Part shown: positions 1-64,000 of the stretch, piece by piece
How the letters are laid out: every line of letters starts with the position of its first letter
How positions within the stretch are numbered: the first letter of the stretch is position 1
Assembly (NCBI RefSeq): GCF_900021175.1
Contig: NZ_FCOP01000003.1
Span: forward strand, 1 to 64,000
Reading direction: 5' to 3'
DNA: 64,000 bases
Source: Pseudenterobacter timonensis
Lineage (GTDB): Bacteria > Pseudomonadota > Gammaproteobacteria > Enterobacterales > Enterobacteriaceae
The notes under the pieces: model-generated
Databases searched by the model: none
Seen by the model: only the letters and a program-made list of their open reading frames with translations
What the model was told of the DNA's origin: nothing
Made by a program: the position numbers and the translations under genes

Positions 1-126
1 ATTAAACTTCGTAATGAATTACGTGTTCACTCAATGAGACTTGGTATTCATTTATTGTCCGAAGACATTAAGAATCCATGTCACCTGAGTGCCCACACAG
101 ATTGTCTGATAAATTGTTAAAGAGCA
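1..126 (-). other. rRNA operon leader with boxA antitermination site
   Basis: Read on the minus strand this is the leader that precedes a 16S rRNA gene. The boxA core TGCTCTTTAACA lies at 115-126 and is followed by the highly conserved enterobacterial leader (CAATTTATCAGACAATCTG and onward). boxA recruits the Nus-factor complex that makes transcription of rRNA genes termination-resistant. The 16S gene itself should start just beyond position 1, outside the window. The position after murI matches rrnB of E. coli. Confidence 0.9.
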
Positions 127-162
127 GTGCCGCTTCGTTTTTCGCTGCGGCGCGGGGTGTGC

Positions 163-190
163 ATATTACGCTTTCCCGCTTCAGAGTCAA
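163..190 (-). promoter_or_regulatory. rRNA operon promoter P2
   Basis: On the minus strand a -35 TTGACT (185-190) and a -10 TAATAT (163-168) are separated by 16 bp. This is the usual rrn P2 layout, about 125 bp downstream of P1. The GCGCCG-rich segment after the -10 fits a growth-rate-controlled rrn promoter. Confidence 0.85.
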
Positions 191-293
191 GCTTTTATTT
201 TCGCTTTTCTCCGGGATCCTTCAGCGGCTTTCGCCGGGAGAACCCTGCTGACCCGGCGGCTTGCGTGCCGTTGTTCCGTGTCAGTGGTGGCGC

Positions 294-345
294 ATTATAG
301 GGAGTTCTCAGACGTTGACAACCCCTCTTTTAAAAAAAACTTTCA
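294..345 (-). promoter_or_regulatory. rRNA operon promoter P1 with UP element
   Basis: On the minus strand the -35 TTGTCA (316-321) and the perfect -10 TATAAT (294-299) are 16 bp apart. This is followed by GCGCCACCACTGAC, the GC-rich discriminator typical of rrn P1. An A/T tract just upstream (about 328-345) is a good UP element. FIS sites would be expected further upstream, inside the 3' end of murI; I did not resolve individual FIS sites. Confidence 0.88.
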
Positions 346-372
346 ACCGTCTCTTTTTTGCTCAAAACCGTG

Positions 373-1224
373 CTACAGCGCTAGTTTTTCGAGCGTTTCG
401 AAACCGTAACGCCGCAAAACGGGTGAAAGTTGCTCAGTTTCTGCGGTTAAGGCCATGCAGAACGCCTTATTCATATCAGCAGATTTTGCATCTGGCGCTT
501 CATGTTCAAGAAGCCAGGCGGTTCGACGTGCAATCGCCGCACCCGAATCGACCAGTCGTGTTCCTTCCGGCAGTACCTGAAGTAGCTCTTCCTTCAGTAA
601 AGGGAAATGGGTACATCCCAGCACCACCGTGTCTGGCGGCTCCGGCATACGCAGCCACGGACGTAAAATCCGCCGCAGTTCGTCCAGCGAAACGGCGTCA
701 CCGTGCAGTTTTGCTTCGGCCATCTCCACCAGCTCCGCCGAGCCGAGCATTTCGATCTGGCATTCATGCGCGAAGCGTTCAATAAGCTCGTGGGTATAAG
801 GACGCTTGACGGTGCCCCGCGTGGCCAGTAATCCCACGATGCCATTCGCCGTTAATCGCGCCGCAGGCTTAATCGCTGGCACCACGCCGACCACAGGAAA
901 CTGGAACTTTTCTCTTAGCGCGGGCAGGGAGACGGTACTTGCCGTGTTGCAGGCAATCACCGCCAACGCGAGGGGGTAGCGCTTCTGGACCGCAGTGACG
1001 ATTTCCACCACGCGTTCGACGATAAACGCTTCGCTCTTCTCCCCATACGGGAAAGCGACATTATCAAAAGCGTAAATATAATGCAGATCCGGCAGGAGTT
1101 GCCGAATCTCGTCGTAGACTGAAAGCCCACCGACGCCGGAGTCAAACACCAGCACGGTGGGACGTGCATCAGAAGGTGTAGCTGCCAGACAAGGTGTATT
1201 CCCGTCCTGCAGTTTCGTAGCCAT
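373..1224 (-). CDS. murI: glutamate racemase
   Basis: Cytosolic, cofactor-independent racemase converting L-glutamate to D-glutamate for peptidoglycan precursor synthesis. The 283-residue product shows both catalytic cysteines in their family contexts, ACNTAS (Cys92) and GCTHFPLL (Cys204), plus the N-terminal [11 protein letters not shown] substrate loop. The length is close to the 285 residues of E. coli MurI, including the N-terminal extension seen in enterobacteria that binds the UDP-MurNAc-Ala activator. The start codon lies inside the 3' end of btuB (56-nt overlap), so the two genes are likely co-transcribed and translationally linked. The stop lies only about 50 nt from the rrn P1 UP element. 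Identification is secure. Confidence 0.97.
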
Positions 1225-3016
1225 AAACTGTCTCGTAATCTTTATCGAACAGGTTGGCTATTTTACCATGAACTGTCAGATGTGAGGTGACCGGATACGA
1301 AACTGCGACATCCCACAGGCTTACGCCGCCCATTTTCACTTTCTCAGACGGAGAGGTGGTGAAGTTGGTGTCGTAACGCGTGCCGAGATAGTGATAAGTC
1401 AGGCTCCAGTCAAAATCATAGATCTGCGTATCAAGCTGATATTTCACCTGCTGTTTCGCCCGGCGGTCCAGCGGCTTGTCCGTTTTCGCATTGCGGGCAT
1501 CCACATAGTCATAGCTGACGCTGTGTGTAACCGGCCCGGTATCGAACGACGCGGTGGCCTCCACGCCTTTAATACGCGCTTTGCCGACGTTGTAATACTT
1601 CATCAGGCCATTGTCATAGTCGATCAGGTTATCGACATCATTTCGATAGCCCGAAACCCGCCAGTTGACGCCCGCCGTCAGCCCTTCGAACGCCCCTTCC
1701 CACTGCTTGCTCTCTTCAGGATCAAGCTTGTCATTGCCATAGAAGCCATAGAGTTGACCCAGGTTTGGTGCCTTATAGGCTGTACCGTAAGAGGCCACGA
1801 AGCGGTAGCCGTCGATAAACTCCCAGGCGGCGCTGCTCTGCCAGGTGCCGTGTTGACCAAATTGCGAGTTGTCGTCGCTGCGCACAGCGCCTTCCAGCGT
1901 AAACTCACCTACCTGTTGCAGCGCCGTCAGGTAGATACCCGTGTTTCGCAGTTCATAAGCGTCCGTAACGTAGTTGGTGCCCGGCTCGGTGCTCTGCTTT
2001 TGCCAGTCGATACCCGCACCAATGTTGCCGTGCCCCACGACCACGGAGTTAGACCACTGCACGTTATACTGCTGGATTTCATCCAGCGTGGCGGAGGAGT
2101 CGTAACGTCCCAGATGGGGATCGTAGTTATAGTCCTTGCTGTGGCTGTAGCTGGAGAGCAGCTGCGAATGGAAGAAATCGTTGTTAAAACGCAGCCCGGC
2201 ATCCCAGGTCTGGCTGTAAAGCTGGCGGGTATCCACCAGCACGTCGGGTGTATAGCTGCTGTAATAACCATCGTAGGCGGTACGGTTGCTGTAGCCATAC
2301 CCGCGGATCACGCCGCTCCACTGGTCAGAAAAAGCGTGTTCGAGCGCGCCATAGACCGTTTTATTCATAAAGCCGTCGCGATCGGTCTGGGCCAGGCCGC
2401 CGGTATTACCGTCCGCCACGACGTCATAGCCTTTGGTATAGGTATAGTCGCCAGCCAGCGTGACGCGCGTGCTGTCGCCAAGCGTCTGCTGCGTACTGCC
2501 GCCATAATTCTGATAGCCGTGGGAGCCCACGCCAGCATTCAGCGTGGTGCCATCTTTCTCGCGCGTGGTGATGATATTCACAACCCCGCCGATGGCGTCG
2601 GAACCGTAGACGGCGGATCGCGGCCCGCGAATATATTCGATACGCTGTACCAGCGAAATCGGGAACTGGCTCAGATCTGACGATCCGCTGACGCCCGCCT
2701 GGTTAAGGCGGATACCGTCGACCAGTATCAGTACGTGGCTGGAGTTAGTGCCGCGAATAAAAAGAGAGGAGAGTTGCCCCATACCGCCATTCTGCGCGAT
2801 ATCCACACCGGGCAGGCGACGCAGAACGTCAATCACCGTGTTTGACTGCCAGCGGTCAATATCCTGGCGCGTCACCACGCTCACCGGAGCGAGCACCGTA
2901 TTACGAGGTTGCTGAAAACGGCTGGCCGTTACTACCATCGTGCTGTCGCTATCCTGCGCCCAGCCCGAAAATGCCGTGACGGAAAGCACCGTCAACAGCG
3001 AGACTTTTTTAATCAT
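1169..3016 (-). CDS. btuB: TonB-dependent vitamin B12 outer membrane receptor
   Basis: Outer-membrane 22-strand barrel that imports cobalamins using TonB energy and also serves as a receptor for colicins and phage. The start at MIKK is chosen because it gives a normal signal peptide ([20 protein letters not shown], cleavage before QDS) and a 615-residue protein, close to E. coli BtuB; an upstream ATG adding five residues is less likely. The TonB box is DSTMVVTA near the mature N-terminus. It is followed by a plug domain ([36 protein letters not shown]), and the chain ends in an aromatic residue (SGSYTF) as barrel proteins do. Expression is under the cobalamin riboswitch upstream. The gene overlaps murI by 56 nt. 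Confidence 0.96.
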
Positions 3017-3039
3017 TGTTAAAGCATCCACACTCTATA

Positions 3040-3245
3040 AAGGATGCCGCAGGTCTCATCCATAGCACGCGATGACGGGACCAAATGCGACGTGATTCCG
3101 GCAGGTCTTCGGGCTGGGTGGCGTGTTGTGGATAAAGACTTCCCGCTTTCGCAGTGTCTGCTGCTCTTATCCCGCCAGTCGTTACCGCTGCGCGTCAGCT
3201 CCAGATTTGCACTGGATTCCCTTTTCACTCTCAGGAGACCGGAAG
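3040..3245 (-). promoter_or_regulatory. adenosylcobalamin riboswitch (btuB leader)
   Basis: The leader upstream of btuB contains the conserved B12 box. On the minus strand it reads AGCCCGAAGACCTGCC, occupying 3100-3115. Surrounding GC-rich segments can pair as in the cobalamin aptamer. In E. coli the btuB aptamer hides the ribosome-binding site when adenosylcobalamin is bound, shutting off receptor synthesis. The outer limits given here are estimates from the conserved core; I did not fold the RNA. The rest of the gap to trmA (3246-3362) should hold the divergent promoters. Confidence 0.85.
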
Positions 3246-3362
3246 CAGGATGCTACAATCAGATATGTATAGATGTCCAGACTTCCATGACCGATAAAGG
3301 CTGGACATCCCCTGTACAATCCCTACAATCCCCGCGTTATTTACTCTCATTCAGGATGCATC

Positions 3363-4463
3363 ATGACCCCCGAACATCTCCCGACAGAACAGTACGACGC
3401 GCAGCTGGCAGAGAAAGTGGTCCGCCTGCAAAGTATGATGGCGCCTTTTGCCGCGCCGGTTCCTGAGGTGTTCCGCTCGCCGGTCAGCCACTATCGCATG
3501 CGTGCCGAGTTCCGCATCTGGCACGACGGGGACGATCTCTACCACATTATTTTTGATCAGCAGACTAAATCGCGTATCCGCGTCGACAGTTTCCCGGCGG
3601 CGAGCGAGCTGATTAACCAGCTGATGGGCCTGATGATTGAGGGGGTGCGTCATAACCCGGTGCTGCGCCACAAGCTGTTTCAGATCGATTACCTGACCAC
3701 GCAGAGCAACCAGGCGATTGTCTCGCTGCTCTACCATAAAGCGCTGAACGATGAATGGCGCGAGCAGGCTCAGGCGCTGCGCGATGCGCTGCGGGCGCAG
3801 GGTCTTAACGTCCATCTCATTGGACGGGCTACCAAAACCAAAATCATGCTGGATCAGGATTATATCGATGAGCGACTGCCGGTCGCCGGAAAAGAGATGA
3901 TCTACCGCCAGGTGGAAAACAGCTTTACCCAGCCAAATGCGGCGATGAACGTGCAGATGCTGGAATGGGCGCTCAACGTTACCGAAGGCTCGAAGGGCGA
4001 CCTGCTGGAGCTGTACTGCGGCAACGGTAACTTTTCGCTGGCGCTGGCGCGCAACTTTGACCGCGTGCTGGCCACCGAGATCGCTAAGCCATCGGTCGCG
4101 GCGGCGCAATATAATATTGCGGCGAATCAGATCGAAAACGTGCAAATTATCCGCATGGCGGCCGAAGAGTTCACCCAGGCGATGAACGGCGTGCGTGAGT
4201 TTAACCGTCTGCAGGGGATTGATTTAAAAAGCTACCAGTGTGAGACCATTTTTGTCGATCCGCCGCGCAGCGGGCTGGATAGCGAAACCGAAAAAATGGT
4301 GCAGGCCTATCCGCGTATTCTCTATATCTCCTGCAACCCGGAGACCCTGTGTAAGAATCTGGAAACGCTGAGCCAGACGCACAGGGTTGAGCGTCTGGCG
4401 CTCTTCGACCAGTTCCCCTACACGCATCATATGGAGTGCGGCGTCTTACTGACCGCGAAGTAA
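3363..4463 (+). CDS. trmA: tRNA (uracil-5-)-methyltransferase
   Basis: SAM-dependent enzyme forming ribothymidine at U54 in the T-loop of tRNAs (and methylating tmRNA). The protein has 366 residues, the same as E. coli TrmA. Visible motifs are the SAM-binding [14 protein letters not shown], the DPPRSGLD motif, the nucleophile SCNPETL (Cys324), and the general base glutamate in HHMECG (Glu358). It lacks the N-terminal TRAM domain and iron-sulfur cysteines of the RlmC/RlmD relatives, which supports TrmA rather than those paralogues. It is transcribed divergently from btuB and appears monocistronic. A REP element follows the stop. Confidence 0.96.
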
Positions 4464-4506
4464 CAGGGTTATCGTAGGGCAGGTCAGCGTAGCGCCACCT
4501 GCCAAA

Positions 4507-4540
4507 TGCCGGATAGCGTTTCGCTTATCCGGCCTACAAC
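4507..4540. repeat. REP palindrome (GTAGGCCGG type)
   Basis: Short palindromic element, TGCCGGATAGCG then CTTATCCGGCCTAC, between the convergent stops of trmA and yijD. It belongs to the classical enterobacterial REP family, which recurs at several other intergenic sites in this window. It may act as a weak bidirectional terminator or mRNA stabiliser. Confidence 0.8.
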
Positions 4541-4550
4541 ATCCAGAACC

Positions 4551-4910
4551 CTACTCCGGCAGCCGGCTTTTACGGCTACGCATACGCGAGCCGATCCAGA
4601 ATACCAGCGCCACGGAGAGCACCGCCGGCAGGAAGTTCGAGCCGATATCGGGATATTCCGCGCGCACGACGGTACTATAAAGCAGGACGCCAAGCACGAA
4701 AAAGGCCGCCGCCAGGCCGGGTAAGCCCACCGGCATGGTGCGATTCTGATAGCGCTGATGGAGACAGTAGACCGTTAACGCCAGCGCGATAATCGGGAAA
4801 ATCGAAAACGGCACGACAGAGCTAAACAATGCTGCAAACGTGCCGTTGATGGACAAGCCAGCGATCAATGCCAGCAACAACGTACCTTTATCCTGACCTG
4901 ACTGTTTCAT
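4551..4910 (-). CDS. yijD: inner-membrane protein of the YijD family
   Basis: A 119-residue hydrophobic protein with four apparent transmembrane segments (around residues 9-27, 33-50, 62-80 and 90-107) and a basic C-terminal tail, [11 protein letters not shown]. Length and sequence match E. coli YijD, whose function is not established. It begins 9 nt after the stop of fabR and is read in the same direction, so the two form a fabR-yijD unit. This may imply a role linked to membrane lipid status, but that is inference from position only. Confidence 0.9.
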
Positions 4911-4919
4911 TACTCACCT

Positions 4920-5555
4920 TCACTCATCAACCTGATGCGCCAGTTTTTCCTGTTCACGGCGATACCAGTAATAAGCGCCTTTGGAGATCATTCGCAACTG
5001 TAGCACCAGTCTCTCCTCAAGCTGCTTGCGTTGTTCCGCGCCCACATCCAGTGCTTCGGCGCCCGCACTAAAGACAATGGTCACCATCGCCTCGGCCTGC
5101 GCTTCGGTAAAGGCGCGCGGCATATGGTTTTCGAGTTCAAGATAGTCGGCAAGTTCCGCGATGAAATGCTGGATTTCGCGCGCTACCGCGGCACGAAACG
5201 CCGCCGACGTGCCAGAACGCTCCCGCAACAGCAGGCGGAAAGCGTTGGGATTATTGCCAATAAACTCCATAAATGTGGAGACGGAGGTGCGGATCACGCT
5301 GCCCCCTTTAGCGATACGCTGTCGGGCCTGGCGCATAAGCTGGCGCAACATCAGGCCGCTTTCGTCCACCATGGTCAGACCCAGTTCATCCACATCGCGA
5401 AAATGGCGATAGAAGGATGTCGGCGCGATCCCGGCTTCGCGTGCCACTTCGCGCAGGCTCAGGCTGGCAAAGCTCCGCTCGGCGCTCAGTTGACTGAATG
5501 CCGCTTCCACCAGCGAACGGCGGGTTTTTTCTTTTTGTTGTGCTCTTACGCCCAT
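4920..5555 (-). CDS. fabR: TetR-family repressor of unsaturated fatty acid synthesis
   Basis: Cytosolic DNA-binding repressor of fabA and fabB that senses the ratio of saturated to unsaturated acyl thioesters. The start at [13 protein letters not shown] is chosen because it gives the family N-terminus and 211 residues; an in-frame upstream ATG would add 42 unlikely residues. The N-terminal TetR helix-turn-helix ([20 protein letters not shown] followed by YRHF, residues about 31-54) is clear. The rest is the helical ligand and dimer domain. It is followed closely by yijD and is divergent from sthA, as in E. coli. Confidence 0.94.
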
Positions 5556-5754
5556 CACGATAATTGAATCCTTCCAAAGGCCTGCTGGCACTATACCAGA
5601 GAATAAATTAGATCGGTTTGCGTCACTTTGTGAATGATTGTTTACGCGCGGTTTGTGCTTCAGGACCGGAAAAAAGCACAACGATAATTGGGTTATCCCG
5701 GCAATGATGTTACCATTCTGTTGCTTTTATGTATAAGAACAGGTAAGCCTTACC

Positions 5755-7155
5755 ATGCCACATACCTACGATTACGACGCAATAGTTATTGGTTCCGGCC
5801 CGGGCGGCGAAGGCGCAGCCATGGGACTGGTGAAACAGGGAGCCAGAGTCGCGGTGATTGAGCGCTACCATAACGTTGGCGGCGGATGCACTCACTGGGG
5901 CACCATCCCCTCCAAAGCCCTTCGCCACGCCGTTAGCCGCATTATCGAATTTAACCAGAATCCCCTCTACAGCGACCATTCCCGACTTCTTCGATCTTCA
6001 TTCGCCGATATTCTGAACCACGCTGACAACGTGATTAACCAGCAAACGCGAATGCGACAGGGGTTCTACGAACGTAACCACTGCGAGATTTTACAGGGCA
6101 ACGCCCGCTTCGTGGATCAACACACGCTGGCGCTGGAGTGTCACGACGGCTCTGTTGAAACCCTGACGGCAGAAAAATTTATTATCGCCTGCGGCTCGCG
6201 CCCTTATCATCCGGCGGACGTCGACTTCAGCCATCCGCGTATCTACGATAGCGACTCCATCCTGAGCCTGCACCACGAGCCGCGCCACGTCATTATTTAC
6301 GGCGCCGGGGTGATTGGCTGCGAATATGCTTCTATCTTCCGCGGGATGGATGTCAAAGTAGATCTCATCAACACCCGCGACCGCCTGCTGGCCTTTCTCG
6401 ATCAGGAGATGTCTGACTCCCTCTCCTACCACTTCTGGAACAGCGGCGTGGTGATTCGCCACAACGAAGAGTATGAGAAGATCGAAGGCTGCGACGACGG
6501 GGTCATCATGCACCTCAAGTCCGGCAAAAAGCTGAAGGCCGACTGCCTGCTTTACGCGAATGGCCGCACCGGCAACACCGACTCGCTGGCGCTGGAGAAT
6601 CTCGGGCTGGAAACCGACAGCCGCGGCCAGCTGAAGGTCAACAGCATGTACCAGACCGCTCTGCCGCACGTTTACGCGGTGGGGGACGTGATTGGCTATC
6701 CGAGCCTGGCTTCTGCCGCCTACGACCAGGGGCGTATCGCCGCGCAGGCCCTGGTGAAAGGAGAAGCGACCGCACATCTGATCGAAGATATTCCTACCGG
6801 GATTTACACTATTCCGGAAATCAGTTCGGTCGGAAAAACCGAACAGCAGCTGACCTCCATGAAGGTGCCCTATGAGGTAGGACGCGCGCAGTTTAAACAC
6901 CTGGCGCGGGCGCAGATTGTGGGCATGAGCGTGGGTACGCTGAAGATCCTCTTCCATCGTGAGACGAAAGAGATCTTAGGGATCCACTGCTTTGGCGAGC
7001 GTGCGGCGGAGATTATCCATATCGGCCAGGCGATCATGGAGCAAAAAGGTGGCGGTAACACCATCGAATACTTCGTTAACACCACCTTTAACTACCCGAC
7101 CATGGCGGAAGCCTATCGGGTAGCGGCGCTGAACGGCTTAAACCGCCTGTTTTAA
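5755..7155 (+). CDS. sthA: soluble pyridine nucleotide transhydrogenase
   Basis: Cytosolic FAD enzyme transferring hydride between NADPH and NAD+, mainly draining excess NADPH. The 466-residue protein has the N-terminal FAD-binding [10 protein letters not shown], the nucleotide-binding [13 protein letters not shown] and the [14 protein letters not shown] flavin motif, followed by the dimerisation domain. It belongs to the disulfide oxidoreductase fold, but the redox-active CxxxxC pair is broken: the motif reads [15 protein letters not shown] with a single cysteine, as expected for this transhydrogenase. Its 3' end overlaps the convergent oxyR by 18 nt. It is also called UdhA. Confidence 0.96.
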
Positions 7156-8055
7156 GGTCCGGTCAAAGTGGCCATCCATCGTTCCACGGATGGCCTCTGC
7201 CAGCTGCTCATAGCGGCTGCGCAGCGGCGATCCCGGACGGTATACCAGGCCAATGGTGCGGCGTGGTTCCGGCTTGATACAAGGCAGATAGATTACGCCG
7301 TCGCGTTTACGCTCGCCCGGTACGGCCAGCGCCGGCAGCAGCGTAATGCCGCTTCCCGCCGCGACCATATTTCGCAAGGTCTCCAGACTGGTGGCGCGGA
7401 AATGGGTATCTTCATCCGCCCCCGCTTCAAAACAGAAGCCCATCGCCTGGTCGCGCAGACAGTGACCATCCTCCAGCATCAGCAGTTTTTCACCCGCCAG
7501 CTCACCCATGGAGACGCGATCGCGGTTCGCCCAGGGGTGATCTTCATAGATCGCCAGCATCATCGGCTCGTCAAACAGCGGCACCTCGATAAAGGCTTCG
7601 CTCTCTTTTACCAGCGCCAGGATCGCGCAGTCGAGCTTACCGCTGTCGAGTTGCGCCAGCAGCTGATGGGTTTGCGCTTCGTGCAGGTACATTTCCAGTT
7701 TAGGGAATGTCTGGTGCAGCATCGGGATAATTTGCGGCAACAGGTAAGGGCTAATCGTTGGGATCAGGCCAATATGCAGCGGGCCGGACATGGTTTCACC
7801 CTGCTGGCTAGCCATCTCCTTAAGCACCTTCACTTCACGCAGTACGGTACGCGCCTGATCGACCAGCAGCAGGCCCGCCTGAGTAAACAGGACCTTACGG
7901 CTGGTACGCTCCAGAAGCATGACGCCCAGCTCATCTTCCAGCTTACGGATCTGGCCGCTCAGCGTGGGCTGGCTAACGTGGCAGGAATCCGCCGCACGGC
8001 GGAAATGACGATGCTCGGCTAATGCCACCAAGTATTCAAGATCGCGAATATTCAT
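7138..8055 (-). CDS. oxyR: LysR-type peroxide-sensing regulator
   Basis: Tetrameric transcription factor that is activated by peroxide through an intramolecular disulfide and turns on katG, ahpCF, dps and oxyS. The protein has 305 residues, as in E. coli. It has an N-terminal LysR winged helix (residues about 1-60, [19 protein letters not shown]), and both redox cysteines are at the expected positions, Cys199 and Cys208 ([18 protein letters not shown]). It is convergent with sthA and overlaps it by 18 nt. It is divergent from oxyS across a shared OxyR site, which also mediates negative autoregulation. Confidence 0.97.
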
Positions 8056-8076
8056 TATTCATCCTCCATCGCCACG

Positions 8077-8113
8077 ATAGTTCATGGCGATAGATAGCAT
8101 AGCAACGAACGAT
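8077..8113. promoter_or_regulatory. OxyR binding site between oxyR and oxyS
   Basis: Four ATAG/CTAT-like half-elements lie at exact 7-bp intervals: ATAG 8077-8080, CGAT 8088-8091, ATAG 8099-8102, CGAT 8110-8113. This is the 37-bp spacing that oxidised OxyR contacts in four adjacent major grooves. The site lies just upstream of the oxyS -10 (about 8137-8142) and over the oxyR promoter, explaining both activation of OxyS and repression of oxyR. Confidence 0.85.
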
Positions 8114-8150
8114 TATCCCTATCAAGTGTTCTGTTGAATAATAGACCACA

Positions 8151-8268
8151 GAGACGAGGCGGGAGCTGTTTGACCCTTGCAATTCCGCCCCTCTGACGAG
8201 TTTCTCTCAAACTCGAACAACTAAAGCCAACGTGAACTTTTGCGGACCCCGTGGTCCGCTTTTTTTTG
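8151..8268 (+). ncRNA. oxyS: OxyS small regulatory RNA
   Basis: Hfq-dependent sRNA made on peroxide stress; in E. coli it represses fhlA, rpoS and nusG. Evidence is its position divergent from oxyR and a long conserved central block (CTAAAGCCAACGTGAACTTT near 8221-8240, including the single-stranded Hfq-binding linker). An intrinsic terminator follows at 8242-8268 (GCGGACC, loop, GGTCCGC, then eight T). The 5' hairpin (GAGACGAGGCGGGAGC...) and the terminator loop differ from E. coli, and the RNA is about 118 nt instead of about 109. The start is placed from the -10-like AATAAT at 8137-8142. Confidence 0.9.
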
Positions 8269-8292
8269 CATAAAAAGCCCAGGGTAAAAGCA

Positions 8293-8318
8293 AAATGGCA
8301 ACCGAAGTTGCCATTTTT
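8293..8318. terminator. bidirectional intrinsic terminator downstream of argH
   Basis: Ten-base-pair stem AAATGGCAAC / GTTGCCATTT with a CGAA tetraloop. T runs on the plus strand and A runs (T on the minus strand) flank it, so it can end transcription from argH on the minus strand and any read-through from oxyS. Confidence 0.8.
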
Positions 8319-8326
8319 AGTGTTTG

Positions 8327-8361
8327 CTCCCTCTCCCCAAAGGAGAGGGCCGGGGTGAGGG
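8327..8361. repeat. half copy of the CCCTCACCCCGG / CTCTCCCC palindromic repeat
   Basis: A single arm (CCCTCTCCCC AAA GGAGAGGG followed by CCGGGGTGAGGG) of the composite repeat found as larger two-armed copies near 12.9, 22.3, 39.3 and 61.5 kb. It lies between the oxyS and argH 3' ends. It has no coding potential of its own. Confidence 0.75.
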
Positions 8362-8387
8362 CACCAGCCCGCACTATTCAAACTAAA

Positions 8388-9761
8388 TCAAACCAACCGG
8401 TTTTTCGCATCCGCAATTGCCTGCGCCACCTGCTTCGGCGATACGCCGCCTTTCGCTGCACGTTTATCCAGGCAGGATTGCAGGGCCAGAATCGGGTAGA
8501 CATCTTCCCCGATAACCGCGCTAAATTTTTGCAGGTCGGCAAGCGTCAACGCTTCCAGGGCTTTACCCTGACGAATCGCTTCCACTACCGCTTCGCCCAC
8601 AATATGGTGCGCCTCACGGAACGGTACCCCTTTCGCCACCAGGTAGTCTGCCAGCTCGGTAGAGTTAGCATAGCCCTGCTGCGCCGCTTCCTGACAGCGC
8701 GGGCGTTTCACCTGAATGCCATCCAGCACCAGCGCGCCCATATGCAGGCAATCCAGCCAGGTGTCGAGCGCATCGAACAGCCCTTCTTTATCTTCCTGCA
8801 TATCTTTGTTATACGCCAGCGGCAGCCCTTTCAGGGTCATCATCATGCCGGTCAGCGCGCCCTGCACGCGGCCACACTTACCGCGAATCAGCTCCAGCGC
8901 GTCCGGATTTTTCTTCTGCGGCATCAGGGAGGAGCCGGAGGTAACGCGGTCGGACAGCTCCACAAACCCGGCTTCGCCAGAGTTAAAGAAGATCAGATCT
9001 TCGGCAAAGCGCGACAAATGCACCATCCCAATAGACGCATTCGACAGCAGCTCCAGCACGTGGTCACGGTCAGAGACGCTATCCAGGCTGTTGCGAGTCG
9101 CACTGGCAAAGCCGAGCCAGCCCGCCAGCTGTTCACGGTCAATCTCATAGGCAGTCCCCGCCAGCGCGCCGCTGCCCAGCGGACTCACGTCCAGGCGCTT
9201 CAGGGTATCCTGCAGACGGCTTTCATCACGCGCCAGCATCTCCACGTAGGCCAGACACCAGTGCGCAAAGGTCACCGGCTGCGCGCGCTGCAGGTGAGTG
9301 TAACCCGGCATCACCGCATCCTGGTTGTTCTGCGCAGTCTCCACCAGCGCGCTCTGCAGCTGACGGGTGGCAGCCAGCAGTTCGGCCACGGTCTCTTTAC
9401 ACCAGAGCTTAAGATCGGTCGCTACCTGATCGTTACGGCTGCGACCCGTATGCAACTTTTTACCGAGCTGGCCAACTTTGTCGATCAGCTTGCCTTCCAC
9501 CCAGCTGTGAATATCTTCCGCGTCGCTTTCCAGAATTTGCTGCGGATTGAGGCGTACCTCTTCCAGCAGGGTGTTCAGCGCCTCTTCCAGCTGAATCTGC
9601 TCGTCCGCCGTCAGCACGCCAACGGTGACCAGCGCTTTGGACCAGGCCACAGAGCCGACAATATCCTGCTCGGCCAGACGGTAGTCGAAGCGCAAAGAGT
9701 CATTGAACTGTTTGAACCGCTGATCCGCTGCCTGTGTGAACCGCCCACCCCAAAGTGCCAT
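8388..9761 (-). CDS. argH: argininosuccinate lyase
   Basis: Last enzyme of arginine synthesis; it cleaves argininosuccinate to arginine and fumarate in the cytosol. The 457-residue length equals E. coli ArgH. The fumarase/aspartase superfamily signature [12 protein letters not shown] is present (residues about 279-290), and the catalytic [12 protein letters not shown] and [12 protein letters not shown] regions are intact. It is the distal gene of argC-argB-argH, read leftward. An 80-nt gap with a REP element separates it from argB, and a terminator follows. Confidence 0.97.
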
Positions 9762-9791
9762 AACATGCTTCCTTAATATCTTTAAATTTCA

Positions 9792-9824
9792 TTGCCGGGT
9801 GGCGCTGCGCTTACCCGGCCTACG
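9792..9824. repeat. REP palindrome between argB and argH
   Basis: TGCCGGGTGGCGCTGCGCTT then ACCCGGCCTACGG, a classical REP unit. Inside an operon such elements stabilise upstream mRNA or cause partial termination, which could lower argH relative to argCB. Confidence 0.8.
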
Positions 9825-9839
9825 GTCATGTAATAAAAC

Positions 9840-10616
9840 TTACGCCAGAATACGCGTGCCAATCGGCGTGCCGTTAAACAGCGCCGGCAGTTGTTCCGCG
9901 TGACGCCAGGAGGCGATATCCACCGGGCGGCCAAGCGTACGCGCGGCGTCCAGCGCGGCGTTGACCTTAACGATCATGCCGTCGGTGATAATGCCCTGAT
10001 CGATAAGCTGCTCCGCTTTCGCCGCGGTCATTTCCGCAATGCGCTGCCCTTTGCCGTCAAGGATGCCGCTTACGTCGGAGAGCAAAATCAGGTCTGCGCC
10101 GAGCGTTGCCGCCAGCGCGGTCGCCGCCTGGTCCGCATTGACGTTCATCAGCTTGCCCTCGTCGGTCACGCCAATAGAGCTCACCACGGGCAAATAACCG
10201 CCTTTCAACAGGGTGGCGATCAGCTCAGGCGAACCGGGCTGCGCCAGCCCAACGTGGCCGAGCTCTTCATCGAGCTGGGTCACTTTTACGCTGTCGCCAT
10301 CGCCCAGAAAGAGGCCAACGGCGGCGAGATGGTGCTTCTTCGACCAGGCCAGCAGCGTCTTGTTGGCGGTGCCCGCCAGCGCGCCGGTAATAATGTCGAT
10401 CTGATCGGCAGGCGTTACGCGCAGGCCATTTTTCTTTTTCACCGGCAGGTTGAGCCCTTTCATTAGCTCGTCCACCACGCAGCCGCCGCCGTGCACAATC
10501 ACCAGCGGACGCTGGTGCGATTCGCGGTAGTTCACCAGTGCGGTAAACAGGCGCTCCAGCGCCTCTTCGCTATCAAGCAGTACACCACCGAGTTTGATAA
10601 TTAATGGGTTCATCAT
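9840..10616 (-). CDS. argB: acetylglutamate kinase
   Basis: Second step of arginine synthesis: ATP-dependent phosphorylation of N-acetylglutamate. The amino acid kinase fold is shown by IIKLGGVLL at the N-terminus, the substrate loop [14 protein letters not shown] and the ATP-site stretch [18 protein letters not shown]. The start is placed at the ATG giving MMNPLIIK (258 residues, as in E. coli); a GTG one codon upstream is possible. It begins 6 nt after argC, so it is in the same operon. It is the short, arginine-insensitive type typical of the linear acetylornithine deacetylase pathway, consistent with argE nearby. Confidence 0.96.
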
Positions 10617-10622
10617 CACACC

Positions 10623-11627
10623 TTAAATAAGAGACTGCGTTTCAGGATAGCCAAAACGGATGTTGGCGCACTGCATAGCCTGCGCTGCGGCGCCTTTCAG
10701 CAGGTTATCTTCCGCCGCCACGACGATCAAATGCTCGTCCTGAACCGCAAAGCCAATATCGCAGAACGGCAGGCCCACCACGTTTTTCAGCGCCGGAACG
10801 CCTTTGTCATACAGACGCACCAGCGGTTTATCCGCGTACGCCTGCGTATAGATATCGCTCACCTGTGCTTTCGTCACGCCAGGCTTCAGGCGGCAGGTGA
10901 TGGTTTCAAGGATCCCGCGCGGGAAGCTGCCGAGATGTGGCGTAAAGATGACATTCGCGCCCAGATGGGTGGCGATTTCCGGCTGATGGCGATGGGTAAA
11001 AACGCCATACGGCTGCAGGCTCACCTCACAGAAGCTGTTCGAGAGCGCCGCCTTGCGCCCCGCCCCGCTCACGCCGCTGGTGGCGTTGATCACCGGCCAC
11101 TGGTTGAGATCCAGCAGGCCCGCATCGATCAGCGGTTTCAGGGCGAGCTGCGCCGCCGTCGGGTAGCAGCCCGGCACAGCGATCAGATTCGCCTCTTTTA
11201 ACTTATCCCCGCTCCACTCCGCCAGGCCATAGGCCGCCTGCTCAAGCAGTTCAGGGTAGTGATGGGTAAAACCATAATATTTTTCATAGAATCCGGCATC
11301 GTTTACACGGAACGCGCCGGAGAGATCGAACACCACGCAACCCGCATTCAGAAACTGCGGCGCCAGGTCGTGGCTCACTTCGTGTGCGGTGGCGAGGAAG
11401 ACCACATCCACGCCGCCGGTGAACTCGCGAATATCGGACATCGGCTGCAGGGGCAGATCGACAATCCCTTTCAGCTGCGGGTGCAGATCGGAAATCAATT
11501 TCCCGGCATCATTGCTTTGCGCTGACACGGTCAAAGCGGTTATGGTCATATCTGGGTGGCGATTCACGTAGCTTACAAGCTCTGCGCCCGCATAACCGCT
11601 AGCGCCCACAATCAGCGTATTCAACAT
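10623..11627 (-). CDS. argC: N-acetyl-gamma-glutamyl-phosphate reductase
   Basis: Third step of arginine synthesis: NADPH-dependent reduction of acetylglutamyl phosphate to the semialdehyde. The protein has 334 residues, with an N-terminal NADP-binding [10 protein letters not shown] (residues 8-17) and the catalytic cysteine in VPGCYPTAA (Cys154). It is first in the leftward argCBH operon and divergent from argE, with two ARG boxes in the shared 88-bp promoter region that allow ArgR to repress both directions. Confidence 0.97.
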
Positions 11628-11650
11628 CGGGTTCCTTTATGCTCAACGTT

Positions 11651-11689
11651 AGTGTATTTTTATTCACATTTATTGCATGAATATTGATA
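11651..11689. promoter_or_regulatory. pair of ARG boxes (ArgR operator)
   Basis: Two 18-bp boxes separated by 3 bp, the standard ArgR hexamer arrangement. Box 1 is AGTGTATTTTTATTCACA (11651-11668), close to the consensus palindrome TGAAT-N4-ATTCA. Box 2 is ATTGCATGAATATTGATA (11672-11689), weaker, with TGCAT and ATTGA arms. They sit in the argC-argE divergent promoter region, as in E. coli. Confidence 0.85.
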
Positions 11690-11715
11690 CTATCACGACC
11701 TAAGGTGTGTCAACA

Positions 11716-12867
11716 ATGAAAATGAATTTACCGCCATTTATCGAGATCTACCGCGCTTTGATTGCCACACCCTCCATCAGTGCAACGGAAGAAGCGCTGG
11801 ACCAGAGCAATGAGTCTTTAATCACTCTGCTGGCGGGCTGGTTTAGCGATCTTGGGTTTAACGTGGAGGTACAGCCTGTACCCGGCACGCGCCATAAATT
11901 CAACCTGCTGGCCAGCGCCGGGCATGGCGCGGGGGGACTGCTGCTGGCGGGACATACCGATACCGTTCCGTTTGACGACGGCCGCTGGACGCGCGATCCC
12001 TTCACCCTGACCGAGCACGATAACAAGCTCTACGGCCTGGGTACTGCCGACATGAAAGGCTTCTTCGCCTTTATCCTCGACGCGCTGCGCGATGTGGATG
12101 TCAAAGCGCTTAAAAAGCCGCTCTATATTCTGGCGACCGCCGATGAAGAGACCAGCATGGCGGGCGCACGCTATTTCTCTGAAAACACGTCGATTCGCCC
12201 GGACTGCGCGATCATCGGTGAGCCGACCTCCCTGCAGCCAATTCGCGCGCACAAAGGCCATATCTCGACGGCGGTGCGGGTGCTCGGCCAGTCGGGTCAC
12301 TCCAGCGATCCGGCGCGCGGCGTCAACGCCATTGAGCTGATGCACGACGCCATTGGTCGTCTTATCCAGCTGCGCGACTCGTTAAAAGAGCGCTATCACT
12401 ACGAGGCGTTTACCGTCCCGTATCCGACGCTGAATCTTGGCAGCCTGCACGGCGGGGATGCCGCCAACCGCATCTGCGCCTGCTGCGAGCTGCATATGGA
12501 TATCCGCCCGCTGCCGGGCATGACGCTTAACGATCTTAACGGACTGGTGAACGATGCGCTGGCACCGGTAAGCGAACGCTGGCCGGGCCGTCTGAACGTG
12601 TTTGAACTCCATCCGCCGATTCCGGGTTATGAATGTCCGCCGGATCATCAGCTGGTAGAGGTGATTGAAAACCTGCTCGGCGAAAAAACGGATGTGGTGA
12701 ACTACTGCACCGAAGCGCCGTTTATCCAGACGCTCTGCCCAACGCTGGTGCTGGGGCCGGGATCTATTAACCAGGCGCATCAGCCGGACGAGTATCTGGA
12801 AACCCGCTTTATCAAGCCGACCCGCGAGCTGATTACCCAGGTTGTGCATCACTTCTGCTGGCACTGA
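11716..12867 (+). CDS. argE: acetylornithine deacetylase
   Basis: Zinc metallopeptidase-family enzyme removing the acetyl group from N-acetylornithine to give ornithine. The start at [20 protein letters not shown] gives 383 residues, matching E. coli; an upstream in-frame GTG adds only three residues and is less well placed relative to AAGGTG. Metal ligands are visible in [31 protein letters not shown] and IIGEPTS, with the distal histidine in [14 protein letters not shown]. It is divergent from argCBH. The stop is followed immediately by a large repetitive intergenic element. Confidence 0.97.
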
Positions 12868-12873
12868 CGCTCA

Positions 12874-13105
12874 CCCCTCACCCCGGCCCTCTCCCCAAAG
12901 GGGAGAGGGGGAAAAGAAGCCCTCTCCCAAAAATTGCCGCCGAATGGTCCCCTCTCCCGGAAGTTGGCGCCGAACGGTTCCCTCTCCCGGAAGTTGGCAC
13001 CGAACGGTTCCCTCTCCCGGAAATTGGCGCCGAACGGTCCCCTCTCCCGGAAATTGGCACCGAACGGTTCCCTCTCCCCTCTGGGGAGAGGGTTAGGGTG
13101 AGGGG
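12874..13105. repeat. composite palindromic element with internal 30-bp tandem array
   Basis: Two inverted arms bound the element: left arm CCCCTCACCCCGG then CCTCTCCCC/GGGGAGAGG (12874-12910), right arm CCCTCTCCCC/GGGGAGAGGG then TTAGGGTGAGGGG (13070-13105). Between them are five direct repeats of exactly 30 bp starting at 12920, 12950, 12980, 13010 and 13040. Each unit begins CCCTCTCCC, continues GGAAGTTGGC or a variant and ends CCGAACGGTT. Unit 1 is the most diverged. The array gives repetitive open frames on both strands, but these look non-coding. It occupies most of the argE-ppc gap. Confidence 0.9.
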
Positions 13106-13322
13106 AACAACCCATGATCGCCATCACATTTTCATAAGCTTCACTTATTAAACACAAAGCGAATTAAATTTCGTAAATTCTACACAAATATTCAATTGCT
13201 GAACCGTTTTCGCAGCAATTGACGACCGGGGTTTTACGTGGCTTTATAAAGAGAGATGACAAAATAATGTCCAGAAGTTTTCTGAATGGACATAAACATA
13301 ATGATGGGGTGTCTGGGTTTAT
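13106..13322 (+). promoter_or_regulatory. ppc leader and candidate promoter
   Basis: This is the rest of the 455-bp gap between argE and ppc. It is AT-rich, unlike the repeat before it. A candidate sigma-70 promoter is TTGACG (13219-13224) with TTTATA 18 bp further on. A short inverted repeat, TGTCCA...TGGACA, lies near 13268-13292 in the leader. No ORF is evident. The promoter assignment is inference from motif match only. Confidence 0.4.
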
Positions 13323-15974
13323 ATGAACGAACAATATTCCGCGTTGCGTAGTAATGTCAGTATGCTCGGCAAAGTGCTGGGGGATACCATCAAGGATGCG
13401 TTAGGCGAGAACATTCTCGACCGCGTAGAGACCATCCGCAAGCTGTCCAAATCTTCCCGCGCAGGCAACGAAGCCAGCCGTCAGGAGCTGCTCACCACGT
13501 TGCAGAATCTCTCCAATGATGAACTGCTCCCGGTAGCCCGCGCCTTCAGCCAGTTCCTGAACCTGGCGAATACCGCTGAGCAATACCACAGCATTTCGCC
13601 AAAGGGCGAGGCCGCCAGCAACCCGGAAGTAATTGCCCGCACCCTCAGAAAACTCAACGATCAACCCAACCTGAACGAAGAGATCATTAAAAAAGCGGTA
13701 GAGTCCCTCTCGCTGGAACTGGTGCTGACCGCCCACCCGACCGAGATCACCCGCCGCACGCTGATCCACAAGATGGTGGAAGTTAACGCCTGCCTTAAGC
13801 AGCTGGATAACAAAGATATCGCTGACTACGAACGTAATCAGCTGATGCGTCGCCTGCGCCAGCTTATCGCCCAGTCCTGGCACACGGATGAGATCCGTAA
13901 GCACCGTCCAAGCCCGGTCGATGAGGCCAAATGGGGTTTTGCGGTTGTGGAAAACAGCCTCTGGGAAGGGGTGCCAAACTACCTGCGCGAGCTGAACGAG
14001 CAGCTGGAAGCGAACCTGGGCTACCGCCTGCCGGTCGATTTTGTACCGGTTCGCTTTACCTCCTGGATGGGCGGCGACCGCGACGGCAACCCGAACGTTA
14101 CCGCCGAAATCACCCGCCACGTGCTGCTGCTGAGCCGCTGGAAAGCGACCGATCTCTTCCTGAAAGATATTCAGATGCTGATTTCCGAGCTGTCGATGGT
14201 GGAAGCGACCCCGGAACTGCGCGAACTGGCCGGAGAAGAAGGCGCCAGCGAGCCGTATCGCTACCTGATGAAAAAGCTGCGCAGCCAGCTGATGGCAACC
14301 CAGGCGTGGCTGGAAGCGCGCCTGAAAGGTGAGAAACTGCCAAAACCGGCCGGCCTGCTGACGCAAAACGAGCAGCTGTGGGAGCCGCTCTACGCCTGCT
14401 ATAAATCGCTCCAGGCCTGCGGCATGGGCATCATCGCCAACGGTGAACTGCTCGACACCCTCCGGCGCGTGAAGTGCTTTGGCGTGCCGCTGGTGCGCAT
14501 CGACGTGCGTCAGGAGAGTACCCGCCATACCGAAGCGCTGGGCGAACTGACCCGCTATCTCGGTATCGGCGACTATGAAAGCTGGTCGGAAGCCGATAAA
14601 CAGGCGTTCCTGATCCGCGAACTGAACTCCAAACGTCCGCTGCTGCCGCGCAGCTGGGAGCCAAGCGAAGAGACCCGCGAGGTGATCGATACCTGTAAAG
14701 CGATCGTCGAAGCGCCGAAAGGATCGGTCGCCGCCTATGTGATCTCCATGGCGAAAACCCCGTCCGACGTGCTGGCGGTCCATCTGCTGCTGAAAGAAGC
14801 GGGCATTACCTTTGCCCTGCCGGTAGCGCCGCTGTTTGAAACTCTCGACGACCTGAACAACGCCAACGACGTGATGACCCAGCTGCTGAATATCGACTGG
14901 TATCGCGGCTTTATTCAGGGCAAGCAGATGGTGATGATCGGCTATTCCGACTCGGCAAAAGATGCGGGCGTGATGGCCGCCTCCTGGGCGCAGTACCAGG
15001 CGCAGGACGCGCTGATCAAAACCTGTGAGAAAGCGGGCATTGAGCTGACCCTGTTCCACGGACGCGGCGGCTCTATTGGTCGTGGCGGCGCCCCGGCCCA
15101 TGCGGCGCTCCTCTCTCAACCGCCGGGCAGCCTGAAGGGTGGTCTGCGCGTCACCGAGCAGGGGGAGATGATCCGCTTCAAATATGGCCTGCCGGAAGTG
15201 ACTATCAGCAGTCTTTCCCTTTATACCAGCGCGATTCTGGAAGCGAACCTGCTGCCGCCGCCGGAGCCGAAAGCCTCCTGGCGTCACATCATGGATGAAC
15301 TGTCTGCGATCTCCTGCGAGATGTATCGCGGCTATGTACGTGAAAACAAAGATTTCGTCCCCTATTTCCGCTCGGCAACGCCGGAGCAGGAGCTGGGTAA
15401 ACTGCCGCTCGGCTCGCGCCCGGCTAAACGTCGCCCGACCGGCGGCGTAGAATCGCTGCGCGCCATTCCGTGGATCTTCGCCTGGACGCAAAACCGTTTG
15501 ATGCTCCCCGCCTGGCTGGGCGCAGGCGCGGCCCTGCAAAAAGTAGTAGAAGATGGCAAGCAGAGCGAACTGGAGGCGATGTGCCGCGACTGGCCGTTCT
15601 TCTCCACCCGTCTCGGCATGCTGGAGATGGTCTTCTCCAAAGCGGACCTGTGGCTGGCGGAATATTATGACCAGCGTCTGGTCAAACCGGAGCTGTGGGC
15701 ACTGGGCAACGAGCTGCGCACGCTGCTGGAGGGCGACATCAAGGTAGTACTGGATATCGCCAACGACTCCCATCTGATGGAAGATCTGCCGTGGATTGCC
15801 GAGTCGATCCAGCTGCGTAATATCTACACCGACCCGCTGAACGTGCTTCAGGCCGAGCTGCTGCACCGCTCCCGCCAAGCGGAAAAGGAAGGCAAAGCGG
15901 CAGATCCTTGCGTGGAACAGGCGCTGATGGTGACAATCGCAGGCGTTGCGGCAGGTATGCGCAACACCGGCTAA
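13323..15974 (+). CDS. ppc: phosphoenolpyruvate carboxylase
   Basis: Anaplerotic cytosolic enzyme making oxaloacetate from PEP and bicarbonate. The 883 residues equal E. coli Ppc. Hallmarks are [13 protein letters not shown] (catalytic His about 138), [11 protein letters not shown], the [10 protein letters not shown] region, the PEP-binding glycine-rich loop [19 protein letters not shown], and the C-terminal MRNTG. It is monocistronic here; a REP pair and a yijO-like regulator follow. It is allosterically controlled in the family (acetyl-CoA activation, aspartate inhibition). Confidence 0.98.
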
Positions 15975-15980
15975 TCGACC

Positions 15981-16045
15981 GTGCCGGGCGGCGTTGCTGC
16001 TTACCCGGCCTGCATGCAGGCCCGGCTGCCAGCGCCGCCGGGCAT
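15981..16045. repeat. inverted REP pair (BIME) after ppc
   Basis: One REP (TGCCGGGCGGCGTTGCTGCT then TACCCGGCC) is followed by an inverted copy around TGCATGCA (CCCGGCTGCC...GCCGCCGGGCATTG). Together they can form a long hairpin that probably protects the ppc mRNA 3' end. They lie immediately upstream of the yijO-like start codon. Confidence 0.75.
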
Positions 16046-16062
16046 TGCTCCGGTATCTCACC

Positions 16063-16827
16063 ATGCAACACGATCTTACCCAGACCCTGACGGACCTGAT
16101 CGACGGTACGCTCCCACTATGTCAGGTACATTTTATTCCTTCTGCCATGCAGGACACCCACCTGTCGCCTTCTCTTACCATCACGCTGGAGACGGTATGT
16201 GAGGCGTTTTTCTCCTTATCGGGTCGGGCTGCGCTTCAGCCTGCTCTCTCGCTCAGCATCAGCTTCGGTAAGCAGCAGATGACTCTGCAGTTACAGCGTG
16301 GCCATACCCTTCTGAAACAGGAGCAGATTGCCAGACGAGGTCCCCGAACGGGAGCTTTTCTTCTGCAAACGCTGAACGAATTACAGATGCAACCCGACGA
16401 GCAGGAAACGGCGAGGCTGGTGGTATTAAGCCTGCTCAGCCACTGCCGGGATCTGCTTGGCAGCGACATACACACAGCCAGCCGCAGTCGCGCCTTGTTT
16501 GAAGCCATACGTCACTATATTGAAGAGCATCATGCTACGGCGCTGACCCGCGAGTCGGTAGCCCATGCGTTTTACATTTCACCCAACTACCTTTCCCACC
16601 TCTTTCAGAAAGCCGGCAACGTGGGGTTTAATGAATATCTGACGCAAACACGCCTCGAACATGCGCGTCAGCTGCTCAAAGGGTACGATCTAAAAATTAA
16701 AGAGATTGCTACCACCTGCGGGTTTACCGACAGCAACTATTTTTGTCGCCTGTTTCGCAAGCACACCGAGCGCTCCCCGTCTGAATATCGTCGTCAGTAC
16801 CACAGCCAGCTTATCGTCAAAAACTAG
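16063..16827 (+). CDS. yijO: AraC-family regulator, YijO-like
   Basis: A 254-residue protein whose C-terminal half (from about residue 150) is a clear AraC/XylS two-helix-turn-helix domain (RESVAHAFYISPNYLSHLFQ and IKEIATTCGFTDSNYFCRLF), closest to E. coli YijO. The N-terminal cupin-like sensor is poorly recognisable and appears about 25-30 residues shorter than E. coli YijO as I recall it (283 residues). The start at MQHDLTQTL is chosen because upstream in-frame sequence is REP-derived; the ribosome site there (CCGGTA) is weak. In E. coli, frw, pfl and ptsA genes lie between this gene and fsaB; here it abuts fsaB. Its target and inducer are unknown, and the shortened sensor may have altered function. 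Confidence 0.75.
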   Translation: MQHDLTQTLTDLIDGTLPLCQVHFIPSAMQDTHLSPSLTITLETVCEAFFSLSGRAALQPALSLSISFGKQQMTLQLQRGHTLLKQEQIARRGPRTGAFLLQTLNELQMQPDEQETARLVVLSLLSHCRDLLGSDIHTASRSRALFEAIRHYIEEHHATALTRESVAHAFYISPNYLSHLFQKAGNVGFNEYLTQTRLEHARQLLKGYDLKIKEIATTCGFTDSNYFCRLFRKHTERSPSEYRRQYHSQLIVKN

Positions 16828-16830
16828 CAC

Positions 16831-16846
16831 TGTGATCGCCTTCGCA
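16831..16846 (+). promoter_or_regulatory. candidate CRP site upstream of fsaB
   Basis: TGTGATCGCCTTCGCA matches TGTGA-N6-TCACA with one mismatch in the right arm. It lies about 110 bp before the fsaB start, just after the yijO stop. It would fit catabolite control of fsaB-gldA, but this is from motif only. Confidence 0.4.
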
Positions 16847-16955
16847 CTTCGCTGAGGAGAACACATTTGTCCAGTATTTGGCAAAATTAACCTGTATCTC
16901 CCGCCTGGCGCCCCGCCTTATCCTGAATGTAGCCCATCTGACTTAAGGAAAAATA

Positions 16956-17618
16956 ATGGAACTCTATCTGGATACCGCCAACGTGGCGGAAGTTGAACGT
17001 CTGGCACGCATTTTTCCTTTGGCTGGCGTGACCACTAATCCGAGCATCATCGCCGCCAGCGCCGAATCTGTCTGGGATGTGCTGCCGCGCCTGCAAAAAG
17101 CGGTGGGCCCGGAGGCGATTATTTTCGCCCAGACCATGAGCCGCGATGCGAAAGGCATGGTCGAAGAAGCCCGTCGCTTAAGCAAAGTCGTGCCTGGACT
17201 CGTGGTGAAAATTCCGGTAACCCCGGAAGGACTGGTCGCCATCAAAGCACTTAAAAAAGAAGGGATTATTAGCCTTGGTACCGCCGTCTATAGCGCCGCG
17301 CAGGGGCTGCTGGCAGCGCTGGCAGGGGCCAGCTATGTCGCACCCTATGTGAATCGCGTCGATGCCCAGGGCGGGAACGGTATCCAGATGGTGCAGGAGC
17401 TGCAAACCCTGCTGGAGCGGCACGTTCCCGGCAGCATGGTGCTGGCTGCCAGCTTTAAAACACCGCGTCAGGCGCTGGATTGCCTGCTGGCTGGCTGCGA
17501 AGCCATTACTCTCCCGGTCGATGTCGCGCAACAAATGCTTACGAGCCCCGCGGTCGCGTCTGCCATAGATAAATTCGAACAGGACTGGCAAAACGCATTT
17601 GGGACTCTCCATCTCTAA
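16956..17618 (+). CDS. fsaB: fructose-6-phosphate aldolase (transaldolase-like)
   Basis: Class I aldolase cleaving fructose-6-phosphate to dihydroxyacetone and glyceraldehyde-3-phosphate; it also acts in reverse with dihydroxyacetone. The 220-residue product belongs to the small decameric transaldolase family (formerly TalC). The Schiff-base lysine is in VVKIPVT (Lys85), with MELYLDTAN at the N-terminus and VTTNPSI at 25-31. A good ribosome site (AAGGAAAAATA) precedes it. It is followed 13 nt later by gldA, and the pair logically handles dihydroxyacetone made from glycerol. Confidence 0.95.
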
Positions 17619-17631
17619 AAAGGAACAAAAC

Positions 17632-18735
17632 ATGGATAGTATTATTCAGTCTCCCGGCAAATATATTCAGGGTGCAAAAGTCCTTACCCGTCTTGGCGAC
17701 TACCTGAAGCCGCTCGGGCAACGCTGGCTGGTTGTCGGTGACAAATTTGTCCTCGGTTTTGCCCAGGAGACATTGCAAAACAGCTTTAAACAGGCGGAAC
17801 TTCACGCAGAAATCGCGCCTTTTGGCGGTGAATGTTCGCAAAGTGAAATCGATCGTCTGCGCGAACTGGCAGAGGGCATAGGTTGTCAGGCGGTACTGGG
17901 TATCGGCGGCGGAAAAACGCTGGATACGGCCAAAGCGCTGGCGCACTTTATGGCGGTGCCGGTGGCGATCGCGCCTACCATCGCCTCCACCGACGCCCCG
18001 TGCAGCGCCCTCTCCGTTATCTATACCGACAGCGGCGAGTTCGCCCGTTACCTGATGCTGCCGCACAATCCGAATATGGTTATTGTCGACACCCAGGTGG
18101 TGGCGGGCGCACCGGCGCGTCTGCTGGCGGCGGGCATCGGCGACGCGCTGGCCACCTGGTTTGAGGCTCGCGCCTGTTCCCGCAGCGGAGCGATAACGAT
18201 GGCGGGCGGCAAATGCACCCGCGCGGCGCTGGCGCTGGCTGAACTGTGCTACAACACGCTGCTGGAAGAGGGTGAAAAAGCGATGCTTGCCGCCGGACAG
18301 CATGTCGTTACGCCCGCACTGGAGCATGTCATTGAGGCCAATACCTACCTGAGCGGCGTCGGCTTTGAGAGCGGCGGCCTGGCGGCGGCGCACGCCATCC
18401 ATAACGGCCTGACCGCCATAGCGGATACGCATCACTACTATCATGGTGAGAAGGTCGCGTTTGGTACGCTGACCCAGCTGGTGCTGGAGAATGCGCCGCT
18501 GGAGGAGATCGAAACCGTCGCTGCGCTCTGTCACCGCGTCGGTCTGCCGATTACTCTGGCGCAGCTTGATATCAAACAGGATATTCCGGCGAAAATGCGT
18601 CAGGTGGCTGAGGCTGCCTGCGCGGAAGGGGAAACCATCCACAATATGCCGGGCGGAGTATCGCCGGATCAGGTATATGCCGCGCTGCTGGTTGCCGACA
18701 GCTATGGGCAGCAGTTTCTGCAGGAGTGGGAGTAA
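17632..18735 (+). CDS. gldA: glycerol dehydrogenase (NAD+)
   Basis: Iron-type alcohol dehydrogenase family enzyme that interconverts glycerol and dihydroxyacetone, and also reduces methylglyoxal and hydroxyacetone. The start at [14 protein letters not shown] follows AAAAAGGAAC and gives 367 residues, as in E. coli. Signature features are the NAD-binding [15 protein letters not shown], and metal ligands in [11 protein letters not shown], the histidines of [11 protein letters not shown] and [12 protein letters not shown]. It is co-transcribed with fsaB, and a strong terminator follows. In E. coli, yijE lies between this gene and katG; it is absent here. Confidence 0.96.
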
Positions 18736-18743
18736 ACGATAAA

Positions 18744-18768
18744 ATCCCCGCGGCTGCGGGGATTTTTA
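18744..18768 (+). terminator. intrinsic terminator of fsaB-gldA
   Basis: Perfect 8-bp stem ATCCCCGC / GCGGGGAT with GGCT loop, followed by TTTTATT. It starts 8 bp after the gldA stop. Confidence 0.88.
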
Positions 18769-18783
18769 TTACGTTAGTTTCCA

Positions 18784-18815
18784 TGCCGGGCAAGGCGTCG
18801 CCACCACCCGGCATG
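18784..18815. repeat. REP palindrome between gldA and katG
   Basis: TGCCGGGCAAGGCGTCGCC then ACCACCCGGCATG, a single REP unit between the convergent gldA and katG 3' ends. Confidence 0.75.
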
Positions 18816-18819
18816 AGGG

Positions 18820-22035
<3,216 letters not shown>

Positions 22036-22073
22036 TTACCTCATCAATCGCATGTCGTTGTTTGTTGTTTTGT

Positions 22074-22105
22074 GAACTTCTATACGTTTAGACGTCCAGA
22101 AGTAA
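22074..22105 (-). promoter_or_regulatory. MetJ operator (met boxes) of metF
   Basis: Tandem 8-bp met boxes resembling AGACGTCT: GAACTTCT, ATACGTTT, AGACGTCC, AGAAGTAA at 22074-22105. The third is the best match. They lie about 40-70 bp upstream of the metF start, where MetJ bound to S-adenosylmethionine would block transcription. Confidence 0.8.
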
Positions 22106-22203
22106 AAATGACGGAAAAGGGGCCGGGCGTCAACAGAAAAAATGAGCAACAGCGGTGAGGAATGTTCAGGGAAGATGAGAAAAATTCATGACGGGTGGGG
22201 AAG

Positions 22204-22374
22204 CCCCTCACCCCGGCCCTCTCCCCAAAGGGGAGAGGGGGAAAAGTGGATCGAGCGCATGATTTAAACTGTGCTCTCGTCACATCCCCTTCTCAGGCGG
22301 GGCAAGGGGGAAAACCCTAAACCTTCGCTCGGTCTGTCCCCTCTCCCCTGTGGGGAGAGGGTTAGGATGAGGGG
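22204..22374. repeat. composite palindromic element between metL and metF
   Basis: Two inverted arms, CCCCTCACCCCGG-CCTCTCCCC/GGGGAGAGG at 22204-22240 and CCCCTCTCCCC/GGGGAGAGGG-TTAGGATGAGGGG at 22338-22374. They enclose about 97 bp of unrelated sequence that has a decayed inner CCCCTTCTCA/GGGGCAAGGGGG motif. Same family as the elements near 12.9, 39.3 and 61.5 kb. It fills most of the metF-metL gap that is not promoter. Confidence 0.85.
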
Positions 22375-22389
22375 AAATCCCGCACCTTA

Positions 22390-24822
22390 CTACAGCATCT
22401 GCGCCAGACGATTAATATCCGACTGAATCGCCCCGGCGGTCACGTCACGCCCTGCGCCAGGCCCGCGGATCACCAGCGGGTTATCGCGATACCAGCGGCT
22501 CTCAATGGCAAAGACGTTATCGCATGGCAGCAGGGCCGCCAGCGGATGTTCAGGACGAACCGCCTCCACGCCAACGCGTGCTTTCCCGTTGGCGTCAAAG
22601 CGCGCCACGTAGCGCAGCACCAGGCCCATTTCGCGCGCCGCTTCCAGCCGTTGCAGCATCTGCTCGTTTAATTCGTCGCCATTCTCAAAAAAGTGATCGA
22701 CGGAACCTTGCTCACAGCCTGCCGGTACCAGCGACTCTACGCGCACCTGCCCGGGCTCAATGTCATAACCTGCTTCACGCGCGAGGATCACCAGCTTGCG
22801 CATCACATCCTTCCCGGAGAGATCCACGCGCGGGTCCGGCTCGGTTAACCCCTGCTGCCACGCCTGATCCACCAGATCGGTGAAAGGCACTGTGCCGTCA
22901 AACTGCAAAAAGAGCCAGGAGAGCGTACCCGAGAAAATTCCGCTGATGGACAGGATGGTATCGCCGCTGTCGATCAGATCACGTACGGTGTGGTTCACCG
23001 GCAGTCCTGCGCCAACGGTGGCGTTATAGAGCCAGTGACGGCCCGTTTTCTCAAACGCATCGTGGATCTGCCGGTACTTGTCGCTACTGCTCGCCCCCGC
23101 CAGTTTGTTGGCGCTGATAACGTGAAAGCCGTGACTGGCAAAATCAAGATACTGGTCGGCCAGCTGCTCGCTGGCGGTCACATCCAGCACCACCAGATCA
23201 TCATACGGATGCGCGCGCATCCACAGGAACAGCGACTCCTCATCCTGCTCGACCGCCTCATCGTTAAAGAACGCGAGCGCGCGGCTGGCGTCCAGCCCTT
23301 CATAGTTGAGCAGGCTACGGCGGCTGTCCACCACTCCTGCCAGTACAAATTCAAACCCGGTGCGACCGGAAAGGGTCGACTGCTCGCGGGCGAACAGCTC
23401 CAGCCAGCGGGAACCGATATTGCCTTTACCAAACAGCACCAGGCCGATACGCTTCTCGGCGCGGAACAGCGTGGCGTGCAGCCCCTGAATCAGACTTTCG
23501 GTCGGCCCTTTACGCAGCACGGCGACCAGGCTAATCCCCTCTTCCGATTGCCAGGTAAACTCCACCGGCTGCCCTTTCAGCTGCTGCCAGAAGCGGTGGC
23601 AGTGAAGCGGGTTACGGGTGACGCCCGCCCCGACCATCGCCACCAGCGCCAGCTCCTGTCGCAGACGAAGCTCGCCCGGCAGCCCCGCCTCTTCGAGAAT
23701 TTTCAGCGCGCTGTCTGCCACTTCTGCGGTGTAGCAGAACTGCAAAAGATGGCGATCGGTATGAACGCCAACCGCCAGCGGGCGGGTCTGGGCGCGCTTC
23801 AGAATCAGGTCGATCTCTTTATGCGCCAGCTTCACGTCCTGGCCCGCCGGAACCAGAAACTCAACCAGGCAGATATCATCATGGCTGGTGACAATACGCG
23901 CCCCGGTGCCGGAAGCCAGTACGCGCTCGATACGGGTAGAACCTTGATCCGGCGTATAGCTACAGCGTAACTGCAAGTCAATATCGCTGCCGGAGACCGG
24001 CTGAAGAGTACGCGCGTGCAGTACCGGCGCCGCCAGACGGGCCAGCTCGCTGGCCTCATCCAGACGCAGCAGCGGCAGCAGGCAGGCATCTTTTACCTTG
24101 CGCGGGTCGGCGCTGTAGACACCCGCCACGTCGCTCCAGATGGTGACGCGGGAGACGCCCGCCAGGGCGCCAATCTGCGTGGCGGAATAGTCAGAGCCGT
24201 TACGCCCCAGCAGTACCGTTTCGCCGGCGCTGCTGCGGCTGATAAAGCCGGTCACCACGATGCGTTTGCCCGGGTGCTGCACCAGCAACTGTTGCAGCAG
24301 CGGATATGAGAGCCCTTCGTCCACCTGCGGCTGGGCGGCGCGCTCGGCGCGCAGGAAATCGCGGGCATCCAGCCAGGCGGCGTCCATCCCCTGTTGCTGC
24401 AGCACCGCCGCCATCAGGCGGGCGGACCAGACTTCACCGTGGCCCACCACTTCAGCGTAAACCGCATCGGTAATGCCGCTGTCGAGCAGCACCGCCAGAC
24501 GCTCCAGATCGTGAATAAAAGCGCTAATCAGCCCGTCGGCCACCTCAGGCGGCAGCAGGCCGGAAATCAGCTCGCTCTGGTAGCGGCGCAGGGACTGCTG
24601 AACCTGATGCGCAGAAAGGCGATCGGTCTGGCTTAGCTTCAGCCAGCTAATCAGCTGGTTGGTGGTACTGCCGGCAGCGGAGACGACCATCATGTCGCCC
24701 GGCATGGAATACTCCGCCATAATACCCGCGACACGCAGATAACATTTCACATCCGCAAGACTGCTTCCACCAAACTTATGCAGCTGACGACCCTTCGCCC
24801 CTGCCTGCGCTATCACACTCAT
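22390..24822 (-). CDS. metL: bifunctional aspartokinase II / homoserine dehydrogenase II
   Basis: Catalyses the first and third steps of the aspartate pathway toward methionine. It has 810 residues, as in E. coli. The N-terminal kinase begins KFGGSSLADVKCYLRVAG and carries LGRNGSDYSATQIGAL; a regulatory linker follows. The C-terminal dehydrogenase starts near residue 460 with the Rossmann motif VLFGKGNIGSRWLEL and includes the catalytic region SGTLSWLF and GLTEPDPRVDLSGKDV. It begins 2 nt after the metB stop, so metBL is one tightly coupled operon under MetJ. The methionine isozyme is not feedback-inhibited in E. coli. Confidence 0.97.
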   Translation of the reverse strand: MSVIAQAGAKGRQLHKFGGSSLADVKCYLRVAGIMAEYSMPGDMMVVSAAGSTTNQLISWLKLSQTDRLSAHQVQQSLRRYQSELISGLLPPEVADGLISAFIHDLERLAVLLDSGITDAVYAEVVGHGEVWSARLMAAVLQQQGMDAAWLDARDFLRAERAAQPQVDEGLSYPLLQQLLVQHPGKRIVVTGFISRSSAGETVLLGRNGSDYSATQIGALAGVSRVTIWSDVAGVYSADPRKVKDACLLPLLRLDEASELARLAAPVLHARTLQPVSGSDIDLQLRCSYTPDQGSTRIERVLASGTGARIVTSHDDICLVEFLVPAGQDVKLAHKEIDLILKRAQTRPLAVGVHTDRHLLQFCYTAEVADSALKILEEAGLPGELRLRQELALVAMVGAGVTRNPLHCHRFWQQLKGQPVEFTWQSEEGISLVAVLRKGPTESLIQGLHATLFRAEKRIGLVLFGKGNIGSRWLELFAREQSTLSGRTGFEFVLAGVVDSRRSLLNYEGLDASRALAFFNDEAVEQDEESLFLWMRAHPYDDLVVLDVTASEQLADQYLDFASHGFHVISANKLAGASSSDKYRQIHDAFEKTGRHWLYNATVGAGLPVNHTVRDLIDSGDTILSISGIFSGTLSWLFLQFDGTVPFTDLVDQAWQQGLTEPDPRVDLSGKDVMRKLVILAREAGYDIEPGQVRVESLVPAGCEQGSVDHFFENGDELNEQMLQRLEAAREMGLVLRYVARFDANGKARVGVEAVRPEHPLAALLPCDNVFAIESRWYRDNPLVIRGPGAGRDVTAGAIQSDINRLAQML

Positions 24823-24824
24823 GA

Positions 24825-25985
24825 TTACCCCTTGGCTGCGACCCGGAAGCCATTTTCCAGATCGGCAATTAAATCTTCACAATCTTCAATACCGGTTGAG
24901 ATACGCAGCAGCGTCTCAGAAATTCCGGCGGCGGCACGCGCCTCTGGCGCCATGCCTGCGTGCGTCATTGTCGCGGCGTGGGAGATTAAACTTTCAACAC
25001 CCCCTAACGACTCCGCCAGCGTAAACAGCGACAGCCCGCTCAGGAAGCGACGCAGCGTCTGCTCGTCGCCCTCCAGTTCAAAACTTAACATCGCGCCAAA
25101 ACCTTTCTGCTGGCGCGCAGCAATCTCATGCCCCTGGTTTTCCGGCAGCGACGGATGATAAAGCTTCTTAACCAGCGGCTGGGTTTTCAGAAATTCGACA
25201 ATCGCCTGAGCGTTGCGTTGCGCCATCTCCATCCGCGGCGCCAGCGTCCGCAGGCCGCGCAGCAGCAGATAGCTGTCGAAGGCGCTGCCGGTCACGCCAA
25301 TATTATTGGCCCACCATGCCAGTTCGGTGACAAGCTCAGGATCTTTCGCAATCACCACGCCCGCCACCACGTCGGAATGGCCGTTCAGGTATTTAGTACA
25401 TGAATGCAATACCAGATCCGCACCCAGTGCCAGCGGGTTCTGAAGCGCCGGACTGAGGAACGTATTATCCACGACACTTATGGCTCCCGCATCCCTTGTC
25501 AGCTGACAAATTTTGGCGATATCCACCACGCGCAACAGCGGGTTGCTCGGACTTTCTACTAATACCAGCTTCGGTTTCTCTGCAAGCGCCTGTTTTAACG
25601 CCTCTTCATCCCCCTGATCGACAAACAACACGCGGTAACAGCCGCGCTTCGCCAGGCTGTCAAACAGACGATAGCTGCCGCCATAGCAGTCGTGCGGCGC
25701 CACCAGCAGATCGCCAGGTTTCAGGAATACCGTCGTAACCAGATGAATGGCCGACATGCCGGTATTGGTCAACACCGCGCCAGCTCCCCCCTCCAGTTCC
25801 GCCAGCGCGCGCTGGGTGACATCACGGGTCGGGTTACCGCGACGCGAGTAATCATGCGCACGGGGTTCGTTAAATCCGGTGAAGTTATAGGTGCTGGAGA
25901 GATGAATCGGCGGAACAACACAACCGTACTGCTCGTCATCATTCAATCCGCTACGCACTGCGATGGTGGCCTGTTTACGCGTCAT
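24825..25985 (-). CDS. metB: cystathionine gamma-synthase
   Basis: PLP enzyme joining O-succinylhomoserine and cysteine to form cystathionine. The 386 residues match E. coli MetB. The PLP lysine is in LHSCTKYLNGHSDVV (Lys198), and the gamma-family motifs YSRRGNPTRDVTQRALAELE and NTGMSAIH are intact. It is first in metBL, divergent from metJ; the shared region holds a run of met boxes so that MetJ represses both metBL and itself. Confidence 0.97.
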   Translation of the reverse strand: MTRKQATIAVRSGLNDDEQYGCVVPPIHLSSTYNFTGFNEPRAHDYSRRGNPTRDVTQRALAELEGGAGAVLTNTGMSAIHLVTTVFLKPGDLLVAPHDCYGGSYRLFDSLAKRGCYRVLFVDQGDEEALKQALAEKPKLVLVESPSNPLLRVVDIAKICQLTRDAGAISVVDNTFLSPALQNPLALGADLVLHSCTKYLNGHSDVVAGVVIAKDPELVTELAWWANNIGVTGSAFDSYLLLRGLRTLAPRMEMAQRNAQAIVEFLKTQPLVKKLYHPSLPENQGHEIAARQQKGFGAMLSFELEGDEQTLRRFLSGLSLFTLAESLGGVESLISHAATMTHAGMAPEARAAAGISETLLRISTGIEDCEDLIADLENGFRVAAKG

Positions 25986-26047
25986 GGTGAAGGCTTCCTG
26001 GCTTATTTAGATGAAAAGTCAGGCAACAGAGTAAACATTGAACTTAT

Positions 26048-26079
26048 GGACGTCAATACATCTGGACATCTAAACTTCT
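26048..26079. promoter_or_regulatory. MetJ operator between metB and metJ
   Basis: Four consecutive 8-bp met boxes, GGACGTCA, ATACATCT, GGACATCT, AAACTTCT, resembling AGACGTCT. They lie about 65-95 bp upstream of metB in the 279-bp divergent region. Cooperative binding of MetJ dimers with SAM to such arrays represses metBL and metJ. Confidence 0.85.
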
Positions 26080-26264
26080 TTGCGTATAGATTGAGCAATT
26101 GCGCAAATGCCGTTAAAATTACTGCTTTAGCGCACGCCGCAGGCGCAATATCCGTGTCACGGTATCGTCTCTACGGTAAACTACGCGAGATTATGGTACA
26201 AAACCCCGACTTCGACAGGGTTTTGCATCTTTAGACTAATGACTGAGAGGATTAAAGGTATCTC

Positions 26265-26582
26265 ATGGCTGAATGGAGCGGCGAATATATCAGCCCATAC
26301 GCTGAGCACGGTAAGAAGAGTGAACAGGTAAAGAAAATTACGGTTTCCATTCCTCTGAAGGTGTTGAAGATCCTCACCGATGAACGTACGCGTCGTCAGG
26401 TGAACAACCTGCGCCACGCCACCAACAGCGAGCTGCTGTGTGAAGCGTTTCTGCATGCGTTTACCGGTCAACCGTTACCTAACGATGAAGACCTGCGCAA
26501 AGAGCGTAGCGATGAAATCCCGGAAGCGGCAAAAGCTATTATGCGTGAACTGGGTATCGACCCGAAGACGTGGGAATACTGA
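26265..26582 (+). CDS. metJ: methionine regulon repressor
   Basis: Ribbon-helix-helix repressor using S-adenosylmethionine as corepressor. The 105 residues match E. coli MetJ almost throughout. The DNA-contacting beta strand is [20 protein letters not shown] (residues about 20-39) and the helix [20 protein letters not shown] follows. It is divergent from metBL, and a bidirectional terminator separates it from rpmE. Confidence 0.98.
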
Positions 26583-26595
26583 GAAGTGGATACAA

Positions 26596-26622
26596 AAAAG
26601 GCACCGTAAGGTGCCTTTTTTC
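26596..26622. terminator. bidirectional terminator between metJ and rpmE
   Basis: Stem AAAAGGCACC / GGTGCCTTTT with GTAA loop. A run on the left and T run on the right make it work for both convergent genes. Confidence 0.9.
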
Positions 26623-26629
26623 GGGAATC

Positions 26630-26842
26630 TTATTTAGAACCCGGGATGCTGAAGCGCTTGTTGAAGCGGTCAACACGGCCACCGGTCGCAACGTCACGCT
26701 GCTTGCCAGTGTAGAACGGGTGGCATTTGCCGCACACGTCCAGGTTCAGATCGTGACCCACGGTGGAACGGATCTGGATAGAGTTACCGCAAGAGCAGTT
26801 CGCAGTAATCATTTCGTATTTCGGGTGAATATCTTTTTTCAT
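26630..26842 (-). CDS. rpmE: 50S ribosomal protein L31 (zinc form)
   Basis: Large-subunit protein bridging to the 30S head. It has 70 residues with the zinc ligands of the C+ form at Cys16, Cys18, Cys37 and Cys40 (NCSCGN and DVCGKCH). The zinc-free paralogue YkgM is not in this window. It is transcribed alone from a strong promoter at 26948-26976 with a leader of about 95 nt, which in E. coli mediates autoregulation by L31. Confidence 0.97.
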
Positions 26843-26923
26843 GGGAGAACCTCAGTTAAGGCCGCGTCGCTCTTCCAGCCCTAACGCCAGACACCACGCG
26901 ATGTTGAATGTTTAGTTCTTTGA

Positions 26924-29239
<2,316 letters not shown>

Positions 29240-29368
29240 ACCGCTTTGCGAGCGTGATCGAAAAATTTAATACTCCTCACACTTTTGATGAAAATTCTGT
29301 AACCGCTTCCATCTACTATCTGCAAAAATGAGTCGGTCAGAAGTTCGGTGGTCCCGCGAGGAGAAGAC

Positions 29369-30394
29369 GTGAAGTCCAGGAAAGAGGTCGCTGCCGCGAC
29401 CATGAAAGACGTTGCCCTGAAGGCGAAAGTATCCACGGCAACGGTGTCCCGCGCGTTAATGAACCCGGATAAAGTTTCCCAGTCCACCCGTAACCGGGTT
29501 GAGCAGGCCGCACTGGAAGTGGGTTATCTGCCGCAGGCGATAGGGCGTAATGTCAAACGCAACGAGTCGCGCACTATCCTCGTGATTGTGCCGGACATTT
29601 GCGATCCCTTCTTCAGTGAAATTATTCGCGGCATCGAAGTGACCGCCGCAGAACAAGGTTATCTGGTGTTGATTGGCGACTGTGCTCATCAGAACCAGCA
29701 GGAAAAAACCTTTATCGATCTCATTATCACCAAGCAGATCGACGGCATGCTGCTGCTGGGCTCGCGTCTGCCCTTTGACGCCAGCATAGAGGAACAGCGC
29801 AACCTGCCGCCGATGGTCATGGCGAACGAATTTGCGCCCGAACTTAAGCTTCCTACCGTCCATATCGATAACCTGACCGCCGCGTTCAACGCTGTTAACT
29901 ACCTTCTGGAGCTGGGGCATACGCGTATCGGCTGTATCGCCGGACCGGAAGAGATGCCGCTGTGCCACTACCGCCTGCAGGGTTATGTCCAGGCGCTACG
30001 CCGCGCGGGCATGATGGTTGACCCGCACTATATTGCTCGTGGTGACTTTACCTTCGAGGCGGGCGGCCTGGCGCTGGAAAAACTACTGGCGCTGCCGGAA
30101 CCCCCAACCGCCGTCTTTTGCCATAGCGATGTGATGGCGCTGGGGGCGATCTCCTGTGCGAAACGCCACGGGTTGCGCATACCGGATGATTTATCTGTCA
30201 TTGGTTTCGACAATATTTCATTGTCAGAATTTTGCGATCCGCCGCTCTCTACCGTCTCCCAGCCGAGATATGATATCGGACGTGAAGCGATGCTTTTGCT
30301 GTTAGATCAGCTGCATGGGCAGACGGTAAACAGCGGCTCCCGATTACTGGATTGCGAATTGATCGTCCGCGGCTCTACCCGGGCAAGGCAGTAA
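29369..30394 (+). CDS. cytR: LacI-family nucleoside regulator CytR
   Basis: Repressor (anti-activator with CRP) of nucleoside uptake and catabolism genes, relieved by cytidine. The start is a GTG with AGGAG six bases upstream, giving 341 residues as in E. coli; an upstream ATG adding seven residues is less likely. The LacI helix-turn-helix is TMKDVALKAKVSTATVSRAL (residues about 11-30), followed by the periplasmic-binding-protein-like core (ILVIVPDICDPFFSEIIRGI). The C-terminal REAMLLLLDQ and CELIVRGSTRA are typical. It lies between priA and ftsN. Confidence 0.95.
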   Translation: MKSRKEVAAATMKDVALKAKVSTATVSRALMNPDKVSQSTRNRVEQAALEVGYLPQAIGRNVKRNESRTILVIVPDICDPFFSEIIRGIEVTAAEQGYLVLIGDCAHQNQQEKTFIDLIITKQIDGMLLLGSRLPFDASIEEQRNLPPMVMANEFAPELKLPTVHIDNLTAAFNAVNYLLELGHTRIGCIAGPEEMPLCHYRLQGYVQALRRAGMMVDPHYIARGDFTFEAGGLALEKLLALPEPPTAVFCHSDVMALGAISCAKRHGLRIPDDLSVIGFDNISLSEFCDPPLSTVSQPRYDIGREAMLLLLDQLHGQTVNSGSRLLDCELIVRGSTRARQ

Positions 30395-30429
30395 AGTCGG
30401 GCGCTTTCGGACTCCCTCATCTGGTCAAA

Positions 30430-30457
30430 GGCCCGCCGCTTAAGTAACATGGCGGGC
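30430..30457 (+). terminator. hairpin between cytR and ftsN
   Basis: GCCCGCC / GGCGGGC stem with a 13-14 nt loop and no T tract. It could slow transcription or protect the cytR 3' end; it is not a standard terminator. Confidence 0.45.
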
Positions 30458-30487
30458 TGACGAACGAATAAATACAGCGAAACGATA

Positions 30488-31444
30488 GTGGCACAACGAG
30501 ATTATGTACGTCGCGGCCAGCCGGCACCTTCGCGACGCAAAAAGAGCAGCTCTAAGAGTAAGCAGCGTAACCTTTCTGCCGTCTCACCAGCGATGGTGGC
30601 TATCGCCGCAGCCGTACTGGTGGCCTTTATCGGTGGTCTGTACTTCATTACGCACCACAAAAAAGAGGAATCGGAGACACTTCAGGGCAACAAGGTTGTC
30701 GGAAACGGCCTGCCGCCGAAACCTGAGGAGCGCTGGCGTTACATCAAAGAGCTGGAGAGCCGTCAGCCGGGCGTGCGCGCGCCGACGGAGCCATCTGCGG
30801 GCGGCGAGGTGATGAACCCCAATCAGCTGACCGACGAACAGCGTCAGCTTCTGGCTCAGATGCAGGCCGACATGCGCCAGCAGCCTACCCAGCTCAACGA
30901 AGTACCATGGAACGAACAGACGCCGGAACAGCGCCAGCAAACGCTGCAACGCCAGCGTCAGGCGCAACAGGCACAGCAGGAGTGGGCGAGAAGCCAGCCG
31001 GCGCAGCAGCCACGCGCCGCAGAACAACCGTACCAGCAGCCGGCGCGCACCGTACAGGCGCAGCAGCCGAAAGCGCAAACGCAAAAACCCACCTCGACCT
31101 CGCAGCCCTATCAGGATCTGCTGCAAACGCCTGCGCACACCACCACGCAGCAGCCAAAGGCTCAGCCGTCGGCACCCGTTACTCAGTCGCCGCAGCAAAC
31201 GGCGGAGAAGAAAGACGAGCGCCGCTGGATGGTACAGTGCGGTTCGTTTAAAGGGGCTGAACAGGCGGAAACCGTCCGCGCCCAGCTGGCGTTTGAGGGC
31301 TTTGATTCCCGTATTACCACCAATAACGGCTGGAATCGCGTGGTGATCGGCCCGGTAAAAGGCAAAGAAAACGCGAACGGTACTCTCAACCGTCTGAAGA
31401 TGGCAGGTCACACAAACTGCATCAGGCTCGCCGCGGGGGGTTGA
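30488..31444 (+). CDS. ftsN: cell division protein FtsN
   Basis: Late divisome trigger that activates septal peptidoglycan synthesis. The GTG start gives 318 residues with a cytoplasmic N-terminus (MAQRDYVRRGQPAPSRRKKS), one transmembrane helix (about 33-54, MVAIAAAVLVAFIGGLYFI), and the essential periplasmic segment around PPKPEERWRYIKELE. A long Gln/Pro/Ala-rich linker (about 115-240) follows, then a SPOR domain at the C-terminus (ERRWMVQCGSFKGAEQAETV) that binds denuded glycan. The two SPOR cysteines are conserved. It is upstream of hslVU; the hslV heat-shock promoter overlaps its stop codon. Confidence 0.96.
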   Translation: MAQRDYVRRGQPAPSRRKKSSSKSKQRNLSAVSPAMVAIAAAVLVAFIGGLYFITHHKKEESETLQGNKVVGNGLPPKPEERWRYIKELESRQPGVRAPTEPSAGGEVMNPNQLTDEQRQLLAQMQADMRQQPTQLNEVPWNEQTPEQRQQTLQRQRQAQQAQQEWARSQPAQQPRAAEQPYQQPARTVQAQQPKAQTQKPTSTSQPYQDLLQTPAHTTTQQPKAQPSAPVTQSPQQTAEKKDERRWMVQCGSFKGAEQAETVRAQLAFEGFDSRITTNNGWNRVVIGPVKGKENANGTLNRLKMAGHTNCIRLAAGG

Positions 31445-31468
31445 AACCCCCAAAATCTCCCCCATCTA
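31439..31468 (+). promoter_or_regulatory. sigma-32 heat-shock promoter of hslVU
   Basis: A -35 GGTTGAAA (31439-31446) and a -10 CCCCATCTA (31460-31468) are about 13-14 bp apart, matching the RpoH pattern CTTGAAA / CCCCATnT. The -35 overlaps the ftsN stop codon. Confidence 0.8.
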
Positions 31469-31480
31469 ACATTCTATTCA

Positions 31481-31502
31481 GCCCCGGGCATCCGCCCGGG
31501 GC
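31481..31502 (+). promoter_or_regulatory. 5'-UTR stem-loop of hslVU
   Basis: GCCCCGGG / CCCGGGGC with a six-base loop, placed near the predicted transcript start. A hairpin at this position in the E. coli hslVU leader is known to stabilise the mRNA. The stem sequence differs from E. coli but the architecture is kept. Confidence 0.75.
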
Positions 31503-31536
31503 ATCTGTTCCGAATTTGTAACCAGGGGGTCTGATC

Positions 31537-32067
31537 GTGACAACAATAGTAAGCGTACGCCGTAACGGCCAGGTGGTAATTGCCGGTGATGGTCAGGCCA
31601 CGCTGGGTAATACCGTCATGAAAGGCAACGTGAAAAAAGTGCGTCGTCTTTACAACGACAAAGTGATCGCCGGTTTCGCAGGCGGCACCGCGGATGCCTT
31701 CACGCTGTTTGAACTGTTTGAACGTAAGCTGGAAATGCACCAGGGTCATCTGGTGAAAGCTGCCGTTGAGCTGGCAAAAGACTGGCGTACCGACCGTATG
31801 CTGCGCAAGCTTGAAGCGCTGCTGGCGGTGGCCGATGAAAACGCCTCGCTGATCATTACCGGTAATGGCGATGTCGTGCAGCCTGAAAACGATTTGATTG
31901 CGATTGGCTCCGGTGGCCCGTATGCCCAGGCCGCGGCCCGTGCCCTGTTGGAAAATACCGACATGAACGCGCGTGATATCGCCGTGAAGGCGTTGGATAT
32001 TGCAGGTGATATCTGCATTTATACCAACCACAACCACACCATTGAAGAATTAAACTCCAAAGCGTAA
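31537..32067 (+). CDS. hslV: HslVU protease, peptidase subunit
   Basis: Proteasome-beta-type threonine peptidase forming a double hexamer capped by HslU, degrading proteins such as SulA and RpoH. The GTG start gives 176 residues with the catalytic threonine at position 2 ([19 protein letters not shown]), exposed after Met removal. [14 protein letters not shown] and [14 protein letters not shown] are family motifs. It is in an operon with hslU (9-nt gap), driven by the heat-shock promoter upstream. Also called ClpQ. Confidence 0.97.
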
Positions 32068-32076
32068 GGATCTCCC

Positions 32077-33408
32077 ATGTCTGAAATGACCCCACGCGAA
32101 ATTGTCAGCGAACTGAACAAACACATTATCGGCCAGGACAACGCCAAGCGTTCCGTGGCGATTGCCCTGCGTAACCGCTGGCGTCGTATGCAGCTTGAGG
32201 AAGAACTGCGCCACGAAGTCACGCCGAAAAACATTCTGATGATTGGCCCGACCGGCGTCGGTAAAACCGAAATCGCCCGCCGACTGGCGAAGCTCGCCAA
32301 CGCGCCGTTTATCAAAGTGGAAGCCACCAAGTTCACCGAAGTAGGCTATGTAGGTAAAGAGGTGGACTCCATTATCCGCGATCTGACCGATGCCGCCGTG
32401 AAAATGGTGCGCGTCCACGCGATCGAGAAAAACCGCTATCGCGCCGAAGAGATGGCGGAAGAGCGTATTCTGGATGTCCTGATCCCACCGGCCAAAAACA
32501 ACTGGGGACAGCCGGAACAGCAGCAGGAGCCTTCTGCCGCACGCCAGGCGTTCCGTAAAAAGCTGCGTGAAGGCCAGCTGGACGATAAAGAGATTGAGAT
32601 CGATCTCGCCGCAGCGCCAATGGGCGTGGAAATCATGGCGCCTCCGGGCATGGAAGAGATGACCAGCCAGCTGCAGTCCATGTTCCAGAACCTGGGCGGC
32701 CAGAAGCAGAAAGCGCGTAAGCTGAAAATCAAAGACGCCATGAAGCTGCTGATTGAAGAAGAGGCGGCGAAACTGGTGAACCCGGAAGAGCTGAAGCAGG
32801 ATGCCATCGACGCGGTAGAGCAGCACGGTATCGTCTTTATCGATGAGATCGACAAAATCTGTAAGCGCGGCGAATCCTCCGGCCCGGACGTCTCACGTGA
32901 AGGGGTTCAGCGCGACCTGCTGCCGCTGGTGGAAGGCTGCACCGTCTCCACCAAACACGGCATGGTTAAAACGGACCACATTCTGTTTATCGCGTCCGGC
33001 GCTTTCCAGATTGCGAAACCGTCCGACCTGATCCCGGAACTGCAGGGCCGTCTGCCGATCCGCGTGGAGCTGCAGGCGCTGACCACGGAAGATTTCGAAC
33101 GTATCCTGACCGAGCCGAACGCCTCTGTGACCGTACAGTACAAAGCGCTGATGGCGACTGAAGGGGTAAACATTGAGTTTACCGACGACGGGATCAAGCG
33201 CATCGCGCAGGCCGCATGGCAGGTGAATGAGACCACCGAAAACATCGGTGCCCGCCGTCTGCACACCGTTCTGGAACGTCTGATGGAAGATATTTCCTAC
33301 GACGCGAGCGACCTCAACGGACAGACAATCGTGATTAATGCCGATTATGTCAGCAAGCATCTTGATGCGCTGGTGGCAGATGAAGATCTGAGCCGTTTTA
33401 TTCTATAA
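32077..33408 (+). CDS. hslU: HslVU protease, ATPase subunit
   Basis: AAA+ unfoldase of the HslVU complex. It has 443 residues with Walker [16 protein letters not shown] (about 57-71), the pore-loop region [15 protein letters not shown], an inserted I domain (about 110-240), Walker [11 protein letters not shown], sensor motifs, and the C-terminal SRFIL tail that docks into HslV. Same length as E. coli. It is followed by an intrinsic terminator, then menA. Confidence 0.97.
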
Positions 33409-33439
33409 TCGCGCTCAACGCATTTTCATCACTTTTGAT

Positions 33440-33462
33440 GGGGCTGAAAGGCCCCTTTTTTA
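33440..33462 (+). terminator. intrinsic terminator of hslVU
   Basis: GGGGC / GCCCC stem with a six-base loop TGAAAG, followed by a TTTTTTTA tract. It lies about 17 bp before the menA start, so menA probably depends on read-through or a promoter overlapping hslU. Confidence 0.8.
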
Positions 33463-33478
33463 TTGGCAAAAAATACCT

Positions 33479-34456
33479 ATGTCTGAGATCAGCCGTACGC
33501 AAGCCTGGCTGGAAAGCCTGCGCCCCAAAACGCTCCCCCTCGCCTTCGCTGCGATTATTGTTGGCACCGCGCTTGCGTGGTGGCAGGGACATTTCGATCC
33601 GCTGGTAGCGCTGCTTGCGCTGATTACCGCCGGGCTGTTGCAAATCCTCTCTAACCTCGCGAACGACTATGGCGATGCGGTGAAAGGCAGCGATAAGCCA
33701 GACCGTATCGGGCCGCTGCGCGGTATGCAAAAGGGAGTGATAACCCAGGCGCAGATGAAGCGGGCATTAATTATCACCGTGGTGCTGATCTGTCTCTCCG
33801 GTCTGGCGCTGGTCTCGGTAGCCTGCAAAACCACCGCTGATTTTATCGGCTTCCTGGTGCTGGGCGGCCTGTCGATTGTCGCGGCGATTACCTATACCGT
33901 CGGCACGCGTCCCTATGGCTATATTGGCCTTGGCGATATCTCCGTCCTGGTCTTTTTCGGCTGGCTGAGCGTGATGGGGAGCTGGTATCTGCAGGCCCAC
34001 TCGCTGATCCCGGCGCTTTTCCTGCCGGCCACCGCGTGCGGGCTGCTGGCAACCGCGGTACTCAATATTAATAACCTGCGCGATATCGACAGCGACCGGA
34101 TTAACGGCAAAAACACGCTGGCGGTACGGCTTGGCGCGGGCAATGCCCGCCCCCACCACGCCTACCCGCTGATGGGCGCCCTGCTATGCCTGGCGCTGTT
34201 TACCCGCCGCTACCACGCCTACCTGCTGATGGGCGCCCTGCTCTGCCTGGCGCTGTTTAATCTTTTCTCCCTGCACAGCCTCTGGGGCTGGCTGTTTATT
34301 CTGGCGGCTCCGCTGCTGATTAAACAGGCCCGTTACGTGATGCGTGAGCAAAACGCCTCAGCTATGCCGCCAATGCTGGAACGTACGGTAAAAGGGGCGT
34401 TGCTTACTAATCTGTTGTTTGTCATCGGGATTGTTTTAAGCCAGATGCTGGGTTAA
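33479..34456 (+). CDS. menA: 1,4-dihydroxy-2-naphthoate octaprenyltransferase with internal duplication
   Basis: Inner-membrane UbiA-family prenyltransferase making demethylmenaquinone. Aspartate-rich motifs LANDYGDAVKGSDKPDRIGP and LRDIDSDRINGKNTLAVRLG are intact, and nine or so transmembrane segments are visible. The protein has 325 residues against about 308 in E. coli. The excess is a 19-codon in-frame tandem duplication (34146-34202 and 34203-34259, 53 of 57 bases identical), so RPHHAYPLMGALLCLALFT is followed by RRYHAYLLMGALLCLALFN. The second copy resembles the E. coli sequence; the first carries all the divergent residues, including a proline. The insert follows the second Asp-rich motif at the start of a membrane helix and may or may not allow function. 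Confidence 0.92.
   Translation: MSEISRTQAWLESLRPKTLPLAFAAIIVGTALAWWQGHFDPLVALLALITAGLLQILSNLANDYGDAVKGSDKPDRIGPLRGMQKGVITQAQMKRALIITVVLICLSGLALVSVACKTTADFIGFLVLGGLSIVAAITYTVGTRPYGYIGLGDISVLVFFGWLSVMGSWYLQAHSLIPALFLPATACGLLATAVLNINNLRDIDSDRINGKNTLAVRLGAGNARPHHAYPLMGALLCLALFTRRYHAYLLMGALLCLALFNLFSLHSLWGWLFILAAPLLIKQARYVMREQNASAMPPMLERTVKGALLTNLLFVIGIVLSQMLG
34146..34259 (+). repeat. 57-bp tandem duplication inside menA
   Basis: Two adjacent 57-bp copies differ at four positions (34152/34209, 34154/34211, 34167/34224, 34186/34243). The length is a multiple of three, so the frame is kept. The divergence between copies argues against an assembly artefact or a very recent slip. Confidence 0.93.
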
Positions 34457-34486
34457 CTGACAAATATCAATTAACAATTGATGATT

Positions 34487-34516
34487 TTGCCAACAATACG
34501 TTTCGCGCGATATACT
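34487..34516 (+). promoter_or_regulatory. candidate promoter of rraA
   Basis: TTGCCA (34487-34492) and TATACT (34511-34516), 18 bp apart, 33 bp before the rraA start. Confidence 0.55.
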
Positions 34517-34548
34517 GAAAGCACTCGCAGCAACTGAATGTTAAGCCT

Positions 34549-35034
34549 ATGAAATACGATACTTCCGAGCTTTGTGACATCTACCAGGAAGATGTCAACG
34601 TCGTAGAACCGCTGTTTTCCAACTTTGGGGGACGGTCGTCGTTTGGCGGACAAATCATCACGGTGAAATGTTTCGAGGATAACGGGTTGCTTTACGATCT
34701 GCTCGAACAGAACGGCCGTGGCCGTATCCTGCTGGTAGACGGCGGCGGTTCCGTACGCCGGGCGCTTATTGACGCCGAACTTGCCCGTCTTGCAGTGCAG
34801 AACGAGTGGGAAGGGATTGTGGTGTATGGCGCGGTCCGTCAGGTGGACGATCTTGAAGAGCTGGACCTGGGCATTCAGGCCCTGGCGGCTATCCCGGTCG
34901 GTGCGGCCGGTGACGGCATCGGTGAAAGCGACGTGCGCGTCAATTTCGGCGGCGTGACCTTCTTCTCCGGCGACCATCTCTACGCCGATAACACCGGCAT
35001 TATCCTTTCCGAAGATCCGCTGGATATTGAGTAG
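34549..35034 (+). CDS. rraA: regulator of ribonuclease E activity A
   Basis: Ring-shaped trimeric protein that binds RNase E and inhibits mRNA decay; it was once misannotated as MenG because it follows menA. The 161 residues match E. coli RraA ([21 protein letters not shown]; the core [20 protein letters not shown] and [17 protein letters not shown]). It has its own promoter in the 92-bp gap after menA and a strong terminator after the stop. Confidence 0.96.
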
Positions 35035-35042
35035 CTAAAAAA

Positions 35043-35072
35043 GGCCATCTGATTTGCAGATGGCCTTTTTTC
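35043..35072 (+). terminator. intrinsic terminator of rraA
   Basis: Perfect stem GGCCATCTG / CAGATGGCC with a short loop, followed by TTTTTT. The A tract on its left lets it also serve the opposite-strand cassette that ends at 35071. Confidence 0.9.
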
Positions 35073-35466
35073 ACTTGGTTTCATCCATATCATAGTGAAT
35101 GACGCGTATTTCCACCTGCCCGTTTGATTTCTCAACCGAAACATTCATTGTTTCGTGGCGTTGCGGATACGTATTTATCCAGTCATCAAGCTGTTCAATG
35201 AGCGCATGAACATCGCTTTTCTTTATGTTGGTAAAAACTATTTCATTCGTTTTTAACCCACTCCCCTCGTCTGTTTGACTAAGGAAATACCATTGTTTTG
35301 ATACCCTTGGAACCTTTTTAAGAACATCTGGCGTCATCAACTGGTAACGAAAAAAATCATCTTGCGTATAACATTCTGGTACAAAAACTCTTGCCGCCAG
35401 GAATATGTATACCGCTCCTGTAATAGTAATAAAAATTCCAGAGATGATGAGTTTAGGGCTTTTCAT
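35071..35466 (-). CDS. uncharacterised single-pass membrane protein
   Basis: I do not recognise this 131-residue protein. Residues 1-28 (basic start MKSPK, then IISGIFITITGAVYIFLAA) form one membrane anchor or uncleaved signal. The rest is a small polar domain containing CYTQDDFFRYQLMTPDVLKK, a WYFLS segment, and a C-terminal strand-rich part (MNVSVEKSNGQVEIRVIHYD). It overlaps the gene before it by 4 nt (ATGA), so the two are translationally coupled. Base composition is clearly more AT-rich than the flanking housekeeping genes. It is not between rraA and zapB in E. coli, so it is likely an acquired gene. The function is unknown. Confidence 0.7.
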   Translation of the reverse strand: MKSPKLIISGIFITITGAVYIFLAARVFVPECYTQDDFFRYQLMTPDVLKKVPRVSKQWYFLSQTDEGSGLKTNEIVFTNIKKSDVHALIEQLDDWINTYPQRHETMNVSVEKSNGQVEIRVIHYDMDETK

Positions 35467-36131
35467 AAGCGAAGCTCACGAACATACTCTGGGCTTGCCA
35501 CAGGCGTTATCGAACTCATAAATGTGGGCAACGTCCCCGAATACGGTTTAAGATTACCTGTCTTTTCAATCGGATCGGGGAAAATAAGCGGAAGCACACT
35601 TTTATTTTTGTATTCACCAACCGGACCATAATGGTCCCAGATTCGGTATGCTTTCTCTTTTGGGCATATATGCAGATAAGCAGTATAATCCGCATAGTTA
35701 ACTGCCTGACAAAAGCCCAATAAATTTGAAACAAGGTCCTCAGCGCTATACCCACTGTCGGTTAAAACAATATAGGGCCATAAGTTCTGCAGTGATTCAA
35801 ATTGGTGAGATGTCCCCATAAATATTGATAGCGCCACTCCCTGTAAAACATGCTCACTAAGCCCTCGACGGACTAAAAATCGCCTGTATATTCCGGTAGT
35901 AATACCTGTTGCAAAAACATTAGTAGACATACTCTGGTGATAATTAACTTCGAACCATGTGTCGTCACCGCCATATGGCATAACCATTTGTTGCCATAGC
36001 CTTTCTGCGCCTCCAGGATTGGCATGGCCAAGATCGATCCATCCCAGATTATCGGTATAGACAAGGCCTTTTGGGGTATCACGCGTAATATATCTGTCAG
36101 AATTATCAATAATATCGCTTCGTTTTGTCAT
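35463..36131 (-). CDS. uncharacterised protein, first gene of AT-rich cassette
   Basis: The start at MTKRSDIIDNSDRYITRDTP is preceded by AGGGA and gives 222 residues; an upstream in-frame ATG would add 20 less plausible ones. There is no signal peptide or clear membrane helix. Notable segments are TPKGLVYTDNLGWIDLGHAN (about 19-38), a central FMGTSHQFESLQNLWPYIV, SAEDLVSNLLGFCQAVNY, and CPKEKAYRIWDHYGPVGEY. The GLVYT..GWIDLGH motif vaguely recalls the DUF4056 family, but I cannot confirm this. It is coupled by a 4-nt overlap to the membrane protein downstream. Low GC and an extra position relative to E. coli suggest horizontal gain. The function is unknown. Confidence 0.7.
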   Translation of the reverse strand: MTKRSDIIDNSDRYITRDTPKGLVYTDNLGWIDLGHANPGGAERLWQQMVMPYGGDDTWFEVNYHQSMSTNVFATGITTGIYRRFLVRRGLSEHVLQGVALSIFMGTSHQFESLQNLWPYIVLTDSGYSAEDLVSNLLGFCQAVNYADYTAYLHICPKEKAYRIWDHYGPVGEYKNKSVLPLIFPDPIEKTGNLKPYSGTLPTFMSSITPVASPEYVRELRL

Positions 36132-36176
36132 CTCGTATTCCCTGAGAACAACGTATTGCGCGATGATATTCCTCCA

Positions 36177-36207
36177 TAACAAAAAAGGCATCCATTAAGG
36201 ATGCCTT
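36177..36207 (-). terminator. intrinsic terminator of zapB
   Basis: AAGGCATCC / GGATGCCTT stem with a five-base loop, followed on the minus strand by TTTTTTG. It separates zapB from the AT-rich cassette. Confidence 0.85.
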
Positions 36208-36223
36208 ATGCAAGAAATCAGAA

Positions 36224-36463
36224 TCAGACCTCTTCCATACGTCCCAGCAGCGCCTGCAGCCGCTCCTGCCAGCCGTGCTGCTGCTCACGGAGCTGATGGT
36301 TTTCGCGCTCAAGTTCTTCGCGGCTGTGCTGAGCCGTCTGCATTTCCTGCGACAGCGAGTTGTTTTTCTCTTTCAACTCTTCAATTTCCATCTGCAACAG
36401 GGTGATGGTATCAATCGCCTGCTGTACTTTCGCTTCCAGTTTCTCAAACACTTCTAAAGACAT
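36224..36463 (-). CDS. zapB: cell division protein ZapB
   Basis: Small coiled-coil protein that binds ZapA and links the Z ring to MatP and the terminus. The start at [15 protein letters not shown] follows AGGAGAGG and gives 79 residues (E. coli 79-81). The protein is one long coiled coil with heptads through [16 protein letters not shown] and [15 protein letters not shown], and it ends ALLGRMEEV. It is divergent from glpF, with a 399-bp gap. Confidence 0.95.
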
Positions 36464-36862
36464 GATGCTACCTCTCCTGAATTGCAAGGCGACGCCTAAA
36501 CGTAAACGCGCACAACATATAGTGCCGATTGTATGAAGCCGCGCACGCCCTGTCCAGCGACATACCGCGCAGATCGCGGTTTGCAACACTTTTCAGTCAA
36601 GACCTGGTGCATTCATCTCATATACCCTTAATTGTTAACATATTCGTTAAAGATATGATTCACTCGTCAATCATCATCCGGCGCATAAACGCGCTTTACA
36701 GCGCGGAAACGCTCATTTTATTGACACAGCACACACATTTTGATTTCGATATTTCTCGTTTTTGAGCGTTAACGATAAATTAACACGGTGTCTACATGGC
36801 ATCGTGACCGGTTTTGGCCGTCACGCTAACGACAAACATTCATTTTTCTTCAGGATCCGATT
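36464..36862 (+). promoter_or_regulatory. glpFK control region and zapB promoter
   Basis: The 399-bp divergent gap has no ORF. On the glpF side, TTGACACAGCACACACATTT (36721-36740) carries an imperfect CRP-like element. TTTCGATATTTCTCG and TTTTTGAGCGTTAACGAT (36744-36776) resemble the tandem GlpR operators before E. coli glpF, the spacing matching what I recall. The leader ends CTTCAGGATCCGATT ATG. A small GC stem, GCGCTTTACAGCGC, lies near 36691-36704. The zapB promoter should be in the left half, not resolved. Confidence 0.65.
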
Positions 36863-37708
36863 ATGAGTCAAACCTCAACCTTAAAAGGCCAGTGCATCGC
36901 CGAGTTTCTTGGTACCGGGTTGTTGATTTTCTTCGGAGTGGGTTGTGTCGCTGCACTGAAGGTGGCCGGCGCCAGTTTCGGGCAGTGGGAAATCAGCATC
37001 ATCTGGGGGTTAGGGGTGGCTATGGCTATCTACCTGACCGCAGGGGTTTCCGGGGCACATCTTAATCCAGCGGTTACCATCGCGCTGTGGCTGTTCGCCT
37101 GCTTCGAAGGTCGTAAGGTCGTTCCCTTTATCATTGCACAATTTGCCGGCGCCTTTTGCGCAGCGGCATTAGTTTACGGGCTTTATTACAATCTTTTCAT
37201 CGACTTCGAGCAAACGCATCATATGGTGCGCGGCAGCGTCGAAAGTCTCGATCTGGCAGGAATTTTCTCCACCTATCCAAACCCGCATATTAACATCGTG
37301 CAGGCTTTCGCGGTTGAGATGGTCATTACCGCTATTCTGATGGGCGTCATCATGGCGCTGGGCGATGATGGTAACGGCATACCGCGCGGCCCGCTGGCGC
37401 CGCTGCTGATTGGCCTGCTGATTGCGGTTATCGGCGCCTCCATGGGCCCCCTGACCGGCTTTGCCATGAATCCGGCGCGCGATCTTGGGCCTAAAACGTT
37501 TGCCTTCTTTGCAGGCTGGGGTGAGGTGGCTTTCACCGGCGGTAAAGATATTCCTTACTTCCTGGTGCCGCTGTTCGGGCCTATCGCCGGGGCGGCGCTG
37601 GGCGCTTTTGGCTATCGCAAGTTGATTGGCCGCCATCTGCCGTGCGATACCTGCGTGGAAGAGGTAAAAGAAACGGCTGCCACTACGCACCAAAACGCTT
37701 CGCTCTAA
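36863..37708 (+). CDS. glpF: glycerol facilitator aquaglyceroporin
   Basis: Tetrameric inner-membrane channel for glycerol and related polyols. It has 281 residues, six membrane helices and two half-helices. The two NPA motifs are HLNPAVTIALW (residues 68-70) and FAMNPARDLGP (about 203-205). The wide selectivity filter residues around GWGEVAFTG and the second NPA fit a glycerol channel rather than AqpZ. It is first in glpF-glpK, 21 nt before glpK. Confidence 0.97.
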   Translation: MSQTSTLKGQCIAEFLGTGLLIFFGVGCVAALKVAGASFGQWEISIIWGLGVAMAIYLTAGVSGAHLNPAVTIALWLFACFEGRKVVPFIIAQFAGAFCAAALVYGLYYNLFIDFEQTHHMVRGSVESLDLAGIFSTYPNPHINIVQAFAVEMVITAILMGVIMALGDDGNGIPRGPLAPLLIGLLIAVIGASMGPLTGFAMNPARDLGPKTFAFFAGWGEVAFTGGKDIPYFLVPLFGPIAGAALGAFGYRKLIGRHLPCDTCVEEVKETAATTHQNASL

Positions 37709-39238
<1,530 letters not shown>

Positions 39239-39247
39239 TGTCCCTTC

Positions 39248-39474
39248 CCCCTCACCCTAACCCTCTCCCCAATGGGGAGAGGGGACGATCGAGCTCAACG
39301 ACCAGAGTTTTCTTCCTCTCCCAAACGGACCCAGGGTTTAGGGGTTCCCCCTCTCCCCGCCGGGGAGAGGGGGGACGATCGAGCTCAACGATCAGAGTTT
39401 TCTTCCTTTACCAAACGGACCCACGGTTTAGGGGTTCCCCCTCTCCCCTATGGGGAGAGGGCCGGGGTGAGGGG
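39248..39474. repeat. composite palindromic element with ~90-bp duplication between glpK and glpX
   Basis: The outer arms are CCCCTCACCC-TAACCCTCTCCCC/GGGGAGAGG (39248-39284) and CCCTCTCCCC/GGGGAGAGGG-CCGGGGTGAGGGG (39439-39474). Inside, a unit starting CCCTCTCCCC occurs at 39261, 39349 and 39439 (periods 88 and 90 bp). The filler (GACGATCGAGCTCAACGA, CAGAGTTTTCTTCC, AACGGACCCA, GGTTTAGGGGTTCC) is repeated almost identically. Same family as at 12.9, 22.3 and 61.5 kb. It could uncouple glpX from glpFK. Confidence 0.88.
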
Positions 39475-39499
39475 CCCACCCTGCCGGGTTGTGATAAAC

Positions 39500-39523
39500 T
39501 TCGTGCAACTCCTTTTGACTGCA
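39500..39523 (+). promoter_or_regulatory. hairpin in glpX leader
   Basis: CGTGCA and TGCACG pair around a 12-base loop just before the glpX start. The ribosome site is weak (no clear purine run), so this hairpin may position or limit translation. Inference only. Confidence 0.4.
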
Positions 39524-39533
39524 CGAGTATCTG

Positions 39534-40544
39534 ATGAGACGTGAACTTGCTATCGAATTTTCCCGCGTAACCGAGGCCGCCGCGCTGGCTGGCTATAAAT
39601 GGCTGGGCCGGGGCGACAAAAATACCGCTGACGGCGCAGCCGTCCACGCCATGCGGATTATGCTCAACCAGGTAAACATCGACGGCACAATCGTCATTGG
39701 CGAAGGCGAGATCGACGAAGCGCCCATGCTCTATATCGGTGAAAAAGTGGGTACCGGCGACGGCGACGCGGTCGATATCGCCGTAGACCCGATTGAAGGC
39801 ACCCGCATGACCGCCATGGGGCAGGCCAACGCGCTGGCCGTGCTGGCCGTCGGCGATAAGGGCAGCTTCCTGAACGCACCCGATATGTACATGGAAAAGC
39901 TGATCGTCGGCCCCGGCGCGAAAGGGGCTATCGACCTTAACCTGCCGCTGGCAGACAACCTGCGTAATGTCGCCGCCGCGCTCGGCAAGCCGCTCAGCGA
40001 ACTTACCGTCACCATCCTCGCCAAACCGCGTCACGACGCGACCATCGCTCATATGCAGCAGCTTGGCGTGCGCGTGTTCGCCATTCCCGATGGCGACGTG
40101 GCGGCCTCCATCCTGACCTGCATGCCCGACAGCGAAGTCGACGTGCTCTACGGGATCGGCGGCGCGCCGGAGGGTGTAGTGTCCGCGGCGGTGATCCGCG
40201 CGCTCGACGGCGACATGAATGGCCGTCTGCTGGCGCGTCATGAAGTGAAGGGCGACAGTGAAGAGAACCGCCGCATCGGCGAGGAGGAGCTGGCACGCTG
40301 TAAAGCGATGGGTATTGAGGCCAACACTGTGCTACGTCTCGACGACATGGCGCGCAGCGACAACGTCATCTTCTCCGCGACAGGTATTACCAAGGGAGAC
40401 CTGCTGGACGGCATCAGCCGCAAAGGGAATATCGCCACCACCGAAACGCTGCTGATCCGCGGTAAATCACGCACCATTCGTCGTATTCAGTCGATTCATT
40501 ATCTGGATCGCAAAGACCCGAACGTACAGACCCACATTTTATAA
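39534..40544 (+). CDS. glpX: class II fructose-1,6-bisphosphatase
   Basis: Mn-dependent gluconeogenic phosphatase, an isozyme of Fbp. It has 336 residues as in E. coli. Metal-ligand motifs of the lithium-sensitive phosphatase fold are visible: GTIVIGEGEIDEAPMLYIGE (about 43-62), VDIAVDPIEGTRMTAMGQAN and GGAPEGVVSAAVI. In E. coli it forms the third gene of glpFKX, although here a 295-bp repeat-rich gap suggests its own promoter or reduced read-through. It is followed by fpr after a 94-bp gap. Confidence 0.96.
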   Translation: MRRELAIEFSRVTEAAALAGYKWLGRGDKNTADGAAVHAMRIMLNQVNIDGTIVIGEGEIDEAPMLYIGEKVGTGDGDAVDIAVDPIEGTRMTAMGQANALAVLAVGDKGSFLNAPDMYMEKLIVGPGAKGAIDLNLPLADNLRNVAAALGKPLSELTVTILAKPRHDATIAHMQQLGVRVFAIPDGDVAASILTCMPDSEVDVLYGIGGAPEGVVSAAVIRALDGDMNGRLLARHEVKGDSEENRRIGEEELARCKAMGIEANTVLRLDDMARSDNVIFSATGITKGDLLDGISRKGNIATTETLLIRGKSRTIRRIQSIHYLDRKDPNVQTHIL

Positions 40545-40638
40545 GGGCATTTGTTTGATTGAGCTTTCCGGCCCGCGCAGGCTGGAAATCTCAGCGGCGA
40601 GGCAGGAAGATAGAGTCAGAATAACAGAGGAGACGATT

Positions 40639-41385
40639 ATGGCGGACTGGGTAACAGGTAAAGTCACCAGGGTACAATTCTGGACCGATGCGCTTTTTAG
40701 TCTGACCGTGCATGCGCCCGTCCATCCCTTTACGGCGGGGCAGTTTGCCAAGCTGGGTCTGGAGATTGACGGCGAACGCGTGCAGCGCGCCTACTCCTAC
40801 GTGAATGCCCCCGACAACCCGGATCTGGAGTTTTATCTGGTTACCGTGCCCGACGGCAAACTGAGCCCGCGCCTGGCCGCGCTGAAGCCGGGGGATGAGA
40901 TCCAGATCGTGAGCGAAGCGGCGGGCTTCTTTGTGCTGGATGAAGTGCCCGACTGCGACACGCTGTGGATGCTGGCGACCGGCACCGCTATCGGCCCTTA
41001 TCTCTCTATTCTGCAGTACGGCAAAGATCTGGAGCGCTTTAACAATATTGTGCTGGTCCACGCCGCGCGTTACGCCGCCGATCTCAGCTATCTGCCGCTT
41101 ATGCAGGCGCTGGAAGCCCGCTACGCAGGCAAGCTAAAAATTAAGACGGTGGTCAGCCGGGAAACGGCGGCGGGATCGCTGACCGGGCGCATTCCGGCGC
41201 TGATTGAAAGCGGCGAGCTGGAAGCGGCGGTCGGCCTGCCGATGAATACGGAGACCAGCCATGTCATGCTCTGCGGCAACCCGCAGATGGTGCGCGATAC
41301 TCAGCAGCTGCTGAAGGAGACCCGGCAGATGACCAAACACCTGCGCCGTCGACCGGGCCATATGACGGCCGAACACTACTGGTGA
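40639..41385 (+). CDS. fpr: ferredoxin/flavodoxin NADP+ reductase
   Basis: FAD enzyme passing electrons from NADPH to flavodoxin or ferredoxin for MetH reactivation, radical enzymes and oxidative-stress repair; the E. coli gene is SoxS-dependent. The start at MADWVTGKVTRVQFW follows GAGGAGAC and gives 248 residues. FAD motif RAYSYVNAPDNP, NADP motif ATGTAIGPYLSI, and a terminal aromatic Trp (AEHYW) over the flavin. Its 3' end overlaps convergent yiiR by 10 nt. Confidence 0.96.
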   Translation: MADWVTGKVTRVQFWTDALFSLTVHAPVHPFTAGQFAKLGLEIDGERVQRAYSYVNAPDNPDLEFYLVTVPDGKLSPRLAALKPGDEIQIVSEAAGFFVLDEVPDCDTLWMLATGTAIGPYLSILQYGKDLERFNNIVLVHAARYAADLSYLPLMQALEARYAGKLKIKTVVSRETAAGSLTGRIPALIESGELEAAVGLPMNTETSHVMLCGNPQMVRDTQQLLKETRQMTKHLRRRPGHMTAEHYW

Positions 41386-41804
41386 GCGCCGTACTTCACA
41401 TCCTGCGTCTCTTTTCCGTACCGGTTTTCGCCCTGGGTGCCGACAAACGCGCCCAGATCGACCACAAACATCACAAATATCAGCGTGGGAATAAAACGGC
41501 CCACCAGCCAGGGGAGCATGGAAGGCAGGATTGACCAGTTCCCGGCCAGCAGCATCCACGCCACAATCACCAGCAGCGCCCACAGCCCGGAACGCCCGCG
41601 ATCGTGCAGGCGCTTGACGATAACCGAGGCGGTCGGCCAGAGCAGGCAGACCAGCGCAAAGGCCGCCATCTGCGAGCTAAGCCACGTGCTGCCCGCCAGG
41701 GAGAAAAGCGCCACCATGGTGACAAGCCAGAGGACAATCCAGATCCAGAAGTCGCGGCGTCCGATACGCCCTTTAAATGAAAACAGCCACTGCTGTATGG
41801 TCAT
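41376..41804 (-). CDS. yiiR: DUF805 inner-membrane protein YiiR
   Basis: A 142-residue membrane protein of the DUF805 family with the typical N-terminus (WLFSFKGRIGRRDFWIWIVLW), four membrane helices and the KRLHDRGRSG loop between helices 2 and 3. The start at MTIQQWL is chosen over an upstream ATG because the extra 20 residues are not family-like. The C-terminus GTQGENRYGKETQDVKYGAH is cytosolic and polar. Function unknown. It is convergent with fpr, with a 10-nt overlap. Confidence 0.92.
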   Translation of the reverse strand: MTIQQWLFSFKGRIGRRDFWIWIVLWLVTMVALFSLAGSTWLSSQMAAFALVCLLWPTASVIVKRLHDRGRSGLWALLVIVAWMLLAGNWSILPSMLPWLVGRFIPTLIFVMFVVDLGAFVGTQGENRYGKETQDVKYGAHQ

Positions 41805-41918
41805 GTAAGGTTCCTTATAATCGTGTGCTGCGCATTCTACCCTGGTGTCGCGACTTTTTGACAAGCCGCGCGGATATCGTTTTAATCATGAGCAGTTATG
41901 ACCAGGGATTCAAAATTG

Positions 41919-42503
41919 ATGAAAAGATGGGCTCACTCTTTTTTGCTATGTTTGACAGCGTTGAGCGCCAGCTTTTCTCTGCACGCCACTGAAACCGCCG
42001 CGCAGGTGACTGCGCCTTACCTGCTGCCCGGCGCGCCCTCATTCGATCTGTCGATCAGCCAGTTCCGGGAACATTTTAACAAGGACAATCCCAAACTGCC
42101 GCTGGGCGAGTTTCGGTCTATCGAAGGGCCACGCGATACCCCTACCCTGACGCGCGCCGCCAGTAAGATCAATGAGAACCTCTACGCCTCGACGGCGCTG
42201 GAGCGCGGCACTCTGAAAATCAAAAGCATGCAGATCACCTGGCTACCGATTCAGGGGCCGGAGCAAAAGGCGGCCAAAGCGAAAGCGCTGGAGTATATGA
42301 GCGCCATTTTAAAGGCCTTTAGCCCCACGCATACCCGGGCCCAGAGCCAGCAAAAGCTGCAAAAACTGCTGGCTGCAGGCAAAAACAAACGCTATTACGC
42401 CGAAACCGAAGGCGCCGTGCGCTATGTTGTCGCAGATAACGGCGAAAAGGGGCTGACCTTCGCGGTTGAACCGATTAAGCTGGCGTTATCGGATACGCCC
42501 TGA
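41919..42503 (+). CDS. yiiQ: DUF1454 periplasmic protein YiiQ
   Basis: A 194-residue secreted protein; the signal peptide MKRWAHSFLLCLTALSASFS ends near LHA (residue about 22). The start at MKRW is preferred because an upstream ATG would place charged residues before the signal. The mature part (LLPGAPSFDLSISQFREHF; AASKINENLYASTALERGTL; YYAETEGAVRYVVADNGEKG) matches E. coli YiiQ, a DUF1454 protein of unknown role, possibly binding-protein-like. It is upstream of tpiA in the same direction. Confidence 0.9.
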   Translation: MKRWAHSFLLCLTALSASFSLHATETAAQVTAPYLLPGAPSFDLSISQFREHFNKDNPKLPLGEFRSIEGPRDTPTLTRAASKINENLYASTALERGTLKIKSMQITWLPIQGPEQKAAKAKALEYMSAILKAFSPTHTRAQSQQKLQKLLAAGKNKRYYAETEGAVRYVVADNGEKGLTFAVEPIKLALSDTP

Positions 42504-42626
42504 GCGGTGAATTAATGACGAAAAGCAAAGCCTTTCAGGGGAAAATCTCTATACTGATTCACAGACCATGCTGCCCGGACGGGCGGCCATATTCCTTAAT
42601 TCGCTGACAAAGCGTGGAGAATTGAA

Positions 42627-43394
42627 ATGCGACATCCTTTAGTGATGGGTAACTGGAAACTGAACGGCAGCCGCCACATGGTAAACGAGCTGGTTGCTAA
42701 CCTGCGTAAAGAGCTGGCTGGCGTGGCTGGCTGTGCTGTTGCTATCGCTCCGCCGGAGATGTATCTGGACCTGGCTAAACGCGCCGCTGACGGCAGCCAC
42801 ATCATTCTGGGCGCGCAGAACGTGGACGTTAACCTCTCCGGCGCGTTCACCGGTGAAACTTCCGCTGAGATGCTGAAAGATATCGGCGCGAAATACATCA
42901 TTATTGGTCACTCCGAGCGTCGTACTTATCACAAAGAGTCTGACGAACTGATCGCGAAAAAATTCGCGCTGCTGAAAGAGCAGGGTCTGACTCCGGTACT
43001 GTGCATCGGTGAAACCGAAGCGGAAAACGAAGCGGGCAAAACTGAAGAAGTGTGCGCGCGTCAGATCGACGCCGTGCTGAAAACTCAGGGCGCAGCAGCA
43101 TTCGAAGGCGCGGTCATCGCCTATGAGCCAGTCTGGGCGATCGGCACCGGCAAATCCGCAACCCCGGCACAGGCGCAGGCGGTTCACAAGTTCATCCGTG
43201 ACCACATCGCAAAAGCTGACGCGAAAGTGGCTGAGCAGGTTATCATCCAGTACGGCGGCTCTGTTAACGCCTCTAACGCGGCAGAGCTGTTTGCCCAGCC
43301 GGATATCGACGGCGCGCTGGTTGGCGGCGCATCCCTGAAAGCAGACGCTTTCGCGGTGATCGTTAAAGCAGCAGAAGCGGCTAAACAGGCGTAA
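42627..43394 (+). CDS. tpiA: triosephosphate isomerase
   Basis: Dimeric TIM barrel interconverting dihydroxyacetone phosphate and glyceraldehyde-3-phosphate. The 255 residues match E. coli. Catalytic residues are Lys11 (GNWKLNG), His95 ([11 protein letters not shown]) and Glu167 ([11 protein letters not shown]), with the flexible loop 6 sequence intact and the phosphate site [12 protein letters not shown]. Codon use is strongly biased to preferred codons, as expected for a highly expressed glycolytic gene. A REP-derived terminator follows. Confidence 0.98.
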
Positions 43395-43401
43395 TGTTGC
43401 T

Positions 43402-43476
43402 GTGGCGGGTGGCGCTTCGCTAACCCGCCCTACGGTTCTGTAGGCCCGGTAAGCGCCAGCGCCACCGGGCTTTTTT
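43402..43476. repeat. REP pair doubling as tpiA terminator
   Basis: First REP (GGCGGGTGGCGCTTCGCTAA then CCCGCCCTACGG) is followed by an inverted one at 43440-43470 (GTAGGCCCGGTAAGCGCC...GCCACCGGGC) and directly by TTTTTT. The second unit is therefore also a good intrinsic terminator for tpiA. The stop of the opposite-strand transporter is at 43475. Confidence 0.8.
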
Positions 43477-44779
43477 ACAGCCGTCCCAACAGGCTAAACC
43501 ACAGATAATCCAGCGGCAGCAGCACCAGATACGTCGCAATCGCCAGCGCCAGACAGAGCAGCATCCCCGCCTTTGCAGGCACTTTCCCTAAGCCCATCGC
43601 CACCACAATCGGCGACGCCTGATAGGGCAACAGCGGCGTGGAATAACCCAGCACCTGAATCATGATCACCGACAGCAGCGGAAAACCGGTGGCGTCCGCG
43701 AAGCTTTGCGCCAGCGTCGTGTAGAGCGCCGGTACGCCATTGGCGGTCATAATAAAGTTCAGCGCCGTGGTGATCCCCGTCAGCGCCAGGAAGCTGATAA
43801 AGGGTTTATCCGGGTCCAGCGGCATCACATGTAGCAACGCCTCCCCCACCGCGCTGCCGATGCCGGTCTGCGTCACGGTGACCGCCAGCCCGAGAATACC
43901 TGCCACATAGATGCAGGTGCGCATATTCACGCCGCCAGAGAACTCCTCGCCGGTGATAAAGCCCACGCGCGGGAGCATAACCACGACCGACGCCGCCAGT
44001 CCCGTCCATGCCGGACCAATGCCGTGCCAGCTCTCCGTTACCCACATCACCAGCACCACCGCCAGCAGCCAGGCGAGCCGCTTCTCCTGCGCGCTCATCG
44101 GCGCGGGCGGCGTCATGTCGCGAGGCGGCTGCGGCGCGCCGGGAAAGAGCCAGCAGATCAGGCCAATCAGAATGGTGCCTTTCAGGATACCGAGCACCGG
44201 TGTATGCAGCAGCAGGTAGGGAACGTAGTTGAGGTGGATGTTATAAGAGCCTTCTGCCGCGCCGCTCATCACCAGATTGGGCACGTTGGCCGGCAGGATG
44301 GTGGCAGAGAGCTGGAACGTACCAAATCCCACGGCCAGCGCCAGGCCATACCATGCGCGGCTGCCGTCAGCGATCCCGGCACGCTTCGCCATGGCCGCCA
44401 CAATCGGCATCAGCAGCGCGATACGCCCCATATTGGAAGGCATCACAAACGCCAGCGCGTAGCTCAGCAGCACAACGCTTGCGACCATGAGCGGCCAGGA
44501 GTCGGTGAGCCGGGCGGAGAGCGCCCGGGCAGCCCGGTCCGCCAGCCCGGTCTTGCGGATCGCCACGCCCAGCACAAATCCGCTGAACACCAGCCAAAAC
44601 GCGGAGGAGGCAAAGCCGCCAAAGACCACCTCCGCCGGAGCGATTTTGGTCGCCATCGCCACGGTAAAAAAGAGCAGCGCGGTGATAAATTCCGGCAGCA
44701 GCGAGGTCGCCCACAGCACGATAGTGACACCCACGATCAGCGAGGGGAGAAACAGCGGATGGGATAGCCAGAGCGACAT
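43475..44779 (-). CDS. DASS (SLC13)-type anion transporter
   Basis: A 434-residue very hydrophobic protein with about 12 membrane segments, resembling divalent anion:sodium symporters (dicarboxylate, sulfate and similar). Family-like features are VMPSNMGRIALLMPIVAAMA (about 112-131), the loop TILPANVPNLVMSGAAEG with an asparagine-proline hairpin in the first half, and TANGVPALYTTLAQSF with SPIVVAMGLGKV in the second. A cytosolic loop (PGAPQPPRDMTPPAPMSAQEKR) separates the two halves. The substrate cannot be told from sequence. In E. coli cdh and tpiA are adjacent; this gene is an addition. It is read alone leftward. Confidence 0.82.
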   Translation of the reverse strand: MSLWLSHPLFLPSLIVGVTIVLWATSLLPEFITALLFFTVAMATKIAPAEVVFGGFASSAFWLVFSGFVLGVAIRKTGLADRAARALSARLTDSWPLMVASVVLLSYALAFVMPSNMGRIALLMPIVAAMAKRAGIADGSRAWYGLALAVGFGTFQLSATILPANVPNLVMSGAAEGSYNIHLNYVPYLLLHTPVLGILKGTILIGLICWLFPGAPQPPRDMTPPAPMSAQEKRLAWLLAVVLVMWVTESWHGIGPAWTGLAASVVVMLPRVGFITGEEFSGGVNMRTCIYVAGILGLAVTVTQTGIGSAVGEALLHVMPLDPDKPFISFLALTGITTALNFIMTANGVPALYTTLAQSFADATGFPLLSVIMIQVLGYSTPLLPYQASPIVVAMGLGKVPAKAGMLLCLALAIATYLVLLPLDYLWFSLLGRL

Positions 44780-44852
44780 GCCTGTCTCCTGTTGTATTTT
44801 TCAGCAAGTCTACGGAGAGAGGCGTCGCGCGTAAACGCTATTTATGGTGGGG

Positions 44853-45596
44853 TCACTTCAGAATAGCGCATTGATGATCCTGCAGCTCCTCGGCGGAGGC
44901 GCGGTTAAGGAGCAGCAAATTACGTTCGGTCGCCAGCAGCACAAAGGAGCCATCCGCCTGCTGCGCCATCGCCAGCGCGTAGCGTCCCATATGGTCACGC
45001 GCCTCCGGTACCTCTTCCGCCAGCATGATAAACGGGCTGCGCTGCATTAGCTCCTCATCGGTAACCCGCCGCGCCAGATAAGTGTGTCCGGCCAGCCCGC
45101 CCGGAAACGCCAGCCAGCGGGTGCCTACCTCTCCCTGATGGGCGTCGAGTTTTTCGCGTATATCCGGGCGCAGGCAGGAAATATGGATATGAAAATGATT
45201 TTGCGTGCGGCCCGTGGGGGAGTTAATGGCCAGCGAGACGGCGCTGTCCGGCACCGGCGCGCCCCGCTTCTGGCTCATAAAGGTGCGGGCCTGCCATGCC
45301 AGCCAGAAGAAGTCAGGGGTGTGCGGCTCGGTGAGCAGCGGGCTTTCCGTGCCGTTGATGCGCCAGGTGGGCATCAGCAGATACTGTAACGGTCCGTTTC
45401 GATCCTTGAAGATGACGTAGCCCGCCTCCTGATTCACCTCGGCACAGGGCGAAGGATCGTTTCGCTGCTGCTGGTTTACCAGACACTGGTCAAAGACGAT
45501 ATGGCGCAGGGCGTTCGGGTTGCCGGAGCTGAACCAGAACCAGCCGCCCGAAGCGAGCACAATCATTCCCAGCGCCATTGCGATAATTTTTTTCAT
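44853..45596 (-). CDS. cdh: CDP-diacylglycerol pyrophosphatase
   Basis: Inner-membrane-anchored hydrolase cutting CDP-diacylglycerol to phosphatidate and CMP. The start at [10 protein letters not shown] gives 247 residues with an N-terminal membrane anchor ([19 protein letters not shown]). The catalytic HIT-like motif [10 protein letters not shown] is at about 146-155, and conserved cysteines flank the domain. E. coli Cdh has 251 residues. It lies between the added transporter and sbp, transcribed leftward; the gap to sbp contains the sbp terminator. Confidence 0.93.
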
Positions 45597-45649
45597 CACG
45601 CGTTCCCTGTTGTTCTTTGAGGGAAGAGCGTAACGCAAAATGATGACCA

Positions 45650-45690
45650 AATAAAAAACCCGGCGCATTCTTTACGCCGGGTAATTTTTG
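45650..45690 (-). terminator. intrinsic terminator of sbp
   Basis: ACCCGGCG / CGCCGGGT stem (45658-45682), followed on the minus strand by TTTTTTAT; the plus-strand side also has TTTTT. Confidence 0.88.
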
Positions 45691-45697
45691 TGTGCTG

Positions 45698-46687
45698 TCA
45701 GCGCTTGCTGATCTGGTCGAAAGTACCGCCGTTAGAGAAGTGCTCTTTCTGCGCTTTCGTCCAGCCGCCGAACGCTTCGTCAATCGTGAAGAGCTTCAGC
45801 TTCGGAAAGGCGTCCTCATATTTCTTCGCCACATCCGGGTTGCGCGGGCGGTAGTAGTTTTTCGCCGCGATCTCCTGGCCTTCCGGCGAGTAGAGATACT
45901 TCAGGTAGGCCTCCGCCACCGCTTTGGTCTCTTTCTTCTCGACCACTTTATCCACGATGGAGACGGTCGGTTCCGCCAGGATAGATTCGCTCGGGGTCAC
46001 GATCTCAAATTTATCTTTCCCCAGCTCGTGCGTGGCGAGCAGCGCTTCGTTTTCCCAGGCGATCAGCACATCGCCAATTCCACGTTCAACAAAGGTGTTA
46101 GTGGCGCCACGCGCGCCGGAATCGAGCACTTCTACATTTTTGTACAGCGCTTTCACGAAATCCTGCGCTTTTGCCCGATCGTTGTTGTTGTGGTGCAGGG
46201 CGTAGCCCCAGGCGGCAAGATAGTTCCAGCGCGCGCCGCCGGAGCTTTTCGGGTTCGGGGTGATAACCGATACGCCCGGCTTAATCAGATCGTTCCAGTC
46301 ATGGATCTGCTTCGGGTTGCCTTTACGCACCAGGAAAACAATGGTGGAGGTATAGGGCGCAGAGTTATCCGGCAGGCGTTTGATCCAGTTTTTGTCGATC
46401 CGACCGCGTTGCGCGATTGCATCCACGTCATAGGCCAGCGCCAGCGTTACTACGTCAGCCTCGATGCCGTTAATTACGGAGGTAGCCTGTTTCCCGGACC
46501 CGCCGTGAGACTGCCGGATAACCACGTTATCCCCCGTCTCCTGCTTCCAGTGTGCCGCAAAGGCTTTGTTGTACTGATCGTACAGTTCACGTGTCGGATC
46601 GTAAGACACGTTGAGAAGCTGAATATCCTTCGCCAGAACGCTGGTCGATGCCAGCAATAACGTTAACCCCACGCCCCATTTATTCAT
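45698..46687 (-). CDS. sbp: periplasmic sulfate-binding protein
   Basis: Binding protein feeding the CysTWA sulfate/thiosulfate ABC importer. The signal peptide [19 protein letters not shown] is cleaved before [12 protein letters not shown]. The 329-residue length and motifs ([72 protein letters not shown]) are those of Sbp/CysP, and the context beside pfkA and cdh identifies Sbp. The membrane components are elsewhere. Expression is expected to follow CysB and sulfate limitation; an AT-rich promoter lies upstream. Confidence 0.96.
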
Positions 46688-46810
46688 CGCACGACTCGCT
46701 TTATATGTGTTTGATGAATGCAGCGTGCCAGAAAGCTAACCAATGATTAAAGAATAAAAAAAGATTGGCTATAACGTGGGGGAATAAAAAGCAGACATTG
46801 TGCGCAAAAA

Positions 46811-46901
46811 AGCCGGGAGGCGGCTACGCCTTACCCGGCCTATGGGAGCTGTACTGACTGACGTCTGTTGACCGGTGGCGCTACGCTTACCGGGCCTACA
46901 A
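46811..46901. repeat. two REP units between pfkA and sbp
   Basis: REP 1 at 46811-46842 (AGCCGGGAGGCGGCTACGCC then TTACCCGGCCTA) and REP 2 at 46869-46901 (TGACCGGTGGCGCTACGCTT then ACCGGGCCTAC) lie in the same orientation. Left and right of them are about 120 bp of AT-rich sbp promoter sequence and a short pfkA tail. No ORF. Confidence 0.78.
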
Positions 46902-46943
46902 ATGCACGATTCGCAGGCAAGCCACCCGGCGTAATACAGACTA

Positions 46944-47906
46944 TCAGTAGAGTTTTTTCGCGCAGTCCAGCCAGTCGCTTTTGAACGGACGCTTCATGTT
47001 GTCAATCGCGTCGATGATATCGTGGTGTACCAGTTTTTCGTTCTGGATGCCGACGCAGCGGCCACTGTAGCCTTCCAGCAGCTTCTCAATGGCATACGCC
47101 CCCATACGGGAGGCCAGAATACGATCGTAAGGGCATGGAGAACCCCCGCGCTGGATGTGGCCCAGAACGGTCGCACGCGTTTCACGTTTGGTTTCCGTTT
47201 CAATATACTTCGCCAGCTCGTCCACGTCGCAGATATGCTCTGTGATCGCCACGATAGCGTGTTTCTTCCCTTTCGCGATACCGGCTTTGATCTCCGCAAC
47301 CAGATCTTCGCGGTTAAATTCCACTTCCGGCACCACGACAAATTCACAGCCGCCCGCGATAGAAGCTGCCAGGGTCAGATCGCCGCAGTAGCGTCCCATC
47401 ACTTCAACGATAGAGATACGCTGGTGGGAAGAGGAGGTGTCACGCAGGCGGTCAATCGCTTCAACAACGGTGCCCAGCGCGGTGAAGAAACCGATGGTGT
47501 AGTCGGTGCCTTTGATGTCATTGTCGATGGTGCCCGGCAGGCCGATGCACGGGAAGCCCGCTTCAGAGAGGCGTTTCGCACCCATGTAGGAGCCGTCGCC
47601 GCCGATAACAACCAGCGCATCAATGCCGCGCTTTTTCATGTTATCCATTGCCACCTGGCGGATATGCTCTTCGCGGAACTCAGGGAAGCGCGCAGAGCCG
47701 AGGAAGGTGCCGCCGCGGTTGATCATGTCGGAAACGCTGTAACGGTCGAGCTGCACCATACGATCTTCATACAGACCGAGGTAGCCATCATAAATACCAA
47801 ACACTTCCAGACCTTCCGTCAGCGCTGCACGCACGACACCACGGATTGCTGCGTTCATGCCTGGCGCATCACCGCCGCTTGTCAACACACCGATTTTCTT
47901 AATCAT
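46944..47906 (-). CDS. pfkA: 6-phosphofructokinase I
   Basis: ATP-dependent glycolytic kinase, tetrameric and allosterically regulated by ADP/GDP (activating) and PEP (inhibiting) in the family. The 320 residues match E. coli. ATP site [19 protein letters not shown]; substrate and catalytic site [17 protein letters not shown] (Asp127 as base); [14 protein letters not shown]; effector region with [20 protein letters not shown]. Codons are strongly biased. The Cra operator lies about 100 bp upstream. Confidence 0.97.
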
Positions 47907-48004
47907 GACTACCTCTGAACTTAGGAATGCAAAAATGAAATCTGTTGCCGGAAGAGATCAGTTCGACCAACGTAATGGTGCAAATAATATATCAATCGCC
48001 TCCA

Positions 48005-48022
48005 GCTGAATTGATTCAGGTC
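48005..48022 (-). promoter_or_regulatory. Cra (FruR) operator of pfkA
   Basis: On the minus strand GACCTGAATCAATTCAGC is a near-perfect Cra site (palindromic core TGAATC/ATTCA), 99 bp before the pfkA start. Cra represses pfkA in E. coli, relieved by fructose-1-phosphate or fructose-1,6-bisphosphate. Confidence 0.85.
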
Positions 48023-48072
48023 AGACCCTATGGCGGTAATTTATACACTAAATGCTGGCCTGGCTCACTTTT

Positions 48073-48987
48073 TTACAACGAATGGCGCAGCTCATCTGGC
48101 CGTTTATCGTCCGTGGGCACGACCGAGCAGGGGTCCTGGTGAATAATCACATCCGACCCCGGGAAACGCCGTAAAATCGCCTGCTCCACCTGTTCGGCAA
48201 CGAGATGCGCCTGAACGAGCGGGAGGTTGTCTTCCATTTCTAAATGAATCTGTATGAAGCGGGTCGGCCCTGACTGCCGCGTGCGTAGATCGTGTGCGCC
48301 GTTGACCCCAGGCCAGGAGGACACGATAGTAAAGATTTCCTGCCGTTCCGTATCGGGAAGCGCGCGGTCCAGAAGCGACTGCACAGCGTCATAACCCATA
48401 CGTAACGCGCTATACAAAATATAGATCCCGATGCCTAACGCAAAGAGCGCATCGGCGCGATGCCATCCATACCAGGCCAGACCGAGCGCAATCAGAATCG
48501 CACTATTCATCATAACATCAGACTGATAATGAAGCATATCCGCCCGCACCGCCTGGCTTTGCGTTTTACGGACAACCCAGCGCTGGAACGTTACAAGAAT
48601 TAATGTACTTATAAGCGCCACAATGGTCACGATAACGCCGACCTCGGGATCGCGCATCGGCGTCGGGGTTATCAGATGCTGAATGCCGGTTAAGAAGAGA
48701 AACAGCGCCGACCCGGAGATAAACATACTTTGCGCCAGCGCTGCCAGCGACTCCGCTTTGCCATGGCCGAAGGTGTGCTCCTCATCGGCGGGCTGGAGGG
48801 AGTAGCGCACCACCAGCAGGTTAGTTAGCGACGCGGCGATATCCACCAGCGAATCGACAAGCGCCGCCAGAATACTGACCGAGCCGGTATACCACCATGC
48901 AAAAATCTTTATCAACAGTAGCGATGTTGCCATGACTGTCGCTGCAATCGCCGCCCGGCTCACCAGCCGCCCATAGGTTTGATTCAT
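48073..48987 (-). CDS. fieF: CDF-family ferrous iron/zinc efflux pump
   Basis: Dimeric inner-membrane cation diffusion facilitator exporting Zn2+ (and Fe2+, Cd2+) in exchange for protons; also known as YiiP. The start MNQTYGRL (with AGGAG seven bases before) gives 304 residues. Six membrane helices and metal site A ligands are visible: DSLVD (Asp45 and Asp49) and HYQSDVMMN (His153, Asp157). The C-terminal cytosolic domain contains [20 protein letters not shown] and DVIIHQDP. The last residues differ from E. coli in sequence and length. It is followed by pfkA in the same direction. Confidence 0.96.
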
Positions 48988-49076
48988 AAACACTCCTGTC
49001 CTGCAATGCGGCTAGTATAACGGATGCGCAGACGGAGAAAGGATGAATAAAGGGTTAACAGGGGTGAATGCCGGGC

Positions 49077-49134
49077 AAAAAAAACCCCCACGTCATGTGG
49101 GGGAAGACAGGGATGGTGTCTATGGCAAGGAAAA
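49077..49134 (-). ncRNA. cpxQ: CpxQ sRNA (cpxP 3' UTR)
   Basis: The 58-nt cpxP 3'-UTR ends in the stem CCCCCAC / GTGGGGG and eight T (49077-49084 on the plus strand as A). It starts TTTTCCTTGCCATAGACACC, almost identical to E. coli CpxQ, which RNase E releases from cpxP mRNA and which uses Hfq to repress envelope-stress targets. The seed regions (TTTTCC and CCTTGCC) are kept. The stop codon of cpxP (49140-49142) lies six bases before it, as in E. coli. Confidence 0.88.
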
Positions 49135-49139
49135 CAGGG

Positions 49140-49640
49140 TTACTGGTTACTACGGGTACTGCTACTAAAAAGCTTCGTATCTGAGCTTTGCTGCATCCGT
49201 GCAACCTCACGCAACTGTTCCATTCGCTGCTGATGTTTCTGGTTCAAAACCGCCTGCTGCTCCGGTGTGAGGAGGTGGTACATCTGGTTACGCACCCGGG
49301 CCATTTCGACCTGGCGGGTCACCTGCTCCTGCGCCATCTTCTCTGCCTGAGCGCGCACGGCGTTTTCGTCAAAATTTTCTGCGGTGACAAGGCGATGCAT
49401 TGTCTCCATTTCGCTAACATTAACAGGGGACTGATCGTGCCGTGCCCTCTGCATCAGATCTCGCATCTGTTGACGCTGATGTTCGGTTAAACTTATGCCT
49501 TCAAACATGTGGCTCTGGCTGCCGCGCTGCGCGATCCCCTCCATCGGAGGTTCGTTATCGCCGGTGATGCCTCCAGCAGCCTGGCTAAACGCACTGAACG
49601 CCAGTGTTGAGGCCATGACGGCAGCGGTAACTTTGCGCAT
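49140..49640 (-). CDS. cpxP: periplasmic Cpx pathway inhibitor and chaperone
   Basis: Periplasmic Spy-like protein that binds the CpxA sensor domain and keeps it off, and delivers misfolded proteins to DegP. The ATG start gives 166 residues (a GTG one codon before is possible). The signal peptide is [20 protein letters not shown] with cleavage near residue 21-22. The LTxxQ repeats are [13 protein letters not shown] and [12 protein letters not shown], which are the hallmarks of the Spy/CpxP fold. It is divergent from cpxRA across a CpxR box; its 3' UTR yields CpxQ. Confidence 0.96.
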
Positions 49641-49720
49641 CACTTGCTCCCAAAATCTTTCGTGTCGCGATTCAACGAGAGCCAGTCTACGATTCGGGCT
49701 GCAAACATGCGTCAGGGGGT

Positions 49721-49735
49721 GTAAAACAACGTAAA
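49721..49735. promoter_or_regulatory. CpxR box
   Basis: GTAAAACAACGTAAA is a perfect GTAAA-N5-GTAAA direct repeat in the cpxP-cpxR divergent region, 80 bp upstream of cpxP. It supports Cpx activation of cpxP and autoregulation of cpxRA. Confidence 0.9.
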
Positions 49736-49790
49736 GTCATGGATTAGCGCGCTTCGATGACGTAATTTTTGCCTCGGAGGTATTTAAACA

Positions 49791-50489
49791 ATGAATAAAA
49801 TACTGTTAGTTGATGATGACCGCGAGCTCACATCGCTTTTAAAAGAGCTGCTTGATATGGAAGGTTTTAACGTGCTGGTTGCCCATGATGGCGAGCAGGC
49901 GCTGGCCCTTCTTGACGACAGCATCGATTTGCTTTTGCTTGACGTGATGATGCCGAAGAAAAACGGTATTGATACGCTGAAAGAGTTGCGCCAGACACAC
50001 CAGACTCCCGTTATCATGCTCACCGCCCGCGGCAGCGAGCTGGACCGCGTCCTCGGCCTTGAACTGGGCGCCGATGACTATCTTCCTAAACCCTTTAACG
50101 ACCGCGAACTGGTCGCCCGTATCCGTGCCATTCTGCGTCGTTCCCACTGGAGCGAGCAGCAGCAGACTACCGACAACAGCTCCCCTACGCTGGAAGTGGA
50201 CGCCCTGAGCCTCAATCCGGGCCGCCAGGAGGCGAGTTTCGACGGCCAGGCGCTGGAGCTGACCGGCACAGAGTTCACCCTGCTCTATCTGCTGGCGCAG
50301 CATCTTGGTCAGGTAGTGTCACGTGAACATCTGAGCCAGGAGGTGCTGGGCAAGCGCCTTACGCCGTTCGATCGCGCCATCGATATGCACATCTCTAACC
50401 TGCGCCGCAAGCTGCCGGAGCGCAAGGATGGCCACCCCTGGTTTAAAACGTTACGTGGCCGCGGCTATCTGATGGTTTCGGCTTCATGA
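49791..50489 (+). CDS. cpxR: envelope stress response regulator CpxR
   Basis: OmpR-family response regulator. It has 232 residues, with receiver phospho-acceptor Asp51 (LLLLDVMMPKKNG) and conserved DDD at 8-10, Lys in LPKPFNDREL, followed by a winged-helix output domain (TGTEFTLLYLLAQHLGQVVS; AIDMHISNLRRKL). Its stop overlaps the cpxA start by 4 nt, so the pair is translationally coupled. It senses CpxA kinase activity. Confidence 0.97.
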   Translation: MNKILLVDDDRELTSLLKELLDMEGFNVLVAHDGEQALALLDDSIDLLLLDVMMPKKNGIDTLKELRQTHQTPVIMLTARGSELDRVLGLELGADDYLPKPFNDRELVARIRAILRRSHWSEQQQTTDNSSPTLEVDALSLNPGRQEASFDGQALELTGTEFTLLYLLAQHLGQVVSREHLSQEVLGKRLTPFDRAIDMHISNLRRKLPERKDGHPWFKTLRGRGYLMVSAS

Positions 50490-51859
50490 TAGGAAGTTTA
50501 ACCGCCCGTATTTTTGCCATCTTCTGGCTTACGCTGGCACTGGTATTAATGCTGGTTCTGATGCTGCCCAAGCTCGATTCGCGCCAGATGACGGAGCTGC
50601 TTGATAGCGAGCAGCGTCAGGGGGTGATGATCGAGCAGCACGTTGAAGCGGAGCTGGCAAACGATCCGCCTAACGATTTGATGTGGTGGCGGCGGCTGTT
50701 TCGCGCCATCGACAAATGGGCGCCGCCGGGGCAACGTCTGCTGCTGGTAACCAGCGAAGGGCGCGTGATCGGGGCGGAACGCAGTGAAATGCAGATCATC
50801 CGCAACTTTATCGGCCAGGCCGATAATGCCGATCATCCGCAGAAGAAAAAATATGGTCGGGTAGAGATGGTAGGGCCATTTTCCGTCAGGGATGGGGAAG
50901 ATAATTACCAGCTCTATCTGATTCGGCCGGCCAGCAGTTCCCAGTCTGACTTTATCAACCTGCTGTTCGACCGGCCTCTGCTGCTGTTGATTGTGACCAT
51001 GCTGGTCAGCGCGCCGCTGCTGCTGTGGCTCGCCTGGAGCCTGGCGAAGCCGGCGCGTAAGTTAAAAAACGCGGCGGACGAGGTGGCGCAAGGCAACCTG
51101 CGTCAGCACCCGGAACTGGAAGCGGGGCCGCAGGAGTTCCTGGCGGCGGGCGCCAGCTTTAACCAGATGGTGTCGGCGCTGGAAAGAATGATGACCGCTC
51201 AGCAACGGCTGCTTTCCGACATCTCCCACGAGCTGCGTACGCCGCTCACCCGCTTACAGCTCGGCACTGCCCTGCTGCGCCGCCGTAGCGGGGAGAGTAA
51301 GGAGCTGGAGCGTATCGAAACCGAGGCACAGCGTCTGGACAGCATGATTAACGACCTGCTGGTGATGTCGCGCAACCAGCAGAAAAACGCGCTGGTCAGC
51401 GAGACGATGAAAGCCAACCAGCTCTGGGGCGAGGTACTTGACAACGCCGCGTTCGAAGCCGAACAGATGGGCAAGTCGTTTACCGTTAACTTCCCGCCAG
51501 GGCCGTGGCCGCTGTACGGTAACCCTAACGCGCTGGAGAGCGCGCTGGAGAATATCGTACGTAACGCCCTGCGCTATTCACATACGAAGATTGAAGTGGC
51601 GTTTTCGGTGGATAAAGAGGGGGTAACCATCAACGTGGATGACGATGGTCCTGGCGTCAGCCCGGAAGATCGGGAACAGATTTTCCGCCCCTTCTACCGT
51701 ACCGATGAGGCCCGCGACCGCGAGTCCGGCGGCACGGGGCTGGGGCTGGCGATTGTTGAAACCGCTATCCAGCAGCATCGTGGCTGGGTGAAAGCGGATG
51801 ACAGCCCGCTCGGCGGACTGCGGTTAACCATCTGGCTGCCGTTGTATAAGCGTTCTTAG
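50486..51859 (+). CDS. cpxA: envelope stress sensor histidine kinase CpxA
   Basis: Inner-membrane kinase-phosphatase for CpxR. The 457 residues match E. coli. Transmembrane helix 1 (about 8-29), a periplasmic sensor domain (30-163, interacts with CpxP), transmembrane helix 2 (about 164-186), HAMP (PARKLKNAADEVAQGNL), the H box DISHELRTPLTRLQ with His248, N box NIVRNALRYSHTKIE, and G boxes DDDGPGV and GGTGLGLAIV. All kinase motifs are intact. It follows cpxR with a 4-nt overlap. A REP pair follows. Confidence 0.97.
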   Translation: MIGSLTARIFAIFWLTLALVLMLVLMLPKLDSRQMTELLDSEQRQGVMIEQHVEAELANDPPNDLMWWRRLFRAIDKWAPPGQRLLLVTSEGRVIGAERSEMQIIRNFIGQADNADHPQKKKYGRVEMVGPFSVRDGEDNYQLYLIRPASSSQSDFINLLFDRPLLLLIVTMLVSAPLLLWLAWSLAKPARKLKNAADEVAQGNLRQHPELEAGPQEFLAAGASFNQMVSALERMMTAQQRLLSDISHELRTPLTRLQLGTALLRRRSGESKELERIETEAQRLDSMINDLLVMSRNQQKNALVSETMKANQLWGEVLDNAAFEAEQMGKSFTVNFPPGPWPLYGNPNALESALENIVRNALRYSHTKIEVAFSVDKEGVTINVDDDGPGVSPEDREQIFRPFYRTDEARDRESGGTGLGLAIVETAIQQHRGWVKADDSPLGGLRLTIWLPLYKRS

Positions 51860-51879
51860 TTTTCCTCTGGCAACGTATT

Positions 51880-51966
51880 GTAGGCCCGGTAAGCGCAGCG
51901 CCACCGGGCAATAACAGGCGCAGAGGCAAAAAAGCCGGGTGGCGGCTTCGCCTTACCCGGCCTACT
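51880..51966. repeat. inverted REP pair after cpxA
   Basis: REP 1 at 51880-51909 (GTAGGCCCGGTAAGCGCAGC then GCCACCGGGC) and REP 2 inverted at 51933-51966 (AGCCGGGTGGCGGCTTCGCC then TTACCCGGCCTAC), separated by about 23 bp. A run of six A between them gives a possible terminator for the leftward yiiM. Confidence 0.8.
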
Positions 51967-51978
51967 TTCTACGGAGGT

Positions 51979-52653
51979 CTACTTTCCCCACAATCTCCGC
52001 GAACTGCTCTCGATCTTCCCGCTTATCCGCCGCTTCTGCATCGTTCTGGTCCAGCTGGTAGATAATCCTGCCGCCGAGAGCAGGCGGTGATACTGTTCAT
52101 CGTCGAACGGCATATGCCAGGCAATTGCACAGGCCTCGTATACCGACACCTCACTCAAGCGCGAAGCCAGCTCAAGCGGCGCATCCGCCGAAACCTGTCC
52201 CGCCTGCACAACGCGATACAGCCAGCCGGTTTTACCCGCGTTTTGCAACTGGGCCGACATATCCTGAATACCAAAATGGTAGTTAAGCTTGAAGCACGGC
52301 GAGCGCGGCTGGGTGACCTGAATCAGAGCATCGCCCCAGCGGTATATATCGCCAATAAAGACGTTCTTCTCCGTCAGCCCTTCCGTTGAGAGATTTTCGC
52401 CAAACGCGGGGGCGACGAAGAGGTCCGCCTGTTCAGGAAATTCGGTTTTCCAGTGCTGATAGTGTTCCCGCGGATAGTGGCAGAGCGCGCGATCCGGCCC
52501 ACCGTGGATCTTCTTCTCGGCCTGCTCATCTCCCACCAGCCTCCGCCCGGTCAGCGTCAGTTCTCCATCTACCTGAACTTTAGCGATAGCGCTTGGACGG
52601 CTGCCGTCGTAATCCCTTACTTTGCCTGTGAAAACGTTAACCGGATAGTGCAT
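51979..52653 (-). CDS. yiiM: MOSC-domain 6-hydroxylaminopurine resistance protein
   Basis: Molybdenum-cofactor enzyme of the MOSC family, part of cellular protection against N-hydroxylated base analogues. The 224 residues equal E. coli YiiM. The MOSC core includes GDEQAEKKIHGGPDRALCHY, APAFGENLSTEGLTEKN and QPRSPCFKLNYHFG with the likely Mo-binding cysteine. A 3-alpha C-terminal domain follows (HMPFDDEQYHRLLSAAGLST). It is transcribed leftward. In E. coli kdgT lies between yiiM and sodA; here they are adjacent. Confidence 0.94.
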   Translation of the reverse strand: MHYPVNVFTGKVRDYDGSRPSAIAKVQVDGELTLTGRRLVGDEQAEKKIHGGPDRALCHYPREHYQHWKTEFPEQADLFVAPAFGENLSTEGLTEKNVFIGDIYRWGDALIQVTQPRSPCFKLNYHFGIQDMSAQLQNAGKTGWLYRVVQAGQVSADAPLELASRLSEVSVYEACAIAWHMPFDDEQYHRLLSAAGLSTSWTRTMQKRRISGKIESSSRRLWGK

Positions 52654-52670
52654 TCCGACTCCCTCAGATA

Positions 52671-52698
52671 CAAAAAAAGCGAGTCATCAGACTCGCTT
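52671..52698 (-). terminator. intrinsic terminator of sodA
   Basis: AAGCGAGTC / GACTCGCTT stem with an ATCA loop, followed on the minus strand by TTTTTTTG. It lies between the sodA stop and the yiiM start. Confidence 0.9.
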
Positions 52699-52719
52699 CT
52701 CACAGGCGTCAATGCAACC

Positions 52720-53340
52720 TTATTTTTTCGCTGCGAAACGCGCCGCGGCTTCGTCCCAGTTCACCACGTTCCAGAACTCTTTGATGTAGTCCGGGCGGCG
52801 GTTCTGGAATTTCAGGTAGTAAGCGTGTTCCCAGACGTCCAGGCCCAGGATTGGGAAGCCGGATGCGCCAGAGATCGCTTCACCCATCAGCGGGGAGTCC
52901 TGGTTCGCAGTGGAGACGACAGCCAGTTTGTCATCTTTCAGTACCAGCCACGCCCAGCCGGAACCGAAGCGGGTCGCTGCCGCTTTCTCAAACTCTTCCT
53001 TAAATTTCTCAACAGAGCCGAAGTCGCGCTCGATGGCGGCTTTCAGATCGCCCTGCAGCGTGGTGCCTTTTTTCAGGCCTTTCCAGAACAGGCTGTGGTT
53101 AGCGTGGCCGCCCGCGTTGTTGCGCAGTACGGTTTTCTTATCCGCCGGAACCTGGTCCAGTTTGGTGATCAACTCTTCAACCGGCAGGTTAGCCAGTTCC
53201 GGCAGGCTTTCCAGCGCCGCGTTCGCGTTGTTCACATAAGTCTGGTGGTGTTTGGTGTGATGGATTTCCATCGTCTGCTTGTCGAAATGCGGTTCCAGTG
53301 CGTCATAGGCATACGGCAGGGATGGCAGTGTGTAACTCAT
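52720..53340 (-). CDS. sodA: manganese superoxide dismutase
   Basis: Cytosolic dimeric enzyme dismuting superoxide. The ATG start with GGAGAGGATT gives 206 residues as in E. coli; upstream in-frame residues are not family-like. The four Mn ligands are His27 ([11 protein letters not shown]), His82 (ANHSLFW), and Asp and His in LDVWEHAYY (about 168 and 172). Gly/Gln features ([19 protein letters not shown] with Gln146) fit Mn rather than Fe enzyme. A Fur-type site lies upstream. Confidence 0.97.
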
Positions 53341-53415
53341 AATCCTCTCCATTAGTGTCGGGCGGCACAGCTGTTAATGCCGCGTAAGCATTCGGTTCAT
53401 TATAGTTAATTAAAT

Positions 53416-53434
53416 GATATTGAAAATGATTATC
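53416..53434 (-). promoter_or_regulatory. Fur-type box upstream of sodA
   Basis: GATATTGAAAATGATTATC matches the 19-bp Fur consensus GATAATGATAATCATTATC at 14 to 15 positions. It lies about 80-95 bp before the sodA start. Fur repression of sodA is known in E. coli; SoxS and ArcA sites there were not resolved. Confidence 0.78.
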
Positions 53435-53483
53435 AATGCCGCACTTTTTATACGGTTATTTGAGTGTAGACCATTGCCAAAAA

Positions 53484-53499
53484 TGTGATGCCAGACACA
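53484..53499 (+). promoter_or_regulatory. candidate CRP site for rhaT
   Basis: TGTGATGCCAGACACA fits TGTGA-N6-TCACA except for the first base of the right arm. It lies about 130 bp before the rhaT start, at a reasonable distance. RhaS sites are expected nearby but were not resolved. Confidence 0.6.
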
Positions 53500-53582
53500 G
53501 GATTAAGGCGCTTATTGCCACGCGCTGACGAAGGACGGCAACCCTCCGAAGGTTCAGATAGCGCTTAATTTTTACACTCATT

Positions 53583-53605
53583 AAGCCGGGGGAACACCGG
53601 CTTAT
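53583..53605 (+). promoter_or_regulatory. hairpin in rhaT leader
   Basis: TAAGCCGG / CCGGCTTA stem with a seven-base purine-rich loop (GGGAACA) followed by TAAAAACGATGAGG and the start codon. There is no T tract, so it is not a terminator; it may affect mRNA stability or ribosome access. Inference only. Confidence 0.5.
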
Positions 53606-53626
53606 AAAAACGATGAGGATGTAAAA

Positions 53627-54661
53627 ATGAATCATGCGATTACGATGGGTATTTTCTGGCATTTGATAGGCGCGGCCAGTGCAGCCTGTTTCTATGCTCC
53701 CTTTAAAAAGGTCAGACACTGGTCATGGGAAACGATGTGGTCGGTTGGCGGCACCGTCTCCTGGCTGATTTTGCCCTGGACCATCAGCGCCATACTGCTG
53801 CCCGATTTCTGGGGCTACTTCTCCTCCTTCAATATCTCCACTCTGCTGCCGGTCTTTCTGTTTGGCGCCATGTGGGGCATCGGTAATATCAACTACGGCC
53901 TGACCATGCGTTATCTCGGCATGTCGATGGGGATCGGTATCGCTATCGGCATTACGCTGATCGTCGGTACGCTGATGACGCCGATTCTTAACGGCAATTT
54001 TGATGTGCTGATTAACACCACCGGCGGGCGGATGACCCTGCTCGGCGTGGCGGTTGCGGTGGTGGGCGTCGGTATCGTCACCCGCGCAGGCCAGCTTAAA
54101 GAGCGAAAAATGGGCATTCAGGCCGAGGAGTTTAACCTCCGGAAAGGGCTGCTGCTGGCGGTGATGTGCGGCATCTTCTCCGCGGGTATGTCGTTTGCCA
54201 TGAACGCCGCGAAACCGATGCATGAAGCCGCCGCCGCGCTGGGCGTCGACCCGCTTTACGTGGCGCTGCCAAGCTATGTGGTGATCATGGGCGGCGGCGC
54301 GCTGGTGAACCTCGGCTTCTGCTTTATTCGTCTGGCAAAAGTGAAGAACCTGTCGGTAAAAGCGGACTTCTCGCTGGCAAAACCGCTTATCATTACCAAC
54401 GTGCTCCTCTCGGCGCTGGGCGGCCTGATGTGGTACCTGCAGTTCTTCTTCTACGCCTGGGGCCACGCCCGCATTCCGGCGCAGTATGACTACATGAGCT
54501 GGATGCTGCATATGAGCTTCTATGTTCTCTGCGGCGGACTGGTCGGGCTGGTGCTGAAGGAGTGGAAAAACGCCGGACGTCGGCCGGTGAGCGTATTGAG
54601 CCTCGGCTGCGTGGTGATTATTATCGCCGCCAACATCGTCGGCCTTGGCATGGCGAGCTGA
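53627..54661 (+). CDS. rhaT: L-rhamnose/H+ symporter
   Basis: Inner-membrane proton symporter for L-rhamnose and L-lyxose. It has 344 residues and ten membrane helices, as in E. coli RhaT; the start [20 protein letters not shown] has a good ribosome site. Conserved stretches include [36 protein letters not shown] and [15 protein letters not shown]. The next base after its stop begins the opposite-strand stop of rhaR, so the two genes are convergent with no spacer. Confidence 0.96.
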
Positions 54662-55510
54662 TTAGGCCGCCTTTCGACTGCGATGACGCCACTGAACCGG
54701 CGTCATCCCCACCTCCCGGTTAAATACCACCGAAAAGTAGTTACTGTCCTCAAAGCCGCAGTGCATTGCCACCTCACTCACCATCAGCTCCGTGTGCTGG
54801 AGCAGATACTGGGCGTGGCAGATGCGCAGCTGGCGCAGATAGTGGTTAACGGTCATCCCTGTCTGGGTCCGGAACTGCTGGCGCAACGCCCGCTCGCTGC
54901 ACTGCTCCTGCTCGCAAAATTTCTCCAGCACAAAGCTGCGGTTCAGGCTGCCGGCCAGGGTAGTGATCAGCTTATCCAGCAGCGCTTCCTGCTCGCTGGC
55001 GGAGGGGTTATCGATAGCGTAGCGGTAGCGTTTCAGGGTTAGCGCCAGCTGGGCGAAGAGCAGTTCCGCCATATCAAACGCCTGCGGGTCCGCTTTCTGG
55101 CTCTCCTGCTCAAGCTGGGCAATCACCTGCCGGACCTGCGCCATGCCGCTGCTGCCAAGCCGCCAGTGCGGCGCGGTGCGCGCGCCGTTAAAACCGGGGA
55201 TAGCGGCCGCCCAGTCGACATTGAGCTTCAGCCGCTCCGGGCAGTAGATCACATTCTGTAAGACCAGGTCGTTTACCGAGGCGTAGGAGTGTTTATCTTC
55301 GGCGCGGATGTAGAACAGATCCCCGCGGGTAATGCGGTAGGGGCGGTCGTTGAGGACGTGTAAGCCGTTACCGCGCCAGACAATTACCAGCTCGCAAAAT
55401 TCATGGGTATGTTCGGCAAAGACATTTTGCGGATAGCGGTCCGCCACCGCCACGGCCTGCCCGTCGCCGGTGAAAAAGTCGGCTTTACGAAGAACTAACT
55501 GAGCGCTCAC
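54662..55510 (-). CDS. rhaR: AraC-family activator of rhaSR
   Basis: Rhamnose-bound activator that turns on rhaSR. The 282 residues match the shorter E. coli form (start [13 protein letters not shown]). N-terminal cupin with [20 protein letters not shown], then the AraC helix-turn-helix pair ([40 protein letters not shown]-like). It is second in the leftward rhaSR operon, 72 nt after rhaS, and convergent with rhaT. Confidence 0.95.
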
Positions 55511-55582
55511 GGCTTACCTCAACGACCAATAACCTGACATTATTAGCTGTTTTGCCGTCTGAAAACGGTGACTGGCCTCGCG

Positions 55583-56419
55583 TTACTGAAGCGACGCGTC
55601 CCTGCCCTGCCGGATGTCGCGCGGTGACCAGCTAAACTCCCGGCGAAAAAGGGTCGAAAAGTGGTTACTGTCGCCGAAACCGCAGCGATAGGCGATATCC
55701 GTTACGCTGTCGTCCGTATGGCGCAACAAATGGCGCGCTTTGATGAGCCGCAGGCGATTGAGATAGCGCTGAGGCGTGAGGCCGGTGTGCTGCTTGAGCT
55801 GCCGGTGCAGGGTGCGCAGCGACAGGGAGAATTTCTCCGCCAGCGTCTCCCAGCTGACATCCTCCGCATAGTGATCTTCCAGCCAGGCCATCAGCTGGTT
55901 CAGCCGCGCGTCGTTATTTTCCGCCCCTTCCACCAGGCTGCCACGGCGCAGCAGCACCAGCAGTTGCATAAAGAGCATTTCGCGCGTCGCCAGCGCGTGG
56001 GTCTCCGTACTCTCTTCAGCCTGCTCCATCTGGGTCACCAGCTGGCGAACCTGCTGGAGGGTGGACTGATTTACCCGCCAGTGGGAGGGATAGTGGCCGT
56101 CCTTCTCCTGCGGCAGCAGCTGATTCAGCCCTGACAGGAACTGAAACGCGGCCGGGGAACGGTAGAGCACATTGGTCAGGCAGAGGTTGTCGGTATGTTC
56201 ATAGAGGTGCCGGTCATGATCGCGCACAAAACAGACCGTTCCCCCGCTGATGGTATAGGGCTGACCGTTAAAGACATGAATGCCGGTGCCATGTTCAACG
56301 ATCACAATCTCATGAAAATCATGGTGATGCTCAGGAAATGCCGCCTGAGGCAGACGGGGTTCGATCGCCACAGGCGAACCGCCAGAAGGAAAAAAATCCA
56401 CGCTATGTAGTACGGTCAT
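55583..56419 (-). CDS. rhaS: AraC-family activator of rhaBAD and rhaT
   Basis: Rhamnose-responsive activator. The start [13 protein letters not shown] gives 278 residues, as in E. coli; an upstream ATG would add four residues. N-terminal cupin ([22 protein letters not shown]), C-terminal AraC domain ([22 protein letters not shown] and [24 protein letters not shown]). It is divergent from rhaBAD. Regulation by RhaR with rhamnose and by CRP is expected from the shared 300-bp region. Confidence 0.96.
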
Positions 56420-56719
56420 AACGGCCCCCACCGATGAGAAAGTTTCTCAAATAGTAATGAAGGGTCGGCGATCTGACCTTCAATTTTTGACAGCAAAGCG
56501 CGCAAAGCCTGTCGGTTTTTCAAGAAACGAGCGGAAAGATCCGGAAATGCGGAGAGGGTCACATTGTCCCGGATAGCGGGGTTTACTGGAAACTGTGAAC
56601 TTTCTCACGTTCACCTTTGCTTTCTTGCCAGCCGCACTAACGGGCTGTCAGTTACGAGAAGGTCATTTTTTCTTCCCTTTTTTAGACTTCCCCCTGATGA
56701 CTTAAGAAAGGACGTAATC
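56420..56719. promoter_or_regulatory. rhaS-rhaB divergent control region
   Basis: A 300-bp region without a gene. A CRP site TGTGAACTTTCTCACG is at 56594-56609. To its right, 56614-56663 carries sequence like the E. coli RhaS site upstream of rhaB (TTCTTGCCAGCCGC, then CTGTCAGTTACGAGAAGG). TTTAGACT at 56682-56689 is the probable rhaB -10 extended region. The rhaS side has a long AT-poor leader and a likely RhaR site that I did not pin down. Confidence 0.75.
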
Positions 56720-58189
56720 ATGACTTTTCGCCATTGTGTGGCTGTCGATTTGGGCGCCTCCAGCGGTCGCGTAATGCTGGCCCGCTATAACTCTGACACG
56801 CGTGCCTTATCGCTTCGGGAAATCCACCGCTTTGTGAACTGCCTGCAAAAGCAGGAGGGTAAAGAGACGTGGGATATCGATCGTCTGGAGGCGGAGATCC
56901 GCACCGGCCTGAACAAGGTGTGTGAAGAGGGTATCCGCATCGACAGCATCGGGATTGATACCTGGGGAGTGGATTACGTTCTGCTGGACGACCGGGGCGA
57001 GCGCGTCGGACTGCCGGTCGCTTACCGCGATGGCCGCACCGACGGCGTAATGGCCCGCGCCGTTGAGCAACTCGGCAAAGCTGAGATCTACGGACGTTCA
57101 GGCATTCAGTTTCTGCCCTTTAACACGCTCTATCAGCTGCGGGCGCTGGCGGAGCAGCAGCCGGAGCTGGTCGAAAAGGTGGCGCACGCGCTGCTGATCC
57201 CGGACTACTTAAGCTACCGTCTGACCGGCAACCTGAACTGGGAGTACACCAACGCCACCACCACGCAGCTGGTCAATATCAACACCGATAGCTGGGATGA
57301 GCGCCTGCTGGCCTGGACCGGCGTGCCGCGTAGCTGGTTTGGCACCCCGACGCACCCGGGCAACGTGGTGGGTCACTGGATCTGCCCGGAGGGCAATGCG
57401 ATCCCGGTGGTCGCCGTCGCCAGCCATGATACCGCCAGCGCGGTTATCGCCGCGCCGCTCGCCGATAAAGATGCCGCTTATCTCTCCTCCGGCACCTGGT
57501 CGCTGATGGGCTTTGAGAGCAAAACGCCTTATACCAGCGAACAGGCGCTGGCTGCCAATATCACCAACGAAGGCGGCGCGGAAGGCCGTTATCGGGTGCT
57601 GAAAAATATTATGGGACTGTGGCTGCTGCAGCGCGTGCTGAAGGAGCAGAACGTGAGCGACTTGCCGCAGCTTATCGCCGATACCGCCAGGCTGAGCGCC
57701 TGCCGCAGCCTGATCAACCCCAACGACGACCGTTTTATCAACCCGGCGCACATGAGCGCCGAGATCCAGGCGGCCTGCCTTGAAACCGGACAGCCCGTGC
57801 CGTCCAGCGCCGCCGAGCTGGCGCGCTGCATTTTCGACAGCCTCGCCCTGCTCTATGCCGACGTGCTGGAGGAGTTGTCGGCGCTGCGCGGCCACCCCTT
57901 TACCCGCCTGCACATCGTGGGCGGCGGCTGCCAGAACCAGCTGCTTAACCAGCTTTGCGCCGACGCCTGCGGGATCACCGTCGTCGCCGGGCCGGTTGAA
58001 GCCTCCACGCTCGGCAACATCGGTATCCAGCTGATGACGCTGGACGAACTCACCAGCGTGGACGATTTCCGTACGGTGGTCACTGACAACTACCGGATGA
58101 CCACCTTTACGCCTAACCCCTGCCATGAAATTGCCCGCTACCGGACGCAGTTTCAGCAAACACGACTGACAAAGGAGCTTTGCGCATGA
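56720..58189 (+). CDS. rhaB: L-rhamnulokinase
   Basis: FGGY-family kinase phosphorylating L-rhamnulose at C1. The start [20 protein letters not shown] with GAAAGGACG gives 489 residues, the same as E. coli; the upstream in-frame region is the regulatory sequence and is not coding. ATP-site motifs [48 protein letters not shown] are intact. It overlaps rhaA by 4 nt (ATGA). Confidence 0.97.
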
Positions 58190-59445
58190 CCACTCAACTT
58201 GAACAAGCCTGGGAACTGGCTAAACAGCGTTTCGCCGCCGTCGGCGTGGATGTCGAAGAGGCCCTGCGCCAGCTCGACCGCCTGCCGGTTTCCATGCACT
58301 GCTGGCAGGGCGATGACGTGGCGGGCTTTGAGAATCCCGGCGGCGCGCTGACGGGTGGTATCCAGGCAACCGGCAACTATCCGGGCAAAGCGCGTAACGC
58401 CGCTGAACTGCGCGCCGACCTGGAGCAGGCGCTGAGCCTGATCCCGGGGCCGAAACGTCTGAACCTGCACGCCATCTATCTGGAGTCCGACGAGCCGGTC
58501 GCGCGTAACGAAATCAAACCGGAACACTTTAAGAACTGGGTGGAGTGGGCAAAAGCCAACAGACTGGGACTCGATTTTAACCCCTCCTGCTTCTCGCATC
58601 CGCTGAGCGCGGACGGTTTTACCCTCTCCCACGCTAACGATGAGATCCGCCAGTTCTGGATCGACCACTGCAAGGCGAGCCGCCGCGTCTCCGCATACTT
58701 TGGCGAACAGCTCGGCACGCCGTCGGTGATGAACATCTGGATCCCGGACGGCATGAAAGATATCACCGTTGACCGCCTCGCCCCGCGCCAGCGTCTGCTA
58801 GAGGCGCTGGATGAGGTGATTAGCGAAAAACTGAACCCGGCGCACCACATCGACGCCGTAGAGAGCAAGCTGTTCGGCATTGGCGCCGAAAGTTATACCG
58901 TCGGCTCTAACGAGTTTTACATGGGTTACGCCACCAGCCGTCAGACCGCGCTCTGCCTGGATGCGGGCCATTTCCACCCGACCGAGGTGATCTCCGACAA
59001 AATCTCCGCCGCCATGCTCTACGTGCCGCGCCTGCTGCTGCACGTTAGCCGTCCGGTACGCTGGGACAGCGACCACGTGGTGCTGCTGGATGACGAAACC
59101 CAGGCGATTGCCAGCGAAATCATCCGCCACGACCTCTTTGACCGCGTACATATCGGCCTCGACTTCTTCGACGCCTCCATCAACCGCATCGCGGCGTGGG
59201 TTATCGGCACCCGTAACATGAAGAAAGCCCTGCTGCGCGCCCTGCTGGAGCCGACCGAAGCGCTAATGCAGCTGGAAAATAACGGCGACTACACCGCGCG
59301 TCTGGCGCTGCTGGAAGAGCAAAAATCCCTGCCGTGGCAGGCGGTGTGGGAGATGTACTGCCAGCGACACGATACTCCTACGGGCAGCCAGTGGCTGGAT
59401 AACGTGCGGGCGTATGAGAAAGACGTTCTTGCCGCTCGTCAGTAA
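58186..59445 (+). CDS. rhaA: L-rhamnose isomerase
   Basis: Mn/Zn-dependent isomerase converting L-rhamnose to L-rhamnulose. The start [20 protein letters not shown] overlaps the rhaB stop and gives 419 residues, as in E. coli. Metal and catalytic residues fit the TIM-barrel RhaA family: [20 protein letters not shown] (Lys and Glu), [15 protein letters not shown] (metal ligands), and [13 protein letters not shown]. It is second in rhaBAD; a REP pair separates it from rhaD. Confidence 0.97.
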
Positions 59446-59451
59446 AAAACA

Positions 59452-59522
59452 TCGCCCGGCGGCGCGTTGCTTGCCGGGCCTACAGGTAAAAGTAGGCCGG
59501 GTAAGCAACGCGCCACCCGGCA
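59452..59522. repeat. inverted REP pair between rhaA and rhaD
   Basis: REP 1 at 59452-59483 (CGCCCGGCGGCGCGTTGCTT then GCCGGGCCTAC) and REP 2 inverted at 59492-59522 (GTAGGCCGGGTAAGCAACGC then GCCACCCGGC). They can form a long hairpin inside the rhaBAD mRNA and could reduce rhaD relative to rhaBA or protect the upstream message. Confidence 0.8.
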
Positions 59523-59541
59523 TTTTCAAAGGAAACACAGT

Positions 59542-60372
59542 ATGCAGACCATCACCACTTCCTGGTTCGTCCAGGGCATGATCAAAGCCACCTCTGACGC
59601 CTGGCTCAAAGGCTGGGACGAGCGCAACGGCGGCAACCTGACGCTGCGTCTGGATGATGCCGATATTGAGCCCTACGCCGCCGATTTCCATCAGAAACCG
59701 CGCTATATTGCGCTGAGCCAGCCGATGCCGCTGCTGGCTAACACGCCGTTTATCGTCACCGGCTCCGGCAAATTCTTCCGGAACGTGCAGCTCGATCCCG
59801 CCGCCAACTTAGGCGTGGTGAAAGTGGACAGCGACGGCGCGGGTTACCACATTCTCTGGGGACTGACGGACGACGCGGTACCGACATCCGAACTGCCGGC
59901 GCACTTCCTCTCCCACTGCGAGCGCATCAAGGCGACGAACGGTAAAGATCGCGTGATCATGCACTGCCACGCCACCAACCTGATCGCCCTGACCTACGTG
60001 CTGGAGAACAATTCCGATCTCTTCACCCGCAAGCTGTGGGAAGGGAGCACCGAGTGTCTGGTGGTCTTCCCGGACGGGGTGGGCATTCTGCCGTGGATGG
60101 TGCCGGGCACCGACGAGATTGGCCAGGCCACCGCGCAGGATATGCAGAAACACTCCCTGGTGCTGTGGCCGTTCCACGGCGTCTTCGGCAGCGGCCCGAC
60201 GCTGGATGAGACCTTCGGGCTTATCGACACCGCCGAGAAGTCCGCCGAAGTGCTGGTGAAGGTCTATTCCATGGGGGGAATGAAGCAGACCATCACCAAA
60301 GAAGAGCTGATTGCGCTGGGTAAACGTTTTGGCGTTAACCCGATGCAGTCAGCGCTTGACCTCTACGCATAA
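59542..60372 (+). CDS. rhaD: rhamnulose-1-phosphate aldolase
   Basis: Zn-dependent class II aldolase splitting L-rhamnulose-1-phosphate into dihydroxyacetone phosphate and L-lactaldehyde. The start [17 protein letters not shown] (AAAGGAAAC before) gives 276 residues. Zn site [12 protein letters not shown] (His about 141, 143) and distal His in [11 protein letters not shown]; catalytic Glu in [11 protein letters not shown]. It is third in rhaBAD, but the sugar ABC transporter genes follow in the same direction. Confidence 0.96.
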
Positions 60373-60378
60373 CAACAT

Positions 60379-60402
60379 CGCGCCCCGCTCATGAAGACGG
60401 GG
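60379..60402 (+). terminator. GC hairpin between rhaD and the ABC binding protein
   Basis: CGCCCCG / CGGGGCG stem with a ten-base loop, 6 nt after the rhaD stop, without a T run. It may attenuate or protect mRNA at the end of the classical operon; I think it is not a full terminator. Confidence 0.5.
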
Positions 60403-60449
60403 CGAAGTTTCACCTGCACCCTACAAAACTAACTCGTGGAGTATAAGCA

Positions 60450-61436
60450 ATGAAAATAAAAGCAAGCTTGATCCTCACCGTTGCCGCCCTGGCGTTGTCC
60501 GGTTCCGCATTAGCAGAAGTCAAAATCGCCCTGGTGGCGAAATCGTTAGGCAATGGATTCTTCGAAGCCGCCAACGTCGGCGCGCAGGAAGCGGCGAAAG
60601 AGTTAGGCGATGTCAAAGTGATCTATACCGGCCCCACCACCACCACGGCGGAAGCGCAGATCGAGGTGCTGAACGGGTTGATCGCCCAGGGGGTGGATGC
60701 GATCGCCATCTCGGCAAACGATCCCGACGCGCTGGTGCCGGTACTGAAAAAAGCGATGCAGCGCGGAATTAAAGTTGTCTCCTGGGATTCCGGCGTGGCG
60801 AAAGCGGGCCGCCAGATCCATCTAAACCCGTCCAATAACGCGCTGATTGGCGAAACCAACGTGAAGCTGGCCGCCGACGCGCTGAAGGCGCTGAACGTGG
60901 AGAAAGGCGACGTGGCTATTCTGAGCGCTACGCCTACCTCCACCAACCAGAACACCTGGATTGCGGAGATGAAAAAGGTGTTGCCGAAATATCCGTCGGT
61001 CAATCTGGTGACGGTGGCCTACGGCGACGATCTCTCTGACAAGAGCTACCGCGAGGCGGTCGGGCTGCTGAAAACTTACCCGGATCTGAAGGTCATTGTC
61101 TCCCCCTCCTCCGTCGGAATTGTGGCGGCGGCCCAGGCGGTAAAAGACCAGAACAAGATTGGCAAAGTGTATGTGACGGGCCTCGGCCTGCCCTCTGAGA
61201 TGGCGGGGGCGGTGAAATCCGGGGCGAGCAAAAGTTTTGCCATCTGGAACCCGATTGATCTCGGCTATGCCGCGACTTACTTAGCAGACGATCTGGTGAA
61301 AGGGACCGCCACCAAAACCGAAGCGAGCATGGGCAAGCTGGGCAAAGTGAAGCTGGATGCAGACGGTAACGGCGCGATGGCGGAGCCGTTCGTCTACGAT
61401 GCGAGCAATATTGATAAGTTCTCGAAAATCTTCTGA
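60450..61436 (+). CDS. sugar ABC transporter substrate-binding protein (rhamnose type)
   Basis: Periplasmic binding protein of the LsrB/RhaS-type (cluster B, LacI-like) family, 328 residues. Signal peptide MKIKASLILTVAALALSGSA with cleavage near ALA-EVKIA. The mature part has ligand-fold motifs ALVAKSLGNGFFEAANVGAQ, AIAISANDPDALVPVLKKAM, SWDSGV, SATPTSTNQNTWIAEM, and a hinge GLGLPSEMAGAVKSG. Its place after rhaD and with a rhamnose-type ATPase supports L-rhamnose as ligand; rhamnose ABC binding proteins of rhizobia are relatives. It lies 77 nt after rhaD in the same direction. The symbol rhaS used in rhizobia is avoided because the regulator carries it here. Confidence 0.88.
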   Translation: MKIKASLILTVAALALSGSALAEVKIALVAKSLGNGFFEAANVGAQEAAKELGDVKVIYTGPTTTTAEAQIEVLNGLIAQGVDAIAISANDPDALVPVLKKAMQRGIKVVSWDSGVAKAGRQIHLNPSNNALIGETNVKLAADALKALNVEKGDVAILSATPTSTNQNTWIAEMKKVLPKYPSVNLVTVAYGDDLSDKSYREAVGLLKTYPDLKVIVSPSSVGIVAAAQAVKDQNKIGKVYVTGLGLPSEMAGAVKSGASKSFAIWNPIDLGYAATYLADDLVKGTATKTEASMGKLGKVKLDADGNGAMAEPFVYDASNIDKFSKIF

Positions 61437-61444
61437 CAACGTTA

Positions 61445-61553
61445 CCCCTCACCCTGGCCCTCTCCCCAAAGGGGAGAGGGAAATGATTGAGCCTCTTTCC
61501 CCATGCTCGATCGAGCCCCTCTTCCCTCCGGGGAGAGGGGTTGGGGTGAGGGG
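61445..61553. repeat. composite palindromic element inside the ABC operon
   Basis: Left arm CCCCTCACCCTGGCCCTCTC then CCC/GGGGAGAGGG (61445-61480), right arm CCTCTTCCC/GGGGAGAGGGG-TTGGGGTGAGGGG (61517-61553), spaced by about 36 bp containing a GATCGAGC. Same family as the elements near 12.9, 22.3 and 39.3 kb. It sits between the binding-protein and ATPase genes, where repeats often give an excess of binding protein over membrane components. Confidence 0.85.
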
Positions 61554-61573
61554 AAATTCACCGGAGAACTATC

Positions 61574-63076
61574 ATGACCCCTTTGCTTCAGCTAAAAAAT
61601 ATCACCAAAGTTTTCCCCGGCGTGCGCGCGCTGGAAAACGTGCAGCTTGAACTCTGGCCCGGCAAAGTCACCGCCCTTATCGGCGAAAACGGCGCGGGTA
61701 AATCCACGCTGGTCAAAGTGATGACCGGTATCTATCAGCCCGACGAGGGCGAGATCCTCTATAAAGCGATCCCCATTCAGCTCCCGACGCCGGATGCGGC
61801 GCACCGGGTCGGCATTACCGCCATTCACCAGGAGACCGTCCTGTTCGACGAACTGTCGGTCACCGAAAATATTTTTGCCGGTCAGTACCTCTATAAAGGC
61901 TTGCTGAAAAAGCTCGACTGGCCGGAGATGCACCGTCGGGCGCAGGCGCTCCTCACGCGCCTGGAGGTCTCCATCGATCCGCGCGCCACGCTGAAAACCC
62001 TGAACATCGCCCAGCGGCATATGGTCGCCATCGCCCGGGCGCTGTCGTTCGAGGCGCAGGTGGTTATTCTCGATGAACCCACCGCGGCGCTCTCCCAGCA
62101 TGAGATCCTCGAGTTTTACCAGATCGTTGAACGCTTAAAGCAGGAGGGCAAAGCGATCCTCTTTATCTCGCACAAGTTCGACGAAATTTTTGAGCTGGCG
62201 GATCACTACACCATTCTGCGCGACGGCGCCTTCGTCGGCGCGGGGGCGATGAGCGAGATCACCGAAGAGCGGATGGTGTCGATGATGGTGGGACGCGCCA
62301 TTAACCAGACCTACCCGAAAGTCGAGTGCGAGAAGGGCGAAACGGTGCTGGAGGTGCGCGATCTCTGCCATCCCACCGAGTTCTCCAGTATCTCCTTCTC
62401 TCTGCGCAAAGGGGAAATTCTCGGCTTTTACGGGCTGGTGGGCGCCGGGCGCACCGAGCTGATGCAGGCGCTCTCCGGCGTCACGCGGCCCTCTTCCGGC
62501 GAGATTATCCTGAAAGGAAAAACGCAGCGCTTTCGCCAGCCTGCGGACGCGATTAAAGCAGGGATCGTCTGTGTCCCCGAGGAGCGGCAAAAGCAGGGGG
62601 CCATTATCGAGCTGCCCATCGCCCAGAACATCAGCCTGCCGCAGCTCAGCCGCCTTAACCCCAACGGCGTGCTGCATGACGACCGCGAATGGCGTCTGGC
62701 GGAGGAGTACGCCCGGCGGCTCCAGGTAAAAGCCTTTAGCTGGAAACAGCCGGTGGAAACTCTCTCGGGCGGCAATCAGCAGAAGGTGGTGATTGGAAAA
62801 TGGCTGGCGACCCATCCGGACGTCATCATCCTCGATGAGCCGACAAAAGGGATCGATATCGGCTCCAAAGCGGGCGTGCATCAGTTTATGTCCGAGCTGG
62901 TGGCGCAGGGGCTGGCGGTGATTATGGTCTCGTCCGAGCTGCCGGAAGTGATGGGCATGGCGGATCGCATTATCGTGATGCACGAGGGGCTAATGGTGGC
63001 GGAATACGCGGCGGACGGCGCCACGGCGGAGACCATCGTCAGCGCCGCCAGCGGTGCCAGACAGGAGGCGGCGTAA
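61574..63076 (+). CDS. sugar ABC transporter ATPase (two fused domains)
   Basis: A 500-residue fused ABC ATPase of the monosaccharide class. Domain 1 (about 1-245): Walker A GENGAGKST (37-45), a degenerate signature LNIAQRHMVAIAR and Walker B VVILDEPTAALS. Domain 2 (about 250-500): degenerate Walker A GLVGAGRTEL (Arg in place of Lys), signature LSGGNQQKVVIGKWLATHPD and Walker B VIILDEPTKGIDIG. This asymmetry is normal for RbsA/XylG/LsrA/RhaT-type proteins. It overlaps the permease gene by 1 nt (TAATG). Substrate inference is from context. Confidence 0.9.
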   Translation: MTPLLQLKNITKVFPGVRALENVQLELWPGKVTALIGENGAGKSTLVKVMTGIYQPDEGEILYKAIPIQLPTPDAAHRVGITAIHQETVLFDELSVTENIFAGQYLYKGLLKKLDWPEMHRRAQALLTRLEVSIDPRATLKTLNIAQRHMVAIARALSFEAQVVILDEPTAALSQHEILEFYQIVERLKQEGKAILFISHKFDEIFELADHYTILRDGAFVGAGAMSEITEERMVSMMVGRAINQTYPKVECEKGETVLEVRDLCHPTEFSSISFSLRKGEILGFYGLVGAGRTELMQALSGVTRPSSGEIILKGKTQRFRQPADAIKAGIVCVPEERQKQGAIIELPIAQNISLPQLSRLNPNGVLHDDREWRLAEEYARRLQVKAFSWKQPVETLSGGNQQKVVIGKWLATHPDVIILDEPTKGIDIGSKAGVHQFMSELVAQGLAVIMVSSELPEVMGMADRIIVMHEGLMVAEYAADGATAETIVSAASGARQEAA

Positions 63077-64000
63077 TGTGGCAAAAACTCCTTAAACACC
63101 GCGAGGCGCTGCTGGCGGCGGTCATTGTACTGATGATTATCGCTGTCGGCAGCCGCGCACCGTCGTTTATCGCGCCGGGCAACCTGGTGGAGATGTTTAA
63201 CGACACCGCGATACTCATCATTCTCGCCCTCGGGCAGATGATGGTGCTGCTGACCAAAGGTATCGATCTCTCGATGGCGGCCAACCTGGCGCTCACCGGC
63301 ATGATTGTGGCGCTAATTAACTTCCACTATCCGACGGTCCCCGTCTGGGCGCTACTGCTGGTGGCGACCGCGCTGGGGCTGCTGATGGGGGTCATTAATG
63401 GCCTGCTGGTCTGGAAGCTCGGTATTCCGGCCATCGTGGTAACGCTTGGCACCATGAGCATCTACCGCGGCATTATCTTTTTGCTCTCCGGCGGCGGCTG
63501 GGTGAACTCTAACCAGATGGGAGCCGATTTTCTTGCCCTGCCGCGCACCGCGCTGCTGGGCTTGCCGGTACTGAGCTGGTGCGCCATCGCCGCGCTGCTG
63601 CTGGTGGGCTACTTCCTGCGCTACAGCCGCACCGGACGGGCGCTCTATACCGCGGGCGGCAACGCCACGGCGGCCTGGTACACCGGCATCAACGCCGGAA
63701 AAATGCAGTTCGTCAGCTTCTGCCTCTCCGGAATGCTGGCCGGTTTCTGCGGCTATCTGTGGATTTCCCGCTTTGCCGTGGCGTATGTCGACGTGGCTAA
63801 CGGTTTTGAATTGCAGGTGGTGGCAGCCTGTGTGATTGGCGGCATCAGCACCATGGGCGGCACCGGGCGCGTACTCGGCTGTCTGTTGGGCGCGCTGTTC
63901 CTCGGCGTAATCAATAACGCCCTGCCGGTGATTGGCGTTTCGCCCTTCTGGCAGATGGCCATCTCCGGCACGGTGATTGTCATTGCGGTGCTGCTGAACG
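63076..64000 (+). CDS. sugar ABC transporter permease (partial, 3' end outside)
   Basis: At least 308 codons of a BPD-2 family inner-membrane permease like RbsC/LsrC/RhaP. The start MWQKLLKHREALLAAVIVLM uses the ATG that overlaps the ATPase stop. About eight to ten membrane helices are visible, with the conserved ALGQMMVLLTKGIDLSM, LVWKLGIPAIVVTLGTMSIY, ATAAWYTGINAGKMQFVSFC and GGISTMGGTGRVLGCLLGAL cytosolic and helical signatures. It is cut by the window end while still open, so about 20-30 residues and a second permease (rhaQ-like) are expected beyond. Confidence 0.88.
   Translation, partial: MWQKLLKHREALLAAVIVLMIIAVGSRAPSFIAPGNLVEMFNDTAILIILALGQMMVLLTKGIDLSMAANLALTGMIVALINFHYPTVPVWALLLVATALGLLMGVINGLLVWKLGIPAIVVTLGTMSIYRGIIFLLSGGGWVNSNQMGADFLALPRTALLGLPVLSWCAIAALLLVGYFLRYSRTGRALYTAGGNATAAWYTGINAGKMQFVSFCLSGMLAGFCGYLWISRFAVAYVDVANGFELQVVAACVIGGISTMGGTGRVLGCLLGALFLGVINNALPVIGVSPFWQMAISGTVIVIAVLLN

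What the first reader, a model, noticed from the sequence alone, without database searches (positions are those of the whole stretch)
34146..34259. In-frame 57-bp tandem duplication within menA
Directly seen: two adjacent 57-bp blocks differ at 4 positions, adding exactly 19 codons after the second Asp-rich motif (DIDSDRINGK) of a UbiA-family enzyme. The total length of 325 against about 308 in E. coli fits the insertion plus a two-residue shorter start. All the amino-acid differences lie in copy 1 (proline replaces leucine, histidine replaces tyrosine, proline replaces arginine), while copy 2 looks like the ancestral segment. This suggests that copy 1 is under relaxed constraint. The insert falls at the start of a membrane helix, so it may add a partial helix, shift register, or be tolerated in a loop.
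Basis: partly seen in the sequence, partly recalled or inferred. Interest (0 to 1): 0.68.

Follow-up and report, generated by a model that had tools for sequence, protein, structure and literature searches.

The report
Tolerated 57-bp repeat inside menA
One Enterobacter-like bacterium carries a menA gene (vitamin K2 synthesis) in which 57 bases are repeated in frame, adding 19 amino acids next to a membrane helix; it looks like a tolerated, lineage-specific change and is mainly a curiosity.

Summary
Two adjacent 57-bp units (34146-34202, 34203-34259; 53 of 57 bases identical) lie in frame in menA (33479-34456, 325 aa). All 109 related loci aligned (96 distinct menA genes) are single-copy, 303-309 aa. 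In a family survey, 72 of the 77 other genomes with a match give one continuous match of 849-852 bp (one with an internal stop); the other five are broken or partial. So the allele is private to this genome among those examined. The three amino-acid differences between the copies are derived in copy 1, at positions invariant or nearly so in relatives; copy 2 keeps every invariant residue. The rest of menA is under strong purifying selection (dN/dS 0.037 against the nearest relative), and menFDHBCE-like frames are present and open. AlphaFold2 gives nine long helices with and without the insert; copy 2 forms TM7, copy 1 a poorly predicted loop and a helix extension. Best reading: a tolerated partial duplication with copy 1 drifting. 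Activity was not tested. Low interest.

The parts
33479..34456 (+). menA, 1,4-dihydroxy-2-naphthoate polyprenyltransferase, 325 aa, with the insertion
   Evidence: ORF; NF004754 637.5 bits, cut-off 522; TIGR00751 469.8 bits, cut-off 102.15; PF01040 UbiA
34146..34202 (+). copy 1 of the 57-bp unit (derived copy: P225, H226 and P230 where copy 2 has R, Y and L)
34203..34259 (+). copy 2 of the unit (keeps all residues invariant in relatives; native start of TM7)
34082..34111 (+). second Asp-rich motif DIDSDRINGK (residues 202-211), just upstream of the insert
   Evidence: sequence; role from PMC4106721 (passages and one section)
34160..34273 (+). predicted TM7 helix, residues 228-265; residues 228-241 come from copy 1
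   Evidence: AlphaFold2 model of the window protein against the single-copy relative
34136..34150 (.). perfect inverted repeat (6-bp arms, 3-nt loop) straddling the left edge of the duplication; 0 of 109 relatives have a stem of 5 or more here
   Evidence: mechanistic relevance is inference only

Best explanation
A single in-frame tandem duplication of 57 bp arose in the menA of this lineage after it split from its nearest sampled relative (a Leclercia sp. metagenome assembly, 85% identical in menA DNA). It duplicated the stretch from the end of cytoplasmic loop 6-7 into the first half of TM7. Copy 2 continues to act as the real start of TM7. Copy 1 is tolerated as an extra stretch of loop and helix on the cytoplasmic side, and it is drifting. 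The enzyme most likely still makes demethylmenaquinone. Shown: the sequence, its absence from the relatives examined, the direction of the three replacement changes, conservation of the rest. Inferred: retained activity, the topology of the insert, its origin by slippage or template switching.
For: Single-copy in 109 of 109 related loci and in 72 of 72 continuous full-length matches of other genomes in the family survey. Copy-1 changes hit residues that are 90/92, 92/92 and 92/92 conserved among distinct relative proteins, while copy 2 violates none; over the whole protein 147 of 147 invariant columns are kept. dN/dS outside the insert is 0.037 against the nearest relative and 0.043-0.073 against eight others; between the copies it is about 1.2, from only 3 replacement and 1 silent difference; the chance of at least 3 replacements in 4 at the gene-wide fraction is 0.01. 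Copy-to-copy dS is 0.068 against 0.783 to the nearest relative, which places the duplication after that split. AlphaFold2: nine long helices with and without the insert; copy 2 (blocks 241-260) is at pLDDT 88 and 97. Copy 1 has a 13-residue mostly hydrophobic stretch that includes a proline and is followed by RR; its best 19-residue hydropathy is 0.93, against 2.09 for TM7. The menFDHBCE-like cluster is present with open frames.
Against: Activity is untested. The insert lowers model confidence in loop 6-7: blocks 201-210 and 211-220 are at pLDDT 64 and 45, against 77 and 78 in the relative, and copy 1 itself is at 44 and 63 (blocks 221-240). Similarity to UBIAD1 also falls (TM-score by query 0.66 against 0.74). 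Reduced activity is therefore possible. MenA length is otherwise strictly kept, which suggests that insertions are normally selected against. The relaxed-constraint test is weak: with the unit's own replacement fraction among relatives (0.36) the chance of at least 3 in 4 is about 0.14 (hand calculation), and sites 7 and 9 may be one mutation event. Purifying selection on the rest of the gene could predate the duplication. Hydropathy does not settle topology: native TM8 scores only 1.18 by the same measure, not far above copy 1.
Confidence: 0.76

Rival explanations
1. Loss-of-function or weak allele: the insert disturbs loop 6-7 next to the Mg-binding motif, and menA is on its way to becoming a pseudogene, or this isolate is a respiratory small-colony-type variant.
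For: Low predicted confidence of loop 6-7. Broken, partial or stop-containing menA does occur in the family: G465, G467, G485, G536, G539 and G548. Defects in menadione synthesis are described as a route to small colony variants in S. aureus (search listing and starts of abstracts only).
Against: No stop or frameshift. 147 of 147 invariant residues kept. dN/dS 0.037. The men cluster frames are open. Four differences between the copies suggest that the allele has persisted.
Confidence: 0.12
2. Adaptive change: copy 1, with its two prolines and the neighbouring private residues G221 and Y248, forms a new cytoplasmic helix or turn that alters substrate access or assembly of MenA.
For: Only four private residues lie outside copy 1 (2, 221, 248, 323), and the two that are not at the protein's ends flank or lie in the duplicated unit.
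Against: Four changes are few; drift plus a locally error-prone event explains them. No second genome carrying the insert was found, so conservation cannot be shown.
Confidence: 0.06
3. Assembly or sequencing artefact.
For: Only one genome carries it; reads could not be inspected.
Against: The copies differ at four sites, the frame is kept, and the genome is listed as 99.99 complete and 0.09 contaminated, in 13 contigs. Both copies together (114 bp) would fit in an ordinary 150-base read (general knowledge).
Confidence: 0.05

Closest known systems
E. coli-type MenA (NCBIfam NF004754 / TIGR00751; UbiA family PF01040)
   Same: Family scores above the curated cut-offs, second Asp-rich motif intact, same plan of nine long helices as its relative, all 147 residues invariant in 92 distinct relative proteins
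   Different: 19 extra residues between loop 6-7 and TM7; the family models match it in two pieces
Short intragenic variable segments between bacterial strains (PMC2884548; passages only)
   Same: Tens of bases, within a gene, frame kept. The paper's passages report variable segments in 3-6% of genes, depending on genome and alignment, and attribute those at short repeats (most under 30 bp) to replication slippage
   Different: Here the gene is a length-conserved membrane enzyme, and the junction shows no shared base at either edge
Solved UbiA-type enzymes: UBIAD1 (8djk) and archaeal UbiA homologues (4tq3, 4od5)
   Same: 8djk is the best fold match of both models, and the archaeal enzymes follow; the 8djk/8djm sequence is also the only PDB sequence match at E up to 0.1
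   Different: They are distant (24% identity or less)

Membership tests
MenA (1,4-dihydroxy-2-naphthoate polyprenyltransferase) | Score above curated family cut-offs | tested here: met
   NF004754 637.5 against 522 bits; TIGR00751 469.8 against 102.15 bits
MenA (1,4-dihydroxy-2-naphthoate polyprenyltransferase) | Asp-rich Mg-binding motifs and residues invariant in relatives | tested here: met
   147 of 147 columns invariant in 92 distinct relative proteins are kept; the second Asp-rich motif DIDSD is intact
MenA (1,4-dihydroxy-2-naphthoate polyprenyltransferase) | Contiguous TM7 after loop 6-7, without an insert | tested here: not met
   19-residue insert; the family model breaks into two matches at 34201/34202. 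This is a length variant, not a different family.
MenA (1,4-dihydroxy-2-naphthoate polyprenyltransferase) | Prenyl transfer to DHNA / complementation of menA-deficient cells | not testable with these tools
   Needs bench work; assay described in PMC4106721 (passages and one section)
Simple tandem duplication | Two adjacent near-identical units, single in relatives | tested here: met
Simple tandem duplication | Microhomology at the junction, as expected of replication slippage | tested here: not met
   Bases beyond the unit do not match at either edge: G against A on the left, A against C on the right. Later mutation of an edge cannot be excluded.

The most novel reading that the evidence does not exclude
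The duplicated half-helix has been recruited: copy 1, reshaped by two helix-breaking prolines, forms a new cytoplasmic element next to the second Mg site that alters substrate handling by MenA, and was fixed by selection in this lineage.
Probability: 0.05. Interest if true: 0.45.

Novelty: new variant of a known kind. Interest (0 to 1): 0.2.

Why it matters
If the enzyme works with the insert, this is a natural example of a length-conserved membrane enzyme tolerating a duplicated half transmembrane helix beside its active-site loop, with the spare copy drifting away. That bears on how membrane proteins gain segments. It is a single allele in one genome, so the wider consequence is small.

Tried and rejected
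Recombination as the source of copy-1 differences: none of 109 relatives carries the copy-1 base at unit sites 7, 9 or 22, and no other template for the first 20 bases of copy 1 lies in the window within 3 mismatches, apart from copy 2 (the rest of the genome was not searched for this). An old trait of the group: not supported. A second transmembrane span formed by copy 1, which would flip TM8-TM9: thought unlikely from hydropathy and because it would put RR243-244 and the Lys/Arg-rich TM8-TM9 loop outside (inference); not excluded, since native TM8 itself scores only 1.18. Hairpin-driven origin: a perfect hairpin straddles the left edge, but 4.3% of window positions lie within 5 bp of an arm end of such a hairpin (123 in the window), so coincidence is quite possible; not claimed. 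Literature: listings for menA with tandem duplication or small colony variants showed, by titles and starts of abstracts, no paper on such an allele among the rows listed (20 of 730; 10 of 90, the Francisella genome paper among them not opened); some searches were general. I do not claim that it is absent from print.

Dropped or limited: one search kept 80 of 130 loci. In one search, 60 of 61 genomes match, 59 of them other than the window's own; 29 became loci and were aligned, and for the other 30 only the match coordinates were read, by eye, and they fit one copy. In one search only the best rows of 295 matching genomes were listed; every listed row but the window's own spans 849-864 bp by eye. 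In one search only 20 of 5375 records were listed. The two relative sets overlap (96 distinct DNA sequences of 109). The AlphaFold alignments used 50 of the 80 loci. The control genomes rang in 9 of 14 (6 over the cut-off), so the MenA model also picks up other UbiA-type proteins at low scores.

Full report
Observation. Window 34146-34202 and 34203-34259 are adjacent direct copies of a 57-bp unit, 53 of 57 bases identical. They lie in frame in a 325-codon ORF at 33479-34456, which scores as MenA above the curated cut-offs of NF004754 and TIGR00751 and as UbiA family. A scan of the window for adjacent copies at least 90% alike with periods of 20-150 finds only two other arrays, both between the large ORFs.

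Distribution. I aligned MenA from 109 loci: 29 from the same genus group and 80 from the species-level genome collection. All 109 are single-copy and 303-309 aa long, 63 of them 306 aa, exactly 19 fewer than here. They represent 96 distinct DNA sequences and 92 distinct aligned proteins. In a survey of 139 family genomes, 78 match the MenA model. One is the window's own, split at 34201/34202; 72 give one continuous match spanning 849-852 bp (one of them, G548, with an internal TGA); five are broken or partial. A survey of 394 genomes of the order showed 295 with a match; every listed row but the window's own spans 849-864 bp, but not all rows were listed. In the E. coli collection 5375 of 5426 genomes match; the 20 listed rows span 900 bp each in two pieces, which fits one copy. 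In the plasmid collection 12 records match, all with spans that fit one copy. The nearest relative, a Leclercia sp. metagenome-derived assembly (L031, identical in menA to L012), is 85.1% identical in menA DNA. No second genome of the window's own species was found in these searches.

Direction and pace of change. Of the four differences between copies, three change the protein: P, H and P in copy 1 where copy 2 has R, Y and L. The copy-2 base is found in 107, 109 and 109 of 109 relatives. Among distinct proteins these residues are R in 90 of 92, Y in 92 of 92 and L in 92 of 92. The fourth difference is silent; C is commonest among relatives (52 of 109), but the nearest relative has the copy-1 base A, so its direction is open. 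Both copies share a tyrosine where most relatives have cysteine (76 of 92), so that change came before the duplication or was shared afterwards by conversion. Outside the insert, dN/dS against the nearest relative is 0.037 (19.2 replacement, 117.8 silent differences) and 0.043-0.073 against eight other relatives; between the copies it is 1.2 (3 and 1). Three or more replacements in four would occur with probability 0.01 at the gene-wide fraction, but about 0.14 at the fraction seen in this unit among relatives (0.36; hand calculation). The sample is small, and sites 7 and 9 could be one event. Copy-to-copy dS of 0.068 against 0.783 to the nearest relative suggests that the duplication is younger than that split, with wide error. 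The longest identical run between copies is 18 bp, below the 30-bp threshold for RecA-dependent recombination in E. coli quoted in PMC2884548 (passage); this may help to stabilise the repeat (inference).

Function of the rest. All 147 columns invariant in the relatives are kept in the window protein when copy 2 is aligned as the native segment. Only four residues outside copy 1 are private: 2, 221, 248 and 323. The two that are not at the protein's ends, 221 and 248, lie beside or in the duplicated unit. A cluster of open frames that I recognise as menF, menD, menH, menB, menC and menE is present elsewhere in the genome; menD was identified by TIGR00173, the other names are recalled from their sequences.

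Structure. In the archaeal UbiA structure the Asp-rich motifs and loop 6-7 are cytoplasmic, and loop 6-7 is over 18 residues long with a short helical region; mutations at the equivalent Asp positions of E. [quoted passage not shown] AlphaFold2 gives nine long helices for both the window protein (mean pLDDT 78.3) and the single-copy relative (80.2). In the relative, TM7 runs from 214 to 246. In the window model, 213-218 is a separate short helix, and TM7 runs from 228 to 265, with 228-241 drawn from copy 1; it ends at the residue equivalent to the relative's 246. Loop 6-7 loses confidence: blocks 201-210 and 211-220 are at 64 and 45, against 77 and 78 in the relative; copy 1 is at 44 and 63 (blocks 221-240), copy 2 at 88 and 97 (blocks 241-260). 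Both models find UBIAD1 first in the PDB (TM-score by query 0.66 and 0.74). Copy 1 has two prolines in its first eight residues and a 13-residue mostly hydrophobic stretch followed by T-RR; its best 19-residue hydropathy is 0.93, against 2.09 for TM7, though native TM8 reaches only 1.18 (scales from memory). I infer that copy 1 does not span the membrane but forms a loop and a helix extension on the cytoplasmic side.

Origin. The junction shows no shared base at either edge, which does not favour simple slippage at existing short repeats; edge mutations could hide some. A perfect 6-bp hairpin straddles the left edge; none of the 109 relatives has a stem of 5 or more there. One of its bases belongs to the private glycine codon 221. 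This could mark a template-switch event, but 4.3% of window positions lie as close to such a hairpin, so I treat it as a lead.

Verdict. The finding is real and mostly well read: a lineage-specific, in-frame, partial tandem duplication in menA, probably tolerated, with copy 1 drifting and copy 2 doing the native job. Intragenic variable segments are not rare in bacteria: PMC2884548 reports them in 3-6% of genes, depending on genome and alignment (passages). The unusual point is its place in a membrane enzyme whose length is otherwise strictly kept in the genomes examined. Activity remains to be tested.

Noticed in passing
12920-13078: Array of about 5.3 copies of a 30-bp unit (CCCTCTCCC-type) between two large ORFs that look like argE and ppc (names recalled); TRF score 248.
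   Followed up: no
39261-39461: 2.3 copies of a 90-bp unit, also CCCTCTCCC-type, between ORFs that look like glpK and glpX (names recalled).
   Followed up: no
35071-36191, - strand: Two adjacent ORFs (131 and 242 aa) of unknown identity downstream of an rraA-like ORF (name recalled).
   Followed up: no
G465, G467, G485, G536, G539, G548: Broken, partial or stop-containing menA matches in other genomes of the family; G465, G536 and G548 are listed as 96-100 complete, the other three as 49-87.
   Followed up: no
G157, G296, G324 (genus g6), G424, G078 and G462: Genomes of 3.7-5.1 Mb in the same family listed without any MenA match, including the three genus-g6 genomes listed: possible natural loss of the menaquinone route.
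   Followed up: no
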